64,000 nucleotides of DNA, from positions 9,300,001 through 9,364,000 of the forward strand of contig NZ_CP092497.1 of the NCBI RefSeq assembly GCF_022479115.1. Direction: 5' to 3'. Positions within the stretch are counted from its first letter, which is position 1; every line of letters starts with the position of its first letter. The stretch comes from Amycolatopsis sp. EV170708-02-1. GTDB taxonomy: Bacteria; Actinomycetota; Actinomycetes; Mycobacteriales; Pseudonocardiaceae. A model generated the notes under the pieces. The model was not told where the DNA came from and did no database searches. It saw only the letters and a program-made list of their open reading frames with translations. Position numbers and translations under genes: made by a program. Below, one piece after another: positions 1 through 64,000 of this stretch.

Positions 1-2
1 AT

Positions 3-113
3 GACTTTGTCCGCCACGGCTACAAGGTCTCCGACATCTTCTATACGCCCCCGGATGCCACCTGTCCGGGAGGCTGCAATTACTACGGCTACTGGTTCAG
101 GTTCTGGCGGTAG
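3..113 (+). CDS. C-terminal fragment of a protein that begins before the window
   Basis: An open frame enters from the left edge and stops at TAG 111-113. The 36 visible residues read DFVRHGYKVSDIFYTPP and continue to a tail rich in Tyr, Gly and aromatic residues with two Cys (CPGGC), ending in WFRFWR. A strong terminator hairpin begins 10 nt after the stop, which supports this frame over the overlapping ATG frame at position 1. The Cys pair and aromatic tail would suit a small secreted protein, but I cannot name a family from so short a piece. Confidence 0.5.
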   Translation, partial: DFVRHGYKVSDIFYTPPDATCPGGCNYYGYWFRFWR

Positions 114-122
114 TCGTGTCGA

Positions 123-157
123 GGGCGTGGCCGCCCGACCGGGCGGCCACGCCCTTT
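123..157 (+). terminator. Rho-independent-type terminator
   Basis: A perfect 14-bp inverted repeat (GGGCGTGGCCGCCC, 123-136, pairing with 141-154) closes a GACC loop and is followed by TTT. It lies just after the partial gene and separates it from the amino acid transporter. Confidence 0.85.
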
Positions 158-266
158 GCCGTGATCGGGGACACACGCGGGTTGTGACAGAACGGTGCTT
201 CGTTACTCGGCCGATCAGTGGCAGGATGCGAAAACTCGATTGGTAACCGTTACTAGGAGTGACACC

Positions 267-1088
267 GTGGCGCGTCGAACCATACGCAGAGCGCTCGCCG
301 TGCTTCCCGTCCTGGCTTTGGCCGTGACCACGGCAGGCTGTGCGGAGAAGGTCAACACCGGATCGAACACCGAGGCCGGAGGGCAGATCACGCTGGTGGA
401 AGCCGGCAAGTTGACCACTTGCACGCACCTCCCATACGCGCCGTTCCAGTTCACGCAAGGGGACAAGACCGTCGGCTTCGACGTCGAGCTCGTCGATCTG
501 ATCCTTCCGCTGGTAGGCGCCTCGGAGCAGAAGATCTTCGACACGCCGTTCGAAGGCATCAAGTCCGGTGAGTCACTGAACATCGGTAAGTGCGACGTGG
601 CGGCGGCCGCGATGTCGATCACTCCTGAACGCCAGGCCGTGATGGACTTCTCCGCGCCGTACTTCAACGCCAAGCAAGCCCTCCTGGTGAAGAAGGGTTC
701 CGGGCTGGACAGCCTGGAGAAGCTGCGTGGCAAGAAGCTGGGTGTCCAGCAGGGCACGACGGGCGAAACGTACGCCAATGAGAACAAGGCGAAGTTCGGC
801 TACGAGGTCGTGCAGTTCGAGGACCTCGCGCTGGAGCAGACGGCCGTGAAGACCGGGCAGGTCGAAGCCGGCATCAACGACGACGTCGTGCTGCTGGACT
901 TCCTCAAGGCCAACCCGGACGTGGAGGTCACCGCGACCTTCGACACGGGCGACAACTACGGCATCGCCGTCAAGAAGGGCAACGGCGCGCTGCTGGCCAA
1001 GGTGAACGAGGCGCTCACGAAGGCCAAGGCCGACGGCACGTATGAGCGCATCTACGAGAAGTGGTTCGGCAAGAAACCGACTTCCTGA
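267..1088 (+). CDS. ABC transporter substrate-binding lipoprotein, polar amino acid type
   Basis: Family 3 extracellular solute-binding protein, expected to sit outside the membrane and hand a polar amino acid (glutamate, arginine or cystine type; substrate not determinable) to the permease encoded next. I choose GTG 267 because AGGAGTG lies 5 nt upstream and the protein then begins with a classic lipoprotein signal: VARRTIRR, a hydrophobic core, and LAVTTAGC as lipobox (cleavage before Cys). The frame stays open upstream to an ATG at 195, but that would put 24 residues ahead of the signal. Family features include the GFDVELVD segment and the MDFSAPYF and YGIAVKKGN motifs. The mature length (about 250 aa) is normal. 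It forms a transporter operon with the next two genes, separated from them by a hairpin. Confidence 0.93.
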   Translation: MARRTIRRALAVLPVLALAVTTAGCAEKVNTGSNTEAGGQITLVEAGKLTTCTHLPYAPFQFTQGDKTVGFDVELVDLILPLVGASEQKIFDTPFEGIKSGESLNIGKCDVAAAAMSITPERQAVMDFSAPYFNAKQALLVKKGSGLDSLEKLRGKKLGVQQGTTGETYANENKAKFGYEVVQFEDLALEQTAVKTGQVEAGINDDVVLLDFLKANPDVEVTATFDTGDNYGIAVKKGNGALLAKVNEALTKAKADGTYERIYEKWFGKKPTS

Positions 1089-1100
1089 TCAGTCGCTTGA

Positions 1101-1127
1101 GGGGCGGCCACCGACGGTGGCCGCCCC
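1101..1127 (+). terminator. Intra-operon hairpin between binding protein and permease
   Basis: GGGGCGGCCACC (1101-1112) pairs perfectly with 1116-1127 across a 3-nt loop, followed by TTACC. It lies 12 nt after the binding-protein stop and 39 nt before the permease start. It probably acts as a partial terminator or a 3' stabiliser, giving more binding protein than membrane components, a common arrangement in ABC importers. Confidence 0.75.
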
Positions 1128-1166
1128 TTACCGCATGTCAGCCACTCGACTGGAGAAACCCGCATC

Positions 1167-1976
1167 ATGGCTATTTCCAAGCGCAAACGGCGTCAGCGCA
1201 TCCAGCTGGCCCAGTATGCGCTACTGGTGATCGTCGTCACCGTGCTCGCCCTGGTGGCGGACTGGTCCACCATCAATCGCGCGTTCCTGAATGTGGACGC
1301 GGCGTCGGCGCAGTTCCCCGGCATCATCACCACTTCGCTGAAGAACACCATCATCTACACGGCGCTCGGCTTCGCCGTCGGCCTGGGGCTGGGCCTCGTG
1401 CTGGCCTTGATGAAGCTGTCTTCGGTGCCGCCCTATCGGTGGATCGCGACGATCTACATCGAATTCTTCCGCGGAATTCCCGCGCTGCTCGTCTTCATCG
1501 CCCTTGGATTCGGTGTACCGCTGGCCTTCGGGCTGGTTTTCGACATCTACTCGACCGCGGCGCTGGCACTGGGCTCGGTCGGTGCGGCCTACATGGCCGA
1601 AACGATCAGGGCGGGTATCCAGGCGGTGCCGCCCGGCCAGGTCGAGGCCGCGCGTTCGCTGGGTATGAGTGAGGGCCGGGCGATGATCACCATCGTCATT
1701 CCGCAGGCGTTCCGAATCATCCTCCCGCCGCTGACGAACGAGCTGATCCTCCTCACCAAGGATTCGTCGCTGATCTATCTGCTCGGCGTGGCCCGGGACG
1801 AATACGAGCTGACCAAATGGGGTCGTGAAGGACTCAACGCCACCGGGTCCATGACGCCGATCCTGCTGGCAGGCTTGTGCTACTTGATCATCACCCTCCC
1901 GCTGGGCTATCTCTCCAGGTACCTGGAGCGTCGTGCCGGCAGGAAGTCCGACCGCGGCCTGGAGGTCGAAGCGTGA
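1167..1976 (+). CDS. Amino acid ABC transporter permease
   Basis: HisM/GlnP-type membrane subunit of a polar amino acid importer, 269 aa. ATG 1167 follows GGAGAAA at a good distance. The N-terminus is basic ([11 protein letters not shown]), followed by several hydrophobic segments. The conserved cytoplasmic EAA loop, which contacts the ATPase, is seen as [20 protein letters not shown], with the family motif [13 protein letters not shown] earlier. Only one permease gene is present, so the pore is presumably a homodimer. The stop overlaps the start of the ATPase gene (GTGA), implying translational coupling. Confidence 0.93.
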
Positions 1977-2722
1977 GCCCCGTAGTCGAGCTGTCAGGCT
2001 TGCACAAGGCATTCGGGAACCTCGAAGTGCTCAAGGGCATCGACCTGGAGGTCCAGCGCGGCCAGGTCGTGTGCATCATCGGCCCGTCGGGTTCCGGCAA
2101 GTCGACGTTGCTGCGCTGCGTCAACCTCCTCGAGGAACCGCAGCAGGGCAAGATCGTGGTCAACGGCAGCGAGATCACCGATCCGGACGTCGACATCGAC
2201 GGCGCCCGCACGAAGATCGGCATGGTCTTCCAGTCGTTCAACCTCTTCTCGCACCTGAGCGTGCTGGAAAACCTCACCGTCGCCCAGCGCAAGGTGCTGA
2301 AGCGAGGCAAGGAAGAGTCGGAGCGCGTCGCGCGGGAGAACCTCGCGAAGGTCGGGCTGGCGGAGAAGGAGTCTTCGCTGCCGACTCAGCTTTCCGGCGG
2401 GCAGCAGCAGCGCGTCGCGATCGCGAGGGCGCTTTCGATGGATCCCGACGTCATGCTGTTCGACGAACCGACGTCGGCGCTGGACCCGGAACTGGTCGGC
2501 GACGTCCTCGCGGTCATGCGGCAACTCGCGCAGGAGGGCATGACGATGCTCGTCGTCACGCACGAGATGCAGTTCGCCCGCGAGGTGGCCGACATCGTGC
2601 TGTTCATGGACGGCGGCGTGGTCGTCGAGCAGGGCTCGCCCGACCAGGTGATCGGGGACCCGCAGGAGGAGCGCACGAAGACGTTCCTCTCGCGGGTCCT
2701 GAACCCGAACCACCAGGGCTAA
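1973..2722 (+). CDS. Amino acid ABC transporter ATP-binding protein
   Basis: GlnQ-type ATPase of 249 aa that powers the importer. The start GTG 1973 overlaps the permease stop by 4 nt; a longer frame upstream would cover the permease. Walker A is GPSGSGKST (residues 37-45), the Q-loop is VFQSFNLF, the ABC signature is LSGGQQQRV, and Walker B runs into the D-loop as [13 protein letters not shown]. The switch His is in VVTHEM. Everything needed for ATP hydrolysis is present. Its TAA shares the tetranucleotide CTAA with the stop of the convergent EspG gene. Confidence 0.95.
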
Positions 2723-3462
2723 CGTCCTCGTAGCTGCGACTCCAGCTGGACGACCTTCGCGACGATTTCGTGCGGCCCGGCGCCCATGAGGCTCACCCAG
2801 CCCTTGGCGTCCGGGCCGAACACGACACGGCCGTGTTCGGTGTCCATCCAGCCCGGCGGCCTTTCGACGCGTTTCCGGTTGCCGCCACCGTCACGGATGG
2901 CGACGTAAAGCCGCCCGAAGAAGGTGTGCGGCGACCGGATCCACTGGAGGATCTTCTTCGCGTCGCGGATGCTCGGGCCGCTGCCGGTGAGCATTTCGCC
3001 CTTCATCAGGACTTGAAGGTCGGCTTCCGAACAGTTCAAGGACGGCGTGCGCGCGGCGGGAGCCTCGGGGAGCAGGCCGGTGAATTCCTGCGCCAGCGTG
3101 TCCGGCCGCGTCGGCGTCAGATAGACAACCTTGTCGACCAGGACGACGTTGACTGCTTCCCGGCCACTACCCGCGGCGCGAACGGTCCGTTCACGCCCCT
3201 CGGACTTCACCCACGAGTAGTACTCCACCGCCGGCCGTTGCAGGAACCGCAGTGTGTCGAGGAATTCGTCGTCGATCCGGCCGCGCCTGAGCAGCCCTTG
3301 TCTGTCCAATTCGGACTGCGCGGTGGCGGCGAGCTCGCGACGCTCCTCGGGCAGGTACCACTGCGCGCCGCGGACGAGCGTCGGATGGATGTCACCGAGA
3401 TTGTGTTGGTCCAGCAGGGTTTCGTAGGTCTGGAGCGTCAGTTCGACGGGTTTCTGCAGCAC
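2719..3462 (-). CDS. EspG-family ESX secretion-associated chaperone
   Basis: A 247-aa cytosolic protein of the EspG family. In mycobacteria EspG proteins bind the tip of PE/PPE heterodimers and deliver them to a type VII (ESX) secretion machine. The N-terminal segment ([16 protein letters not shown], then HPTLV), the central EYYSW region and the C-terminal [21 protein letters not shown] helix suit the family. It is the last of four reverse-strand genes; it starts at GTG 3462, 2 nt after the stop of the PPE-like gene, so chaperone and putative client are made together. No ESX ATPase, channel or protease genes lie in the window, so the machine it serves must be encoded elsewhere. Confidence 0.8.
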
Positions 3463-3464
3463 GG

Positions 3465-4673
3465 TTACGCGCCGATCACCGGCGGAACCGGCTTGTTTCC
3501 GTCGTAGCCGCCGAAGAGGGAATCGCCGTCCTCTTCCTGCAGCGTGATCTTGCGCTGGTGCTCCTCGTCCTCGCCACCCTTGCCTTTGCCCGCGCCGGCG
3601 CCCATTCCGCCGCCGCCCATGCCCGGCGCGCCGGGACGTCCCGCCGCCGCGGGGCCGCCCGCCGGTGTGCCGCGCATCGCGCCTTCACCGGGCATGGCGG
3701 CGCCGACGCCGCGACCGGGCCCCATGCTCCCCGGTCCACCCGTCGACCCACCTGGCCCGAAACCGCCGCCGGGCCCGAAACCGCCGCTGAATCCACCCGA
3801 CCCCGGGCCGAATCCGCTGCCGCCACCGGGTCCACCGGTGCCCGGTCCTCCCGGCCCGAAGTTGGGCGGCGGGAAGTTGCCCGGGCGCCCCTGCACCTTG
3901 TCGTCCGTCCTGGACAGGTCGGTCTGGTCGTTCGGCCGCGGAGACGGCAGCGGCCGTGGCATCTGCGGCACCCTCGGCGGCTGCGGAACCTGCGGTGGCC
4001 GCGGCGCCTGATACCCCTCGGCCCCCGGAGGCGCGCTGTACGAACTCGGCCCGCCGGTGTACCCACCGGGACCACTGTGCCGCCCGGAATCGCCGGGCCC
4101 GCCGCTGAACCCGCTGACCTTGGTCTGACCGGGATCGATCGGATCCGGCGTGATCGGCGCGGCCGAAACGTTCGGATCGTGCGCGGCCGGATAGGCCGGC
4201 GCGAGCGACTGCTGCCGCGGCTGAGTGCTCTGGTAGTACGGCTCGTAGATCTCGACGTTGTGCTTGGTGTCCGCGTCGAACTTCGCCGCCGCGATCTCGT
4301 CGTCACTCGCGCCGATGGACAAGACGTCTTCGGGCCCGCTGTCCCCCGCACGCTCCTGCTCGACCGGGCGGACATTGCCGCGCGTGTAATGGAAAGAAGC
4401 GTTCTGGTCGAACATCGACTGGCGGGCGCGGTCCATGTTCTCGCCCGCGAGCTTGGAAGTCGCGATGAGCGGGGCCAGGCCGGCTGTTCCGCTGTCGGCG
4501 GCCTTGCCCTTCCAGAACGTGCTGAGCGCGGTCTGGCTGTTCTCCATCGCCTTGCTGAAGTTTTCGTGGAACACCATCAACTTGTGCGAGGCAACCTGCG
4601 CCTTGTCGAGAGTTTCCGTCGTGGAGGGATTGGCGTTGAGCTTGGTGAAGATCTCCCAACCGCTATAAGTCAT
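3465..4673 (-). CDS. PPE/WXG-like protein with a long Gly/Pro-rich tail, putative ESX substrate
   Basis: 402 aa from ATG 4673. Residues 1-100 are predicted helical and include FWKGK, a W-x-G turn as in WXG100/PPE proteins. An Asp/Glu-containing linker follows. Residues from about 150 to 370 are low-complexity Gly/Pro-rich sequence, then a charged segment (GGEDEEHQRKITLQEEDGDSL) and a short FGGYDGNK tail. The next gene encodes an EspG chaperone, supporting a PPE-like client identity. The tail is a very GC-rich tract with long false frames on both strands. Function unknown; a surface or secreted role is inferred from neighbours. Confidence 0.75.
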   Translation of the reverse strand: MTYSGWEIFTKLNANPSTTETLDKAQVASHKLMVFHENFSKAMENSQTALSTFWKGKAADSGTAGLAPLIATSKLAGENMDRARQSMFDQNASFHYTRGNVRPVEQERAGDSGPEDVLSIGASDDEIAAAKFDADTKHNVEIYEPYYQSTQPRQQSLAPAYPAAHDPNVSAAPITPDPIDPGQTKVSGFSGGPGDSGRHSGPGGYTGGPSSYSAPPGAEGYQAPRPPQVPQPPRVPQMPRPLPSPRPNDQTDLSRTDDKVQGRPGNFPPPNFGPGGPGTGGPGGGSGFGPGSGGFSGGFGPGGGFGPGGSTGGPGSMGPGRGVGAAMPGEGAMRGTPAGGPAAAGRPGAPGMGGGGMGAGAGKGKGGEDEEHQRKITLQEEDGDSLFGGYDGNKPVPPVIGA

Positions 4674-4676
4674 GGC

Positions 4677-5288
4677 CTAAGCTCCCTTGAGCTTCTTGAT
4701 CGCCGCGGCAGCGACCTTGGTGGCCAAACCACAGGGATCTGACAACATGGGGTTTCCAGTGGCCAGGAGCGGTGTGACCGTATAGGTAAGGTCGTCACGC
4801 ACACCTACTGCAAGTACACACCGCCCCTTCCCCTCTCCGCCGTTGTCGTAAATGACGCCCGGATACCCCTCGATCGAGTCGATCGGCTTGAAAGTGGAGA
4901 GTCCGCCCTGTGCGTGTTTTGCGTAGAGGCTGCTCAGCCCATCCTTGTTGCCAGGCAGAAGGCCCGCGGTCACGCTGCTTGGTCCTGCTTCGAAGATCCA
5001 GCCACAGCTCTTCCCGAAAGTCCCGTCGTCGACCTCTGTCTTCTCGACCTTTCCGCCGAGTTCCTCGATCTGAGCGGTGGCTACCGTGCTACACGGGTCC
5101 GATTCGGCTTGAGCGGTATTCAGGATCGGGTTAGTCACGGCAGGAGCGCCGTTCGACGGCAGTCGAGCAGAGGTAGGTGCAGTCGGGGCGGCCGAGGTTG
5201 CGTTGCCCGTCTTGGGGTCGCTGCATCCGCCTACCAGCAGCAAGCCGCTCACTGCGGCTACGGACACGAACTTCCTGGTGTGAAGCAT
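4677..5288 (-). CDS. DUF3558-type lipoprotein
   Basis: 203-aa lipoprotein. ATG 5288 overlaps the stop of the upstream gene (ATGA), and the product then starts MLHTRKFVSVAAVSGLLLVGGC, a clean signal with lipobox VGGC. A Thr/Ser/Pro/Ala-rich linker follows, then the conserved domain with two Cys pairs (DPCSTV, KSCGWIF, KGRCVLA, DPCGLA). DUF3558 lipoproteins are common in Pseudonocardiales and mycobacteria; their role is not established. Here one sits inside an ESX-type cassette. A decayed partial copy lies at 5959-6160. Confidence 0.82.
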   Translation of the reverse strand: MLHTRKFVSVAAVSGLLLVGGCSDPKTGNATSAAPTAPTSARLPSNGAPAVTNPILNTAQAESDPCSTVATAQIEELGGKVEKTEVDDGTFGKSCGWIFEAGPSSVTAGLLPGNKDGLSSLYAKHAQGGLSTFKPIDSIEGYPGVIYDNGGEGKGRCVLAVGVRDDLTYTVTPLLATGNPMLSDPCGLATKVAAAAIKKLKGA

Positions 5289-5785
5289 CAGTCGGCCTTC
5301 CCGATCTGGCGGAGCGCGTCTATGGCTGCTTGATCCTGGTTCTGATAAGCAGTCCGGATTTGCCTCAAAGTGTCCAGGTACGAGTTCGTGTAGTCCCACG
5401 CCCCCTGCATGAATGCCTGGTAGGAACTTCCCGAGTTGTTCGCAGCGACCGTGTATCCCTCGCTGCCGACTTCATGGCCCGGTGGCTGGATTTGATTCAG
5501 TACGTCGGCCTCTCGACGCGCCTTGCGGAAGTCGCTCTCGAGACAGTCTTCAAGAGACTTGATCACGGCGTCCATAGCGGCAGGGTCGAACTCCCAGCCG
5601 CCGTTCGCCGAGGCGGCCGCGAAGTCGGCCTTCGCTTGCCCGCTGCCCAGTTCGCTGTAGTTCGGTGGCGGTGGCGGCGCTGCAGCGGCACCCTGGATCA
5701 ACCCGGAGCCTTGTGGTGGCGCCTGCGGCCCCGGCCCGTTTATCTGGTCGTAGACCCCCTGAGGGCCGCGTCCCGGTCCAGTCAT
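5288..5785 (-). CDS. WXG100/EspC-like small protein heading the ESX cassette
   Basis: 165 aa from ATG 5785, chosen because GGGGAGG sits 7 nt upstream; a GTG at 5803 would contain that ribosome site. The N-terminus is Pro/Gly-rich (QAPPQ, AAAAPPPPPNYS). The rest is a charged helical region with conserved-looking pieces WEFDPAAMDAVIKSLEDCL and SYQAFMQGAWDYTNSYLDTL. Length and helical content resemble ESX substrates or their partners, but I see no strict W-x-G in the predicted turn, so the assignment rests mainly on context. It overlaps the lipoprotein start by 4 nt and is the first gene of the four-gene operon. Confidence 0.6.
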   Translation of the reverse strand: MTGPGRGPQGVYDQINGPGPQAPPQGSGLIQGAAAAPPPPPNYSELGSGQAKADFAAASANGGWEFDPAAMDAVIKSLEDCLESDFRKARREADVLNQIQPPGHEVGSEGYTVAANNSGSSYQAFMQGAWDYTNSYLDTLRQIRTAYQNQDQAAIDALRQIGKAD

Positions 5786-5789
5786 CGAC

Positions 5790-5945
5790 GTGCCTCCCCG
5801 CACGGGCCGCGATGGGGCGCGACCTACCCGTAGTTCCCTACTGACTCCAACCGGTGACGATAGCAGCAGGTAAACCGTTGATCAGCCACTTCGAGGAAGA
5901 TCACCATCGAAAGGTGGGCGGCCTGGTGTGGTTTGTCCTGATCGA
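5790..5945. repeat. Leader region duplicated at 6173-6310, copy 1
   Basis: The sequence upstream of the WXG-like gene, beginning TGCCTCCCCGCACGGGCCGC at 5790, recurs at 6173. Shared blocks run for about 140 nt (GACCTACCCGT, CTGACTCC, AGCAG, AAGATCACCA, GGCCTGG). Both copies carry the GGGGAGG ribosome site on the reverse strand, so this is a duplicated promoter and 5' leader. There is no intact gene between 5786 and 6443; the interval holds these two leaders and the pseudogene between them. Confidence 0.8.
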
Positions 5946-5958
5946 CGGTTTCGCATGG

Positions 5959-6160
5959 TCAGGACTTATTGAGGTGTGAGGTCGTCCCGAGTGTCGGCCG
6001 CGCGCGGGCAACGACCCTTCCTTCGCCATCGTTGTCGTAGATGACGCCGGGTGGCCTTCGATCGAGTCGGTCGGCCTGAAGACTGCTCAAGCCACCTTTG
6101 TTGCCGCGTAGGAGACCGGCGGTCAGCACTGAAGCCGCCGCGACAACGAGCAAATGCCCT
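5959..6160 (-). pseudogene. Remnant of a duplicated DUF3558 lipoprotein gene
   Basis: The reverse strand encodes SVLTAGLLRGNKGGLSSLQ and later PPGVIYDNDGEGR, matching SSVTAGLLPGNKDGLSSLY and YPGVIYDNGGEGK in the lipoprotein at 4677-5288. The remnant lacks the signal peptide and lipobox, has an internal deletion, and ends early at 5959. It is joined directly to a copy of the WXG-gene leader in which the start region reads ATA rather than ATG. It therefore looks like a tandem duplication of the cassette that lost nearly all of the first gene and both ends of the second. Confidence 0.8.
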
Positions 6161-6172
6161 TGTTTATGTCGT

Positions 6173-6310
6173 GCCTCCCCGCACGGGCCGCGAAGGCCGC
6201 GACCTACCCGTTGTCCACCACTGACTCCGGTGAGTGACCGTAGCAGCGAACCCGGAAACCGGCGGCGAATCCGGTCAAGATCACCAAGGCGAACCCGAAC
6301 GGCCTGGTCC
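6173..6310. repeat. Leader region duplicated at 5790-5945, copy 2
   Basis: Second copy of the cassette leader. It keeps the GGGGAGG ribosome site but no usable start codon, and has diverged and shortened relative to copy 1. It borders the upstream region of the next forward gene, so that gene's promoter may have been remodelled by the duplication. Confidence 0.75.
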
Positions 6311-6443
6311 GGAAGCCGAGGCGGCCGTTCTGCCGTCGCGATCCCGTGGCAGGTTGCGGTCTACTTTCCCGGGCCACTTGCGAATCCCGTGCGTGATCGG
6401 CTTCGCTGGGGGCCGGGAAACGACGGGGGAGGGAAGCGAAACG

Positions 6444-8789
6444 ATGCCGGGTTTTCGGCGCAACAACGGGCCGCGCGATCCGGGGGAAGGTGACCAGAAC
6501 GGCGACACGTCCCTGCCGCCGCTCGACCCGTTCGACCCGAACCCCGACAAGCGGTACGAGGTGCCGGCGTCCGAGCTGATGAAACCGGGGACGACGGGGT
6601 TGCTCCGGTGGCGTCGTCAGGCGACCAACGCGCCGATCGTGCAGGTCGAGGACGCGTACATCACCGGGACGCTCGATCTGCGCGCCGCCGACATCAAGTA
6701 TCTGTTCCGCTTCGAGCGGTGCCGGTTCGAGCATCCGCCGGACGTCCGCGAGGCGCATCTGCTCGGGCTCGTGTTCCGCAAATGCTGGCTGCCCGGGCTC
6801 AAGGCGCGCAATCTCCGCACCCGCAACGACGTCCGCCTCATCCGCAGTGTCGTGCACGTCGACGCCGAGCACGAGATCGAGGAGACCACGGTCCAGCGCG
6901 GCGACGATCGCGAGCGCGGGATGCCGAACGCGGCGGTCAACCTCACCGACGCGGTCATCGAGGGTTCGGTCGTGCTGACCCGCACGGTGATCACTCATCC
7001 TCGCGGCAAGGCGATCCAGGCCGACCGGGTCAACATCGTCGGCGCGCTGCTGGCGTATCGGTTGGTGGCCAACGGAGAAGTCCGCATCCCGGGTATGCGC
7101 GCCGGCGGTAACGTCAACTTCTCCGGCGCGACGCTGAACAACCGGGACGGCTTCGCGCTCAACGGGAACGGGATCCACATCGGCGGCAGCCTGTTGTGCG
7201 AGGTGGACAACTATGGGCCCGCCGCGCAGCGGAAACGCTTCTCCGCCAGTGGGATCATGTACCTGCCGAGCGCCACTGTGGACAGTGACATCATCTTCCG
7301 CGAGGCCAAGCTCTCGGTGAACCAGTCCGGGCCGATCGTCGTCGACGCGTGGAAGTCGAACGATCCGTACATCGATCCGCGGCCGGCGTTGGTCGCGGAT
7401 CGTTCGACGGTCAACGGAAACCTCGAGCTGAGCGACGGCATGCAGGCCACCGGGACGCTGCGGATGGTCAACGCCCGCATCGGCGGTTCATTGCGGCTGG
7501 CGGGCGCCGAGGTCCAGGTCGTCCGCGGGCAGAGTATTCCCTACTACGACCGCGCGATCCATCTCGACGGGACCACCATCGGCGGCGATCTCGAGGCGAC
7601 GAGCCTGCGGGTGCCGTCCGGGCAGCTGCGCATGGCCGACATCACCGTCGGCGGCAACGTGCTGGCGTGGAACTCGATGTTCCTGCACCCGCGCCGCGAC
7701 GTCTTTTCCGCGCGGCGCGCGAAGGTCGCGGGCAACTTCCAGCTCACGGACGCGACCGTCCAGGGCACTTTGCGGTTGCAGGGCGCCGAGATCGGCGGAA
7801 GCGTCAACCTCTTCGGCACGAGCCTGACCGAGCCCGGCGCGCGCACGCGGACCAGCTACTCGCTGGACGTCCGCACCGCGCGGATCGGCCGGGATCTGAT
7901 CCTGACGGAGAACAAGGAACGTCCGTTCGTCGCGCAGGGCGGGGTCAACCTCGACGGCGCGCAGGTCGCGCGACGCGTCGACTTCCGCGGTGCGCGGCTC
8001 GGTTCCCTGCCACAGCACGGGATCGCGCTCGACGGCAGTGACGTGTCGGCCGACGAATTCCTGCTCACGCCCGCGGTTCCACCGGACGGCCGGATCGTGC
8101 TGCGCCGGGCGCATTGCGGGACGCTGGGTGACAACGAGGCGTTCTGGGCGTCGGCGACGGGGATCGAGCTGGAGGATTTCCGGTACGACGCGCTGCAGGA
8201 GGACATCGCGCTCGACGACGACCGCGCGATCGACCATCGCATCGTGTTGCTGCGCAAGGCGATGGACGGTTACCGGCCCGGCCCCTACGACCAGCTGGCG
8301 GCGACGCTGCGCGCGTCCGGTAATGAAGAGCACGCCTCCACGGTGCTGCTGAAGAAGCAGCAATTCCGGTACGAGGCGCTTGCGAAGGGCTTCAAGTTCT
8401 TCGGGCCCGGCGTGCACGTGTGGAGCTGGCTGCAGCGGTCGATGGTCGGCTACGGCTTCCGTCCGGTGCGGGCGCTCGGCTGGCTGTTGACGCTGCTCGT
8501 GCTGGGGAGCCTGTGGTTCGGGTTCGGGGTCGACGATTGCGTCACCAAGCCCAATCTCACGGTGAGCGGGCCGCGCTGCCTGGTCAACCAGGACGACACC
8601 GGGCTGCAGTGGAACCCCGTGCTGTACACGATCGACCTGCTGGTCCCGATCGTCGACTTCGGCAACAAGTCGCGCTGGTACATGCACGGCATGGACAACT
8701 GGGTCGCGGCCGGGTTCACCGCGTCGGGCTGGGTGCTGGCGACGACGGTCGCGGCCGGGATCAGCCGTATGCTCCGCCGCGACAACTGA
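6444..8789 (+). CDS. Large repeat protein with beta-helix-like body and C-terminal membrane anchor
   Basis: 781 aa from ATG 6444, preceded by GGGGAGGGAAG; the frame is open upstream but that part is not protein-like. Residues from about 80 to 600 show a loose periodicity of about 20 residues with recurrent phrases such as ITGTLDLRAADI, VNLTDAVIEGSVVL, GNVNFSGATL, GGSLRLAGAEV and GTLRLQGAEIGGSVNL, suggesting a right-handed beta-helix related to pentapeptide or bactofilin-type repeats. A charged helical part follows. The last 130 residues hold two or three hydrophobic segments (ALGWLLTLLVLGSLWFGFGV, the VLYTIDLLVPIVDFG region, a final VLATTVAAG) typical of membrane anchoring. Similar actinobacterial proteins are sometimes labelled oxidoreductases, but I see no cofactor motif. 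Function unknown. Confidence 0.75.
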   Translation: MPGFRRNNGPRDPGEGDQNGDTSLPPLDPFDPNPDKRYEVPASELMKPGTTGLLRWRRQATNAPIVQVEDAYITGTLDLRAADIKYLFRFERCRFEHPPDVREAHLLGLVFRKCWLPGLKARNLRTRNDVRLIRSVVHVDAEHEIEETTVQRGDDRERGMPNAAVNLTDAVIEGSVVLTRTVITHPRGKAIQADRVNIVGALLAYRLVANGEVRIPGMRAGGNVNFSGATLNNRDGFALNGNGIHIGGSLLCEVDNYGPAAQRKRFSASGIMYLPSATVDSDIIFREAKLSVNQSGPIVVDAWKSNDPYIDPRPALVADRSTVNGNLELSDGMQATGTLRMVNARIGGSLRLAGAEVQVVRGQSIPYYDRAIHLDGTTIGGDLEATSLRVPSGQLRMADITVGGNVLAWNSMFLHPRRDVFSARRAKVAGNFQLTDATVQGTLRLQGAEIGGSVNLFGTSLTEPGARTRTSYSLDVRTARIGRDLILTENKERPFVAQGGVNLDGAQVARRVDFRGARLGSLPQHGIALDGSDVSADEFLLTPAVPPDGRIVLRRAHCGTLGDNEAFWASATGIELEDFRYDALQEDIALDDDRAIDHRIVLLRKAMDGYRPGPYDQLAATLRASGNEEHASTVLLKKQQFRYEALAKGFKFFGPGVHVWSWLQRSMVGYGFRPVRALGWLLTLLVLGSLWFGFGVDDCVTKPNLTVSGPRCLVNQDDTGLQWNPVLYTIDLLVPIVDFGNKSRWYMHGMDNWVAAGFTASGWVLATTVAAGISRMLRRDN

Positions 8790-8822
8790 GGGTATTTCAC
8801 ATACCCTCAGTACGGAGGTATG
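8787..8822 (+). promoter_or_regulatory. Overlapping inverted repeats around an SRPBCC ribosome binding site
   Basis: TGAGGGTAT (8787-8795) pairs perfectly with ATACCCTCA (8801-8809) across TTCAC. The right arm also contains CATACC (8800-8805), which can instead pair with GGTATG (8817-8822), the segment overlapping the GGAGG ribosome site (8814-8818) of the next gene. The two structures exclude each other. It could be an RNA switch, a weak terminator, or a triple repeat of a protein operator. Confidence 0.55.
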
Positions 8823-8824
8823 TC

Positions 8825-9292
8825 ATGACGGAGCCAAGCGCCACCGGCAAGATCGCGATCGCCGCCCCGCCCGAGAAGGTGTATGCCCTGGTCAGCGACC
8901 CGGGAGCACTCGCGGACATGGCCGAGGAATACGAGGGACACCGCTGGGTCGGTGCCGCGGGGGCCGCCGTCGGCGCCAAGTTCCGTGGCCGGAACCGTCA
9001 CGGGATCCGTCGCTGGAGCACGCTCTCGACGATCACGGACGCCGACGAGGGCAAGCGGTTCGCGTTCGAGGTGACCACCTTCGCCGGCCTTCCCGTCGCG
9101 CGCTGGCAATACGACATCGAGGCCTCGGGCGACGGCTGTGTGGCGATCGAGAGCACGTGGGACCGGCGTCCGGGCTGGCTGCGAGGGCCGACGTCGCTGT
9201 TCACCGGGGTCTGGAAACGGGACGATGCCAACCGGGCGAACATCGCCGCGACGCTGGCCCGGCTGAAGGCCGCCGCCGAAACCCGCGTTTAG
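8825..9292 (+). CDS. SRPBCC (START/Bet v1-like) family protein
   Basis: 155 aa from ATG 8825, with GGAGG 6 nt upstream. The opening TGKIAIAAPPEKVYALVSDPGALADMAEE is the standard start of polyketide-cyclase/SRPBCC proteins, followed by VGAKFRGRNRHGIRRWST and a later VAIESTWDRRPGWLR. The fold makes a hydrophobic pocket for small lipophilic ligands, but no specific ligand or reaction can be assigned. It lies alone between the beta-helix membrane protein and a convergent SMI1-like gene. Confidence 0.85.
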   Translation: MTEPSATGKIAIAAPPEKVYALVSDPGALADMAEEYEGHRWVGAAGAAVGAKFRGRNRHGIRRWSTLSTITDADEGKRFAFEVTTFAGLPVARWQYDIEASGDGCVAIESTWDRRPGWLRGPTSLFTGVWKRDDANRANIAATLARLKAAAETRV

Positions 9293-9319
9293 TCCTCTGA
9301 ACGCGCGGGCGAGGCCGGG

Positions 9320-9889
9320 TCATTCCACGAACCGCGACCAGAACTCGACGTGCCGCGGCCCGCCCTCCGGCGGCGGCCCCAGTGGCTGGCCGCAGAAGTC
9401 GTGTTGCAGGTATCCCCGCAGGTCGTAGCCGTAATAGACGATGTCGGTCTGATACACCGACAGCACCGGATATCCCGTGCTCCCGGCGATCCCGGGCAGA
9501 TATCGGTGCCCGCAGACGGGCACCAGCTGCGGGGCGTGCGCCAGATGCGATCGGGCCCGCGAAAGCGCGTCGGCGAGGTCGATCGGGCGCAGGCCCCAGT
9601 CCGGCAGCCAGAAGCCGTTGTGTTCGACGTCGTAAAGCACCCCGTCGACCGGCCAGTCCAGGCGTTTTCGCAGCTGGCCGGGGTTGCCGCAGCGCCAGTC
9701 CGGCCAGCGGTCGCCGATCGGCACCCCGGCGGACAGGAATGTCCGGTGGTCGGCGGCGAACCGGAAGCCGAAGCGGGCTTCGACGTCGTCGAGCTCGGCC
9801 TCGCTCAACCCGGGACGCACGGGTTCGGCCAAGCTCGCCTGGAGGTCGTGTGCCTCCTCGATGGTGAAGGCGTGCTCAACAGTGGACAT
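9320..9889 (-). CDS. SMI1/KNR4 (SUKH)-like protein
   Basis: 189 aa from ATG 9889. The N-terminal half has the SUKH pattern RPGLSEAELDDVEARFGFRF, then a Pro-less DHRTFLSAGVPIG, then RWPDWRCGN. The family includes immunity proteins of contact-dependent toxins and general scaffolds. No toxin gene is adjacent, so immunity is not supported here. The C-terminal half has YGYDLRGYLQHDF and ends in FWSRFVE. Confidence 0.7.
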   Translation of the reverse strand: MSTVEHAFTIEEAHDLQASLAEPVRPGLSEAELDDVEARFGFRFAADHRTFLSAGVPIGDRWPDWRCGNPGQLRKRLDWPVDGVLYDVEHNGFWLPDWGLRPIDLADALSRARSHLAHAPQLVPVCGHRYLPGIAGSTGYPVLSVYQTDIVYYGYDLRGYLQHDFCGQPLGPPPEGGPRHVEFWSRFVE

Positions 9890-10041
9890 GTGTTCGAGCC
9901 TAAATTGCGCAACGCGAAGGCGCCTTCCCTTTTAACACCACTCCCTCATCACCCACATGAGGCTCCTCCCCTGGGGTGAGCTCGCCCTCTCAACGCCTGG
10001 ACCTCGGAACAGCACGGCCGAGCGTGTAGTTCACTCATGTC
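9890..10041. other. Divergent intergenic region
   Basis: Separates the reverse SMI1-like gene from the forward thioredoxin-NHL gene and must hold both promoters. It contains a perfect 12-bp palindrome GAAGGCGCCTTC (9916-9927) followed by CCTTTT, and a looser CTCAT/ATGAG pair near 9945-9962. No clear -10/-35 pair stands out. Confidence 0.4.
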
Positions 10042-11877
10042 GTGACTTCCCCACGAACGCAGTCCCGCGTACGGGCACCCGAGCTCGACGGCGACGTGTG
10101 GCTCAACACCGGCGGCGAGCGGATCACGCTCGCCGGGCTGCGCGGCCGCGTCGTCCTGCTGGACTTCTGGACCAGCGGCTGCATCAACTGCCTGCACGTG
10201 CTGGACGAGCTGCGCCCGCTGGAGGCCGAGTTCGCCGACGTCCTGGTGACCATCGGCGTGCATTCGCCGAAGTTCCTGCACGAGGGCGAGGCGGCCGCGA
10301 TCGAGGCCGCCGTGCGGCGTTACGAGGTGCACCACCCGGTCCTCAACGACCCGAAGATGGCCACCTGGTCGCAGTACGCGGTCAAGGCGTGGCCGACGCT
10401 GGTCGTCGTCGACCCCGAGGGTTACGTCGTGCACGTCGCCGCCGGTGAGGGGCACGCCGAGGCGCTGCGCCGGGTGATCGCCGATCTCGTCGCGACCCAC
10501 GAGGCCAAGGGCACGCTGCGCCGCGGCGGCAGCCCGTATGTGCCGGCGGAAGAGCAGCGCACCGAGCTGCGGTTCCCGAGCAAGGCCGTCACCACCGCCG
10601 AAGGCCGCATCCTGGTCGCCGACACCGGCAACCACTCCATCGTCGAGTTCGCGTCCGACGGCGAGACGATCATCCGCCGGTTCGGCAGCGGCGAACGCGG
10701 CGCGCAGGACGGGCCTTTCGACCTGGCGAGCTTCACCGAGCCGTCCGGAATCACCCTGTTGCCGTACGAGGTCGCCGAGCGCGCGGGCTATCACGCCGTC
10801 GTCGCCGACACGGCCGGGCACCGGCTGCGCGGGATCGACCTGATCACCGGCGAGGTCTCCACGGTCGCCGGTACCGGCCGCCAGTGGCGCGACGGCGTCG
10901 ACACCGGCAAGGCGCTCGACATCGACCTCACCAGCCCCTGGGACGTTGCCTGGTGGGGCCCCGCGGGCGGCGTCGTGGTCGCCATGGCGGGCAACCACAC
11001 GCTGAGCGTGTTCGAGCCGGTCTCGGGCACCATCCGCCGCTTCGCGGGCACAACCGTCGAGGGCCTGCGTGACGGCGACGTCCACGAAGCGTTCTTCGCG
11101 CAGACGTCCGGTCTGACGCCCCACGGGCAGAAGCTGTGGCTGGCGGACGCGGAGACGTCGGCGCTGCGCTGGATCGAGCCCGAGGGCGAGACGTTCACCG
11201 TGCACACCGCGGTCGGCGTCGACCTGTTCTCTTTCGGCCACGTCGACGGACCCGCCGACAAGGCGCTCCTGCAGCACCCGCTCGGCCTCGCCGTGCTTCC
11301 CGGCGACACCATCGCGATCGCCGACACCTACAACGGCGCCATCCGCCGCTACGATCCGCTCACTCGCCAGGTGACCACGCTCGCGACCGGGCTCGCGGAG
11401 CCGTCCGGTCTGCTGGTGCACGACGGCGAACTGCTGGCCGTCGAGTCGGCGGGCGGCCGGATCGGGCCGGTGCCGCTCGGGGAGCAGGCCGTGGCAGGCG
11501 ACGCGCACGCGGTCCGCCGTCCGCCGACCGTGCTGGCGCCGGGTGAGCTGGAGTTCTCCGTCGTCTTCACCCCGCCGCCCGGGGAGAAGCTCGACGACCG
11601 GTTCGGCCCGTCGACGCGGCTGGAGATCAGCGCGTCGCCGCCGGAACTGCTCGCCGACGGCGCCGGGGTGGGCACGGACCTGTTCCGCAAGCTCCGCTTC
11701 GCCGAGGGCGTCACCGGAGGGGTGCTGCAGGTCGTCGCGCAGGCCGCGAGCTGTGACGACGGTGGCGAGCATCCCGCTTGCCGCATCACCCGGCAGGACT
11801 GGGGTGTGCCGGTGCGGTTCGAAAACGGCGGAGAAAGCGTGCTGAGCCTGGTCATGGCGGGCGACCCGGGTAAGTAG
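10042..11877 (+). CDS. Thioredoxin-like protein with NHL repeats (NHLRC2-type)
   Basis: 611 aa from GTG 10042; no signal peptide is visible, so probably cytoplasmic. Residues 1-160 are a TlpA/thioredoxin fold: VVLLDFWTSGCINCLHVLDE carries the CxxC pair (CINC), followed by LVTIGVHSPKF and AWPTLVVVDPEG. Residues about 180-490 contain NHL beta-propeller repeats (ILVADTGNHSIVEF, VVADTAGHRLRGID, VVVAMAGNHTLSVFE, IAIADTYNGAIRRYDPL). A C-terminal beta-rich domain has two Cys (CDDGGEHPAC). The order thioredoxin-NHL-extra domain matches NHLRC2 proteins, whose substrate is unknown. A GroES-like gene follows 10 nt later. Confidence 0.88.
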   Translation: MTSPRTQSRVRAPELDGDVWLNTGGERITLAGLRGRVVLLDFWTSGCINCLHVLDELRPLEAEFADVLVTIGVHSPKFLHEGEAAAIEAAVRRYEVHHPVLNDPKMATWSQYAVKAWPTLVVVDPEGYVVHVAAGEGHAEALRRVIADLVATHEAKGTLRRGGSPYVPAEEQRTELRFPSKAVTTAEGRILVADTGNHSIVEFASDGETIIRRFGSGERGAQDGPFDLASFTEPSGITLLPYEVAERAGYHAVVADTAGHRLRGIDLITGEVSTVAGTGRQWRDGVDTGKALDIDLTSPWDVAWWGPAGGVVVAMAGNHTLSVFEPVSGTIRRFAGTTVEGLRDGDVHEAFFAQTSGLTPHGQKLWLADAETSALRWIEPEGETFTVHTAVGVDLFSFGHVDGPADKALLQHPLGLAVLPGDTIAIADTYNGAIRRYDPLTRQVTTLATGLAEPSGLLVHDGELLAVESAGGRIGPVPLGEQAVAGDAHAVRRPPTVLAPGELEFSVVFTPPPGEKLDDRFGPSTRLEISASPPELLADGAGVGTDLFRKLRFAEGVTGGVLQVVAQAASCDDGGEHPACRITRQDWGVPVRFENGGESVLSLVMAGDPGK

Positions 11878-11887
11878 AGTCGTACTC

Positions 11888-12211
11888 GTGTCAGATCGGC
11901 CGAAACTCGAGATTCAGATGCTGCAGGACAGGGTGCTCGTGAAGCTGTCCCCCGAGGACGGCGAGCGCCGAAGTTCCGGCGGCATCGTCATCCCCGCCAC
12001 CGCGCAAGTGGCGCGGCGGCTCGCGTGGGGTGATGTACTGGGCGTGGGCAACAGTGTGCGGAACGTCAAGACCGGTGACCGCGTGCTGTTCAACCCGGAC
12101 GACCAGCACGAGGTCGAGATCCAGGGCGAGGGGCACCTGGTGATGCGGGAACGCGACATCCACGCCGTGGCGACCGAACGGACCGAACACGGCACGGGGT
12201 TGTACCTGTAA
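11888..12211 (+). CDS. GroES-like co-chaperonin family protein
   Basis: 107 aa, GTG start 10 nt after the preceding gene. The sequence follows the Cpn10 fold: IQMLQDRVLVKL, GGIVIP, GDVLGVGNSV, VKTGDRVLFNP and the final VMRERDIHAV. The mobile-loop region (PEDGERRSSGGIVIPATAQ) is present. No groEL is adjacent and it is more divergent than housekeeping GroES, so it may be a second, specialised copy. Context links it to the thioredoxin-NHL and VanW proteins, all on the forward strand. Confidence 0.8.
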   Translation: MSDRPKLEIQMLQDRVLVKLSPEDGERRSSGGIVIPATAQVARRLAWGDVLGVGNSVRNVKTGDRVLFNPDDQHEVEIQGEGHLVMRERDIHAVATERTEHGTGLYL

Positions 12212-12241
12212 CTCGAGCCACGGGAGGGGCGGTGAGGGGCG

Positions 12242-14086
12242 GTGCGCGAAGACCATGACGAACCGGGCGCCGACCTGTTCACCGAAGACCTCCTCTCGGC
12301 ACCCGAAACCGACGAGGGCCTGGTAGACGAGCTCTTCGAGGGCGACAGGGTGGTGCATCCACCGCCGACGCCCGCATCGAAGTTCCGCAAGGGGCTCGGC
12401 AAGGTCCTCATGGCCACCGGTGTGCTCATGGGCCTGTTCGTGCTCCTGTACGCGGTCGATCTGATCGTCAGCGCCGGGGACGTCCCGCGCGGCGTCACGG
12501 TCGTGGGGATCGACGTCGGCGGTCTCACGCACAAGGAGGCCGAATCGAAGCTTCGCCGTGAGCTGGAGCCGCGGCTGATCGAACCGGTCCGGGTACGGGC
12601 GGGAGACGTCCGCACGGTGCTGTACCCGACGTCGTCCGGTCTCGGCCTGGACTGGCCACAGACGCTGGGCCGCGCCGGGCATCAGCCACTGAGCCCGTAC
12701 ACGCGGCTGATGTCGTTCTTCACCAGCCGCGAGGTCGGCGTCGTCACCTGGACCGACGCGCCGAAGCTCGAAAAGGCCGTCTCGGACCTCGCCGCCACGA
12801 AGCTGAACCGCCCGCCGGTCGAAGGGAACATCACCTTCCAGCCGGTCGCGGGCACCGACGGCGGTGTCGTCCCGGCCGCGGTCGAGCCACGGAACGGGCA
12901 GACCCTCGCCGACGTCAAGGAGGCGGTCACCGCGGTCACCGACGGCTGGCTGAGCGACGACGGTGTCGAGCTGAAGGTGAACGTCTCGCCGGTGAAGGCG
13001 ACTTCGCCCGGTGTGCACGCGGCGCTCGTCAAGATCGTCGTCCCCGCCGTCGCGAAGCCGCTGATCATCCGCGGCGAAGGCAAGGACGCGACGCTGAAAC
13101 CGGACGCGATCGCGGGTTCCTTCCAGTTCGCCGCGCGCGACGACGGCAACCTCGAAGTGCGTATCGACCAGGGCAAACTGCGGGCGGTGGCGCAGCCGCA
13201 GCTCAAGGAGACCGAGACCGACGGGGCGGACGCGCAGATCGTCTTCGTCGGCGACCGGCCGGCGGTCCAGCCGTCGAAGGACGCGCGGAAGGTCAACTGG
13301 GATCTCACGTTCTCCTCGCTGACCACGACGCTCGCCAAGAGCGAAGAGCGTGAGCTGAAAGCGGTTTACGACGCCAGCAGCCCGGCCGTCAGCACCGAGG
13401 CGGCGAACGTCCTCGGCATCAACGAGGTCATCGGCGAGTTCACCACGTCGGGGTTGAGCGGGCCGGCGATGACGAACGTGCAGGCGCTGGCCGCCAGGGT
13501 CTCCGGTGCCATCGTGAAGCCGAACGAGCGATTCAGCCTCGGCGCGCGGTCCGGGCCGAGGACGGCGGAGGCGGGCTACGTGCCCGCCCCGGTGAACGAG
13601 GACGGCACCGGGCCGGTCGTGGTCGGCGGCGGTGTCTCGCAGCTCGCGACGACGCTCTACAACGCCGCGTACCTGGCGGGCCTCGCCGACGGCGGTCATC
13701 TCGAACACGACAACTACCTGGACCGGTATCCGGTCGCCCGTGACGCCAAGGCGATCAACACCGACGGATCGCCGGTCGATCTGCAGATCGTCAACGACGC
13801 CCCGACCGGGATCGCGATCCAGGTGATCCCCGCCAACGGCTCGGTGACGGTGCGGATCTGGGGGACCAAACGGTTTTCGGTGCAGAGCGTCGGCGGTGAG
13901 CGGCACTCCTACGTCCCCCAGCCGGTGCAGATGGGCTCGGGCCCAGGCTGCGTGCCGGATCCCGGCGCCGCCGGGTTCAGCACCTCGGACACCCGCGTGC
14001 TCGTCGACGTCGTCACCGGTACGGAGGTCCGCCGGGAGACCCGCAACGCCACCTACTCGCCGAGGACGGCGATCATCTGCGCCTGA
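12242..14086 (+). CDS. VanW family membrane-anchored protein with peptidoglycan-binding-like domains
   Basis: 614 aa from GTG 12242. An acidic N-terminal cytoplasmic segment of about 50 residues precedes one membrane helix (VLMATGVLMGLFVLLYAVDLI). Outside are one or two PG_binding_4-like domains (GVTVVGIDVGGLTHKEAESKL; PRNGQTLADVKEAV) and then the VanW domain from about residue 395 to 535, with FTTSGLSGPAMTNVQALA, VKPNERFSLGARSG, VVVGGGVSQLATTLYNAA and LEHDNYLDRYPVARDA. VanW domains occur in many Gram-positive surface proteins; the name does not imply glycopeptide resistance. A cell-wall role is likely. Confidence 0.88.
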   Translation: MREDHDEPGADLFTEDLLSAPETDEGLVDELFEGDRVVHPPPTPASKFRKGLGKVLMATGVLMGLFVLLYAVDLIVSAGDVPRGVTVVGIDVGGLTHKEAESKLRRELEPRLIEPVRVRAGDVRTVLYPTSSGLGLDWPQTLGRAGHQPLSPYTRLMSFFTSREVGVVTWTDAPKLEKAVSDLAATKLNRPPVEGNITFQPVAGTDGGVVPAAVEPRNGQTLADVKEAVTAVTDGWLSDDGVELKVNVSPVKATSPGVHAALVKIVVPAVAKPLIIRGEGKDATLKPDAIAGSFQFAARDDGNLEVRIDQGKLRAVAQPQLKETETDGADAQIVFVGDRPAVQPSKDARKVNWDLTFSSLTTTLAKSEERELKAVYDASSPAVSTEAANVLGINEVIGEFTTSGLSGPAMTNVQALAARVSGAIVKPNERFSLGARSGPRTAEAGYVPAPVNEDGTGPVVVGGGVSQLATTLYNAAYLAGLADGGHLEHDNYLDRYPVARDAKAINTDGSPVDLQIVNDAPTGIAIQVIPANGSVTVRIWGTKRFSVQSVGGERHSYVPQPVQMGSGPGCVPDPGAAGFSTSDTRVLVDVVTGTEVRRETRNATYSPRTAIICA

Positions 14087-14089
14087 GCT

Positions 14090-14806
14090 TCACCGCAGCA
14101 CCATGCAGCCCCGCGCTTCGAAGTCCGCGAGCCACGAAGGCTCGCGCAATTCCTTGTTCCACCGCAGATCCAGCTTGTCCAATTTGGACAGCCGGGTGAT
14201 GGACTCCGGTAGCGAGGTGAGCCGGTTCTCCCGCAGGTCGAGCTGACGCAGCTCGCTCAGGTCCCCGATGGAGGACGGCAAGGAAGTCAGCAGATTCTTC
14301 CGCAGATGCAGTTCGCGTAACGCGGAAAGCGTCCCCATCGATTCCGGAATCCCGGTCAACCCGTTGCCGTACAAGCGGAATTCGCGCAGCGAGGTCAGCC
14401 CGGAGAGATCGTCCGGAAGAGTGGAGATGCGATTGTCCGTGCACCCCAGGTACTTCAGCCGTCCGAGCGAACACAGCGCGGCGGGGAACTCGGTCAACCG
14501 GTTGTCGCTCACGTAGAGGTACTCCGTCAGCCCGGAAAGCTCGCCGAGTTCGTCCGGCAGGACGGAAAGTTCGTTGTGCCCCAGATCCAGCGTATGCAGA
14601 TTCCGCAACGCGCCGATCGAGGGCGAGACGGCGGTCAGCCGGTTGGTGGCGAGATTCAGCACGCGGAGCCCGGAAAGCGACCACAGCTCGTCGGGGACGG
14701 ACGTCAGCCGGTTGTCGTAAAGATCCAGGTACTCCAGCGTCGGCGGGAGGGAGATGCCGGACAGGGAGGTCAGCCCCTGGCCACCGAGTTCGAGTCGAGT
14801 GGTCAC
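14090..14806 (-). CDS. Leucine-rich repeat protein
   Basis: 238 aa from GTG 14806. Nearly the whole protein is about nine LRR units of 22-23 residues with the bacterial/plant-like consensus LxxLxLxxNxLTxLPxxIGxLSxL (for example LEYLDLYDNRLTSVPDELWSL, LRQLDLRENRLTSLPESITRL). There is no signal peptide, kinase, TIR or GTPase domain, so it is a bare, probably cytosolic interaction scaffold. Partner unknown. Its codon use is similar to its neighbours. It converges on the VanW gene with only 3 nt between stop codons. Confidence 0.88.
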   Translation of the reverse strand: MTTRLELGGQGLTSLSGISLPPTLEYLDLYDNRLTSVPDELWSLSGLRVLNLATNRLTAVSPSIGALRNLHTLDLGHNELSVLPDELGELSGLTEYLYVSDNRLTEFPAALCSLGRLKYLGCTDNRISTLPDDLSGLTSLREFRLYGNGLTGIPESMGTLSALRELHLRKNLLTSLPSSIGDLSELRQLDLRENRLTSLPESITRLSKLDKLDLRWNKELREPSWLADFEARGCMVLR

Positions 14807-14820
14807 AGGGGCCGACCTTA

Positions 14821-14984
14821 GTGGTCACCATCGGAAGTCCTCCGGGGGTCTCGACGGCCCAGCTTCCCGCTGGACGCACGGCCGCGAGGCCCGAGTACAA
14901 CCCGGTACGAGGACCTCACGGCCGCACGCCCGGCGGAAACCTGGATCCGCCGAATACCCCCGAAAGACTTCCGATGGCAACCAC
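14821..14984. mobile_element. MITE-like 164-bp imperfect palindrome flanked by TTA
   Basis: The left end GTGGTCACCATCGGAAGTC (from 14821) matches the complement of the right end GACTTCCGATGGCAACCAC (to 14984) with two differences, and pairing continues inward with gaps (CTCCGGGGG with CCCCCGAAAG, GGCCGCGAGG with CCTCACGGCC) toward a centre near 14900. The element is flanked by TTA on both sides (14818-14820 and 14985-14987), as a 3-bp target duplication would be. It encodes no protein. It could be a non-autonomous transposable element or a long structured RNA. Confidence 0.55.
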
Positions 14985-14995
14985 TTAGTCCTCGG

Positions 14996-15289
14996 TCAGG
15001 TCGCGGCGCGATGCCCGCCCTTGACCTTGGCGTAGATCGCGGCCGCGGCGATGACGCCGACGATGGCCGCGCCGACCTGGAAGGCGTGCCGGATCCAGTC
15101 GATGCCCGCGGTGTCACGGACGCCGAACACGCCGGCCAGCCAGTTGCCGATGAACGCGGCGATGATGCCGACGACGATCGTCAGCCACATCGGGATCTTC
15201 TGATCGCCGGGCGCGATCATCCGGCCGATGACGCCGAGGATCAGCCCGACCACGATCGTGGTGATGATGCCCCAAAGGCCACCCAACAT
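14996..15289 (-). CDS. GlsB/YeaQ/YmgE family small membrane protein
   Basis: 97 aa, ATG 15289 with AAGGAGGAACC just upstream. Three hydrophobic stretches with conserved Gly: GIITTIVVGLILGVIGRMIAPG, IPMWLTIVVGIIAAFIGNWLAG and VGAAIVGVIAAAAIYAKV. This is the transglycosylase-associated family of stress-induced membrane proteins of unknown mechanism. Paralogue of the next gene upstream. Confidence 0.9.
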   Translation of the reverse strand: MLGGLWGIITTIVVGLILGVIGRMIAPGDQKIPMWLTIVVGIIAAFIGNWLAGVFGVRDTAGIDWIRHAFQVGAAIVGVIAAAAIYAKVKGGHRAAT

Positions 15290-15362
15290 GGTTCCTCCTT
15301 CGCTGGAGAATCGAGTGAACCCACGGTGACACCGAAACCGGCTCGTCGCGCCTCAAGACCCC

Positions 15363-15638
15363 TTACCGGGTGACACCTCGGCGTCCGTAGAGGTTCGCGG
15401 CCAGCGTGACCCCGATACCGGCGATGACGATCTGGGTGATGAGTTCGAGCCAGTCGAAACCCTTCGTGTCCGCGTAACCGAGCCCGCGGGCGATCGCGGT
15501 GCCGATGAAGGCGGCGACGATACCGACGACGATGGTCAGCCAGATCGGGATGGACTGCTTGCCGGGGGCGAAGAACCTGCCGAGCACCCCGAGGACCAAA
15601 CCGACCACGATCGCCGTGATGATGCCGGTGACTGCCAT
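15363..15638 (-). CDS. GlsB/YeaQ/YmgE family small membrane protein, paralogue
   Basis: 91 aa; I choose ATG 15638 because AAAGGAG lies 5 nt upstream, while the frame begins at 15683. It shares GIITAIVVGLVLGVLGRFFAPG and IPIWLTIVVGIVAAFIGTAIA with the neighbour 73 nt downstream, so the pair arose by tandem duplication and may form a hetero-oligomer. Both run in the same direction and are probably stress-regulated together; no promoter is obvious. Confidence 0.9.
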   Translation of the reverse strand: MAVTGIITAIVVGLVLGVLGRFFAPGKQSIPIWLTIVVGIVAAFIGTAIARGLGYADTKGFDWLELITQIVIAGIGVTLAANLYGRRGVTR

Positions 15639-15713
15639 TGAGACTCCTTTGCCGAGCTCTCCGCCGACGGGCGGACTCAGCACGGAAATTCCCCCGGCAA
15701 TCCCCTCGAAACC

Positions 15714-15750
15714 ACGAAGAGCCCCCTCCGGGCCGGAGAGGGCTCTTCGT
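15714..15750 (-). terminator. Terminator after the acyl-CoA dehydrogenase gene
   Basis: An inverted repeat with arms of about 17 nt (ACGAAGAGCCC and its complement GGGCTCTTCGT at the ends, one mismatch inside, very short loop) begins 12 nt past the stop of the reverse-strand acyl-CoA dehydrogenase gene and isolates it from the GlsB-type pair. Confidence 0.75.
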
Positions 15751-15761
15751 CACGAAACCGT

Positions 15762-17606
15762 TTAGAACGCGGCTTCGGGGATCTCCATGAGGCTGTTGTC
15801 CGCGGCCTCGACGATCGCGCGGCGCGACGTCAGCTCCGGCAGCACGCTCTTCGCGAAGAACGACGCCACGGCGAGCTTGCCCTCGTAGAACGGGACGTCC
15901 TTCGCCGACGCGCCCGCGTCGAGCTTGCCGATGGCGACCTCGGCGTGCTTGATGAGCTGCCAGCCGATGAGCAGGTCGCCGACCGACATCAGCAGGCGGA
16001 CCGTGTGCTGGCCGACCTTGTTGATGTTCTGCGGGTCTTCCTGCGACGAGGTCAGGTAGCCGATCAGCGAGCCGAGCATGCCCTGGGTGTCCTCGAGCGC
16101 CTGCTTGAGCAGCCCGCGCTCGTTCTTGAGCCGCCCGTTGCCGATCTCCGACTCGATGGTCTTCGTGATCTCGCCGGCGACGTAGGCCAGCGAAGCGCCC
16201 TTGTCGCGGACGATCTTGCGGAAGAAGAAGTCCAGCGACTGGATGGCCGTGGTGCCTTCGTACAGCGAGTCGATCTTCGCGTCACGGATGTACTGCTCGA
16301 TCGGGTAGTCCTGCAGGAAGCCGGACCCGCCGAGGGTCTGCAGCGACTGCACGAGCTGCTCGGTCGCGCGCTCGGAGCCGACGCCCTTGACGATCGGCAG
16401 CAGCAGGTCGTTGACGCCGTGCGCGATCTTCTGCGAAGCCTCGTCGCCCTCGCCGGTCCACACCTGGTCCTGGAAGGTCGCGGTGTAGAGGTACACCGCG
16501 CGCAGGCCCTCGGCGTACGCCTTCTGCAGCATCAGCGAGCGGCGGACGTCCGGGTGGTGGGTGATGGTGACGCGCGGCGCCGCCTTGTTCAGCATGTTCG
16601 GCAGGTCGGCGCCCTGGACGCGCTCCTTGGCGTACTCGAGCGCGTTGAGGTAGCCGGTCGACAGCGTCGCGATGGCCTTCGTGCCGACCATCATGCGGGC
16701 GTACTCGATGACCTGGAACATCTGCGCGATGCCGTCGTGCACCTCGCCGAGCAGCCAGCCCTTGGCGGGGGTGCCGTGCTGGCCGAAGGTCAGCTCGCAG
16801 GTGGTGGAGGCCTTGATGCCCATCTTGTGCTCGACGTTGGTGACGAAGGCGCCGTTGCGCTCGCCCAGCTCACCGGTCTCGCCGTCGAAGTGGAACTTCG
16901 GCACGAGGAAGAGCGAAAGGCCCTTGGTGCCGGGCTTGGTCTCGATCCCGGGGCCCTCGGGGCGGGCCAGCACCAGGTGCATGATGTTCTCGACCATGTC
17001 GTTCTCGGCCGAGGTGATGAACCGCTTCACGCCGTCGATGTGCCAGGAGCCGTCCTCCTGCTTGACGGCCTTGGCGCGGCCGGCGCCGACGTCGGAACCG
17101 GCGTCGGGCTCGGTGAGCACCATGGTGGCGCCCCAGCCGCGGTCGATCATGATCTGCGCCCAGCGCTTCTGCTCGTCGGTGCCGTTCTTGTCGACGATGC
17201 CGGCGAAGTTCGGGCCCGCCATGTACATGAACAGCGGCGCGTTGGCACCGAGGATCAGCTCGGCCGCGGCCCACTGCACGGTCGGGGGCAGGCCGAAGCC
17301 GCCCAGCTCGTTCGGCAGGCCCAGCCGCCACCATTCGCCGTCCATCAGCGCTTGGTAGCTCTTCTTGAACGACTCGGGGATCTTCACCGAGAAGGTCTTC
17401 GGGTCGTACACCGGCGGGTTGCGGTCCGCGTCGGCGTACGAGTCGGCGAGGGGACCGGAAGCGAGCTTGTTGAGCTCGGTCAGCACGCCGCGGGCGGTCT
17501 CCTCGTCGGATTCCGCGAGGACGCCCTTGCCGAGGCGGTCCTGCACGCCGAGGACCTCGAAGAGGTTGAACTCCAGGTCTCGGACGTTGCTCTTGTAGTG
17601 GCCCAT
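15762..17606 (-). CDS. Acyl-CoA dehydrogenase, long C-terminally extended type
   Basis: 614 aa, ATG 17606 with GGAG 7 nt upstream. FAD-dependent first step of fatty acid beta-oxidation (trans-2,3-dehydrogenation of an acyl-CoA). Visible parts are the ACAD N-terminal domain ([17 protein letters not shown]), the flavin-binding core [35 protein letters not shown], and the C-terminal helical domain with [36 protein letters not shown], which includes the usual catalytic Glu region (YEGT). The 600-residue length matches the FadE5/DmdC-like group with an extra C-terminal domain. A palindrome TTACCTGTGGGTAA upstream is shared with etfD, whose product would accept its electrons through ETF. Confidence 0.93.
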
Positions 17607-17674
17607 TTCGTCACTCCAATGTGTTCGGCTCCCCGGCCGGGCACACGTCCCTACTCGCCGGTAACATCAGGATA

Positions 17675-17688
17675 TTACCTGTGGGTAA
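17675..17688. promoter_or_regulatory. TTACY-N4-GGTAA palindrome upstream of acyl-CoA dehydrogenase
   Basis: TTACCTGTGGGTAA is a perfect 5-bp inverted repeat with a 4-nt spacer, 69 nt upstream of the acyl-CoA dehydrogenase start. The same pattern occurs upstream of etfD at 37834-37847. Its form resembles operators of TetR-type fatty-acid regulators; no cognate regulator can be identified here. Confidence 0.6.
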
Positions 17689-17744
17689 CCGGCGGCAAGT
17701 GAATGGCCACTGTTGTGATGTGTAAATCAGCAATCCGGGGGGTC

Positions 17745-18545
17745 TCAGCGGGGTGACGGGGCGACAGAAGTGGCCGCCTGCGGCTCGGCGGGGGTGTGCG
17801 CGTCGTCGGGATTCGCGACCAGGATGCCGGAGCGGAACGCGATCGTCACCGCGTGTGTGCGGTCGCGTGCCGAAAGCTTGCGCAGGATGCTCTTGACGTG
17901 CGTCCGCACGGTTTCCACGGACAGGAACAGGATCTTCGCGATCCCGGAGTTCTCCAGCCCCTCGGCCACCAGTTGCAGGACCTGGTACTCGCGGCGCGAC
18001 AGCGGCATCAGGCCGCGCGCGGTCGCCGGCTTGGGGGCGTCGCCCGGCTTCGGGAGCACGGGCTGGCGCTTCGGCCGCGCCGTCAGCGCCGCCAGCGTCG
18101 GGTCGATGTAGCGGCGGTCGCTGTGCGCGCGCCGGATCGCCTCGGCCAGGTGCCGCCCGTCGGTCGCCCGCGGCACGATCGCGTGCACGCCGGCGGCGAT
18201 CGCCGCGGCGAGGTACTGCTGGGTGCGATTCGTGTCTCTGATCATCGTGATGATGACCAGCGCCGGGTCGCCGCCGCTGAGCAGCCGGGACAGGTGGCAG
18301 TTCGGGTCGAGCGCCGAATCCAGCACGATGACGTCCGGTTTGAGCTGTTCGCACAGCTGCAGCGCGGCATGATGGCTCGCCGCGTGGCCGAGCCACTGCA
18401 GCCCCGGCGTGCGGTGGACCAGCGAGCTCAATCCCTCGCAGAAGATCGGGATCGGATCGACGGCGGCCACGCCGAGTCCGCGGCCGCCTGGCGACAGTCC
18501 GCCAGGCCTGCCGGCCTGCGTTCGGTTCGGCTCGATGCTTCGCAT
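17745..18545 (-). CDS. LuxR/NarL-type regulator with degenerate receiver
   Basis: 266 aa from ATG 18545, chosen for GGAGG 8 nt upstream; the frame runs on to 18614. A receiver-like domain (about residues 25-145) starts GVAAVDPIPIFCEGLSSL and keeps the phospho-acceptor position in VIVLDSALD, but lacks the paired acidic residues and has Arg (IVPRATD) where the conserved Lys is expected. A linker with Pro leads to the HTH: LSRREYQVLQLVAEGLENSGIAKILFLSVETVRTHVKSILRKL, a textbook GerE/LuxR domain. No sensor kinase is adjacent, so phosphorylation-independent control is plausible. Two perfect inverted repeats lie upstream. Confidence 0.87.
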   Translation of the reverse strand: MRSIEPNRTQAGRPGGLSPGGRGLGVAAVDPIPIFCEGLSSLVHRTPGLQWLGHAASHHAALQLCEQLKPDVIVLDSALDPNCHLSRLLSGGDPALVIITMIRDTNRTQQYLAAAIAAGVHAIVPRATDGRHLAEAIRRAHSDRRYIDPTLAALTARPKRQPVLPKPGDAPKPATARGLMPLSRREYQVLQLVAEGLENSGIAKILFLSVETVRTHVKSILRKLSARDRTHAVTIAFRSGILVANPDDAHTPAEPQAATSVAPSPR

Positions 18546-18605
18546 CACGGACCCCTCCGTTTTCGTGCCCGCCATCTCCGAACGAGAGGACTCGGAAGTC
18601 CATTC

Positions 18606-18634
18606 GGTGACCACTGCCCCCCGGCGTGGTCACC
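18606..18634 (-). promoter_or_regulatory. Inverted repeat upstream of the LuxR-type regulator
   Basis: GGTGACCAC (18606-18614) and GTGGTCACC (18626-18634) form a perfect 9-bp repeat with an 11-nt spacer, 61 nt ahead of the regulator start. It may be an autoregulatory operator or a leader hairpin. Confidence 0.5.
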
Positions 18635-18677
18635 CTCGTCAACCGGTCCCCCCTGCGGGACCGGACAGAGATGACAC

Positions 18678-18694
18678 CTCGTAACTATTACGAG
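18678..18694 (-). promoter_or_regulatory. Second inverted repeat upstream of the LuxR-type regulator
   Basis: CTCGTAA-CTA-TTACGAG is a perfect 7-bp palindrome in a relatively AT-rich stretch, 133 nt upstream of the regulator start, in promoter territory. No gene lies between 18546 and 18827; apart from these two repeats I see nothing else there. Confidence 0.5.
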
Positions 18695-18827
18695 TCGGCA
18701 GACCGGGGCACGTGACGCGATATCCCCCTCATAGATGTATCGCCTCGTCGCAGCAAACTCTGCGTATCAGCTGGTTGTGGAACTCTTGCTCGAATGAGCG
18801 CGACGGCGGGAGATCCTGACCCGTTCG

Positions 18828-19379
18828 CTACTCAGAGTGGACTTCGGCACGAAGACGCCCGAACTCGTCCCCGAGCGCCGCGGGCGTCCAATGCGCGTTC
18901 AGCCCGCTCGGATTCGGCAGCACCCAGACCCGCGCTCCGCCGATCTCGGTGTCTTGCGGGCCGATCTTCGCCTTCGGCAGGCCGAACGCCGTCCGATAGG
19001 CCGTGATCCCGACCACCGCGAGCCAGCGTGGCCGGAATTCGGCGACCCTCGCCGTCAGCAGACGGCCGCCTTCCCGGAATTCGTCCGGTGTCAGCTCGTC
19101 GGCCCGCGCCGTCGTCCGCGCGACGACGTTCGTGATGCCCAGGCCGAGGCCGAGCAGTTCGTCCTGTTCGCCGGGGTCGAGCAGGCGCGGCGTGAAGCCG
19201 CCGCGGTACAGCGCCGGCCAGAACCGGTTCCCCGGCCGGGCGAAGTGCAGGCCGAGGGCGCCCGAGTAGAGGCCGGGGTTGATCCCGCAGAACAGCACGT
19301 CCAGATCGGGCGCGATGACGTCGTCGATGGTCTTGCCGTAGGCGGCGGCCAGCTCGTCCTTGGTCGGTTTCGTCCTCAC
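18828..19379 (-). CDS. mug: Mug-type G/U mismatch-specific DNA glycosylase
   Basis: 183 aa from GTG 19379 (preceded by GGAAAC at a good distance; an alternative ATG is at 19397). The enzyme removes uracil, and possibly ethenocytosine, from mismatches with guanine. Visible family motifs are LDVLFCGINPGLYSG (catalytic-site Asn in the GINPG loop), HFARPGNRFWPALYRGGFTPR, and the late VLPNPSGLNAHW, which holds the minor-groove wedge. Length fits actinobacterial Mug. It is divergent from a methyltransferase gene whose start is less than 30 nt away, so the two promoters overlap. Confidence 0.9.
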   Translation of the reverse strand: MRTKPTKDELAAAYGKTIDDVIAPDLDVLFCGINPGLYSGALGLHFARPGNRFWPALYRGGFTPRLLDPGEQDELLGLGLGITNVVARTTARADELTPDEFREGGRLLTARVAEFRPRWLAVVGITAYRTAFGLPKAKIGPQDTEIGGARVWVLPNPSGLNAHWTPAALGDEFGRLRAEVHSE

Positions 19380-19407
19380 CGGGCCAGTTTCCGGCACGCT
19401 GGCGGGT

Positions 19408-20061
19408 ATGGATCAGGGGGCGTTCACGGCGGACGGCTGTTCGGTGGAGGTGTACCGGCTGCTGCCGCCTGGCGACGAGCCGGAGATCGTGCACGCGGCG
19501 GTCCCGGCGGGCGCCTCGATCCTGGAGCTCGGCTGCGGCGCCGGGCGGATCACGCACGCGTTGCTGGAGCTCGGGCATCCGGTGGTCGCGGTGGACGATT
19601 CGCCGGAGATGCTCGCCCACGTCCGCGCCGAGACGGTGTGCTCGAAGATCGAGCGGTTGCGGCTCGGCCGGGTCTTCGACGTGGTGCTGCTCGGCAGCCA
19701 CCTGATCAACACCGCCGCCGCGGCCGATCGGGCGGCCTTCCTGGCCACCGCCCGCGCGCATGTCGCGCCCGGCGGGCGAGTGCTCGTCGAATGGCATCCG
19801 CCCGAGTGGTTCGCCTCGGTCCGGAACGGCCAAGGCGGCGAACTCGGCGAGGTCGACGTCCGGCTCGGCCAGGTCGTCCGTGACGGTGACCTGCTGTCGG
19901 CCGTCGTGCGGTACTCGGCGGGCGTCCGGTGGTGGAGCCAGGCGTTCACCTGCCGCCGACTCGACTCGAAGGCCCTCGACGCCGCCCTGACCAGCGCGGG
20001 CCTGGTCTTCGACCGCTGGTGCACCGAGGACCGGACGTGGTTCTCGGCGCACCCCGAGTGA
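19408..20061 (+). CDS. Class I SAM-dependent methyltransferase
   Basis: 217 aa from ATG 19408. The SAM site is SILELGCGAGRITHALLELGHPVVAVDDSPEML (motif I ELGCGAGR, acidic ribose-binding Asp in VAVDDS). Motif IV-like VVLLGSHLIN and a post-motif GGRVLVEWHPPEWF follow. The substrate is unknown; the Trp/His-rich EWHPPEW is characteristic of an actinobacterial subfamily. Divergent from mug. Confidence 0.85.
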   Translation: MDQGAFTADGCSVEVYRLLPPGDEPEIVHAAVPAGASILELGCGAGRITHALLELGHPVVAVDDSPEMLAHVRAETVCSKIERLRLGRVFDVVLLGSHLINTAAAADRAAFLATARAHVAPGGRVLVEWHPPEWFASVRNGQGGELGEVDVRLGQVVRDGDLLSAVVRYSAGVRWWSQAFTCRRLDSKALDAALTSAGLVFDRWCTEDRTWFSAHPE

Positions 20062-20158
20062 CCTGCGACACCCACTTTCGTCTCAAGGGGTGGTCAACTC
20101 AGCACGATATGCGTACTGTTTGTGATCTCGCCCACAAGGTCGTCTTCGAGGAGGCGTT

Positions 20159-20335
20159 TTGCAGCTCTCGCTCATCCTCGGCCTGGTCGCGCTGATCTTC
20201 GTGGTGGCCACCGTGCTGGTGATCGCGGAAGACCGGCGGGCCGCGCGGCGCGCGGCCCAGCGGCGGCAGGCGAGGCTAGCGGATCTGGGCGAGGTCGACC
20301 CGCTCGCGGCGCGGAAGCTGAAGCTCGACCGTTGA
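20159..20335 (+). CDS. Small single-pass membrane protein, 58 aa
   Basis: TTG 20159 start with GAGGAGG (20148-20154) upstream. The product begins MQLSLILGLVALIFVVATVLVIAED, one strong membrane helix, then a very basic cytoplasmic segment (RRAARRAAQRRQARLADLGE) and DPLAARKLKLDR. Third codon positions are almost all G or C, as in real genes here. It is a TTG-initiated small gene that automated callers could miss. Its last 60 nt lie antisense to the end of the convergent VanZ-like gene. Function unknown. Confidence 0.7.
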   Translation: MQLSLILGLVALIFVVATVLVIAEDRRAARRAAQRRQARLADLGEVDPLAARKLKLDR

Positions 20336-20923
20336 GGGAACGGGCTTCCGCACGAGGCTGAGCAGCAGGGCCCCGGCGATCCAGCCGAGCATCGCGCCGC
20401 CGGTGTTGTTGAGCAGGTCGTCGACGTCGAAGATCCGGTAGACGTAGGGCGCGGTGCCGAAGTTCGCGGTCAGCTGCGTGATCTCGATCAGCAGCGAAGC
20501 GGCGAGGCCGATCAGCGTCGTGCCGGCGAGGCCGCGCTTCCAGAGCGTCCTGGCGAAGAAACCGAGCGGGACGAACAGCAGCACGTTCATGGTGGCCTGC
20601 TGGAAGGTCTGGGTGGTGAACCAGTCCGCCATCGGCAGCCCGTGCTTGAGCAGTTCGGTGTGGATGTCGGCGACCCACTGGAACGGGTGCAGCTGCACGG
20701 TCTGGCTCAGCCGTTTGACGCCGGGGCCGGGCAACGGCAGGAAGGTCACCGCCAGCGTCATGGTCGCGTAGAGCAGCACGGCGGCCATGGTCAGGACGGG
20801 ACGAAGCCGCACTCGGCCGTGCCGCGCGTGCAGCACGATCAGCTGCGGGATCAGCACCGTCGCCCAGAGCGCGAAGAAGCCGATCAAGCCGTACTGCAGG
20901 GCGGTGACCTGTGCGTTCGTCAT
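20276..20923 (-). CDS. VanZ-like family membrane protein
   Basis: 215 aa from ATG 20923; the frame continues upstream but that part is antisense to an acetyltransferase gene. Four or five membrane helices and the VanZ pattern: TMTLAVTFLPLPG, then NVLLFVPLGFFART, then LAASLLIEITQLTANFG and the signature RIFDVDDLLNNTGGAMLGW. VanZ-like proteins are widespread; teicoplanin resistance applies only to the Tn1546 member, so no resistance role is claimed. Its 3' end overlaps the small membrane protein gene by 60 nt. Confidence 0.88.
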   Translation of the reverse strand: MTNAQVTALQYGLIGFFALWATVLIPQLIVLHARHGRVRLRPVLTMAAVLLYATMTLAVTFLPLPGPGVKRLSQTVQLHPFQWVADIHTELLKHGLPMADWFTTQTFQQATMNVLLFVPLGFFARTLWKRGLAGTTLIGLAASLLIEITQLTANFGTAPYVYRIFDVDDLLNNTGGAMLGWIAGALLLSLVRKPVPSTVELQLPRRERVDLAQIR

Positions 20924-21073
20924 GACCACGACGTTATGGATCACCAGGGGGCCGCCACTTCGGTCGAAGGGCCGCGGTGGCCGGGGCCGGATCGGCCGAG
21001 TGGCCGACCCCGATCTTGGCCGATCGGCGATATTCGTTCCGCGATCCACCGGCCGACGTGGGATTCTGCCTGG

Positions 21074-21562
21074 ATGCTGATCGTTCGACGGCTCGTCCCC
21101 GCGGACCTCGACGTCTTCCGTGAAGTCCGCCTCCGTGCCCTGACGGACACCCCCGAGAACTACGGCTCGATCGCCGCGGCGGAAAGCGCGCAATCCGACG
21201 AGGAGTGGCTCGCGAAGCTGGCCGGGGACGTCTGGTTCGCCGCCTTCGACGACGGACGTCCGGTGGGTCTCGTCGCCGGGCGGGCTCGGGACGACGGCTG
21301 GATCCTCTACTCGATGTGGGTCGCGCCCGAAGCCCGGGGCCGGGGGCTGGGCACCAGGCTGATGGGCGAGGTGCGGTCGGCCGCCGAGGACGACGGCGCG
21401 CGCGAGGTGTGGCTGCACGTCGCGGAGGACAACGACCGGGCGCGGCGGCTGTACCTGAAGCTCGGGTTCATCGCGACGGGTGAACTGGAGCCGATGCCGA
21501 ACGACGTCACCCGGCGGCGTGAACGGCTTTACTTACCTGTTACCGCCGGTAGCAGTAAATAG
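21074..21562 (+). CDS. GNAT family N-acetyltransferase
   Basis: 162 aa from ATG 21074. The acetyl-CoA site is MWVAPEARGRGLGTRLMGEV (R-x-x-G-x-G/A type), followed by VWLHVAEDNDRARRLYLKLGF, where the Asn and Tyr are typical of motif B. The N-terminus (MLIVRRLVPADLDVFREVRL) is normal for the family. Substrate unknown. It is followed 14 nt later by an alpha/beta hydrolase on the same strand, probably in one transcript. Confidence 0.87.
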   Translation: MLIVRRLVPADLDVFREVRLRALTDTPENYGSIAAAESAQSDEEWLAKLAGDVWFAAFDDGRPVGLVAGRARDDGWILYSMWVAPEARGRGLGTRLMGEVRSAAEDDGAREVWLHVAEDNDRARRLYLKLGFIATGELEPMPNDVTRRRERLYLPVTAGSSK

Positions 21563-21576
21563 CCTAACCTCGCGGG

Positions 21577-22365
21577 ATGGACAACGTCGTCTTCGACCGC
21601 GCGGGCAAAGGCGAGCCCTTGGTGCTGATCCACGGGGTCGGTCATCGCCGTCAGGCCTGGTCGCCCGTGCTCGGCCTGCTCACCCCGCACCGGGACGTCA
21701 TCGCCGTCGACCTGCCCGGATTCGGCGAATCGGCGCCGCACTCCGGCGGTTACGGCGTCGAAGCCGCCGTCGAGATGTTCAGGAAGCTCTTCGACGACCT
21801 CGGCCTCGGCAAACCGCATGTCGCGGGCAACTCGCTCGGCGGGCTGCTCTCGCTCGCGCTCGGGGAAGCCGGTCTCGTCCGCAGCGTGACGGCGTTGTCC
21901 CCGGCCGGACTGTGGACGCCGCGGCAGCAGCGATACGCGCTGAGCATGTTGCGCACCCATCGCCTGCTCGCCGAGCGGATCCCCGAACGCACCGCGCGGC
22001 GGCTCGCCGCGACCCCGGCGGGCCGGTCGGTGCTCACCGGGATGATCGTCGGCCGCCCGGACCGGCTCACCACGCAGGTCGTCATGGAGGACATCCGCGC
22101 GCTCGCCGGCTGCCCCGGCTTCCGGCCGACGCTGGAGCAGGCCCGCGGCGGTTTCCGGTTCGACGGTGTCGTCCGTGACGTGCCGGTGACCATCGCGTGG
22201 GCGGAACGCGACCGCATCCTCGCCCGCCCGAAGGCCGCCGAGCTGCGCCGGATCGCGCCGGAGGCCGAGCTGCTGGTGCTGCGCGGATGCGGGCATGTGC
22301 CGATGAACGACGAGCCCGAACTGGTCGCCCGGGTGCTGCTCGACGGCAGCTCACGCGCCATGTGA
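21577..22365 (+). CDS. Alpha/beta hydrolase
   Basis: 262 aa from ATG 21577. The fold is clear: oxyanion region LVLIHGVGHRRQAW, VIAVDLPGFGESAP, nucleophile elbow GNSLGG (Ser), acid region VTIAWAERDRIL and the His in LVLRGCGHVPMNDEPELVA. Catalytic triad Ser-Asp-His is complete. Substrate cannot be assigned; ester hydrolysis is most likely. Confidence 0.9.
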   Translation: MDNVVFDRAGKGEPLVLIHGVGHRRQAWSPVLGLLTPHRDVIAVDLPGFGESAPHSGGYGVEAAVEMFRKLFDDLGLGKPHVAGNSLGGLLSLALGEAGLVRSVTALSPAGLWTPRQQRYALSMLRTHRLLAERIPERTARRLAATPAGRSVLTGMIVGRPDRLTTQVVMEDIRALAGCPGFRPTLEQARGGFRFDGVVRDVPVTIAWAERDRILARPKAAELRRIAPEAELLVLRGCGHVPMNDEPELVARVLLDGSSRAM

Positions 22366-22430
22366 CGGTTGCCTATCGTCCTCCTTTTTCCTCTGGTGAA
22401 GGTCAAACCCGCAAGGCAGACTGCTCCGCC

Positions 22431-24128
22431 GTGCGCCCAACAACGAAGCTCTCCACCCGGATGGCCGTCGTCGCCGCGACCGCGCTGACCGCGTTGGCCG
22501 TCGTCGCCGCGCCCGCGTCCGCCGCGCCGTCGACCACCGACGTCCGGCTGATCACGTTCAACGACCTGCACGGAAACCTCGAACCGCCGTCCGGTTCGAG
22601 CGGCCGTGTCACGCTGCCCGACGGCAAGACCGTCAACGCGGGCGGCGCCGCTTATCTCGCGACGCACCTGAAGAAGCTTCGCGGCGAAGCGCGTAACTCG
22701 GTCGTCCTATCGGCCGGTGACAGCATCGGCGCGTCGCCGGTGATCTCGGCTCTGTTCCACGACGAGCCGACGGTCGAGCTGCTGAACCAGCTCGATGTCG
22801 AAGCCTCCGTGGTGGGCAACCACGAATTCGACGAGGGCCTCAAGGAACTCCGCCGGATGCAGCATGGCGGCTGCCACCCCACCGACGGCTGCCAGTTCCG
22901 CGAGTCCTTCAAGGGCGCGAACTTCCCCTTCCTCGGGTCCAATGTGTACTACGAGAACGGTGTCCCGGCGTTGCTGCCGTTCAGCATCGAGGTCTCCGGT
23001 GGCGTCCCGATCGGCGTCATCGGCGCGACACTGAAGGATCTGCCGCAGGTCGTCACCCCGGAGGCGATCAAGGGCCTCAAGTTCGGCGACGAGGTCGAGG
23101 CCATCGACCGCACGGCCAAGCTGCTCGACATGTTCGGCGTCAAGGCGCAGGTCGTGCTGCTGCACCAAGGCGACAACTCCGAGACCGCCGGCCCGGACGA
23201 GTGCAAGGTCAAACCGGGCGCCGCGACCGCGATCGCGCGGCAGGTGACGTCCAAAGTGGACGCCATCTTCACCGGGCACAGCCACCAGCAGTACAACTGC
23301 GTGATCGACGATCCCGCGGGCGCGCCGCGTCCGGTGATCCAAGGCGCGTCGTTCGGCCGTCTGCTTTCGGTCGTCGACCTGAAGATCGACCGCCGGACCC
23401 GCGACGTCGTCCGCGGCGAGACCAAGGCGCACAACCAGATCGTCACCCGCGACGTCGCGCCGGACGCCGACGTGGTGAAGCTGATCGAGGAGGCCAAGAC
23501 CAAGGCCGCGCCGATCGCGAACAAGGCCGTCGGCACCATCACCGCGGACCTGGTCGCCAAGGGCGCGGCCTCCGGCGAGTCCCCGCTGGGCGACGTCATC
23601 GCCGACGCCCAGCTCGAAGCGACGAAGTCGAACGGCGCGCAGATCGCGATGACGAACCCGGGCGGGATCCGCACGGACTTCACCTTCCTGTCCTCGCCCG
23701 CCGGCGAGGGCGACGGCGTCGTGACCTACGGCGAGGCGTTCGCCGTGCAGCCGTTCGCGAACATCATGCAGACGATCACGCTCACCGGGGCGGACCTGAA
23801 GAACGTGCTCGAACAGCAATGGCAGGCCAACGGGGTCGTGCGGATCCTGCAGATCTCGAAGTCGCTGAAGTACTCCTATTCGGCGTCGGCGGCCCAGGGT
23901 TCGCGCGTCTCGAACCTGACGCTCGACGGGGCGCCGATCGACCCGGCGGCGTCGTACCGCGTTTCGGTGAACAACTTCCTCGCCGCCGGCGGGGACGGCT
24001 TCACCGAGTTCACGAAGGGGACCAACCTGTCGGGTGGTCCGGTGGACCTGGACGCGCTGATCGCGTACTTCGGCGCGCACCCGGGCATCGCACCGCCGCC
24101 CGCGGACCGGATCACCGCCCTGCCGTAA
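22431..24128 (+). CDS. Secreted bifunctional metallophosphatase/5'-nucleotidase
   Basis: 565 aa from GTG 22431, giving a Sec signal peptide (MRPTTKLSTRMAVVAATALT, then an Ala-rich core to ASAAP). Metallophosphoesterase motifs are in order: FNDLHGNLE, LSAGDSIGASP, VGNHEFDEG, VVLLHQGD and FTGHSHQQYNC, supplying the two-metal site. The C-terminal 5'-nucleotidase domain shows SPLGDVIADAQLEA, MTNPGGIRTDF, GEAFAVQPFANIMQTITLTG and NNFLAAGGDGFTEF, the substrate-binding aromatic. It would dephosphorylate nucleotides outside the cell for phosphate or nucleoside uptake. A long hairpin follows the gene. Confidence 0.92.
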   Translation: MRPTTKLSTRMAVVAATALTALAVVAAPASAAPSTTDVRLITFNDLHGNLEPPSGSSGRVTLPDGKTVNAGGAAYLATHLKKLRGEARNSVVLSAGDSIGASPVISALFHDEPTVELLNQLDVEASVVGNHEFDEGLKELRRMQHGGCHPTDGCQFRESFKGANFPFLGSNVYYENGVPALLPFSIEVSGGVPIGVIGATLKDLPQVVTPEAIKGLKFGDEVEAIDRTAKLLDMFGVKAQVVLLHQGDNSETAGPDECKVKPGAATAIARQVTSKVDAIFTGHSHQQYNCVIDDPAGAPRPVIQGASFGRLLSVVDLKIDRRTRDVVRGETKAHNQIVTRDVAPDADVVKLIEEAKTKAAPIANKAVGTITADLVAKGAASGESPLGDVIADAQLEATKSNGAQIAMTNPGGIRTDFTFLSSPAGEGDGVVTYGEAFAVQPFANIMQTITLTGADLKNVLEQQWQANGVVRILQISKSLKYSYSASAAQGSRVSNLTLDGAPIDPAASYRVSVNNFLAAGGDGFTEFTKGTNLSGGPVDLDALIAYFGAHPGIAPPPADRITALP

Positions 24129-24147
24129 CCCCTCAAGCGCGTGCCAT

Positions 24148-24190
24148 GAAAGGTCCGTTCCTCGCAAAATTTGCGAGGAACGGACCTTTC
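24148..24190 (+). terminator. Long palindromic terminator, 19-nt-arm repeat family
   Basis: GAAAGGTCCGTTCCTCGCA (24148-24166) and its exact complement ending at 24190 form a perfect stem extended by AA/TT in the middle. It ends the 5'-nucleotidase transcript. The arm matches arms of palindromes at 35426 and 39283 in a 19-nt consensus GARRGGNCMKTYYCYCGCA. Confidence 0.85.
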
Positions 24191-24240
24191 CTCGCGTTCG
24201 CGGGGTGGTTTTGTCAGTGACCCAGGGCACAATGTCGGCC

Positions 24241-24579
24241 ATGACGACCTGGGAAGAAGTCGTGGCTCTGGCGGGCAGGTTGCCGGAGGTCGAGGAGTCC
24301 ACGTCGTACCGCACGCCGTCGCTCAAGGTCGCGGGCAAGAGCTTCGCCCGGCTGCGCACCGAGGCCGAGGGCGGGTTGATGCTGCTGTGCGAGCACGCGG
24401 AGAAGGAGGCCCTGCTGGCCTCCGGAGACCCCGCGTACTTCACCACGCCGCATTACGACGGCTACGGCGCGATCCTCGTCGACCTCGAGAAGGTGGAGAA
24501 GGCGCAGTTGAGCGAGCTCATCGAGGACGCCTGGCGGATGAAGGCGCCCGCCAGACTCACGAAAGGACTGAGCGACTAG
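24241..24579 (+). CDS. MmcQ/YjbR family protein
   Basis: 112 aa from ATG 24241 (ATG 24232, adding MSA, is possible and has AGGG better placed). The CyaY-like fold family pattern is seen: WEEVVALAGRLPEVEESTSYRTPSLKVAGKSFARL, then LLCEHAEKEALLASGDPAYFTTPHYDGYGAILVDL, then LIEDAWRMKAPARL. Such proteins have been linked to DNA binding, but no role is firm. Its stop shares the palindrome CTAG with the stop of the convergent acetyltransferase. Confidence 0.85.
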   Translation: MTTWEEVVALAGRLPEVEESTSYRTPSLKVAGKSFARLRTEAEGGLMLLCEHAEKEALLASGDPAYFTTPHYDGYGAILVDLEKVEKAQLSELIEDAWRMKAPARLTKGLSD

Positions 24580-25103
24580 CGGAGTTCCCCTTCGAGCAGG
24601 CTCATCAGGTATTCGTCGTGCCACTGGCCGTTCTGGCCGCGGAACGACTGCCGATGCCTGCCGTCCACCTGGAACCCGAGCTTCTTGTAGACGTGGATCG
24701 CGGCCTCGTTCTCGACCACGACCCACAGCGCGATCATGTGCAGCCGCATCATGTCGAAGCCGTAGCGGCAGAGCGTGCGCATGGCGTCGGTGCCGTAGCC
24801 GCCGCCCCAGTGGTCCTTCTCGCCGAGGTAGATGTCGAGTTCCGCGCGGCCCTGCTCCGGGGTGGCGTCGCGCAGCGTGCAAGTGCCGATCAAGGTGCCG
24901 ACGGCGAGACTCTCGATCGCGAAGTTCACCTGGCTGAAGCTGTTGGGCTTCCGCCGGGTGAAGCGTTCGCGGATCTGGGCGAGGGATTCCGGGTGGTCCG
25001 CGGGCATCCAGCGCGTGACCTCCGGGTCGTTGTGCCAGCGCCACAGCGTGTCCGCGTCCTCGGGTTCCAGCGGGCGCAAGCGGATCAGTTCACCGGTCAG
25101 CAT
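24576..25103 (-). CDS. GNAT family N-acetyltransferase, RimJ/RimL type
   Basis: 175 aa from ATG 25103; the frame upstream overlaps another gene. The opening MLTGELIRLRPLEPEDADTLWRWHNDPEVTRWM is the RimJ/RimL-type start, AELDIYLGEKDHWGGGYGTDAMRTLCRYGF contains the CoA-binding GGYGT loop, and VVVENEAAIHVYKKLGFQVDGR closes the fold. Acceptor unknown (protein N-termini, amines or antibiotics are possible). Ends convergently with the MmcQ-like gene, overlapping 4 nt. Confidence 0.88.
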   Translation of the reverse strand: MLTGELIRLRPLEPEDADTLWRWHNDPEVTRWMPADHPESLAQIRERFTRRKPNSFSQVNFAIESLAVGTLIGTCTLRDATPEQGRAELDIYLGEKDHWGGGYGTDAMRTLCRYGFDMMRLHMIALWVVVENEAAIHVYKKLGFQVDGRHRQSFRGQNGQWHDEYLMSLLEGELR

Positions 25104-25137
25104 CGTCCATCCCAGGATCGGTATCGGACTTTCCAGA

Positions 25138-25530
25138 CTATTGGGCGACACCCGCGAGCAGCCACCGCTTAACGGGGACTTCCAGCAGCACCCTGGCGCC
25201 GAACGGGGCGATCTCCTCACCGGCCGCCCAGCCGTCGTACTTCGCCGCCAGCGCCGCGAGAACGTCTTCGCGCAGGGTTCCTCGATGGACGCGAGCCACG
25301 CCTTCGGCGACAGCGGGAGCGTCGCCGTCCTCGAGCGCGAGGCTGACACGCGGATCGTTGCCGACGTTGCGCACCTTGACGTTCCGCTCGCCGCTGCCGA
25401 TCCAGAAGACGTCGTCGAGATACACGAACCACACCGGCGTGACGTGCGGCGAACCGTCCGCGCGGAGCGTGCAGAACCAGGCGTTGCGCTCCCGCGCGAG
25501 ACGTTCGATAAGCGATTGATCACGTTTCAC
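25138..25530 (-). CDS. PPOX-class (F420/FMN-type) oxidoreductase
   Basis: 130 aa from GTG 25530. Split beta-barrel flavin/deazaflavin reductase family: RERNAWFCTLRADGSPHVTPVWFVYLDDVFWIGSGERNVKVRNVGNDPRVSLALED is the diagnostic N-terminal run. Actinobacterial members commonly use coenzyme F420. Substrate unknown. It lies 34 nt upstream of the RimL-type acetyltransferase in the same direction, so they may be co-transcribed, and is divergent from a DUF4279 gene. Confidence 0.85.
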   Translation of the reverse strand: MKRDQSLIERLARERNAWFCTLRADGSPHVTPVWFVYLDDVFWIGSGERNVKVRNVGNDPRVSLALEDGDAPAVAEGVARVHRGTLREDVLAALAAKYDGWAAGEEIAPFGARVLLEVPVKRWLLAGVAQ

Positions 25531-25566
25531 CTGGTCAGCCTGCCCGAAAGCTAGGGTCCCGGGCGT

Positions 25567-25968
25567 ATGAAGGTCCACCAGTACTGCTACTTCGCCTTGA
25601 AGAGCGAAACCGTGTCCGCCGGGGAGATCACCGCGCGGCTCGGCATGGAGCCCGACGAGGTCCTGGTACTGGGTTCGCGGTCCGCCGAGAACCGGTTGCC
25701 GCGGATGCACGCCTGGAAGGTGACGCATCGCGGCTCGGAACCGGTCGACGACCAGATCGAGAGCGTGATCGGCAGGCTCGCCCCGGTCCGCCCGGAAATC
25801 CGGCGGCTGGTGGACGAAGGCGCGAGCGCGGTGCTGCAGGTGGTGCGCTACTTCCATCACCGTGACGGCGGCGAGGAATTCGGCTGGCACCTCTCGCCCG
25901 CCGTGATCGCGTTCCTCACCGAAGCGGCCGCCGCGCTCGACGTCGACGAGTACGACCTCAGCGAATGA
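25567..25968 (+). CDS. DUF4279-like protein
   Basis: 133 aa from ATG 25567. The start MKVHQYCYFALKSETVSAGEITARLGMEPDEVLVLGSR and the later HAWKVTHRGSEPVDDQIESVIGRLAPV match the DUF4279 pattern of small cytosolic proteins with unknown function. It ends in acidic DVDEYDLSE. No functional partner is evident. Confidence 0.75.
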   Translation: MKVHQYCYFALKSETVSAGEITARLGMEPDEVLVLGSRSAENRLPRMHAWKVTHRGSEPVDDQIESVIGRLAPVRPEIRRLVDEGASAVLQVVRYFHHRDGGEEFGWHLSPAVIAFLTEAAAALDVDEYDLSE

Positions 25969-26053
25969 CCTTCCGCCGGTCCGGTGCGCGACGGGAACGC
26001 CGGAGATGGTGGGATGGTGCCCCACAGCCGGACAACCCCGTTGGGAGCCCAGC

Positions 26054-26707
26054 ATGTCGAGCGAGAACTGGCCGCTGAGTCAGGATCCCGAGTCGCCGGT
26101 GATCATCTCCCGGTCGCTGGTGGAGGACCCGTCGAACCTCGCGTTCGTCGTACTGGACGACGACGGCGACTGGTTCATCAGCGACGGCAACGAGTTCTCC
26201 GAGAACATGGAGGAGAACAAGGACGCGTTCGGCGCGCTGCCCCTGCGGGAGGCGGTGGAGCTCATCCCGGAGATCGCCGCGCTGGCCGGCCTCCCCACCG
26301 GCATGGCCGCCGACTGGGATCCGGAACGGCGCACCTGGCTGCTGAGCTCGGTCGCCGACTCGGACGACGACGAGGAAGACCTCCTGGTCCGCGCCGCCCG
26401 CCTCGCCGCGTGGACGCATCCCGGCTCGCCGCTGGAAGAAGTCCAGGTGAGCACCGAACTCGCCGAGATCTCGACCGACCCCGCCGCCCCGGCGCGCGCC
26501 GTCCGCCAGGTCGTCCGCGAGGCCGACGGAAGCTGGCTGCTCGTCGGCTTCCAGGTCCCGGAGAGCGAGGACTTCGAGGTCGAAGCCCTCGAGATGGAAC
26601 ACGCCGTCACGCTGTACCCGGACGTCGCGCTGGTGCTGAGCGCCGCGCCCGGCCAGGTGTACGACCGGCCGAGCGCCGACGCCCCTTGGGAACTCGTCGA
26701 AGGCTGA
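26054..26707 (+). CDS. Hypothetical acidic protein
   Basis: 217 aa from ATG 26054, with GGGAG upstream. No signal peptide or membrane segment. The sequence is strongly acidic (VLDDDGDWFISDGNEF, SVADSDDDEEDLLV) and appears to contain two similar halves, each with a DGDWF/DGSWLLVGF-like beta pair. I do not recognise a named family. It stands between a DUF4279 gene and a convergent acetyltransferase. Confidence 0.7.
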   Translation: MSSENWPLSQDPESPVIISRSLVEDPSNLAFVVLDDDGDWFISDGNEFSENMEENKDAFGALPLREAVELIPEIAALAGLPTGMAADWDPERRTWLLSSVADSDDDEEDLLVRAARLAAWTHPGSPLEEVQVSTELAEISTDPAAPARAVRQVVREADGSWLLVGFQVPESEDFEVEALEMEHAVTLYPDVALVLSAAPGQVYDRPSADAPWELVEG

Positions 26708-26710
26708 CGC

Positions 26711-27205
26711 TCAGCCGCGGCCGAAGTCGCAGTACATGACGTGCAACCCGATGCGCCCCAGTGCCGGGTGCTCGAACGCGCCGGGCACCGTTCCGACGAT
26801 CTCGAACCCGAGCCGCTCGTAGATCCTGATCCCGGCCGCGTTCGACTCGGCGACCGCGTTGAACTGCATACCGGCGAAACCCTGCGCCCTGGCCCAATCC
26901 AGGGCATCCGCGCACAGCGCACCACCGATGCCCTTGCCGCGAACGTCGTTGTCCACCATGAAGCTGGCCGTCGCCACATGGGATCCGGGCCCGCCCCGGT
27001 TCGGGCCCATCTTGGCCGTGCCCAGCACCCGGCCGCTCTCGACCGCGACCACCGTCCGGCCCGGCGGCGCCTCGACCCAGGTGCCGTGGGCGTCGTCCTC
27101 GGTAAGGTTCGGGTCGTAGGTGTACGTGTCCGCCGCCCGCACGACTTCGCGCACGATGGGCCAGACCTGCGCCCAGTCGGCTTCGGTGAACTCCCGGATT
27201 TCCAT
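26711..27205 (-). CDS. GNAT family N-acetyltransferase
   Basis: 164 aa from ATG 27205 (GTG 27214, adding three residues, is possible). Full GNAT layout: MEIREFTEADWAQVWPIVREVV, VLGTAKMGPNRGGPGSHVATASFMVDNDVRGKGIGGAL with the CoA loop RGKGIG, and FNAVAESNAAGIRIYERLGFEIVGTVPGAF. The ending with HVMYCDFG resembles phosphinothricin-acetyltransferase-like proteins, but the substrate is unproven. Only 3 nt separate its stop from that of the acidic hypothetical gene. Confidence 0.87.
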   Translation of the reverse strand: MEIREFTEADWAQVWPIVREVVRAADTYTYDPNLTEDDAHGTWVEAPPGRTVVAVESGRVLGTAKMGPNRGGPGSHVATASFMVDNDVRGKGIGGALCADALDWARAQGFAGMQFNAVAESNAAGIRIYERLGFEIVGTVPGAFEHPALGRIGLHVMYCDFGRG

Positions 27206-27220
27206 ACCTGGCACGGTAAA

Positions 27221-27736
27221 TCAAAACCCTGCCCGGTGGTTCCGGCGCCACCGCCAGGCGAAGCCGGAAAGCAGGAGCAGGCCGGCGCCGGTCAGCGTCG
27301 CGCCGATCCAGAGCCGTGTCGAGCCGGATTCCCGCTCGACACGGATCCCCGGCGGCAATCCGGCCGCGATCCCGTCGACCTTGGCCTGGACCGAACGATG
27401 GTCGAAGACGCTCAGCTCACCGTCTTCCGCCAACGTGGCCAGCCAGCGGCGAACCTCGTCGTTCTGCTCGCGGGAGAAACCGGGGAATTCGAGCGAGGCG
27501 TCCCGCAGCACGCCCGGCCCCATGCACCTCAGCGGTTCCCCTGTGGACGAGTCGAGATACTGGCCTGTCGCCCCGCATTCGTCACCCGCCTTGGCGAAAA
27601 CCACGGTGTACGGCCCCGGGGTGCCACCCGTGTTCAAGCCCACGATGAGGAAGATCCCGCCGACCAGGAGAAGCGGAAGGATCAGCGATCCGGCCAGCAC
27701 GGTCAGCAAGGCCGCGGCCGTACTGTCGCTCGACAT
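27221..27736 (-). CDS. Hypothetical protein with two membrane helices
   Basis: 171 aa from ATG 27736 (GTG 27745 is an alternative). Membrane helix one is near residues 10-33 (LLTVLAGSLILPLLLVGGIF), helix two near the C-terminus (LWIGATLTGAGLLLLSGFAW) followed by a basic RWRRNHRAGF tail. The 110-residue loop between them has four Cys-containing or conserved-looking spots (AGDECGATGQ, LRCMGPG) and is probably extracytoplasmic. No family recognised. Confidence 0.7.
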   Translation of the reverse strand: MSSDSTAAALLTVLAGSLILPLLLVGGIFLIVGLNTGGTPGPYTVVFAKAGDECGATGQYLDSSTGEPLRCMGPGVLRDASLEFPGFSREQNDEVRRWLATLAEDGELSVFDHRSVQAKVDGIAAGLPPGIRVERESGSTRLWIGATLTGAGLLLLSGFAWRWRRNHRAGF

Positions 27737-27745
27737 TCTCCGCAC

Positions 27746-28063
27746 GGTGCAGAAGGTAACCGCTGGGCCGGGGACGAGTCCCCGGCCAGGTCGTGTTCAC
27801 TGGAGGCGTGCATGGCGCTAAGGCGACCGGCGGAAGCCCGGACCCGGTTACAGCTCGCGTGTGCGCTGTGCCGACACCGCCTCGGCAATTGGCCCAAGCG
27901 CGGCCGGCCGCTGAGCCGTCGCGCCGTCGCTTTCGCATGGCAGGTGTGTTCGACGGCGAGCATGATCTCGGCCGGCGTTCCAGGGAATTGGCCCGCCATG
28001 AACTCGGCGGCGGATCGAGTTGAACCGCTTGCCGACAGAGGTCGTCGAGCAGAGAGGAACCGT
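27746..28063. other. Intergenic region before the HNH gene
   Basis: About 320 nt between the divergent two-helix membrane gene and the main HNH start. It contains a second strong start signal: GGAGG (27802-27806) ahead of ATG 27812, in frame with the HNH gene and open through to it (MALRRPAEARTRLQLACALC...). If used, the nuclease would gain 84 residues, including a Cys pair, but that stretch is not clearly protein-like. Confidence 0.4.
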
Positions 28064-28578
28064 ATGGACACGGCGGAAGCCTGTCGGCTCGCGCGACGGT
28101 CGAGGTGTGATTGCACGACCTGCTTCTACTGTGATCGTCAGATCGACGGACGGCATGAGCATGATCACTTCCCCGTCCCAAGGTCGCACGCGGAACCGAC
28201 GTGGTGACTGCTTGTCTTGACTGCCATGACCTCAAGGACCGATATACCCTCGAACGAGGTTGGCCACCAGACGGCTATGTTTTCGCCCTCAAAGGACTCC
28301 TGCAGGAGCTGTTCAGTTCTCTCGAAGAAGGGTCTTCGGGGCCTAGCCTCGCCGAACGGCTTCTGGACCACCCGTCCTTGAGCGACGAGGCCGTACTCGC
28401 GCGATGGAGCGAAATGCCGCCGTTGAGTCGCGTCCTTTACGGGAAAATGCGCAGTGCGCATGAAGAGGGCCTGTTCCGGCAGCGCTGTAATGGCGAGGAA
28501 GTCTTAGGCCTATCCGCCTTGGCCGCTGCAGTGAAACTTGGCTGGCGCGATCGATCTGTCACACAAGACGCTCTCTGA
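28064..28578 (+). pseudogene. HNH endonuclease-like gene broken by a one-base frameshift
   Basis: ATG 28064 has GAGGA 5 nt upstream. The first frame encodes MDTAEACRLARRSRCDCTT then CFYCDRQIDGRHEHDHFPVP, half of an HNH fold, but reaches TGA at 28207. The frame one base back continues VARGTDVVTACLDCHDLKDRYTLERG to 28578, supplying the second CxxC and CH-LKD. Restoring one base in the C-rich stretch 28171-28179 gives an intact protein of about 171 aa with two CxxC zinc sites and the HEHDH catalytic motif. Codon use is less GC-biased than neighbours, suggesting recent acquisition. The break may be real or a sequencing error. Confidence 0.7.
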
Positions 28579-29206
28579 AGCCAGCCTGGACCAAGCGGTC
28601 GTAAGCCTCCGCCACTCCGCTCGGAATGTCCTGCCGGACAGCGAAACCACGCTCGGCGTAGACGGCGATCCGTTGCGTATCACCGACAAGCATGTTGATC
28701 ACCCGATCCACATCGCCGATGCTCTCGACGTAGTCGTCCAGCGGCAACGGCCGGGAAGCGCACACGACGTCCACCTCGGGCCATAGCTTCTTGCAGGTCG
28801 CATGAGCACGCCGCTGTTGATACGGCCGGGAGATGAGAACGACCGACCCGACCTCGAGGCCGCGAGACTCCAGCAGCTTCCGGGTGAGCGTGATGTTGTC
28901 CCCGGTGTTCCGAGCCTCGGGCTCGACCAAGATCGCGTCATCCGGCACGCCCAACGCAAGCGCGTGTTCGCGGTAGTGCACCGCCTCGCCGCGCGGGAAG
29001 CGTCCGACGGTGGTCGGCGCGTTGGCGCCGGTGAAGACGACGAGCGGGACCATCCCGGTGTGGAACAGTTCCGCGGCACAGGTGGCGACGCCGAGGTCGT
29101 GGCTGCCGAGTCCGATCCCGACGTCGGCGGGCCGGAGTTCGTGCCGCATGTCGTGGTAGTCCCAGAGCGTCTGGACGTCGTGGCGGAGGTCATCCGGCAA
29201 GGTCAT
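28559..29206 (-). CDS. YdcF/ElyC family (DUF218) protein
   Basis: 215 aa from ATG 29206 with GGAG 5 nt upstream. The DUF218 pattern is clear: DVGIGLGSHDLGVATCAAELFHTGMVPLVVFTGAN, then FPRGEAVHYREHALALGVPDDAILVEPEARNTGDNI, then VGSVVLISRPYQQRRAHATCKKLWP. The family shares a fold seen in SanA and ElyC, linked to envelope integrity, and YdcF binds SAM in E. coli. No signal peptide here, so a cytosolic form. Its 3' end overlaps the HNH remnant by 20 nt. Confidence 0.85.
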   Translation of the reverse strand: MTLPDDLRHDVQTLWDYHDMRHELRPADVGIGLGSHDLGVATCAAELFHTGMVPLVVFTGANAPTTVGRFPRGEAVHYREHALALGVPDDAILVEPEARNTGDNITLTRKLLESRGLEVGSVVLISRPYQQRRAHATCKKLWPEVDVVCASRPLPLDDYVESIGDVDRVINMLVGDTQRIAVYAERGFAVRQDIPSGVAEAYDRLVQAGFRERLV

Positions 29207-29218
29207 AGGACTCCAAAG

Positions 29219-29265
29219 CGAAAGCCCCAGGTCCACAGTGGACATCCACTGACCTGGGGCTTTCG
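29219..29265 (-). terminator. Terminator of the tRNA-Gly transcript
   Basis: CGAAAGCCCCAGGTC (29219-29233) pairs perfectly with 29251-29265; the inner part can extend pairing (CCACAGTGG). It lies 7 nt past the 3' end of the reverse-strand tRNA and just ahead of the YdcF ribosome site. Confidence 0.8.
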
Positions 29266-29271
29266 CATGAG

Positions 29272-29342
29272 AGCGGATGACGGGAATCGAACCCGCGTAT
29301 TCAGCTTGGGAAGCTGATGTTCTACCATTGAACTACATCCGC
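29272..29342 (-). tRNA. tRNA-Gly, anticodon CCC
   Basis: 71-nt cloverleaf on the reverse strand: acceptor GCGGATG/CATCCGC, D-arm GTTC-AATGGTA-GAAC, anticodon arm TCAGC-TTCCCAA-GCTGA giving anticodon CCC (decodes GGG), and T-arm GCGGG-TTCGATT-CCCGT. The discriminator base is U and CCA is not encoded. A possible promoter (TTGGCA, complement of 29379-29384, and TATGCT, complement of 29354-29359, 19 nt apart) lies just upstream. Confidence 0.96.
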
Positions 29343-29430
29343 AGTGCTCGGCCAGCATACATGGTCCGGATCTCCCCTTGCCAAGACCCCGCCCCAAGAC
29401 CGGGCCGACCTTGACGCCGCAGCCGAAAGT

Positions 29431-29446
29431 GACAACACTTGTTGTC
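29431..29446 (+). promoter_or_regulatory. Operator-like palindrome before the MpaB-like gene
   Basis: GACAACA-CT-TGTTGTC is a perfect 7-bp inverted repeat 20 nt ahead of the start codon, placed just where the -10 region would follow a TTGACG box at 29411-29416. This suggests repression by a dimeric regulator of TetR type. Confidence 0.6.
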
Positions 29447-29465
29447 TACCTCGGAGGTGATCCGG

Positions 29466-30668
29466 ATGGGCGAGCGGCTGCCTGACCCCGAACTGTTCCG
29501 TCAAGGCGGGTTCCGGGTCGCGTCGAGGCTGTTCATCGACGGCGACATCAGGGGTGACGAGCGCCAGGTGGCCCGGCTGCGGCAGTTCGCGCAGCGCGAG
29601 GATCCGGCGGCCGACGTGTTGGTGCCGTTGCTGCGCACGAGCCGGCCCGAGTTCGAACAGGCGCTGCGGCAAGGCATCGACAGCGTCGAGAGCCCGCCGG
29701 AAGAGCTCGAAGCCTTCTTCCGCAACGTGGAGGCGACGCCGTACTGGGTCGACCCGGACCGCCTTGACAGCGGCGCGCGGGCGATCACGCGTGCCGGGTT
29801 GCTCGGCCTGTTCCCGCTCGGCGACGTCTCGTTGATGGGCGGCTATCTCGCTTCGCGCGCCACGAAGTCGCTCGTCGGCACCGGCGAGATCGAGTACAAG
29901 GCCGCACGACGCCTCGTCGAGACGGCGACGTGGTGGATCCACGTGACGACGCCGGGCGCGCTGGTGCCCGGCGGTCGCGGGTACGAGTCCGCGTTGCGCG
30001 TGCGGATCGTGCACGCCCACGTCCGCGCGGCCATGAACCGCCGCAAGGACTGGGATTACGCCGCTTGGGACAGGCCGGTCAACCAGGTCCAGACCGCGGG
30101 CACGCTCCTGCTCTTCTCCCTCGTCTACGTCTTCGGCACCCAGCTGCTCGGGCTCCGCTACAGCGCCCGCGAACGCGCCGACATCCTGCACCTTTGGCGA
30201 TATGTCGGCTGGCTCATGGGCGTCGACGAGGAGCTCCTGCCCGCCGGCGAGGACGACGCCTGGCGTCTGCTGTGGCTGCTCGCGACCACCGAGTTCATTC
30301 CCGACGACGATTCCAAGCGGCTCGCCGCGGCGCTCATGAAGGCCCACGCCGGGGTCGGCGACGGCCGCGGCGCGCTCGGCAAGGTGCTCGCGCACGTGTC
30401 GGTCGCGGGGCACGGGGCGATCAGCAGGCTCCTGCTCGGCAAGACCAACGCCGACTTCCTCGAACTGCCCGACGATCCGATCGCCCAGGCGGCCGTGGTC
30501 GCGGCGGCCGGGGTCAACTTCGCCGCCGAGACGGTCCGGCGGGTGGTGCCCGGCGCGACGGCGCTCCAGGAGCTGATCGGGGCGGCCGGCCGCCGCCACT
30601 ATCTCCGGCAGGTCACCAAGGTGTTCGGGCTCGACCCGACCTACGGCAGGCACATGAAGGCCGCTTGA
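29466..30668 (+). CDS. Oxygenase MpaB family (DUF2236) protein
   Basis: 400 aa; ATG 29466 is 10 nt after GGAGG, and an in-frame TTG 29439 is less likely. The protein belongs to the DUF2236/MpaB/latex-clearing-protein group, predicted haem-dependent oxygenases. Visible landmarks are [42 protein letters not shown] with a candidate haem-ligand His, [37 protein letters not shown], then [20 protein letters not shown]. No signal peptide, so cytosolic. The substrate is unknown. The upstream palindrome implies tight control. Confidence 0.85.
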
Positions 30669-30681
30669 CTACGCTGATCGC

Positions 30682-31263
30682 GTGCTCCTCAGCGACCGTG
30701 ACCTCCGTAAAGAGCTCGACGCCGGCCGTCTCGGCGTCGACCCGTTCGACCCGACGATGGTCCAGCCGTCGAGCATCGACGTGCGACTCGACCGCTTCTT
30801 CCGCGTGTTCGACAACAGCAAGTACACGCATATCGACCCGCAGCTGCAGCAGGACGAGCTGACGTCGCTGGTCGAGAAGGAGGGCGAAGACCCCTTCGTC
30901 CTCCACCCCGGCGAGTTCGTCCTCGGCTCCACGTTCGAGACCGTCACGCTCGCCGACGACCTCGCCGGCCGCCTGGAGGGCAAGTCCTCCCTCGGCCGCC
31001 TCGGCCTGCTGACGCACTCCACCGCGGGCTTCATCGACCCCGGCTTCTCGGGCCACATCACCCTCGAGCTGTCGAACGTGGCGAACCTGCCGATCACGCT
31101 CTGGCCGGGGATGAAGATCGGCCAGCTCTGCATCTTCCGCCTGTCCAGCGCGGCGGAGTTCCCGTACGGCTCGAACGAGGCCGGTTCGCGTTACCAGGGG
31201 CAGCGGGGGCCGACCCCGAGCCGCGCGTACAAGAACTTCCACCGCGTCGACACCTGGCGCTAA
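30682..31263 (+). CDS. dcd: dCTP deaminase
   Basis: 193 aa from GTG 30682. Converts dCTP to dUTP; the M. tuberculosis homologue also hydrolyses dUTP to dUMP, and such bifunctionality is likely here from similarity. Trimer-type motifs: [40 protein letters not shown], the active-site run [35 protein letters not shown], and the C-terminal lid [25 protein letters not shown]. Full length. Its stop shares CTAA with the convergent monooxygenase stop. Confidence 0.97.
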
Positions 31264-32447
31264 GAAGCCACTGGCGCTTCCCAGTCGATCCGGTGCCGCC
31301 ACATGAAGGCGTTCGGATCCTCGTCCGGCGGGTTCTTGAACGCCCGCGTGAGGAAGAAGTCCCGGATCACCCGCCCGACGGGTCCGGCCGCCTTGTCGTC
31401 GCCGTTGCGCTTGCCGCGTTCGACGACGGCCTCGACGCGCTCGCGCCGCAGTCCTTCGTAGACGGCGAGCGCCTTCGGGATCGAGGGCACGTCGCGCAGG
31501 CATCGCGCCAGCGTGACGGCGTCCTCGATGGCCATCGCGGCGCCTTGCCCGGCCGCCGGTGAGGTCGCGTGCGCGGCGTCGCCGATGATGACCATCCGGT
31601 CCGTCCGCCACGTCGGCACGCTCGGGAAGTCGTACGTCGCCCACGGCCGGTAGATCTCCCGCGTCGCGCGCACGATCTCGACGGCCGGGGTGCGGTCCAC
31701 CGCCAGCTGCCGGATCAGGTCCTCTCGCCAGGTGGCCGTCACGGCGGGGTCGGCCGGAGACGGCTCACGCTTCCGGGGGACGTTCGCGAACCACCAGACG
31801 CCACCGTCCGGGTGGACGATGTGAGCGAAGAACAGCCGCTTGCCGAACGTCATGTGCATGACGCCGGGTTCGTCGTCCAGGCGCAGGCCTTCGGCCAGCC
31901 CGCCCGTGTTCAGCAGCGGCACGTAGCGCGGTGATGGCGCCCGCGGATCGATGATCGTCCGCACCCGCGAGCGGAGCCCGTCCGCGCCGATCAGCAGGTC
32001 GCCCTCGGCCGACGAGCCGTCCTCGAAGGTCGCGAGGACGCCGTCGCCGGTCTCGCGCGCGTCGGCCAAACGTTTGCCGTAGCGGATCTCGATGCCGCGT
32101 CTGACGGCTTCGTCGCGTAGGGCGATGTACAGATCGGAGCGGAGCACGGTCTGGCTCACGGTGCCGTCCTCCAGCTCCCCGCCGAGCGCGAGATCCGCCA
32201 GCTCGCGCCCGTTCCCCAGGTGCATCTTGATCCGCGGGGTGTCGAAGCCCAAGCCCTTGACCAGGCCTTTCAGTCCCAACGGCCCCAACGCGTCGAGGCC
32301 GTTCACCGCGAGGGTCAGGAACGCGCCGACCCCTTCCGCGGTCCGGTCGTACGCCTCGTGGATCACCGGCTCGTGGCCCGTTTCGTGCAGTGCGATCGCC
32401 GTGATCGTGCCCGCGATACCCCCGCCGGCGATCAGTGCCTTCGCCAT
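31260..32447 (-). CDS. FAD-dependent monooxygenase
   Basis: 395 aa from ATG 32447, with GGGGTGA upstream; a GTG at 32456 overlaps that site. Aromatic-hydroxylase-type flavoprotein: [21 protein letters not shown] (Rossmann GxGxxG near the N-terminus), [15 protein letters not shown] (the DG motif for FAD and NADPH) and [26 protein letters not shown] (the GD motif). Substrate unknown. It is divergent from a MarR gene, with an operator-like palindrome between, so it is probably MarR-controlled and induced by an aromatic or xenobiotic compound. Confidence 0.9.
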
Positions 32448-32476
32448 GTCGTTCACCCCATCGAATCTCTTAGAAA

Positions 32477-32498
32477 CTAATTCGTTCTATCGAACTAA
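32477..32498. promoter_or_regulatory. MarR-type operator in the monooxygenase/MarR divergent promoter
   Basis: CTAATTCG (32477-32484) and CGAACTAA (32491-32498) form an inverted repeat with 6 of 8 positions matching and a 6-nt spacer, containing a perfect GTTC-TATC-GAAC core. It lies in the only AT-rich stretch here, between divergent starts 74 nt apart. Confidence 0.65.
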
Positions 32499-32520
32499 AG
32501 ACTCCGCTAAGCTGGCCGCT

Positions 32521-32979
32521 GTGTCAAGCGAGCGAGCGGAACTGGTCGAGCGGGTCCTCAGCGGGTCGCGTGCGCTGTCGACGGAGACGGTCATGTTCCA
32601 CACGGCCATCGCCGAGCTGAGCGGCCTTTCGGCCGTCGAAAGCAAGGTGACCGACTACCTCGCCCGCTTCGGGCCGCAGACGCCGAAGGCCCTTTCGCAG
32701 CTCTCGGGGCTCGCGCCGGCATCGATCACGGCGCTCATCGACAGGCTCGAAGGCAAGGGGATCGTCGCCCGGAAGCCGCATCCCGAAGACCGGCGGAAGG
32801 TCCTCATCGAGATCGACGCGGCGAGGATGGCCTCCGCCGCGCCGTTGTGGGACCACCTGGTGAAGTCGGTCCGCGAGACCTGCGAGAACTACACGGACGG
32901 CGAGCTGGAGACCGTGATCCGGTTCCTCGCCGACGCGACGGCGATCACGCACGACTCCACGGGCCGCCTCAGCCGCTGA
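32521..32979 (+). CDS. MarR family transcriptional regulator
   Basis: 152 aa from GTG 32521; the frame upstream is antisense to the monooxygenase. Winged helix: SAVESKVTDYLARFGPQTPKALSQLSGLAPASITALIDRLEGKGIVARKPHPEDRRKVLIEI, with the wing DRRKV. The recognition helix is around PASITALIDRL. It presumably represses itself and the divergent FAD monooxygenase through the palindrome at 32477-32498, released by the monooxygenase substrate. Confidence 0.92.
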   Translation: MSSERAELVERVLSGSRALSTETVMFHTAIAELSGLSAVESKVTDYLARFGPQTPKALSQLSGLAPASITALIDRLEGKGIVARKPHPEDRRKVLIEIDAARMASAAPLWDHLVKSVRETCENYTDGELETVIRFLADATAITHDSTGRLSR

Positions 32980-33037
32980 CCGGTATTACTACTTTCGGGG
33001 GTATTGCCGTAACCAGTTCGTGATAGTTTTCGGCCCC

Positions 33038-33793
33038 GTGTCCCCCAATAGAACGCGAAGCCGGTTACTGCTTGTCACGCTCAGTGTCCTGCTGGGCGGG
33101 GTGATCGCCAGCGCGAGCTACCTGATGGTGACCGATCGGTTCCAGGGCACCGCGCTGAGCAATCTCTCACTCAGCGTCCCCGACACCAAGGGCAGACCCG
33201 GCGACGCCCTCGCGAAACCGCCCGCCTACTTCGGCCAGACGTCTTCCCCGGCGCCGGAGGGCTCCGCACCCGGTTCGGCCGCTCCGACGTCGTCTTCGGC
33301 GGCTCCCACGTCGTCCTCCGCTCCGCCCAGCTCGTCCTCCGCCCCGGCCGAGCCGCCCGCTCAGCCTTCCGAGGCCCCCAAGCCCACTCCGAGCAAGGCC
33401 CCGGAACCGCCCCGCTCGCAGGACAGCTCGCTCGCCGGGCAGGTCATCGACCTCGTCAACGCCGAGCGCGCCGACGCGGGCTGCTCGCCGGTGAGCAACG
33501 AGTCGCATCTCGCCGCTGCCGCGCAGGGCCACAGCGACGACATGTCCGCGCGGAACTACTTCTCGCACACCACGCCGGAAGGCGTCACGTTCGACCAGCG
33601 CATCCGCGCCGCCGGCTACGACAAGCCCGGCGCCGAGAACATCGCCAAGGGGCAGTCGAGCGCCGCCAAGGTGATGGACGCCTGGATGAACTCCGAGGGC
33701 CACCGCGCGAACATCCTCAACTGCAAGCTGAAGAAGATCGGCGTCGGCGTCAACATCAAGGGCATGTACTGGACGCAGAACTTCGGCTACTGA
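33038..33793 (+). CDS. Secreted CAP-domain (SCP/PR1-like) protein
   Basis: 251 aa from GTG 33038 (GTG 33020 adds six residues). An N-terminal hydrophobic signal or anchor (RLLLVTLSVLLGGVIASASYL) is followed by a long Ser/Pro/Ala linker (about residues 70-130), suited to crossing the cell wall. The C-terminal CAP domain shows VIDLVNAERADAGCSPVSNESHLAAAAQGHSDDM, NYFSHTTPEGVTFDQRIRAAGY, AENIAKGQSSAAKVMDAWMNSEGHRANIL and IGVGVNIKGMYWTQNFG; the His/Glu cavity residues are present. Bacterial CAP proteins have unknown function. It overlaps the convergent CDF gene by 7 nt. Confidence 0.92.
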   Translation: MSPNRTRSRLLLVTLSVLLGGVIASASYLMVTDRFQGTALSNLSLSVPDTKGRPGDALAKPPAYFGQTSSPAPEGSAPGSAAPTSSSAAPTSSSAPPSSSSAPAEPPAQPSEAPKPTPSKAPEPPRSQDSSLAGQVIDLVNAERADAGCSPVSNESHLAAAAQGHSDDMSARNYFSHTTPEGVTFDQRIRAAGYDKPGAENIAKGQSSAAKVMDAWMNSEGHRANILNCKLKKIGVGVNIKGMYWTQNFGY

Positions 33794-34782
33794 TCCTTGG
33801 CCCAGCGTTCGGCGATGTCGCCGTAGCGGGCCAGCACGGCCGCGCGCAGTTCGGCGTCCGTGCGCGGGACCGGTTCGATGAACACCTCGGTGACGTCGCC
33901 GAACGTCCGGGTCAGCTCGGTCGCCATCCGCACGCAGGCGCGTTCGACCTCCGCGGCGCCGAGTGAATCGTCGAAGTCGACGCGGGCACAGACGAGCACC
34001 TGATCGGTGCCCATCAACATGGTCTGGAGGTCGACGACGGCCTCGATCTCCGGCGCGTTCCGCAGGTGGTCCCGCACCCCGCGCACCAGCTTGGGGTCCG
34101 CCTGCCTGCCGATCAGCAGGCCGCGGTTGGTCCGGCCGAGCATGTAGGCGACCAGCGCCAGCAGGACACCGATCGCGATCGACGCCGCGCCGTCCCAGAT
34201 ATGCGATCCGGTGAGCTGGTGCAGCCCGATCCCGGCGAACGCGAGCAGCAGGCCGATCAGCGCGGCCGAGTCTTCGAACAGGACGGTCTTCGGCGCCGGG
34301 TCGTCGATCATCCGCAGATACACCGAGACCTTCTGGCCCGAGTCGGCGGCGTCGCGGCGCACCTGCCGGACGGCCTGGAACCAGGAGACGGATTCGAGGG
34401 CGAACGCGATCGCGAGGACGACGTAGCCGACGATCGGATCGGTCTGTTCGGTCTCCTCGCCGAAGACCGTCGAAAAGCCTTCGTAGAGCGCGAACATCGC
34501 GCCGGAGGCGAAGATCGACACCGCCGCGAGCAGCGACCAGAAGTACCGCTCCTTGCCGTAGCCGAAGGGATGGACGCGGTCGGCGGGCCGGTCCGAACGT
34601 TTCAGCGCGGTCAGCAGGAGGACCTCGGTGATCGTGTCGGCCACCGAGTGCGCGGCTTCCGACAGCATCGCGCCGGAGCCGGTGATGAGCCCGGCGATCA
34701 GTTTCAGCACGGCGATGGCGAGGTTGACCCCACCCGCCAGCACCACGGTCAGGGTGCTTTCGTCACCGGATTCTTCACTCAC
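33787..34782 (-). CDS. Cation diffusion facilitator (CDF) family transporter
   Basis: 331 aa from GTG 34782. Six predicted helices. The metal site is seen as MLSEAAHSVADTITEVLL in helix 2 and LFEDSAALIGLLLAFAGIGLHQLTGSHIWDGAASIAIGV in helix 5, with HPFGYGKERYFWSL after helix 2, a CDF hallmark. A cytosolic C-terminal ferredoxin-like domain follows (VVDLQTMLMGTDQVLVCARVDFD). It exports divalent metal (Zn, Fe or Mn; not decidable) in exchange for protons. An orphan DUF742 gene lies 30 nt upstream on the same strand. Confidence 0.92.
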   Translation of the reverse strand: MSEESGDESTLTVVLAGGVNLAIAVLKLIAGLITGSGAMLSEAAHSVADTITEVLLLTALKRSDRPADRVHPFGYGKERYFWSLLAAVSIFASGAMFALYEGFSTVFGEETEQTDPIVGYVVLAIAFALESVSWFQAVRQVRRDAADSGQKVSVYLRMIDDPAPKTVLFEDSAALIGLLLAFAGIGLHQLTGSHIWDGAASIAIGVLLALVAYMLGRTNRGLLIGRQADPKLVRGVRDHLRNAPEIEAVVDLQTMLMGTDQVLVCARVDFDDSLGAAEVERACVRMATELTRTFGDVTEVFIEPVPRTDAELRAAVLARYGDIAERWAKDQ

Positions 34783-34812
34783 CTCGCGTAGCGTAGTGCG
34801 GGTGCGCCGATC

Positions 34813-35325
34813 TCACAGGCGACGCAATCCCTGCAGGACGCGTTCCATCAAGGCGAGTGCCGGATGACCGTCGAATTCAGCCTGCGTTTCATGAACGGTG
34901 ACCAAACCGAGTTCGGCCATATCACCCAAAAGGACCTTTGCAACGCCGAGTGGAACGCATAAGGACGCGGCTACTTCGGCGACGGAAGTGGGACGACGGC
35001 ACAGCGATCTCACGGAATGGAATTCGACGCTGAATCCCGGCGCCGTCCACGGTGCGTCGTGCCGGACGGAAATCATCGCTTCGATCGCGAAGTTCCGCTT
35101 GGACTGGGTGCGTCCGCCCGTGCGGACGTACGGGCGGACGCGCGTGCGTTTCCGTTCCTGGCGCGGCGGTCGCCGGGCGGCCGGGATGCTGGGGATGGTC
35201 GCTTCCTGTGCCATCCTGGCGAAGGCCGCGGACGAGGGGACCCTGGCGGGCGGGCGAACGGTCGGCGATCCCGGTGTGGCGAGCCGGTGCTCTCTTGCCG
35301 AGCGGAGTTCGTGACGGTTGCCCAT
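34813..35325 (-). CDS. Orphan DUF742 (CvnC-type) protein
   Basis: 170 aa from ATG 35325, with GAGGAA upstream. Residues 1-95 are basic and probably disordered (PPRQERKRTRVRPYVRTGGRTQ). The DUF742 domain is at the C-terminus: VRSLCRRPTSVAEVAASLCVPLGVAKVLLGDMAELGLVTVHE, a winged-helix-like segment, ending LMERVLQGLRRL. In Streptomyces conservons, DUF742 proteins sit with a kinase, a Roadblock protein and a GTPase; none is present here, so this is a solitary copy. It may act as a DNA-binding or adaptor protein. Confidence 0.85.
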   Translation of the reverse strand: MGNRHELRSAREHRLATPGSPTVRPPARVPSSAAFARMAQEATIPSIPAARRPPRQERKRTRVRPYVRTGGRTQSKRNFAIEAMISVRHDAPWTAPGFSVEFHSVRSLCRRPTSVAEVAASLCVPLGVAKVLLGDMAELGLVTVHETQAEFDGHPALALMERVLQGLRRL

Positions 35326-35425
35326 TGATTCCTCGCCCCTTTTTTCCGGATCCGCTGCAGCCTATCGCCACGGTGTACCGCCGAACGGGTAATGGAACGA
35401 AATGGCCCGCGCCTGGATAAAACAA

Positions 35426-35468
35426 GAGGGGACATTCTCTCGCATTATGTGCGAGAGAATGTCCCCTC
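35426..35468 (-). terminator. Long palindromic terminator, 19-nt-arm repeat family
   Basis: GAGGGGACATTCTCTCGCA (35426-35444) pairs perfectly with 35450-35468 across TTATG. It lies 14 nt past the etfD stop and separates etfD from the DUF742 gene. Its arm aligns in length and sequence with those at 24148 and 39283. Confidence 0.85.
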
Positions 35469-35481
35469 CGGATGTGACGTT

Positions 35482-37776
35482 CTACTTGTCTTCCTCGGGC
35501 AGCGGGGTTCCGGTGGCCGTTTCGTCGGTCGGCACGTCGGCCTTTCCGTCGAGTTCGGCGTCCGAGACGGCGTCCAAAGAGGGCGCTCCCGCCGGGACCA
35601 GCTGCGGCTCCGGCTTCCGCTTGACCGCGGTCAGCAGTAGCTGGGCGACGTCGACGATCTCGACCTTCTCGCTCGCCTGGCCGTCGCTCTGACGCGCGGT
35701 GAGGCCGTCGTTGAGCATCACCTTGCAGAACGGGCAGCCGGTCGCGATCTTCGACGGCGCGGTGCCGAGCGCCTCGTCCACCCGCTCGACGTTGATCCGC
35801 TTGCCGATCTTCTCTTCCATCCACATCCGCGCGCCGCCCGCGCCGCAGCACATCGAGCGGTCGCCGTGCCGCGGCATCTCGCGCAGTGTCGCGCCGGTGG
35901 CCCCGACGAGCTCACGGGGAGCGTCGTAGACCTTGTTGTGGCGGCCCAGGTAGCACGGGTCGTGGTAGGTGACGTCCTCGGCGACCGGGGCCACCGGGGT
36001 CAGGTGCTTCTCCCGCACCAGGCGGTTGAGCAGCTGCGTGTGGTGCACGACGTCGAACTGGCCGCCCAGCTCCGGGTACTCGTTCGCGAGGGTGTTGAAA
36101 CAGTGGGCACAGGTGACGACCACCTTGCGCGCCTTGCGTTCACGGCCCTCGAACACCGAGTTCAGGATCTCGACGTTCTGCTGCGCCAGCATCTGGAACA
36201 GGAACTCGTTGCCCGCACGGCGGGCCGGGTCACCGGTGCAGGACTCCTCCGAGCCGAGCACGGTGTACTTGACGCCCGCGATGTGCAGCAGCTCCGCGAC
36301 GGCGCGCGTGGTCTTCTTCGCGCGGTCCTCGAACGCGCCGGCACAGCCGACCCAGAAGAGGTACTCGGTGTCGCCGAGGTCGCCGTCGAACACCGGCACC
36401 TCGAAGTCCAGGTCCTCGGTCCAGGCGAGCCGGTCCTTGGCGTTCTGGCCCCACGGGTTGCCCTTGTTCTCCAGGTTCTTGAACATCCCGTTGAGCTCGC
36501 TGGGGAACGCGGATTCGATCATCACCTGGTAGCGGCGCATGTCGACGATGTGGTCGACGTGCTCGATGTCCACCGGGCACTGCTCGACGCACGCGCCGCA
36601 GGAGGTGCAGGACCACAGCACCTCGGGGTCGATGACGCCACCATCGTCACCGACGAGCGCCTTCTGCGACTCCGCGATCGCGAGGACGTCGATACCCGCG
36701 TACATGTTGTCGCCGGACAGACCGACCTCATCGCCGGCCATGTCACGCTTGCCGCCCGCGAGCAGGTACGGCGCCTTCGCGTAGGCGTGGTCGCGAAGCT
36801 GCGTGATGACGAGCTTCGGCGAAAGCGGCTTGCCGGTGTTCCACGCGGGGCACTGCGACTGGCAGCGGCCGCATTCGGTGCAGGTGGAGAAGTCCAGCCA
36901 GCCCTTCCAGCTGAAGTCCTCGATCTTGCCGACGCCGAAGGTGTCCTCGTCCGGGTCCGCCTCTTCGAGGTCGAGCACCTTGCCGTTGCTCATCATCGGC
37001 TTGAGCGCGCCCAGCGCGACGCCGCCGTCGGCCTCGCGCTTGAAGTAGATGTTGAAGAAGGCGCTGAAGCGGTGCCAGGCGATGCCCATGGTCATCGTGC
37101 GCGCGATGACGATCAGCCAGATCGTGGCGCTCATCAGCTTGACGAAGGCGAACACCGAGACCAGGTCCGGGCTGGCGGGCAGCAGCTCACCGATCGGATG
37201 CGAGACGAACGCGGCCCAGATCGGGGTTTCGTGCACGTTCAGCGCGGACTTCGCGGCGCGGACGCCGATGATGCCGATGCCCTCGATGAGCACGACGGCC
37301 TCGATGAAGTACGCCCACTTGAAGTTCGAGCCCTGGAACCGGGACTGCCGGTCGGCGCGGCGCGGGTGGTTCTTCTGCCGGACCCAGATCAGCACCAGGA
37401 TGCCGACGATGGTGCCGACCCCGAGCAGCTCCATGAGCAGCTGGAACAGCGACCAGTCGTCGAGGATGGGCCAGCCCCAGGTCGGGACGAAGACCTCGCC
37501 GTACGCCTCGAACAGCGCGAGCGACCCGATCAGGAAGCCCCACATGACCAGCCAGTGCGCCGGGCCGACGCTTTTGACCTTGTTCATCCTGGTGTGCGCG
37601 GCGAATTCCTTGATCAGGGTCTTCATCCGCGGGATGAACGGGCCGTTGCGGGTCGAGTCCGGCTGACCGAGGCGGATCACCCGCACGAAGCGGGCGATGG
37701 TCGCGAAGAACATTCCCCAGGCGACGACGCCGAGCAGGACCGCGATCCCGCCGAGCGTCAGCTGTACAGCGCCCAT
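35482..37776 (-). CDS. etfD: EtfD-type membrane iron-sulfur protein, ETF:menaquinone oxidoreductase
   Basis: 764 aa from ATG 37776. Residues 1-250 hold about six membrane helices of NarI/DsrM type with His residues suited to haem b. Two 4Fe-4S motifs follow (CTECGRCQSQCP, CTSCGACVEQCP), then two Cys-rich CCG domains (CAGAFEDRAKK...SCTGDPARRAG and CYLGRHNKVYD...CCGAGGARMWMEEKIG) and TGCPFC. A charged tail ends the protein. This matches M. tuberculosis Rv0338c (EtfD), which takes electrons from acyl-CoA dehydrogenases via EtfBA to menaquinone. The window also encodes an acyl-CoA dehydrogenase with the same upstream palindrome, but no etfBA. Confidence 0.92.
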   Translation of the reverse strand: MGAVQLTLGGIAVLLGVVAWGMFFATIARFVRVIRLGQPDSTRNGPFIPRMKTLIKEFAAHTRMNKVKSVGPAHWLVMWGFLIGSLALFEAYGEVFVPTWGWPILDDWSLFQLLMELLGVGTIVGILVLIWVRQKNHPRRADRQSRFQGSNFKWAYFIEAVVLIEGIGIIGVRAAKSALNVHETPIWAAFVSHPIGELLPASPDLVSVFAFVKLMSATIWLIVIARTMTMGIAWHRFSAFFNIYFKREADGGVALGALKPMMSNGKVLDLEEADPDEDTFGVGKIEDFSWKGWLDFSTCTECGRCQSQCPAWNTGKPLSPKLVITQLRDHAYAKAPYLLAGGKRDMAGDEVGLSGDNMYAGIDVLAIAESQKALVGDDGGVIDPEVLWSCTSCGACVEQCPVDIEHVDHIVDMRRYQVMIESAFPSELNGMFKNLENKGNPWGQNAKDRLAWTEDLDFEVPVFDGDLGDTEYLFWVGCAGAFEDRAKKTTRAVAELLHIAGVKYTVLGSEESCTGDPARRAGNEFLFQMLAQQNVEILNSVFEGRERKARKVVVTCAHCFNTLANEYPELGGQFDVVHHTQLLNRLVREKHLTPVAPVAEDVTYHDPCYLGRHNKVYDAPRELVGATGATLREMPRHGDRSMCCGAGGARMWMEEKIGKRINVERVDEALGTAPSKIATGCPFCKVMLNDGLTARQSDGQASEKVEIVDVAQLLLTAVKRKPEPQLVPAGAPSLDAVSDAELDGKADVPTDETATGTPLPEEDK

Positions 37777-37833
37777 CGTCGGGTGCCTTTCGTCCGAGTG
37801 AAGCGTGTGGTGGTGGGGGCAGAGTAATGCTTC

Positions 37834-37847
37834 TTACTGATGGGTAA
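37834..37847. promoter_or_regulatory. TTACY-N4-GGTAA palindrome upstream of etfD
   Basis: TTACTGATGGGTAA lies 58 nt upstream of the etfD start and differs from the element before the acyl-CoA dehydrogenase (TTACCTGTGGGTAA) mainly in the spacer. Both are followed by C. It is a candidate site for one beta-oxidation regulator. Confidence 0.6.
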
Positions 37848-37892
37848 CCCACTGACCGCGCCCAAGTCCCACCGATGTGGTGTACGCCTCTC

Positions 37893-37922
37893 TTGGTTTT
37901 AAGACGATCGTCCAGGTAGTTT
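37893..37922 (+). promoter_or_regulatory. Promoter and palindrome before the SMR/TetR pair
   Basis: TTGGTT (37893-37898) and TAGTTT (37917-37922) are 18 nt apart and could be -35 and -10. The perfect palindrome GACGATCGTC (37903-37912) sits in the spacer, an ideal place for a TetR repressor such as the one encoded downstream. Confidence 0.5.
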
Positions 37923-37929
37923 TTGTGAC

Positions 37930-38256
37930 ATGGGTGCGTACCTTCTCCTCGCTTTGGCCATCGCCGCAGAGGTATCCGCGACGGTGTCGTTGAAACTTTC
38001 CGAAGGTTTCAGCAAGGTGGGCCCGTCGATCGTCGTGGTCGCCGGGTACGCCGTCGCGTTCGTCGCGCTCGCGTATGTGCTGAAAGCGGGCGTGCCGGTG
38101 AGCGTCGCGTACGCGATCTGGGCCGCGGCCGGGGTCGCGCTGGTGGCGGCCGTCGGGATGGTGTTCTTCAAGGAGCCGGTCAACCTCTCCGTGATCGCCG
38201 GTCTGGTACTGGTGGTCGGCGGTGTCGTGTTGATCGAGGCGGGAGGCGCGCACTAA
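37930..38256 (+). CDS. Small multidrug resistance (SMR) family efflux protein
   Basis: 108 aa from ATG 37930. Four short helices. The essential membrane Glu is in MGAYLLLALAIAAEVSATVSLKLSEGF, and the family motif VAYAIWAAAGVALVAAVGMVFFKEPVNL is intact. SMR proteins work as antiparallel or hetero-dimers exporting cationic drugs or guanidinium-like compounds using protons. The TetR gene begins at the base right after its stop, so repressor and pump are co-made. Confidence 0.92.
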   Translation: MGAYLLLALAIAAEVSATVSLKLSEGFSKVGPSIVVVAGYAVAFVALAYVLKAGVPVSVAYAIWAAAGVALVAAVGMVFFKEPVNLSVIAGLVLVVGGVVLIEAGGAH

Positions 38257-38817
38257 GTGAAGATCCAGGTCGACGGCCGCAAGGCCAGGGGCGAGAAGCG
38301 CCGCGAGGAGATCATCGCGGCCGCGTTGCGCGTGATCGAACGGGACGGCGTCGCCGGCGTCACCCATCGGACGGTCGCCGCCGAGGCGGGCGTGCCGACG
38401 GCGTCGACGACCTATCACTTCTCCAGCCTCGACGATCTGCTGGTCGCCACCCTCATCTCGTGCGCGAGGGATATGGCGACCGAGGTCTACTGGATGATCG
38501 ACCGCGCCCGCTCGCGCGGCAGCCGCGGCGCGGAAGAGGTCGCCGGGCTGCTCGCGGAGGCGCTGGGCCCGCGCCGCGGGCGGACGATGGCGGAGTACGA
38601 GCTGTACCTGCTGGCCGCGCGCAAACCGGAGCTGCGGCCCGCCGCCCGGCGCTGGCTGGACGTGCTCACCTCGATGGTCCGGCACGACGACGAGGTCGCG
38701 TTCCGGGTGTTCCTCGCCGGGATCGACGGCCTGCTGATCCAGGGCCTCATCGACGACGAGCCGCCGTCCGCCGAGGAGCTGCGGCCGGTGGTGGACTACC
38801 TGCTGAAACCTCATTGA
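38257..38817 (+). CDS. TetR family transcriptional regulator
   Basis: 186 aa from GTG 38257, directly abutting the SMR stop. The HTH is at residues 12-60: RREEIIAAALRVIERDGVAGVTHRTVAAEAGVPTASTTYHFSSLDDLLVATL. The helical ligand domain contains AEYELYLLAARKPELRP. It most likely represses its own operon at the GACGATCGTC palindrome and responds to a substrate of the pump. Confidence 0.92.
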   Translation: MKIQVDGRKARGEKRREEIIAAALRVIERDGVAGVTHRTVAAEAGVPTASTTYHFSSLDDLLVATLISCARDMATEVYWMIDRARSRGSRGAEEVAGLLAEALGPRRGRTMAEYELYLLAARKPELRPAARRWLDVLTSMVRHDDEVAFRVFLAGIDGLLIQGLIDDEPPSAEELRPVVDYLLKPH

Positions 38818-38839
38818 CCTGCTGGGTAGCGTTCGGATC

Positions 38840-39274
38840 ATGAGGACTGTCGGCGCTTACGAACTGGACGACGACCTGGCACGGGTGGACCTCGACGTGG
38901 TGTGGAAGTACCTGTCCACCAGCGTCTACTGGGGCAAGTGGCGAGACCGCGAGCAGGTCGAGAAGGTCTTCAGGAACGCTTGGCGCGTCGTGGGCGCGTA
39001 CGAGACTTCGAGCGGTCGTCTGGTCGGCTTCGCGAGGGCATTCTCCGACACCATCGGCAGTGCCTATCTCGCGGACGTCTTCGTCGTCGACGAGGCGCGC
39101 GGCGCCGGGCTCGGCAAGGAACTGGTCCGGGAGATGATCGACAACGGGCCGGGCGCGGAGTTCCGGTGGATGCTGCACACCGCCGACGCGCACGGGCTGT
39201 ACCGGCAGTTCGGCTTCGGGGATCCGCCGGAAGGGCAGTACATGGAGCGGGGCCGGGCGAACGGGCAGGCCTAG
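38840..39274 (+). CDS. GNAT family N-acetyltransferase
   Basis: 144 aa from ATG 38840, 22 nt after the TetR stop. Compact GNAT: VDLDVVWKYLSTSVYWGKWRDREQVEKVF, GRLVGFARAFSDTIGSAYLADVFVVDEARGAGLGKELVREM with CoA loop ARGAGLG, and WMLHTADAHGLYRQFGF. The YW-G-R opening is typical of a subgroup of unknown substrate. Confidence 0.87.
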   Translation: MRTVGAYELDDDLARVDLDVVWKYLSTSVYWGKWRDREQVEKVFRNAWRVVGAYETSSGRLVGFARAFSDTIGSAYLADVFVVDEARGAGLGKELVREMIDNGPGAEFRWMLHTADAHGLYRQFGFGDPPEGQYMERGRANGQA

Positions 39275-39276
39275 GG

Positions 39277-39361
39277 AGGGCTGAAGGGGCCTTTCCCCGC
39301 ATGAGACGTGGCGAAAGCGTCCTTCACCGCGTGTCATGCGGGGAAAGCGTCCTTCAGCCCT
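39277..39361. repeat. Long imperfect palindrome with internal direct repeat
   Basis: Arms of 28 nt (39277-39304 and 39334-39361) pair with about three mismatches; the outer part contains the 19-nt-family arm GAAGGGGCCTTTCCCCGCA (39283-39301). The 29-nt loop carries GAAAGCGTCCTTCA, repeated in the right arm. It lies between convergent genes and probably terminates both; the PEBP stop codon is inside the right arm. Confidence 0.75.
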
Positions 39362-39893
39362 TGTTCTCGTGCAGGGCCGTGAGCGACGCCCGGGCGATGG
39401 CGTGGCCGAAGAGGTTGAAGCCGAGGAACGCCGGCGTCGCGTCTTCGCCGACGTCCAGCTTTTCGACGTCGACAGCGTGCACCGTGAAGATGTACCGGTG
39501 CGGCCCGTGTCCGGGCGGCGGGGCCGCGCCGAGGAACTGCCTCACGCCACCGTCCCCCTTCAGGGTGACGGCACCTTCCGGCAGGCCGGTGCCCGCTTCG
39601 TCGCCTGCGTTCGCGGCCAGCGCGGTCACCGACGCGGGGATGTCGAACACCGCCCAGTGCCAGAATCCGCTCGCCGTCGGGGCGTCGGGGTCGTAACAGG
39701 TCACGGCGAAACTCTTGGTCTCCGCGGGGAAACCCTCCCAGGACAGCTGCGGGGAACGGTCCTCGCCACCCGCGCCGAAGATCCCGGAAAGCTGGGGTTT
39801 CGGCAGGAAGCCGCCTTCCTCGATGTCGGTGCTGCTCAGGGTGAAGGCAGGCAGATCGGGCAGGAAGTCGTACGGATCGGGTGCCTGCGGCAT
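39354..39893 (-). CDS. YbhB/YbcL family (PEBP/Raf kinase inhibitor-like) protein
   Basis: 179 aa from ATG 39893, with AGGAGG 4 nt upstream. The phosphatidylethanolamine-binding protein fold is clear: [45 protein letters not shown] (DPDAP ligand site) and [18 protein letters not shown] (GxHRY motif). No signal peptide. Bacterial members have no settled function. The stop codon is embedded in a terminator palindrome. Confidence 0.92.
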
Positions 39894-40054
39894 GCGTCCT
39901 CCTGGTCGTTGAACAGATGACGGAGCCAGGTTATGACCCCGAGGCCCCGGGCGCGGGTTCAGGGACGAATCCGGGGGTTACCCCTATGTCCAACCCGCCG
40001 CGCTGCCCTTAGCGTCGAGCTACACGAAAACCTGCTCTGGAGGGACTCAAGACC

Positions 40055-40822
40055 ATGGCGCGCCCACTCCTCGCGATCGGAGGCATCGCGTTGATCGGCG
40101 TCGGTGTCCTCACCGGCCTCGGCTGGTGGTGGCCGTCCGACGCGGAGGCCACCTCGGAGGTCACCCAGCCGATCCGCAGCGTGCGGATCGACAACGACGA
40201 GGGCGGGGTCAAGATCCGCGCCGGCGAGGGGCCGGTCCGGGTCCACCAGGAGTTCGAGTACCGCTGGAACAAGCCGGGCGACTCGTTCCGCGTGGAAGGC
40301 GACACGCTGGTCCTCGCCGGATGCGGCACCACTTGCGAGGTCCGCTACGACGTGGTTGTCCCCGCGGGCATCCCGGTCTCCGGCAAGCTGGACTCGGGGG
40401 CGCTCGACATCGCCGGAGTGTCCACTGTGGACGTCATGGTCGATTCCGGCGCCGTTTCCGTTGCGGACGTGCCGGGCACGGTGAAGGTGCGGTCCGACGC
40501 CGGCCGCGTCGAGTTGGCGAACATCGGCCAGGCCGTCACCGTGCAGGCGGCTTCCGGTGCCATCAAGGGGGAACGGCTCGGCGGCAACGTCGAGGCGCGC
40601 ACCGACAGCGGTCGCATCGAACTCGAACTCCTCAAGGGCGCCGACGTCACCGCGCGGACCGACAGCGGTTCGGTCGAGGTCACCGTCCCGCCCGGCGAGT
40701 ACAACGTCACCGGCGACTCCGGCAGCGGCCACCGCGACATCGACGTGAATCAGTCCGGTTCGGCCCAGCACAAGCTCGATCTCAACACCGACAGCGGAAG
40801 CGTCAAGGTCAAAGCGGCCTGA
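40055..40822 (+). CDS. DUF4097-like beta-repeat protein with N-terminal membrane anchor
   Basis: 255 aa from ATG 40055, with GGAGGGA upstream. One N-terminal helix (LLAIGGIALIGVGVLTGLGWWW) is followed by an exported beta-solenoid with short repeats: VSGKLDSGALDIAGV, DVMVDSGAVSVADV, KVRSDAGRVELANI, VEARTDSGRIELELL, VTARTDSGSVEVTV. Ser-Gly/Asp-Ser-Gly turns mark each rung. Two Cys (GCGTTCEV) could form a disulfide. Family DUF4097 is thought to be adhesin-like, role unknown. A lipoprotein paralogue follows. Confidence 0.85.
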   Translation: MARPLLAIGGIALIGVGVLTGLGWWWPSDAEATSEVTQPIRSVRIDNDEGGVKIRAGEGPVRVHQEFEYRWNKPGDSFRVEGDTLVLAGCGTTCEVRYDVVVPAGIPVSGKLDSGALDIAGVSTVDVMVDSGAVSVADVPGTVKVRSDAGRVELANIGQAVTVQAASGAIKGERLGGNVEARTDSGRIELELLKGADVTARTDSGSVEVTVPPGEYNVTGDSGSGHRDIDVNQSGSAQHKLDLNTDSGSVKVKAA

Positions 40823-40849
40823 CCGACTTTATCGGGGGAATACTTTCTC

Positions 40850-41521
40850 ATGGGGAACAAGGAGAAGCGCGTCCTCGGCGCGCTCGCTCTCGGCGCGCTG
40901 ACCGCCTTCGGGATCGTCGGCTGCACAGGGGAAGACCAGCAGAAGCTGAGTGACGGCGCGCCCGTCACCGAGCAGATCACCGCGATCCGGGTGGACGTCC
41001 CGGTCGGCGCGGTCGTGCTCCGGGTCGAGGACGGCGCGCCCGTCTCACTGCGCCGCGAAGTGACGTACACCGGCAAGAATCCCGGAAAGACGTACAGCGT
41101 CGAGAACGGCACGCTGGTCCTCGGCGGCTGTCAGCAGTGCGGCGTGGATTACGACGTCGTGGTGCCGCGCGAGCTGGCGATCTCCGGGTCCATCGGCACC
41201 GGCAAGATCACCCTCGCCCGCGCCGCCTCGGTCGATTTGAAGGGCGACGTCGGCGACTTCAAGGTGATGAACACGTCCGGTCCGGTCAACCTGCGCACCG
41301 GCACCGGCGACATCGAGGTCGGTCTCGCGAAGCCGGGCGCGGTCACGGCGAACGCGGAGGTCGGCAAGGTCCTCGTCACCGTTCCCGACGGCGCGTACCA
41401 GGTCCGCGCGAAGGCGGAGGTCGGCAAGGTCGAGACCGGCGGCGTCCGGCAGGACCAGGCTTCGGCGAACGTCCTGGACCTCCAGTCCGGCACCGGTTCG
41501 ATCACGGTGAAGCCCGCATGA
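40850..41521 (+). CDS. DUF4097-like lipoprotein, paralogue of the preceding gene
   Basis: 223 aa from ATG 40850. Signal MGNKEKRVLGALALGALTAF followed by lipobox IVGC. The body repeats the neighbour's plan: ITAIRVDVPVGAVVLRVEDGAPVSLRREVTYTGKNPGKTYSVENGTLVLGGCQQCGVDYDVVVPRE-type core, then rungs ISGSIGTGKITLARA, DFKVMNTSGPVNLRTGTGDIEV. The two Cys are conserved in spacing. Anchored to the membrane outer face by lipid instead of a helix. Its stop overlaps the peptidase start (ATGA). Confidence 0.85.
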   Translation: MGNKEKRVLGALALGALTAFGIVGCTGEDQQKLSDGAPVTEQITAIRVDVPVGAVVLRVEDGAPVSLRREVTYTGKNPGKTYSVENGTLVLGGCQQCGVDYDVVVPRELAISGSIGTGKITLARAASVDLKGDVGDFKVMNTSGPVNLRTGTGDIEVGLAKPGAVTANAEVGKVLVTVPDGAYQVRAKAEVGKVETGGVRQDQASANVLDLQSGTGSITVKPA

Positions 41522-42924
41522 AGGCTCTCGCCACCGTCGCCGCGTTGACCCTGCTGCCGCTCACCGCGCTGCCTGCGTCCGCCGCGTCCGGGATCGACTG
41601 GAAGCCGTGCGCGACCGAGTACGCGCCGACGCTGGAATGCGCGAACCTCCGGGTGAGCGGTGGTTTTTCGATCGCGCTGGCGAAGCTGCCCGCGACCGAT
41701 CCCGCCCGCCGCGTCGGTTCGCTGCTGACGAATCCGGGCGGTCCCGGTGGCGCCGGGGTCACCGTGCTCAAGTACGGCGGCCGCGGTTTCGCGCTGGACA
41801 AGCCGGAAATGGCCGAGGTGCGGCAGCGGTTCGACGTCATCGGCTTCGATCCGCGCGGCGTCGGCGAAAGCACGCCCGCGATCGCCTGCGGGCCGGATCT
41901 GCACGATCCGGCGATCAGCCGCTTTCCGCGAAGCCGTGCCGATTACGACCAGCTGCTCGCGCACAACCGCGCCTCGGGCGAGGAATGCCTGAAGCGGACC
42001 GGGCCCAAACTGTCCTCTGTGGACACTTGGCACGCCGCGGACGACATCGAAGCGATCCGGGGCGCTCTCGGCGAGCCGAAGGTGAACTGGCTCGGCGTCT
42101 CCTACGGTTCCGAACTCGGCGCCGTGTACGCGGAGAAGTACCCGAACCGCATCCGGACGATGGTGCTCGACGGCGCCGTCGACCACTCGCGGCCGACCAG
42201 GCAGGCGGTCCTCGAAGAGGCCATCGCGACCGAAAGCGCGCTCAAGGACTTCGCGAAGTGGTGCACGACGTCGGCCGACTGCGTGCTTCGCGGCAAGGAT
42301 GTCCTCGCCGCCTATGACGCGCTGATGCGGACGCCCGGCGGTGTGCCGTCGAAGCAGCTCGGCCGGAAGGTGACCGCCGAGGAGATGGCGGCCGGCGTCT
42401 ACGGCGGCCTCATCCTGCCCGCGTTCTGGCCGGACCTGGCGAAGGGGATCGAGGCCGCGGCAGCGGGCGACGCCGACGGGTTGCTGCCGTACTCGCAGCT
42501 GGATCCGTCCTACGGCGCATATCGCGCGATCGGCTGTCACGACTTCGGCTCGCCGTTCACCTCCTACGCCGACATGAGGGCGATGCAGGGACTGGTGAAG
42601 ACGCTCTCGCCGCACGGCTGGCGGTACTCGGAGTTCTGGGACATGGCGAGCGGGTGCGCGGGCTGGCCGGTGCCGCCGGCGTACCTGCCGCGGCCGCAGA
42701 AGGTGACCGGCGCCGCGCCGATCCTCGTGGTCGGCGGCGAACACGATCCGGCGACGCCGCTCGTTTGGGCGAAGGGGCTCACGAGGAACATCGAGAACTC
42801 GACGTTGCTCGTCGACGCCGGGTACGGGCACACGGGGCTGCTGAACTCGGCCTGCGTGCGCACCCAAGAGGTGAAGTACCTGGTGATCGGCGTCACACCC
42901 GCTCCGGGCACGGTCTGCCGGTAG
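41518..42924 (+). CDS. Secreted alpha/beta hydrolase, tripeptidyl aminopeptidase type
   Basis: 468 aa from ATG 41518, coupled by ATGA to the lipoprotein gene. Sec signal MKALATVAALTLLPLTALPASAAS. Serine-peptidase S33-like features: GSLLTNPGGPGGAGV (oxyanion), FDVIGFDPRGVGESTP, nucleophile elbow LGVSYGSELG, acid ILVVGGEHDPATP and His in DAGYGHTGL, with the family's C-terminal TAP-like domain (Cys CASGCAGW region reads DMASGCAGWPVP). Streptomyces relatives cut tripeptides from N-termini. Together with two beta-repeat proteins it forms an exported cell-envelope operon. Confidence 0.9.
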   Translation: MKALATVAALTLLPLTALPASAASGIDWKPCATEYAPTLECANLRVSGGFSIALAKLPATDPARRVGSLLTNPGGPGGAGVTVLKYGGRGFALDKPEMAEVRQRFDVIGFDPRGVGESTPAIACGPDLHDPAISRFPRSRADYDQLLAHNRASGEECLKRTGPKLSSVDTWHAADDIEAIRGALGEPKVNWLGVSYGSELGAVYAEKYPNRIRTMVLDGAVDHSRPTRQAVLEEAIATESALKDFAKWCTTSADCVLRGKDVLAAYDALMRTPGGVPSKQLGRKVTAEEMAAGVYGGLILPAFWPDLAKGIEAAAAGDADGLLPYSQLDPSYGAYRAIGCHDFGSPFTSYADMRAMQGLVKTLSPHGWRYSEFWDMASGCAGWPVPPAYLPRPQKVTGAAPILVVGGEHDPATPLVWAKGLTRNIENSTLLVDAGYGHTGLLNSACVRTQEVKYLVIGVTPAPGTVCR

Positions 42925-42968
42925 TCCGGGAACAAGGCGACCGCGCCGCTCGTTGAGCCGGATACAAG

Positions 42969-42989
42969 GTTGAGTGAGGGTGACTCAAG
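42969..42989 (+). promoter_or_regulatory. HAIR element (HspR operator) upstream of dnaK
   Basis: GTTGAGT-N7-ACTCAAG matches the HspR-associated inverted repeat consensus CTTGAGT-N7-ACTCAAG with one change. A partial second site, TTGAG-CCC-ACTCAAG, lies at 43031-43045. Between them, TTGACG (42996-43001) and GATACA (43018-43023), 16 nt apart, make a plausible promoter. HspR with DnaK would bind here and shut the operon when DnaK is free. Confidence 0.88.
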
Positions 42990-43090
42990 TCCGGCTTGAC
43001 GGAAGCCCCACCATCCCGATACAACTTGCGTTGAGCCCACTCAAGGTGGGCGAGAACGTGCAGGTCACGAACTAGCAGGAGGATCACACC

Positions 43091-44958
<1,868 letters not shown>

Positions 44959-44962
<4 letters not shown>

Positions 44963-45699
44963 CGGGACGCTACGACGAAACCGAGGGCCGGGGCCCGGAG
45001 GAACCGGTGGTCGTGCGGGACCGTAGGCGGATCGACCCGCTGACCGGCGAGATCCGCCCGGCCGCCCCGGCCGCCGAACCCCAGGACGGCCCTAAGCACG
45101 CCGCCCCGGCCGAAGAGGCCACCGAGCCGGAGCCCGCGGCACACGCGGGCCCCGGCCTCGGGGAGTCCCTTGTGGACGATTCGGTGTCGGTGGCCACCGG
45201 CCTGGAGAAGGAGCTGGCGGAACGCACCGCCGACCTCCAGCGCCTCCAGGCGGAGTACGCCAACTACCGCAAGCGGGTCGATCGCGACCGCGAGCAGGTC
45301 GTCGTCGGCGCGAAGGCGTCGGTCGTCGGAGACCTGCTCCCGCTGCTCGACGACCTCGAGCGCGCGGAGCAGCACGGCGATCTGACCGGTGCCTTCAAGG
45401 CGGTCGGCGAGAAGCTGGTCGGCAGCCTGCAGCGGTCGGGCCTCGAACCGTTCGGCACCGAGGGCGAGCCCTTCGACCCGAGCGTGCACGAGGCGGTGCA
45501 GCACAGCACGTCGCCGGACGTCACCGGGCCGACGGTCACCATGGTCATGCGCCGCGGTTACCGCTTCGGCGAGCGTGTGCTGCGCCCGGCGATGGTCGGG
45601 GTCACCGACCACGAGCCGGGCGGCGACGCCCCGGTGGACCCGCCGGTGGGCGGCGAGCTGCCGCTCGAGGGCGAACTTTTCGATGAGAACAACCGCTGA
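44959..45699 (+). CDS. grpE: Nucleotide exchange factor GrpE
   Basis: 246 aa from GTG 44959, overlapping the dnaK stop by 4 nt. It releases ADP from DnaK. The N-terminal 65 residues are an acidic, Pro/Ala-rich extension; then the coiled coil [31 protein letters not shown] and the beta-wing domain [21 protein letters not shown] with [18 protein letters not shown]. Both conserved regions are intact. The extension at both ends is longer than in E. coli, as usual in this group. Confidence 0.97.
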
Positions 45700-45732
45700 T
45701 CGGCGATACGGCGTGAAAGGAGGAGACGTTCG

Positions 45733-46904
45733 GTGAGTGCACGGGAATGGATCGGTAAGGACTTCTACCGTGAACTGGGCGTCTCCTCCGACGCCACCGC
45801 GGACGAGATCAAGAAGGCGTACCGCAAGCTCGCCAAGGAGAACCACCCCGACGCCAACGCGGGCAACGCGGAGGCCGAGAAGAAGTTCAAGGCGGTCTCC
45901 GAGGCGTACGGCGTGCTGTCCGACACGTCCAAGCGCAAGGAGTACGACGAGGCTCGCCGCCTCTTCGGCTCCGGCGGTCCCGGTGGCTTCGGCTTCCCGG
46001 GCGGTGGTGGCGGCGGCGGTTTCGACGTCGGCGACATCTTCGGCCAGGCGGGTCAGCAGCAGGGCGGCTTCGGCGGTCTCGGCGACATCCTCGGCGGGCT
46101 GTTCGGCCGCCGCGGCGCCGCGGCCGGTGCCACGGCGAACCGGCCGCAACGCGGCGCGGACGTGGAGACCGACGTCCGGATCGATTTCGCCGAGGCGGTC
46201 AAGGGCGCGACCCTGCCGCTGCGGCTGTCGAGCCCGGCGACCTGTTCCACCTGCGGTGGCAACGGCGCGAAACCGGGGACTTCCCGAGGACGTGCGCGAC
46301 CTGCCAGGGCAGCGGGCTGGTCAGCCGCAGCCAGGGCGCGTTCGCGTTCTCCGAGCCGTGCCGTGACTGCCGCGGCCGCGGGAAGATCATCGACGACCCG
46401 TGCCCGGAATGCGCGGGCGAGGGCGTCAGCACCCGCACCCGCACCCTGACCGTGCGGATCCCGCCGGGCGTCGCCGACGACCAGCGAATCCGGCTGGCGG
46501 GCCAGGGCGAACCGGGCCGTGGCGGGGCGCAGCCGGGCGATCTGTACGTCCGGGTGCACGTCGCTCCGCACACGTTGTTCGGGCGCAAGGACCTCGACCT
46601 GACGATCACCGTGCCGGTGTCCTTCGCGGAGCTGGCCCTCGGCGGCACGATCACCGTGCCGACGCTCGAGGGCAAGGTCTCGCTGAAGGTGCCGCAAGGT
46701 ACGGCGAGCGGTCGCGTGCTTCGCGTGCGCGGCAAGGGAATCGCGAAGCGTGACGGCTCGCAGGGCGATCTGCTGGTCACCTTGCAGGCGGCCATTCCGG
46801 CCAAACTGGACGACAAGGCCCGTGAAGCGCTGGAGGCCTACGCGGAGGCCATGGCCGGCCACGACCCGCGACCGGAGATCACCGAACTTCTCGAAGGCAG
46901 GTGA
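45733..46904 (+). CDS. dnaJ: DnaJ chaperone, interrupted by a one-base frameshift
   Basis: GTG 45733 start, 33 nt after grpE. The first frame gives the J-domain (DFYRELGVSSDATADEIKKAYRKLAKENHPD, HPD present), the Gly/Phe region and the first zinc repeat CSTCGGNGAKPGTS. At 46283-46285 a run of three C appears one short: reading with an extra C restores PRTCATCQGSG, CRDCRGRG and CPECAGEG, the missing three CxxCxGxG repeats, and the substrate domain to 46904. Without correction the product is 238 aa with a nonsense tail from 46286. Because the operon is otherwise intact and hspR overlaps the dnaJ stop, a base-calling error or very recent mutation is most likely. Corrected length about 391 aa. 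Confidence 0.9.
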
Positions 46905-47338
46905 GCACGATGTTCGGCGGGTTGCCGCACGGTGCGGACGAGGACACGCCGGTGTTCGTCATTTCGGTGGCGGCGCAGCTGTCCGGCCTGCACGCGCAGA
47001 CCCTGCGGTCCTACGACCGCCAGGGTCTCGTGTCGCCGGGCCGGACCTCCGGCGGTGGACGGCGTTACTCGATGCGGGACATCGCGTTGCTGCGCGAAGT
47101 GCAGCGACTGTCCCAAGAGGACGGTGTCAACCTCGCAGGCATCAAGCGGATCATCGAGCTGGAGAACCAGGTCGACGCGCTCCGCGCGCGCATCGCCGAG
47201 CTGACCGAAGAGCTCACGGCGGCGTACCTCACCGCCGAACAGACGGCCGCGGCCGTGCACGCCTCGTACCGCAAGGATCTCGTTCCCCTGCGGCAGCAGA
47301 CGGCACTCGTGGTCTGGAAGCCCAAAAAACGCACCTAG
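46901..47338 (+). CDS. hspR: MerR-family heat shock repressor HspR
   Basis: 145 aa from GTG 46901, overlapping the dnaJ stop (GTGA); ATG 46910 is an alternative. The MerR-type HTH is VFVISVAAQLSGLHAQTLRSYDRQGLVSPGRTSGGGRRYSMRDIALLREVQRLSQEDGVNLAGIKRIIELENQV, continuing into a coiled coil. The C-terminus KDLVPLRQQTALVVWKPKKRT is typical of HspR. It binds HAIR sites with DnaK as co-repressor. Both expected targets, the dnaK operon and clpB, are in this window with matching sites. Confidence 0.96.
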   Translation: MSTMFGGLPHGADEDTPVFVISVAAQLSGLHAQTLRSYDRQGLVSPGRTSGGGRRYSMRDIALLREVQRLSQEDGVNLAGIKRIIELENQVDALRARIAELTEELTAAYLTAEQTAAAVHASYRKDLVPLRQQTALVVWKPKKRT

Positions 47339-47340
47339 TC

Positions 47341-47450
47341 TCGCGTGCTCGAACGCGTCACTCGCGTGCTTGAAGACGTCACAAGCGTGCTTGAGGCCGT
47401 AACTCACGAGTTACGGCCTCAAGCACGTGAGTTACGCCTTCAAGCACGCG
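47341..47450. repeat. Array of about 21-nt units arranged as a long palindrome
   Basis: Three forward units of the form TCGCGTGCTYGAAnRCGTCAC (47341, 47362 and, diverged, 47383) are followed by two inverted units. The arms 47363-47403 and 47410-47450 pair with several mismatches around the centre ACTCACGAGT, with the central GAGGCCGTAACTC matched exactly. It lies between the convergent hspR and DUF305 genes and probably ends both transcripts. Confidence 0.7.
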
Positions 47451-47468
47451 AAGTACGGCTTCGGTGCG

Positions 47469-48065
47469 TCACTGGCCGGGCACCAGGGTCCGGATCTGCT
47501 GGACCTCGCCGGTGCGCGAGTCCTGGATCCGCTGCGCCAGCGCCTTCGACTCGGGGTTCTTCCCGTCCTTCAGCTCGGTCCTCGCCAGCGCGACCCCGTT
47601 GTGCTGGTGCGCGACGAAGATGTCCGCGAAGTCGAGGCTGAACTCCGCACCATCCTTTTTGGACAGTGCTTCGAGCAGTCCCTTGTCGGTGAGCCCGTCG
47701 CCGCCGTGATGGTGGTGCGCGTGCGGATCGGCCGAACCCGTCTCGGGTTTGCCCCAGGCCTTGAGCCAGTTCCGCATGTCGGTGGTCTCGGTCTGCTGCG
47801 TCGCCTCGATCGCGGCCGCGAGATCCTTGAGCTCCTGTTTCTGCGCCTGCTTGGTCTTGACCAGCTTGACGATCTCCACGCCCTGATTGTTGTGGGCGAT
47901 CATCATCTGCAGGAACATCACGTCGGCGTCGTTGTACTCCGCGGACGCCCCGGCCGACTGGGGGACGGGGGAGAGCGGGGCGCCCGCGGTACCTGGTGAG
48001 CCGTCGCCGGCCCCGCAGCCCGCGAGGGCCACGAGACCGGCGACGAGAACGAGGGCCAGCTTCAC
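47469..48065 (-). CDS. DUF305 lipoprotein with His cluster, possible copper-binding protein
   Basis: 198 aa from GTG 48065, overlapping the LPMO stop by 4 nt. Signal MKLALVLVAGLVA with lipobox LAGC. The DUF305 four-helix domain follows: YNDADVMFLQMMIAHNNQGVEIVKLV and, later, DFADIFVAHQHNGVALARTEL, each with the characteristic Met/His pattern (MMIAHN, VAHQHN). Between them is a metal-site-like stretch ADPHAHHHHGGDG. DUF305 proteins are often found with copper handling genes. Coupling to a copper-dependent LPMO suggests it stores or delivers copper outside the membrane (inference). Confidence 0.85.
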   Translation of the reverse strand: MKLALVLVAGLVALAGCGAGDGSPGTAGAPLSPVPQSAGASAEYNDADVMFLQMMIAHNNQGVEIVKLVKTKQAQKQELKDLAAAIEATQQTETTDMRNWLKAWGKPETGSADPHAHHHHGGDGLTDKGLLEALSKKDGAEFSLDFADIFVAHQHNGVALARTELKDGKNPESKALAQRIQDSRTGEVQQIRTLVPGQ

Positions 48066-48814
48066 TGCCGGGTCCACAGCGCGGGGGTGTTCGGCGGTTC
48101 CCAGCCCTGGATCGCCGTATGCGCCATCTGGCACCGGTAGGTGACGCCGCCGTAGGTCACCGTGCTGCCGACCGTGTACGCCGTCCCGGCCGCCCAGGTG
48201 CCGCCGGTGGGCGGGTTGGCGGTGCTGGTCGGCGGGTTCGAGGTCGTGGGCGGGTTGCTGGTGGTCGGCGGGTTGCTCGTGGTGGGCGGGTTGCCACCGC
48301 CGATCTGCAGGTCGATGCAGCTGTAGAAGGCCATCGGCGTATCCGCGATGTTCCACACGGCGAGCACCTTCTGGCGACCGCTGAAGCCGTTGAGGCTCAC
48401 CGTGTGCGACGTCGGGTCCTTCGGCGCGGAGTTGTTCCCGCTGATGTCGGCGATCTTGGTGCCGCCGATGTAGTACTCGTAGTTCGTGGTGCGGTGGTAG
48501 GCGGTGAACTTCCAGTTGAAGGTCACGCTGTTGCCGACCGACGCGGCGGGCCACGGCTTCGACTCGTCGTTGAGCTCGGCGAACTGGGGAAGCCCGCCGT
48601 TGCAGCTGCGGAGGCCCTTGGGGCCTTCGACGCTCTGGGGTTCGTAGACGATGCTGCCGCAGCCGGACACCTTGCCTTGGGCGCAGTTCGCCTGGCGGCT
48701 GGGCGGGGACAGCACGTAGCCGTGGGCGCTGGCCACCTGCGGGACTGCCACGATGGCGATCGGGGCGAGGATCGCACCGGCGGCGGCTGCCACGAGCTTG
48801 CGTTTGACGGTCAT
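48062..48814 (-). CDS. Secreted AA10 lytic polysaccharide monooxygenase with CBM5/12
   Basis: 250 aa from ATG 48814, with AGGAG 6 nt upstream. The signal ends at VASA, so the mature enzyme starts HGYVLSPPSRQANC; the N-terminal His is half of the copper histidine brace. The second His lies in FKFTAYHRTTNYEYYI-like sequence (reads WKFTAYHRTTNYEYYI). Two disulfide-type Cys pairs are present. A Pro/Thr linker with four NPPTTS repeats leads to a C-terminal CBM5/12 (WAAGTAYTVGSTVTYGGVTYRC, ending ALWTRQ). Oxidative cleavage of chitin or cellulose; the CBM5/12 favours chitin. Its gene is coupled to the DUF305 lipoprotein. Confidence 0.93.
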   Translation of the reverse strand: MTVKRKLVAAAAGAILAPIAIVAVPQVASAHGYVLSPPSRQANCAQGKVSGCGSIVYEPQSVEGPKGLRSCNGGLPQFAELNDESKPWPAASVGNSVTFNWKFTAYHRTTNYEYYIGGTKIADISGNNSAPKDPTSHTVSLNGFSGRQKVLAVWNIADTPMAFYSCIDLQIGGGNPPTTSNPPTTSNPPTTSNPPTSTANPPTGGTWAAGTAYTVGSTVTYGGVTYRCQMAHTAIQGWEPPNTPALWTRQ

Positions 48815-48974
48815 GCCGGCTCCTGGGGGATGGAACGACGGTGTTCCCGTGAAGGGGAGCAATGTGGTCTAGACCATAAATCCGCCGGTGACCGCGGTCA
48901 ATGATTCACTGACCTACTGCTGCGTCGAGCCCAGGTGGAACAGCCGATCGGCCTAATACGAACGAAGCATCGGC

Positions 48975-50216
48975 TCAGTCCAGGGTGAAGGGGTCGTACT
49001 TGATCCGCGCCAGATCCGTGCCCGCGGCGAGCAGTTTCGCGATCGTCGCCCTGATCATCGACGGCGACCCGGCGACGTACACGTCGCGCTCCTGCCAAGC
49101 ACCGCGCTGCGTGACCGCCGTGGCCAGCGTGCCGCGGTCGCCGCCGGCGATGGTGCCTTCCTCGGTCACCGGGGTCACCGTCAGCCAAGGGCAGGTGACG
49201 GTCAGCCCGCGGAGCTCGTCGAGGGCGTAGAGGTCCTCGGGGCGACGGCCGCCGAAGAACAGGTGGACCGGCGGATTGTTCTTCCAGCGCGACATGTCGT
49301 CGAGCAGGGCGAGCAGCGGCGCGACGCCGGTGCCGCCGCCGATCATCAGCAGCGGACGGCTTTCCGTGTGGTGCACCGAAAGCGCGCCCAGCGACGGGCC
49401 GAGGCGCCAGACGTCGCCGCGCCGGGTGTGGTGGACGATCGCGCGCGAGACCCACCCTCCGCGCACGGCGTGCACATGGAACTCCATCGTCCCGTCGTCG
49501 TGCGGCGCGGTGGCGGGCGAGAAGTACCGCCACATCCGCGGCCGCTGCGGCACTTCGACGCTGACGTAACCGCCGGCCCGGTACGGGAGCGGCTGATCGG
49601 TGCGCACCTTGATCACGGCGACGTCGCGGGTGGCGAGCCGGTGCTCGACGACGGTCGCCTTCCACCACGCGGGCCCGATCTCCTTGCCCGCGGCCTCGCG
49701 CATGGTCTTCGAAATGACGCCGTACGCGGTCACCCAGGCGTCTTCCACCTCGGGAGTCCAGTCGTCCTTCAAGAACCTTTTCAACGCGGCGATCAGCGCG
49801 ACACCGACGGCGTCGTAATGACGGCCGAGGACGTCGAACTTCCGGTGGTCCCGGCCCAGCTGGCCGAGGAACGTGACCAGTTCGTCGGGCCGGTCCACCA
49901 TCTGGACGACGTAGACCAGTGCGCGCAGCAAACGATTTCGCTGCGTGGCCATGTTTATCGGGAACAACGCCCTGGCGTCCGGCGAAACGGAGAAGAGCAC
50001 GCCGTAGAAGTACTGGGACAGCGCCTCGGCTTTCGTTTCGACGGCGGCGAAACTCTCCCTGATGAGCTTGGCCATCTCGACGGTCTTGTCCGCCGACGGT
50101 GTTTCGATCAAGGGCGGGACGGGGATCGGTGAAGATCTCGAAGGACTCGGCGGATGCTCGTCCTTCACTGTTTCGGCAGTCATGGGTGAACGATTTTCTC
50201 CAGTTGGATCGGGCAT
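48975..50216 (-). CDS. Type II flavohemoprotein (globin-FAD-NAD reductase), copy 1
   Basis: 413 aa from ATG 50216, chosen for GGAG 6 nt upstream. The globin domain shows SQYFYGVLFSVSPDARALFPINM (Tyr B10, Phe CD1) and LGRDHRKFDVLGRHYDAVG with the proximal His. The FAD part has MWRYFSPATAPHDDG, a variant of the usual RxYS, and the NAD domain has LLMIGGGTGVAPLLALLDD and VYVAGSPSMIRATIAKLLAAG. M. tuberculosis Rv0385, a type II flavohemoglobin next to clpB, is the likely orthologue; it is reported to act on D-lactate rather than detoxify NO. A tandem paralogue is 309 nt upstream. Confidence 0.88.
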   Translation of the reverse strand: MPDPTGENRSPMTAETVKDEHPPSPSRSSPIPVPPLIETPSADKTVEMAKLIRESFAAVETKAEALSQYFYGVLFSVSPDARALFPINMATQRNRLLRALVYVVQMVDRPDELVTFLGQLGRDHRKFDVLGRHYDAVGVALIAALKRFLKDDWTPEVEDAWVTAYGVISKTMREAAGKEIGPAWWKATVVEHRLATRDVAVIKVRTDQPLPYRAGGYVSVEVPQRPRMWRYFSPATAPHDDGTMEFHVHAVRGGWVSRAIVHHTRRGDVWRLGPSLGALSVHHTESRPLLMIGGGTGVAPLLALLDDMSRWKNNPPVHLFFGGRRPEDLYALDELRGLTVTCPWLTVTPVTEEGTIAGGDRGTLATAVTQRGAWQERDVYVAGSPSMIRATIAKLLAAGTDLARIKYDPFTLD

Positions 50217-50524
50217 ATTCTCCAGACCCGATGTCATCGTGCTCGTGTTCCCCCGCGGGTTCCCGACTGTATGCCCGAAAGTCGCGAAAGGATCCAAGAA
50301 TGGTTGTTTCCCGCTCGAACGGAGCAAACGATATACGCGCCGTCAACACGGTCTGGCACTAAGTAAAGGTGATCAAGCAGGTGGGTTTTCCCTTGCTCAC
50401 CAGTGGTTTTCGCCACGCCGGAGGCAAAGCGTGATCCGCCGATCGGGTGGGTTTTTCTGCGTGATTACGGGGTCACGTAACGGTATGCGCCGCGCGACTG
50501 ATCACCATTGTGGAATCGAATTCG
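50217..50524. other. Intergenic region between the two flavohemoprotein genes
   Basis: About 308 nt without a gene. On the reverse strand it follows the stop of copy 2 and leads to copy 1. An imperfect hairpin (GGTGATCAAGC at 50368 with GCTCACC ending at 50401) followed on the reverse strand by T-rich sequence may terminate copy 2, implying that copy 1 has its own promoter in 50217-50365, where AT content is higher than usual (GAGCAAACGATATACGCG). Confidence 0.45.
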
Positions 50525-51730
50525 CTAGTCGATGGTGAAGGGGTCGTACGCGATCTGGTCGAGCGCGCTGCCCGCGACCAGCATCCGGGACACCGTCGCC
50601 CGGATCATCGCGGGCGAACCGGCGACGAGGATCCGGTGTCCCGGCCAGGATCCTTGCTGCGTAACGGCTTCCGCGAGGGTGCCCTGCACGCAGCCGGGAG
50701 CTTCCTCACCGTGCTCGACCACCGGGGTCACGGTGAGCCACGGGTTCGTGGCCGCCAGGGCGCGCAACTCGTCGAGGTCGTAGAGGTCCTCACGCGACGG
50801 TCCGCCGTAGAACAACTGGACCTTCGGGTTCTCGCCCCACTGCGCGAGGTCGTCCAGGATGGCGCGCAGCGGCGCGATCCCGGTGCCGCCCGCGATCATC
50901 AGGACGCCGCGGCCGTCGGTCCGGTCGACCGAAAGCCTGCCGAGCGGCGGTCCGAGCCGCCAGACGTCGCCGGGCTGCGTGTGGCTCACGATGGCGCGCG
51001 ACACCCAGCCGCCGTCGACCGCCCGCACGTGGAACTCGATGCCGCCGTCCTCGCGCGGCGCGTTCGCCGGCGAAAGGTAGCGCCAGAGCCTCGGCCGCTG
51101 CGGTACTTCGACGCTCATGTACTGGCCGGGCTGGTACGGCACCGGGAATTCGGGCTGGACGCGGACCAGGGCGAGATCCCAGGTGAGCCGCCGGTGTTCG
51201 AGGACGGTCGCCGACCACGACGCCGGGTTGACGTCGGCCGCGGCGGCCTCCTGCATCGCGCGGGCGACGATGGTGAACGCCTCCGCCCAGGCCCGTTCGA
51301 CCTCGGGTGTCCAGTCCGGACCGAGGTGGTTCTTGAGCGAGGCGAGCAACGCGGTGCCGACGGCCTCGTAGTGCCGCGGGATGACGCCGAACTTGCGGTG
51401 GTCGCGGCCGAGCTGGGTCAGGAACGGGACGAGATCGTCCGGCCGGTCGACCATCTGCACGATGTGCACCAGCGCGCGGACCAGCCTGCCGCGCTGGACC
51501 TCCATGTTGATCGGGAAGAAGTCGCGGGTGGCGGGCGCGAGGGTGAACAGCATCCCGTAGAAGAACTGCGAGATCTCCGGGATGAAGGGTTCCGACTTCG
51601 CCCAGGTGTCCCGGATGAGCCGCACCATCGCGGTGACCGCGGGCGGGGCTTCACGCGGCGCCGAAGACCGCGGGACCGGGCTGACCGCGTCGGCCGTCAC
51701 GGGCTGGGAGTCGCTGATCGGGAAGCGCAT
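50525..51730 (-). CDS. Type II flavohemoprotein (globin-FAD-NAD reductase), copy 2
   Basis: 401 aa from ATG 51730. Same architecture as copy 1: SQFFYGMLFTLAPATRDFFPINM, LGRDHRKFGVIPRHYEAVG (proximal His), LWRYLSPANAPREDG, VLMIAGGTGIAPLRAILDD and ILVAGSPAMIRATVSRMLVAG. Both copies end YDPFT(L/I)D. The two differ most at the N-terminus, so they may respond to different signals. It is divergent from a MarR gene with a perfect TTGTAC palindrome between, so MarR control is plausible. Confidence 0.88.
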   Translation of the reverse strand: MRFPISDSQPVTADAVSPVPRSSAPREAPPAVTAMVRLIRDTWAKSEPFIPEISQFFYGMLFTLAPATRDFFPINMEVQRGRLVRALVHIVQMVDRPDDLVPFLTQLGRDHRKFGVIPRHYEAVGTALLASLKNHLGPDWTPEVERAWAEAFTIVARAMQEAAAADVNPASWSATVLEHRRLTWDLALVRVQPEFPVPYQPGQYMSVEVPQRPRLWRYLSPANAPREDGGIEFHVRAVDGGWVSRAIVSHTQPGDVWRLGPPLGRLSVDRTDGRGVLMIAGGTGIAPLRAILDDLAQWGENPKVQLFYGGPSREDLYDLDELRALAATNPWLTVTPVVEHGEEAPGCVQGTLAEAVTQQGSWPGHRILVAGSPAMIRATVSRMLVAGSALDQIAYDPFTID

Positions 51731-51941
51731 ACCGGAAGACAGTTCCCCAGGTTCACGAACGAGGGTCCACTGGAGAAGAATTCACGGATCATTCACCTCT
51801 CCGGTCAGTGGCTGTCGGCCGGTCGGCTGAGTTCCGGCTCGTTCGCGAGACTAGCCGCCGAGAGACCTTTTGCCTGCATCGTTGCTCCGGACGGGTGTAC
51901 TCGAAACCGGTCCGCAGTGGGCGATCTCACGAGGTAAATAG

Positions 51942-51983
51942 TTGTCTTACGCAAGTGTCGCCGAATAAAGTTGTACTGTACAA
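51942..51983 (+). promoter_or_regulatory. Promoter and MarR operator
   Basis: TTGTCT (51942-51947) and TAAAGT (51966-51971) are 18 nt apart. Overlapping the start-site region is the palindrome TTGTAC-T-GTACAA (51971-51983), a typical MarR half-site pair, 18 nt before the MarR start. It could control both MarR and the divergent flavohemoprotein. Nothing else is recognised in 51731-51941. Confidence 0.6.
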
Positions 51984-52000
51984 GTAGCCGGGAGGGACCG

Positions 52001-52465
52001 ATGAGCTCCGCGGAAGACGCCAAGGTCGAGCTGATGCGTGAGTTGAAGGCCGCCTCCCAGCTGCAGCACGCCTGGATAATGCAGGCGTGGCAGGACGACC
52101 CCGGTCTGCATCCGGCGGCCGCGATGCTGCTGTCGGATCTGGCGAAGCACGGCGAGGCGCGCCCTTCCGAATTGGCCAAACGACGCTTTGTGGACCTTTC
52201 GGTCGTAAGCCGTCAAATCTCCCAGCTGTCCGCGGCGGGCATGGTCGACCGCCGTCCCGCACCCGAGGACGGGCGCGCGTCGATCATCAGCATCTCCGAG
52301 CGGGGGCGCGCGGAGCTGGGGCGGCGGCGGGCCGGATATCTGGAGTTCATGGAGCGCGCGCTCGGCGGCTGGGACGACGAGAAGGTGCTCGAACTGACCA
52401 CGCGCCTGGCGGAGATGAACGCCGATGTCCGTGCCGCCCTGTCCGTCCGGACATGCGACGTTTGA
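52001..52465 (+). CDS. MarR family transcriptional regulator
   Basis: 154 aa from ATG 52001, with GGGAGGG 4 nt upstream. Winged helix: HPAAAMLLSDLAKHGEARPSELAKRRFVDLSVVSRQISQLSAAGMVDRRPAPEDGRASIISISERG, with wing DGRAS. The presumed ligand-binding helices flank it. Neighbours suggest control of itself, the MFS gene 75 nt downstream and possibly the divergent flavohemoprotein. Confidence 0.92.
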   Translation: MSSAEDAKVELMRELKAASQLQHAWIMQAWQDDPGLHPAAAMLLSDLAKHGEARPSELAKRRFVDLSVVSRQISQLSAAGMVDRRPAPEDGRASIISISERGRAELGRRRAGYLEFMERALGGWDDEKVLELTTRLAEMNADVRAALSVRTCDV

Positions 52466-52540
52466 CGTCGGCCGTTCCTACCCGCCGGTCTTGACTGAAC
52501 GGACCTTTCGCGGCGCTGTGACGCCGGTAGCGTCGTATCA

Positions 52541-53725
52541 GTGCGTAACCGGGTCGCATTACTGGTCGCCTTGGGAATCGACAACTTCGGCTCGGGACTT
52601 TTCCTCCCGCTCGGGCTGGTCTTCGTCGTCCGTGTGGTGGGTCTCCCCCTCGCCCAGGCGGGGGGTGCGGTCACTCTCGGTGCGCTGGCCGGGTTGCTCG
52701 TCCCCGCGTTCGCCGGTCGGCTCGTCGACCTGATCGGCCCGCGGACGGTGATGATCTGCGCCCACGTCCTGCAGGCCGCCGGAGTGAGCGCTTTCCTGCT
52801 GGCCGGCGGGTTCGCCGGGGTCGTCGCGGCGTCCGTGATGCTCGCGGCCGGGCAGCAGCTGTTCTACAGCTCGCAGTTCTCGCTCATCGCCGACGTCGCG
52901 GGCGAAGGACCGAAGGACCGGCCGTTCGCCGAAGCCGCGATGGTCCGCTCCGCGGGCTTCGGGCTGGGCGGGCTCGCGGCGGCCGGGCTGCTGGTGTGGA
53001 TCGGGCGTGACGGCCTCTACGTCGCCGTGATGCTGGACGTCGCGACCTTCGTCATCGCCGCGGCCATCCTCTCGACGCTCGTCACCCCCGCCCCGCGGCA
53101 CCTGCCCCGGTGCTCCGGGTCCGCGCGGGTCTGGCGGAACCGTCCGTACCTGGCGCTCATCGTGTTCAGCGGCCTCTTCGCGCTCACGATGGACTTCTTC
53201 CTCATCGGGATGCCGGTGTACGTCTTCAACGCGTTGCAGGGACCCCGATGGCTTCCCGGCGCGATCATCGCGCTGCTCACCGTCGTCACCAGTCTGGGTG
53301 GAGTCGTCGGCTTGCGGCTCACCCGGAAGCTGACCCGGATCGCCGCGATGCGCGCGGGTTCGGCGTTGTTCGCGGTGTGGTGCCTTGCCTGCCTGGTGGT
53401 GGTGTTCGTGCCGAAGGTGTTCCAGCCGGTTTACCTGCTCGGCGCGACCCTCGTGCTGGCCGCGGGCGATCTCGCGTTCGGCCCGCGGTCCGGGGCGCTG
53501 GCCGAAGCGGCGGCGCCACCGGAGGCGCGGGGCCGGTATCTGGCGGCCTTCCAATACGCGTTCACGCTCGCCGCGGTGATCGCTCCGGCCGTCGTCGCGC
53601 TGTTCTCCGTGGCAGTCTGGATCCCGTGGGTGCTCGTGGCCGCGTGCGCCTGTACGGCCGTCGTCGGCCTCGGCCGGGTGGGGCCGCGCCTGCCCGCCGA
53701 GGCCGTCTCCCCGACCGGGAGCTGA
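52541..53725 (+). CDS. MFS transporter
   Basis: 394 aa from GTG 52541. Twelve hydrophobic segments; DNFGSGLFLPLGLVFVVRVVGLP in helix 1 and GRLVDLIGPRTVMICAH, the loop 2-3 MFS motif, are clear, as is the second-half counterpart LRLTRKLTRIAAMRAGSAL. It resembles drug or metabolite exporters of the major facilitator superfamily. The adjacent MarR regulator supports an efflux role. Substrate unknown. Confidence 0.9.
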   Translation: MRNRVALLVALGIDNFGSGLFLPLGLVFVVRVVGLPLAQAGGAVTLGALAGLLVPAFAGRLVDLIGPRTVMICAHVLQAAGVSAFLLAGGFAGVVAASVMLAAGQQLFYSSQFSLIADVAGEGPKDRPFAEAAMVRSAGFGLGGLAAAGLLVWIGRDGLYVAVMLDVATFVIAAAILSTLVTPAPRHLPRCSGSARVWRNRPYLALIVFSGLFALTMDFFLIGMPVYVFNALQGPRWLPGAIIALLTVVTSLGGVVGLRLTRKLTRIAAMRAGSALFAVWCLACLVVVFVPKVFQPVYLLGATLVLAAGDLAFGPRSGALAEAAAPPEARGRYLAAFQYAFTLAAVIAPAVVALFSVAVWIPWVLVAACACTAVVGLGRVGPRLPAEAVSPTGS

Positions 53726-53735
53726 AATTTTCAGA

Positions 53736-53756
53736 GTTGAGCGGAACAGACTCAAC
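53736..53756 (+). promoter_or_regulatory. HAIR element (HspR operator) upstream of clpB
   Basis: GTTGAGC-N7-ACTCAAC keeps the TTGAG/CTCAA core and the 7-nt spacing of the HAIR site before dnaK. It is 57 nt before the clpB start. HspR, encoded 6.4 kb away, is the expected repressor. Confidence 0.85.
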
Positions 53757-53812
53757 TTTCCTGACGTTGTACCTGTCGACAGATCTTCGCAAGACCTAGT
53801 ACGAGGTGAGGG

Positions 53813-56410
<2,598 letters not shown>

Positions 56411-56413
56411 CGC

Positions 56414-56459
56414 CTCGTGAGTGGCGAGGACGGTTAGAACCGTCCTCGCCACTCACGAG
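56414..56459 (+). terminator. Perfect 22-bp hairpin after clpB
   Basis: Arms 56414-56435 and 56438-56459 are exact complements (outer CTCGTGAGTGG, inner GAGGACGGTT) around AG. It begins 3 nt after the clpB stop and is the strongest hairpin of the region. Confidence 0.85.
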
Positions 56460-56512
56460 CCTTGGGGCCCGAACGAGATCCGGCGACCATGCGTGCCCAG
56501 CCGGACGACACG

Positions 56513-56596
56513 CGTGATCGGACGGACGGCACGCGTGACTGGGCGGACGCCACGTGAGTCGTCCGCCTGATCACGCGTGTCGTCCGTCTGATCACG
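56513..56596. repeat. Long imperfect palindrome of repeated units
   Basis: 37-nt arms (56513-56549 and 56560-56596) pair with about four mismatches; each arm holds two units resembling CGTGAYYGGRCGGACGGCACG. It has the same tandem-plus-inverted build as the array at 47341-47450, with a different unit sequence. Confidence 0.65.
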
Positions 56597-56691
56597 CGCG
56601 ATCGCCAGACCGCAGGCACCTGGGCGAGACCCGGTTCCCTTGCTGGGTAAAGCAAAGCCGCCGGTGACCCGCCTGGGACCGGCGGCCGATG

Positions 56692-56748
56692 ATGTCGCGA
56701 AAGCCACTTTCGGGACATCAGACGTCGCGAAAGTGGCTTTCGCGACAT
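56692..56748. repeat. Nested palindrome containing GTCGCGAAAG
   Basis: Arms 56692-56716 and 56724-56748 pair over 25 nt with one mismatch; each arm is itself nearly palindromic (GTCGCGAAAG-TGG-CTTTCGCGAC). It can form one long stem or two small ones. The 494-nt gap 56411-56904 holds this, the two palindromes before it, and presumably the promoter of the next gene, with no coding sequence seen. Confidence 0.65.
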
Positions 56749-56904
56749 GCTCGCCGGCGCCCCGTTCCCGACATTGGCGACACGGCGATTTGTCGACCTT
56801 TCCTTCGTCTTTCGTGGTCTTTCCCGGGCCCCGCACCGAAAGGGGCGCGCGACACGGCGCCCGGCGATCACATCCGGTGAGGGCAGGGGGATACCCTGAC
56901 CGTC

Positions 56905-57615
56905 GTGGGTATTCCGGCGTGGATCTGGTTCGTCATCGCCGCCGTCGCCTTGGTGGCGGGGCTGGCGCTGCTCGCGGCCGACCGGGCGAAGGAGGGCTCG
57001 CGCAATCGCGAGCGCATGCGCTGGGCCGAGCTGCGCGGCTGGCAGTTCGTCGAAGAGGACGAGCGGCTGCCGCGGCAGTGGTCCAACGGCGCGATCGGCT
57101 ACTTCGGCGCGCAGCTGGCGGTCAACGTCGTCGCCGGGTCCACCTTCACCTCCGACGGGCGGCGCCCCGTCTTCATCTTCGACATCGAGACCGAGGGCCA
57201 GATCCCGGCGGTTGTGGTCGCCGTGCGCTGCAACCGCGTGCACGAAGTGCCGCTGGAGATGTGGCTGTCCAGCGTGCCGTTCCAGCGCCAGGACATGCCC
57301 GAGATGCTGGGCCCGATCGGTCAGCGCTACGCCTTCGCGGACGACTCCGAGGGTGCCCGCAAGGTGATCACGCAGGAACTCGTCGACGCGGCGGACTCGC
57401 TCGGCGGCGACGTCGGCGTGGCCTGGCTGGAGAACGAGTGGGTGCTCGCGAGCGTCGCCCCGAACGCCGGGCCGTCGCGGCTCGAGCGGCTGCTGCGCGA
57501 CCTCGGCGAGATCGCCGACATCGTGGACCCGTTCGACGAGGAGTACGACAACGCCCCGACCCCGGGCCGCCACTGGCAGGCCGAGGCCGCGGACGACATC
57601 GAGCCCCAAGCTTAA
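56905..57615 (+). CDS. Hypothetical membrane-anchored protein
   Basis: 236 aa from GTG 56905. One N-terminal helix (IWFVIAAVALVAGLALLAAD) then a basic stretch and a 200-residue soluble domain with AELRGWQFVEEDERLPRQW, PVFIFDIETEGQIPAVVVAVRC, DDSEGARKVITQELVDA and VAWLENEWVLASV. By the positive-inside rule the domain is cytoplasmic. Such proteins are common in actinomycetes without assigned function. Its stop shares TTAA with the convergent gene. Confidence 0.78.
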   Translation: MGIPAWIWFVIAAVALVAGLALLAADRAKEGSRNRERMRWAELRGWQFVEEDERLPRQWSNGAIGYFGAQLAVNVVAGSTFTSDGRRPVFIFDIETEGQIPAVVVAVRCNRVHEVPLEMWLSSVPFQRQDMPEMLGPIGQRYAFADDSEGARKVITQELVDAADSLGGDVGVAWLENEWVLASVAPNAGPSRLERLLRDLGEIADIVDPFDEEYDNAPTPGRHWQAEAADDIEPQA

Positions 57616-58736
57616 GAGGGCTTGATTTCCAGCGGGAGCGCTCCGGCGGTGTAGCCGGTGTGCGCCGGCTGACCGAGCAGCGTCAGGTCGAGCGTCCCGG
57701 ACTGCGTCACCCGCGCCGGATCGGTGGTGGGCAGGACCCCGCGCACGGACGACGTCGTGGCGCCGTGGACGGACGCGACCTCGCCGATGCCGAGGTCGCC
57801 GCTGATCGTGTGCGATCCGGAGCCGGTGAGCCCGCCGCCGTGCTGCGCCAGATCCACGGTCTGCCCGGTGGTCACGAGCCCGGTCCCCGGGCCGACGGTG
57901 CCGCCGAAGGCGTGGTCTTGGCCGAAGGCGGTGCCCGAGCCGACGTCGAGCGGGAGAACACCCTTGAAGCGGCCGTTGCCGTGCTGCGTCGACGTCGTCC
58001 CCACGGCCGCGAGCTCGCCGATGTCGACCGCGTGCCCGGACGACCGCCCGGCCTCCAGGACGCCGCCGAGGTCACCGGAGAACCCGCCGTCGAGCCGGAC
58101 GGCCCTGTCGAGTGCTCCGCCTGCCCGCTGGTCGGTCTCGTTGATCACGCCGACCCCGGGCAGCGGGCGGACGGCGTGGTAGGTCCCCTCGGACGCGCGG
58201 AGAGCGCGGTCGTCCTGGGAGGCGAAGGTCGGGACGCCGGTTCGCGGGTCGAGCGCGACCTCGGTCAGCCGTGCACCGGTCCGCTCGAGTTCGGTCTCGT
58301 TCCCGGCGACGACGCTGCCGTAGCGGTCGACCTTCACGGCTTCCCGCTGGCCTTGTTTGAGGGTCTCGGTGGTCTTCGCCGCGCCGAGCGCGCCGACCTT
58401 GTCCGGGCGGGCCGAGACACTCTCGCGGGTCTCGACGGTCTCGCTCACCGAACGGCGAACATCCGCGACGGCTTTCGCGTCGCCGAGGTCCTTGCCGAAG
58501 ACGTTCCGTTCGGTGTTGTTCAAGAAACCGCGAAAGACGGACGTGTCACCTTCGGTGGTGAAGCCGGCCCCGCGGTCGAGGCTGCCTTCGCGCTGGTGGT
58601 CGAGGGGCAGTGGGATCGACGGGTCGGTCTGGGTGGCGATCGCGGTGGCCGGGCCGGCGAGCAACAACGCCAGCGGCGCCGCGCCGACCGCGACTTTGGG
58701 CAGGTAGCTCGGCTTTCGCCTGCTGTGCTTCCCCAT
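57612..58736 (-). CDS. Secreted hypothetical protein rich in Gly, Thr and Val
   Basis: 374 aa from ATG 58736; the frame upstream is antisense to the SDR gene. Sec signal [32 protein letters not shown]. The mature part begins with a charged region ([38 protein letters not shown]), and the second half is a Gly/Thr-rich low-complexity beta stretch with recurring phrases ([64 protein letters not shown]). No Cys, no catalytic motif. Surface or matrix role possible. Confidence 0.75.
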
Positions 58737-58857
58737 GGGGGCGGACGATACTTCCCGACCAGCGCGGTTGCACGTCAAATCCCCACGGTGGGTGACCCCC
58801 ACACCTGGCTCAGCCGAGCGTCTTCCCGGAATCCGACCGAGGAGTAGGTTCGGCGAC

Positions 58858-59625
58858 ATGACACAGACCGCCCTGATCACCGGTGCCACCGCCGGCATCG
58901 GTGCGCAGTTCGCGCGCCGCCTCGCCGCCGAGGGGTACGACCTCGTGCTCGTCGCCCGCGACGTCGACCGGCTGGAGGGTTTCGCGGCGGAACTGATCGA
59001 GGCGCACGGAGTCGGCGTCGTCGTCCTGCCCGCCGATCTGTCCGAAGTGGACGGACGCGCGGCGATCGAGGCCCGCCTGGAAGGCGAGCCGGTGGACCTG
59101 CTGGTGAACAACGCGGGCTTCGGCCTCAACGGCGATTTCTGGACCATCCCGCCGGACGCGCTGCAGCGTCAGCTCGACGTCAACGTCACGGCCGTCCTGC
59201 GGCTGACCCGCGCCGCGCTGCCGGGCATGATCGACCGCGGCGAGGGCGCGATCATCAACGTCAGCTCGGTCGCCGGCTTCTTCAGCGGCCGCGGCTCGAC
59301 GTACACCGCCAGCAAGAACTGGGTCACCTCGTTCACCGAGGGCATCGCCGCCTCGCTGCCGAAGAACATCCGCATGATGGCGCTGTGCCCCGGGTTCACC
59401 ACCACGGAGTTCCACGAGCGGGCGGGACTGGACAAGCCCGGGCCGAAGGCGTTCTGGCTCGGCGTCGAACAGGTGGTGGACGAGGCGCTCGCGGATCTGC
59501 GCCGCGGCAAGGTGATCTCGGTGCCGAGCCTGCAGTACAAGGCGCTCGTCGCGGTCGGCGGGTTGTTGCCGAGGGCTGTGCTGCGCAAACTCGGCGGCGG
59601 TTTCGGCGGCAAGGGCCGCACCTAA
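58858..59625 (+). CDS. Short-chain dehydrogenase/reductase
   Basis: 255 aa from ATG 58858, with GAGGAG upstream. Classical [22 protein letters not shown] (cofactor loop [13 protein letters not shown]-preferring look with Arg in [10 protein letters not shown]), [11 protein letters not shown] (NAG), catalytic Ser in INVSSVAGF and Tyr/Lys in STYTASKNW, and [10 protein letters not shown]. Substrate unknown; the group includes reductases of fatty or steroid-like ketones. Ends sharing CTAA with the convergent MgtC-like gene. Confidence 0.92.
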
Positions 59626-60299
59626 TCGTCATCCGTGGTTTCGATGGACCGCACACCTTCGGTCGTGGCGAGCACGGTCGGGGCGGCGGCGTGATCGGGG
59701 CCGGTGAGGTCGAGTGAGACCGTCACTTCGCCGTCGTGGTCGCCGGTGATCCGCAAGGACGTGATCGACCAGCGATGGCTGGTGCACAGCGCCAGCAGAT
59801 CGCGCAGGACACCCTGTCCGTCGACGTAGCTCACGCGCAGCCTGGTCGTGCCCGTGCCGCCCGGAAGATGCTCGGTCAGCCAGGTGAACCCGAGTACCAC
59901 CACGAAGTGCATGGCCGTCACCACGACCGCCAGCAGCAGCAGACCGGCCCCCGCCGCCATGCCGATGGCCGCGGTCTCCCAGACCGCGGCGGCCGTGGTG
60001 AGCCCCCGGATCGCGCCCTGCCTGGTGATGATCAGCCCGGCGCCGAGGAAACCGACACCGGAGACGATCTGCGCCGCGATCCGGGATGGGTCGAGGACCA
60101 CCTGCCCGGTCGCGAGGATGTCGCCGAAACCGTACTTACTGACCAAAAGGATCAGCGCGGACGCCGTGCCCACGATCGTCTGGGTCCGCAGCCCGGCGCT
60201 CTTGCCCCTGATCTGCCGCTCCAGCCCGATCGCCGCCGAAAGCGCGAACGCCGTCGTCAGCTCGCCGATCTGGAGCCAGCCCTGTCCGTTGGAGAGCAT
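59622..60299 (-). CDS. MgtC/SapB family membrane protein
   Basis: 225 aa from ATG 60299 (GTG 60302 possible). Five helices; the family signature is [36 protein letters not shown], followed by [49 protein letters not shown]-terminal ACT-like soluble domain ([19 protein letters not shown]) is present. MgtC proteins aid growth in low magnesium and inhibit F-ATP synthase in some pathogens; here a general envelope or Mg homeostasis role is assumed. Confidence 0.92.
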
Positions 60300-60363
60300 C
60301 ACCCCACAGTGCCATCCGGCACCACGAGGGTTCGAGCCCGCGCCGGGCGGGTACGCGTGGATC

Positions 60364-60843
60364 ATGAGGTCATCACTTCTCGTCGTCGCGGTCGCGCTGA
60401 CGCTGGCCGCTTGTTCCACCGAGGAACCGCCGGCGCCCGCGGCTCCTGGACCGGAAGCCCAGCCGGTGAGGGCGATCCAAGCCGCGGCGGCCGCCGTGCC
60501 CGGCGGGCGGGTCTTCGACGTCGAGCCCGCGAACGACGGCTGGGAGATCAAGGTCGCGTCGCAAGGGCAGGAACACAAGATCCGCGTGAGCCCCGACGGT
60601 GGTCAGGTGCTCGGTGACCGGCAGACCGCGAAGCCGAGCGACGACCTGGCGAAGATCGAACAGGCGGCCGTCGACGCGGTCAAGGCGCTGCAGACCGCGC
60701 AGCAACGGCAGCCGGGTGAGCTCGACGAGATGGAGATCGACCGCGCCACGGACGGTGCCCTCGTCTGGCAGGTCGGGCTGCGTGACGGCAAGGGGATCGA
60801 GCACGACCTCGACGTGGACGCCAAGACCGGGGCGGTCAGGTAG
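60364..60843 (+). CDS. PepSY-domain lipoprotein
   Basis: 159 aa from ATG 60364. Signal MRSSLLVVAVALT with lipobox LAAC. Two PepSY-like repeats: PVRAIQAAAAAVPGGRVFDVEPANDGWEIKVASQGQEHKIRVSPDGGQVL and DLAKIEQAAVDAVKALQTAQQRQ...VWQVGLRDGKGIEHDLDVDAKTGAV. PepSY domains are proposed to inhibit extracellular peptidases. It is divergent from the MgtC-like gene and lies 71 nt before an ABC transporter operon. Confidence 0.88.
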   Translation: MRSSLLVVAVALTLAACSTEEPPAPAAPGPEAQPVRAIQAAAAAVPGGRVFDVEPANDGWEIKVASQGQEHKIRVSPDGGQVLGDRQTAKPSDDLAKIEQAAVDAVKALQTAQQRQPGELDEMEIDRATDGALVWQVGLRDGKGIEHDLDVDAKTGAVR

Positions 60844-60914
60844 GGCCCGCCCTACCAAGGAGACGCACGCTCGCCCCAGGGTGCTTCCGACCTGGGATTC
60901 CTAGGGTTTTCACC

Positions 60915-61673
60915 ATGAACCCTGGGTGGAACGGAGACGCGGTCCGGCTCGACGGCGTCCGCAAGGAATACGGCAAGGGCGTCGTCGCACTGGACGGGGT
61001 GACGCTCGCGTTCCCGCGCGGCGGCTTCACCGCCGTGATGGGCCCTTCGGGCTCGGGCAAGAGCACCTTCCTGCACTGCGCGGCCGGGCTGGACCGGCCG
61101 ACGTCGGGGTCCGTCGTGCTCGACGGGCAGGAGCTGGCCGGGATGAGCGAGACGAAGCTGACGAAGCTTCGCCGCGACCGGGTGGGCTTCATCTTCCAGG
61201 CCTTCAACCTGCTTCCGGCGCTGACCGTCGAGCAGAACGTCACGCTCCCGCAGCAGCTCGCCGGTGCCAAGCCGGATCGCCGCGTCGTCGAGGAGATGCT
61301 GGCCCGCGTCGGGCTTTCCGGCCGCCGCAAGCACCTTCCCGGTGAACTGTCCGGCGGGCAGGCGCAGCGCGTGGCGATCGCGCGGGCGCTGGTCACCCGG
61401 CCCGCGGTGGTCTTCGCCGACGAGCCGACCGGCGCGCTCGACACCCGCACCGCCGCCGAAGTCCTGGAGCTGCTTCGCGCTTCGGTCCGCACGACCGGCC
61501 AGACGGTGATCATGGTGACCCACGATCCGATGGCCGCCTCGTACGCGGACCGCGTCATCTTCCTCGCCGACGGCCGGATCGCGGACGAACTGCACGCGCC
61601 GACCGCCGACGTCGTCGCCGAACGCATGACCCACCTGGGTGCCTGGGGCAGCCCGGCCAGGGCGGGTGCGTGA
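60915..61673 (+). CDS. ABC transporter ATP-binding protein, MacB/LolD type
   Basis: 252 aa from ATG 60915. Walker [10 protein letters not shown] (within [23 protein letters not shown]), Q-loop IFQAFNLLPALTVEQNV, signature [15 protein letters not shown], Walker B VVFADEPTGALDTRTA, and the switch His in MVTHDPMAA. The DRPTSGSV and TKLRRDRVGFIFQ features are typical of the three-component MacB/LolD class that drives FtsX-type permeases. The stop TGA overlaps the permease ATG. Confidence 0.95.
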   Translation: MNPGWNGDAVRLDGVRKEYGKGVVALDGVTLAFPRGGFTAVMGPSGSGKSTFLHCAAGLDRPTSGSVVLDGQELAGMSETKLTKLRRDRVGFIFQAFNLLPALTVEQNVTLPQQLAGAKPDRRVVEEMLARVGLSGRRKHLPGELSGGQAQRVAIARALVTRPAVVFADEPTGALDTRTAAEVLELLRASVRTTGQTVIMVTHDPMAASYADRVIFLADGRIADELHAPTADVVAERMTHLGAWGSPARAGA

Positions 61674-64000
61674 TGCTGCGACTCGCCTTCCGGACCTTGC
61701 GCCTGCGCAAGGGCGGTTTCATCGGCACCTTCATCGCGGTCTTCTTCGGCGCGCTGATCGTCGCCTCCTGCGGCGGCCTGATGGAGACGGGGATCCGCAG
61801 CAACGCGGAACCGCAACGGCTCGCGGCCGCCCCGATCCTCGTCACCGGCGGCCAGACCTTCGACCTGCCCAAGAAGGACCCGGCCACCCTGGAGCCGGAC
61901 GACAAGCGCAAGTTCGAGGACGCTCGGCTTCCCGAGCGTGTCCGGCTCGACAGCGGTCTGGTCTCCCGGCTGCGGTCCGTCCCCGGCGTCTCGGATGTTG
62001 TCGGCGAAGTGAGCTTCCCGCTCGCGGCGGGCGGGAAGCCCGCGCTCGGCCACGCTTGGGACTCCGCCGTCCTGACTCCGTACGCGCTGGTCGCGGGGGC
62101 CGCACCCGTCGCGGGCGAGGTCGTCGTCGAGTCCTCGTCGGGGGCCAAGCCCGGCGACGTCGTGGAGGTTGCCGCGCGCGGAAAGGCCGAGGCGTTCCGC
62201 GTCGCCGGAGTGGCCGGTGCGCCGCGCTCGATCACGCAGGCCGCCGTGTTCTTCTCCGCCGCCGACGCCGCCCGCCTCTCCGGGCGCCCCGGCAAGGCCG
62301 ACGTCATCGGCGTCTTCACCGACCCGGGCGCCGACATCGAAGCGGTGCAGGCGAAGGTCGCCGAGGCCGCGACCGGGGCGAACGTCCTGACCGGTATCGA
62401 CCGCGGTGTCGCGGAGTTCCCCGAGGCCGATACGAGCGGCACCAACCTGATCGTCATCGCCGCGGTGTCCGGTGGGCTTTCGGTGATGGTCGCGATGTTC
62501 GTCGTCGCCAGCACGCTGAGCCTGTCCACCCAGCAGCGGTCCCGTGAACTCGCGCTGATGCGGGCGATCGGCACGACCCCGCGTCAGCTGCGGCGCATGG
62601 TGCTGGGTGAAGCGCTGGCCGTCGGCCTGCTCGCCACCGCGCTCGCCGCGCTGCTGGGACCGATCCTCGGCGAGTGGCTGTTCGGGCAACTGGTCGAAAA
62701 CGGTGTGGTGCCCCCGGTTCTGCGGTTCTACCAGGGCTGGCTGCCCGCCGTCGTCGGCGCGGGCGCCGCGATGCTGGCGGTGTTCATCGCCGCCTTCGTC
62801 GCGGGCCGCCGCGCCGGGAAGATCCGGCCGACCGAGGCGCTCGCCGAGGCCGCGGTCACCCGCCGCTGGCTGACCCCGACGCGCTTCATCGTCGCCGCGC
62901 TCTGCTTCGGCGGCGGCACCGCGCTGGCCATCGTGACCGTCGCGGTGATGACCGGACCGATCGCGGCCAGCACCGCCGGCCCCGCGGTGATCCTCTGGGC
63001 CATCGGCGTCGCGATGATCACGCCCGGTGTCGCCAAGGTGATGACGGCGATCCTGCAGTGGCCGATGCGCCTGCTCGGCGGCATCGACGCCCGGCTCGCC
63101 GTGCTCAACACCCGCGCCGGCATCGTCCGGGCGGCGGGCGCGGTCACCCCGATCATGCTCGCCGTCGGCATCGCGACCGCGAACATCTACCTGCAGACCA
63201 CCCAGCAGGAGCTGGCGAACCAGGCCTTCACCGAAGACGTCCGGGCGGACGCCGTGATCGGTTCCGCGGCGGGAGGGCTGTCCCCGGACCTCGTCCAGCG
63301 GATCCAGGCCGTGCCCGGCGTCGCCGGTGCTTCCGAGTACGTCACCAGCAGCGTGTTCCTCGAGAACCCGTACGACTCCTCAGACGAGGGACGGCCGGCG
63401 ATCGGCCTCACCGCCTCCGGCGCCTCCGCCACGACCGACACCAAGGTGACCCAGGGCGACTTGACGGCCTTGACCGGCCGGACCGTCGCGCTCCCCGAGG
63501 TCTTCGCGAAGGATTTCGGCCGCGGCATCGGCGACACGCTCAGCCTGCGGCTCGGCGACGGCACCCCCGTCGACGTCAAGGTCGTCGCGGTGACCAGCCA
63601 GCGCCCCGGCTTCGAAAGTCTCCTGCTCCCGGCCGGGCTCCTGGCCCCGCACACGACCGCCGGGCTGGCGCCGCAGATGCTGGTCCGCGCCGCTCCGGAC
63701 GTCGATCCGGCGGTGCTCACCGAGCGGCTCCGCGAGGCGACGGCCGGTCTGCCGGTGACCGTCGGCGACCGGGCGGCGCTCGTCGCGGCACACGACAAGG
63801 ACCAGGCCGTCGGCGCGTGGGTGAACTACCTGCTGGTCGGGATGATCATCGCCTACACGGTGATTTCGGTCGCCAACACGCTCGTGATGGCGACCGTGCG
63901 GCGGCGCCGCGAGTTCGGCCTCCAGCGGCTCACCGGTTCGACCAGGGCGCAGGTGCTGCGGATGGCCGGTTTCGAAGGCGGGCTCGTCGCGCTGGTCGGG
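61673..64000 (+). CDS. FtsX-type ABC transporter permease, truncated by the window edge
   Basis: ATG 61673 overlaps the ATPase stop (TGATG); 776 codons are open to the last base, with no stop. Layout: N-terminal helix (GTFIAVFFGALIVASCGG), a large extracytoplasmic domain, three helices with the FtsX signature STQQRSRELALMRAIGTTPRQLRRMVLGEALA-like sequence around residues 285-315, then a second half with its own periplasmic domain and LVGMIIAYTVISVANTLVMATVRRRREFGLQRLTGSTRAQVLRM. This duplicated-FtsX form is usual for actinobacterial exporters of peptides, lipids or antibiotics. The final helices lie outside the window. Substrate unknown. Confidence 0.93.
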   Translation, partial: MLRLAFRTLRLRKGGFIGTFIAVFFGALIVASCGGLMETGIRSNAEPQRLAAAPILVTGGQTFDLPKKDPATLEPDDKRKFEDARLPERVRLDSGLVSRLRSVPGVSDVVGEVSFPLAAGGKPALGHAWDSAVLTPYALVAGAAPVAGEVVVESSSGAKPGDVVEVAARGKAEAFRVAGVAGAPRSITQAAVFFSAADAARLSGRPGKADVIGVFTDPGADIEAVQAKVAEAATGANVLTGIDRGVAEFPEADTSGTNLIVIAAVSGGLSVMVAMFVVASTLSLSTQQRSRELALMRAIGTTPRQLRRMVLGEALAVGLLATALAALLGPILGEWLFGQLVENGVVPPVLRFYQGWLPAVVGAGAAMLAVFIAAFVAGRRAGKIRPTEALAEAAVTRRWLTPTRFIVAALCFGGGTALAIVTVAVMTGPIAASTAGPAVILWAIGVAMITPGVAKVMTAILQWPMRLLGGIDARLAVLNTRAGIVRAAGAVTPIMLAVGIATANIYLQTTQQELANQAFTEDVRADAVIGSAAGGLSPDLVQRIQAVPGVAGASEYVTSSVFLENPYDSSDEGRPAIGLTASGASATTDTKVTQGDLTALTGRTVALPEVFAKDFGRGIGDTLSLRLGDGTPVDVKVVAVTSQRPGFESLLLPAGLLAPHTTAGLAPQMLVRAAPDVDPAVLTERLREATAGLPVTVGDRAALVAAHDKDQAVGAWVNYLLVGMIIAYTVISVANTLVMATVRRRREFGLQRLTGSTRAQVLRMAGFEGGLVALVG

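Follow-up and report, generated by a model that had tools for sequence, protein, structure and literature searches.

How does a secreted LPMO come by its copper? In the accessible part of a study of Streptomyces, the copper acquisition of a secreted LPMO is stated to be unknown (PMC9040799). The question is raised again by a locus of Amycolatopsis sp. EV170708-02-1, lying in a 64,000-nucleotide stretch of its genome that is referred to here, as a whole, as the window. At this locus the gene for an AA10 LPMO, predicted to be a secreted copper enzyme acting on chitin-like polymers, runs into the gene for a DUF305 lipoprotein (Table 1). We found no report of a DUF305-LPMO pair in the literature on DUF305, on DUF305 with chitin or on LPMO copper supply, a search in which subscription journals are thinly covered; one apparent match for DUF305 with LPMO concerns DUF3050, not DUF305.

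The genomic comparisons described below establish that the gene pair is widely conserved and that the LPMO-linked DUF305 proteins form a subfamily of their own, and a functional link between the LPMO and the linked DUF305 protein is strongly supported. Copper handling by the linked protein is likely by analogy with the family to which it belongs, and our best single guess at what it does would be to load copper, ahead of scavenging it or tethering the enzyme.

The gene pair and its products

The LPMO has a catalytic domain that places it in AA10 (PF03067, LPMO_10; 83.0 bits against a cut-off of 23) and a CBM_5_12 module (64.0 bits against a cut-off of 26.2). Its signal peptide, as judged by eye, ends in ASA immediately before HGYV, so that the predicted mature N-terminus is His31; the second brace residue is His107 (H77 of the mature protein). 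Mature residues H1, H77, F133 and Y134 are invariant among 15 aligned LPMOs, in agreement with a predicted His brace and axial Phe, and we take H1 and H77 to be the brace and F133 to be the axial Phe. The best match in the PDB is 5aa7 (E 9.6e-37), presumably JdLPMO10A, although the chain is named 'chitinase'. The two proteins have the catalytic domain and the His brace residues in common, but the 142 residues of the 5aa7 chain comprise just the catalytic domain, whereas the window LPMO also has a CBM5/12 module and a DUF305 partner.

The downstream product is a member of the DUF305 family (PF03713, 120.9 bits against a cut-off of 27). Its lipobox, LAGC17 by eye, would anchor it through Cys17, and it would thus meet the LPMO outside the membrane, in line with the original prediction. 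The GTGA overlap that had been described between the LPMO stop and the DUF305 start was confirmed. An alternative GTG start lies 12 nt further upstream and is preferred by the start-choosing script; we favour the start within GTGA because eight relatives with a gap of 10-13 nt between the genes (L013, L018, L019, L022 and L024-L027) begin at the equivalent of its VKL/VKF. The motifs MMIAHN, VAHQHN and ADPHAHHHHGG, to which attention had been drawn, are all present in the protein.

Table 1. Positions in the window of the gene pair, its overlap, the candidate metal site and neighbouring genes.
Feature	Position	Strand	Remarks
DUF305 lipoprotein	47469..48065	minus	GTG start, 198 aa; LPMO-linked subfamily
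Linker motif H117-x-x-H120-G-G, codons (HHHHGG here)	47700..47717	minus	near-invariant candidate metal site
GTGA overlap, LPMO stop and DUF305 start	48062..48065	minus	TGA 48064-48062, GTG 48065-48063
AA10 LPMO	48062..48814	minus	ATG start, 250 aa; LPMO_10 catalytic domain, Pro/Thr linker, CBM5/12
dnaJ (dnaK-grpE-dnaJ-hspR cluster)	45733..46904	plus	frameshift-split
Flavohaemoprotein-like gene	48975..50111	minus	globin, FAD- and NAD-binding
Flavohaemoprotein-like gene	50525..51730	minus	globin, FAD- and NAD-binding

Conservation within Amycolatopsis

The window genome, a single contig of 9.66 Mb, contains three LPMO_10 and six DUF305 matches, and at six matches in 9.66 Mb any given gene has a chance of about 3e-5 of being followed within 100 nt by the start of a same-strand DUF305 gene. 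Eighty Amycolatopsis genomes, this one included, were searched with each protein. Among the matches listed, a same-strand DUF305 gene lies directly downstream of 51 of the 52 full-length, CBM-bearing LPMO orthologues, the sole exception being a locus in G028 that has the CBM and lacks the DUF305 gene. At that locus (L121) a second CBM5/12-bearing gene is found on the opposite strand just upstream of the unpaired LPMO. Both genes are cut by contig ends in G023, where their order is compatible with a pair, and in G004 the DUF305 gene adjoins a different AA10 gene (L120). The top 52 DUF305 rows from these genomes all adjoin AA10; the lower rows were entered in part.

LPMO paralogues without a CBM behave differently. 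At 16 paralogue loci chosen by hand from the listed LPMO rows (L124-L139, one in each of 16 genomes), CBM5/12 was present in none and a DUF305 gene was found within about 5 kb in none. These loci provide a stronger control than a comparison of rows, in which none of 98 further LPMO rows among the matches listed had an adjoining DUF305 gene, a weak result given that about the first 90 DUF305 rows were compared.

The original prediction was that the two genes are translationally coupled. The spacing in 83 linked rows, measured from starts picked by a script and therefore perhaps wrong in individual cases, comprises 24 overlaps, 11 gaps of 0-30 nt, 35 of 31-100 nt and 10 in which the DUF305 gene lies farther downstream; two rows are divergent and one is not callable. 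The overlap occurs in 21 of 31 Amycolatopsis rows as against 3 of 52 rows outside the genus. The overlap is common in the genus and rare outside it, and tight GTGA coupling was rejected as a conserved trait beyond the genus; because it is mostly confined to Amycolatopsis, it is adjacency that constitutes the conserved trait.

Recurrence of the pair in other families

In a scan of named, GTDB-based contigs, of which the best 80 of 107 qualifying stretches were analysed, a DUF305 gene was present in the fetched flank of the LPMO at 44 loci and absent at 36. The positive loci belong to Pseudonocardiaceae (25), Streptosporangiaceae (9) and Micromonosporaceae (10). They represent Amycolatopsis, Saccharothrix, Actinokineospora, Kibdelosporangium, Umezawaea and one further member of Pseudonocardiaceae, together with Herbidospora, Sphaerisporangium, Planomonospora, Micromonospora, Dactylosporangium, Catellatospora, Salinispora, Catenuloplanes, Paractinoplanes and Phytohabitans. 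The negative loci are from Nonomuraea-type genomes (25, including L115, which ends 20 nt past the LPMO match and where the presence of a DUF305 gene cannot be judged), Rhizohabitans, Planomonospora (3), Sphaerisporangium (1), Bailinhaonella, Spirilliplanes, Nocardia (2) and Micromonospora (2). At 13 of the DUF305-less loci, those with genes listed, no consistent replacement gene was seen, the next genes being DoxX, TspO-like (by eye), unrelated or convergent. Adjacency beyond this one strain, on which the original prediction had made itself depend, is therefore borne out both within the genus and across three families.

The AA10 LPMOs concerned fall into two clades whose catalytic domains share about 25% identity, and both are paired with DUF305; members of the second clade with a partner are found at L120, L172, L173, L174, L176, L180 and L196-L199. 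Several genomes carry paralogous pairs, three each in G448, G386 and G338 and two each in G230, G134 and G354. The pair is divergent in Phytohabitans (L099 and L119). At L110 and L114, more than one LPMO-type gene lies ahead of a single DUF305 gene. A tree (97/86) suggested that, in Phytohabitans, a partner of the clade-II kind had come to be paired with an LPMO of clade I; this was rejected as not significant (p-AU 0.337).

When the flanking genes of 36 loci with 31 labels were clustered using a simple gene caller, the DUF305 cluster spanned 31 labels, the LPMO cluster 25 (the caller drops the LPMO at overlapping frames, and clade-II enzymes may fall outside this cluster) and the most widespread of the other clusters 7. 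A larger conserved syntenic block was rejected on these figures, and some clade-II loci do share flanks (L172, L173, L174, L198 and L199). The same data bear on the suggestion that the genes are chance neighbours, or a two-gene block that hitch-hikes with no functional link. Common ancestry alone could hold two genes together within one genus, but it accounts poorly for a pair that is found in three families with changing flanks and in a second AA10 clade, that is repeated within genomes, that turns divergent in Phytohabitans and whose DUF305 member persists in trans, as described below. We regard a chance association as highly improbable.

A separate subfamily of DUF305 proteins

A profile (A1) built from 18 linked DUF305 proteins was run on 394 genomes of the class, and 40 places together with the window were read among the matches listed. 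The 19 top-scoring places (at least 193.8 bits) all have a same-strand AA10 gene upstream within about 450 nt; among the matches listed, the other 22 places read have an AA10 gene upstream in one case only (L180, 175.4 bits). This ranking favours linked proteins, since the profile was built from linked ones and some of these came from genomes that were then searched. A tree that is independent of A1, made with 61 DUF305 proteins (43 linked-type and 18 unlinked) chosen from 119, placed the linked and unlinked proteins on the two sides of a single branch with support of 100/100. The 43 linked-type members include two orphans, L200 and L201, that have no adjoining LPMO gene.

AA10 is present in 119 of the 394 genomes, and among the matches listed a linked-type DUF305 protein was read in 13, all of them among those 119; these 13 genomes are related and do not represent 13 independent cases. 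The linked-type protein is thus not generally required by AA10 enzymes. The genomes of 20 of the 36 negative loci were then searched for a linked-type DUF305 gene in trans, with three positive genomes as controls in which the paired DUF305 genes were recovered; typing relied mainly on the best-scoring place in each genome, with the HQ and SR diagnostics judged by eye. A linked-type gene was found elsewhere in 18 of the 20 genomes with a bare LPMO locus. Five adjoin another AA10 gene (L210, L211, L213, L221 and G481, in which two places, L197 and L175, were read), 12 are orphans with no LPMO gene within about 5 kb and one lies at a contig end (L226). Bailinhaonella and Nocardia acididurans have an LPMO and, at the best-scoring place, an ordinary DUF305 gene. 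Comparison of L213 with L212 and L214 gives a picture that looks like the loss of an LPMO from a pair.

Six of the seven orphans with neighbours listed (L216, L218, L220, L222, L223 and L200, with a Pfam check on L216 only) have as neighbours a regulator gene of the GntR type and genes of a sugar ABC transporter. A link to the uptake of polysaccharide-derived sugars is possible.

Residues kept and lost in the linked proteins

We compared 84 linked rows (the 83 paired rows and L123, at a contig edge) with 33 unlinked ones, leaving out L200 and L201; the percentages that follow are unweighted for relatedness, and 19 of the linked rows are the window protein and its near relatives. MMIAHN and VAHQHN had been thought to be made for metal binding. 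They are instead degraded remnants of the HH motifs of ordinary DUF305 proteins, with one His replaced in each. In the first helix motif, H58 is found in 86% of linked rows as against 100% of unlinked ones, and H59 in 44% as against 100%; in the second, H153 is found in 85% as against 97%, and Gln occupies position 154 in 98% of linked rows, where 94% of unlinked ones have His. Both remaining helix His residues, H58 and H153, are gone in a second Amycolatopsis clade (L029-L039). The mean number of Met residues per protein is 6.5 in the linked rows and 12.5 in the unlinked ones, while that of His is about equal (6.8 and 7.2, respectively).

In the ADPHAHHHHGG cluster, the other part of the metal-binding proposal, the HHHH run is a local feature, limited to 19 close rows that include the window, but the H117-x-x-H120-G-G motif within it is near-invariant, with H117 in 98%, H120 in 99%, G121 in 98% and G122 in 95% of the 84 linked rows; the residues between the two His vary. 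Among unlinked rows H117 is present in 64% and H120 in 88%. M54 (99%) and the lipobox Cys (98%) are also kept in the linked proteins. If the linked subfamily binds copper, the HxxHGG loop is the likely candidate site, and a preference for Cu(II) may be inferred because the loop is made up of His without Met or Cys.

Further positions distinguish the two groups: position 184 is Arg in 99% of linked rows and Gln in 97% of unlinked ones, T126 (92%) stands against Met (82%) and G62 (95%) against Ala (94%). R184, T126 and G62 lie outside the metal motifs and separate linked from unlinked proteins as an interaction surface would, which is what might be expected of a partner that has no dealings with copper: the lipoprotein might be a four-helix bundle whose task is to tether, fold or position the CBM-bearing LPMO at the cell surface, or a ferritin-like tuner of peroxide. 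The dispensability of the helix His pairs agrees with such a role, as do the more distant fold neighbours of the structural model, which include Dps/ferritin-like proteins (E above 0.02). We nevertheless think it unlikely, for H117 and H120, unlike the variable residues between them, are retained in 98-99% of linked rows, and copper or silver is present in the solved structures of CopM and 7vw1.

Comparison with copper-binding relatives

The linked DUF305 protein is modelled with a pLDDT of 88.6 as a four-helix bundle that matches Streptomyces 2qf9, Deinococcus 3bt5 and CopM with Cu(II), Cu(I) or Ag, and so has the DUF305 fold. Against 7vw1, which contains cuprous ions, the structural match is weaker (E 0.07) and the sequence profile gives E 3.1e-11. 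The original prediction is upheld in so far as the partner belongs to a family in which solved structures contain bound copper.

CopM of Synechocystis (5fej, 5ffa-5ffe) resembles the window protein in its DUF305 fold (Foldseek E 5e-5 to 1e-3), in being exported and in the outline of its helix motifs. As far as the accessible part of its description goes (PMC4335983), CopM is Met-rich, has HH motifs, is encoded with the copMRS resistance genes and has a role in copper resistance; an apparent KD of 3.7e-16 is given for the binding of Cu(I) by the recombinant protein, and the preference for Cu(I) is ascribed to its many Met residues. The window protein, unlike CopM, has HN and HQ where two intact HH motifs would be expected and belongs to a group in which Met is halved; it has a lipobox and an LPMO neighbour and it scores 68.8 against a cut-off of 90 with the NCBIfam CopM model NF049983, a metallochaperone model that all 18 A1 members match at E<=1e-5. 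We do not file it as CopM, though it may work like CopM.

A second parallel is provided by copper-binding CBM2 modules that are tethered to cellulose-active LPMOs and are reported, in the accessible portion of that work, to bind free Cu(I) and to be protective (PMC12703677). The likeness lies in an auxiliary copper site tied to an LPMO, which here is a candidate site; the difference is that the MMH motif of the CBM2 system belongs to a tethered module, and the His-x-x-His loop here to a lipoprotein distinct from the enzyme. CopM and these CBM2 modules together lend weight to a protective role, in which the lipoprotein would capture copper lost from damaged or substrate-free LPMO at the cell surface and limit Fenton chemistry with no part in loading: CopM, a DUF305 protein that has been studied, acts in copper resistance (PMC4335983), the CBM2 modules protect (PMC12703677) and a protein anchored in the membrane would be well placed to shield the producer. 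The binding reported for CopM and CBM2 favours Cu(I), through Met in the case of CopM, however, and Met has been lost from the linked subfamily; moreover, a general guard need not adjoin particular LPMOs, nor form an LPMO-specific clade. We consider protection alone to be somewhat unlikely.

A DUF305 protein that is known as an elicitor, BAR11 of Saccharothrix yanglingensis, was considered as a possible LPMO-linked member and rejected because its composition, as given in the accessible part of its report, does not fit (PMC5900052). The stated amino-acid percentages and the 21 negative residues fit the fourth DUF305 protein of that genome, an ordinary one (L233, 63.7 bits), while the positive residues do not (25 stated, 15 found). 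BAR11 therefore provides no evidence on linked DUF305 proteins. In the window genome, two of five places with ordinary DUF305 paralogues (L001 and L003) are near Cation_efflux genes, one of them also near MerR.

What the pair may do

Sco belongs to a protein family other than DUF305. In Streptomyces it delivers copper outside the cytoplasm to a secreted copper enzyme, GlxA, and its use for LpmP is left as an open possibility in the accessible part of that report (PMC9040799); a comparable extracytoplasmic delivery is what we propose here for a different enzyme.

Our preferred explanation, to which we give about even weight for and against, is that certain AA10 LPMOs have in the DUF305 protein a dedicated accessory lipoprotein, which handles their copper at the outer face of the cytoplasmic membrane. 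The genes are adjacent and nearly always co-oriented, both products carry predicted export signals and the pair is met repeatedly, in several families and in two AA10 clades. The linked proteins form a separate subfamily in which Met has dropped by half and one His has mostly gone from each HH pair, with HxxHGG kept, and relatives in the DUF305 family (CopM; PDB 7vw1) are known to bind copper. The HxxHGG loop would hold copper, probably as Cu(II) given that it is based on His rather than Met, and would pass it to the apo-LPMO as the N-terminal His brace forms after cleavage of the signal peptide; the same loop could take back copper lost from a damaged enzyme. Delivery of copper to the LPMO, the central claim of the original prediction, is in this sense something that we infer. 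The more specific proposal, that the Met-rich Cu(I) character of CopM was traded for an HxxHGG Cu(II) loop in a dedicated loader of AA10 LPMOs outside the membrane, is one that we offer tentatively. If true, it would be, to our knowledge, the first metallochaperone specific to LPMOs.

Some findings count against these proposals. The reduction in Met, the HQ in place of the second HH, the loss of H58 and H153 from one Amycolatopsis clade and the score below the CopM cut-off speak against the preferred explanation. So do the 12 genomes in which a linked-type gene lies away from any LPMO gene (within about 5 kb), the regulator and sugar-transporter neighbours of six of the seven orphans, and the ordinary DUF305 genes at the best-scoring places of Bailinhaonella and Nocardia acididurans. 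In addition, the protein is not needed for loading in general, because the CBM-less LPMOs at the 16 paralogue loci and the LPMO of G028 lack one, and because AA10 is present in 119 of the class genomes against 13 with a linked-type protein read among the matches listed. The linked DUF305 protein is nonetheless a concrete and small candidate for LPMO copper supply, with a hypothesis that is focused on one motif (H117/H120), and this would matter for the making of fully copper-loaded, longer-lived LPMOs. Should its role be to guard and not to load, it would bear on how LPMO producers limit oxidative damage.

Other genes in the window

By gene names assigned by eye, a frameshift interrupts the dnaJ gene within the zinc-finger region, and the N-terminal part is read in a different frame from the remainder, reflecting either a real change or a sequencing error. 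The two neighbouring flavohaemoprotein-like genes are located just upstream of the LPMO gene and lie outside the conserved pair.
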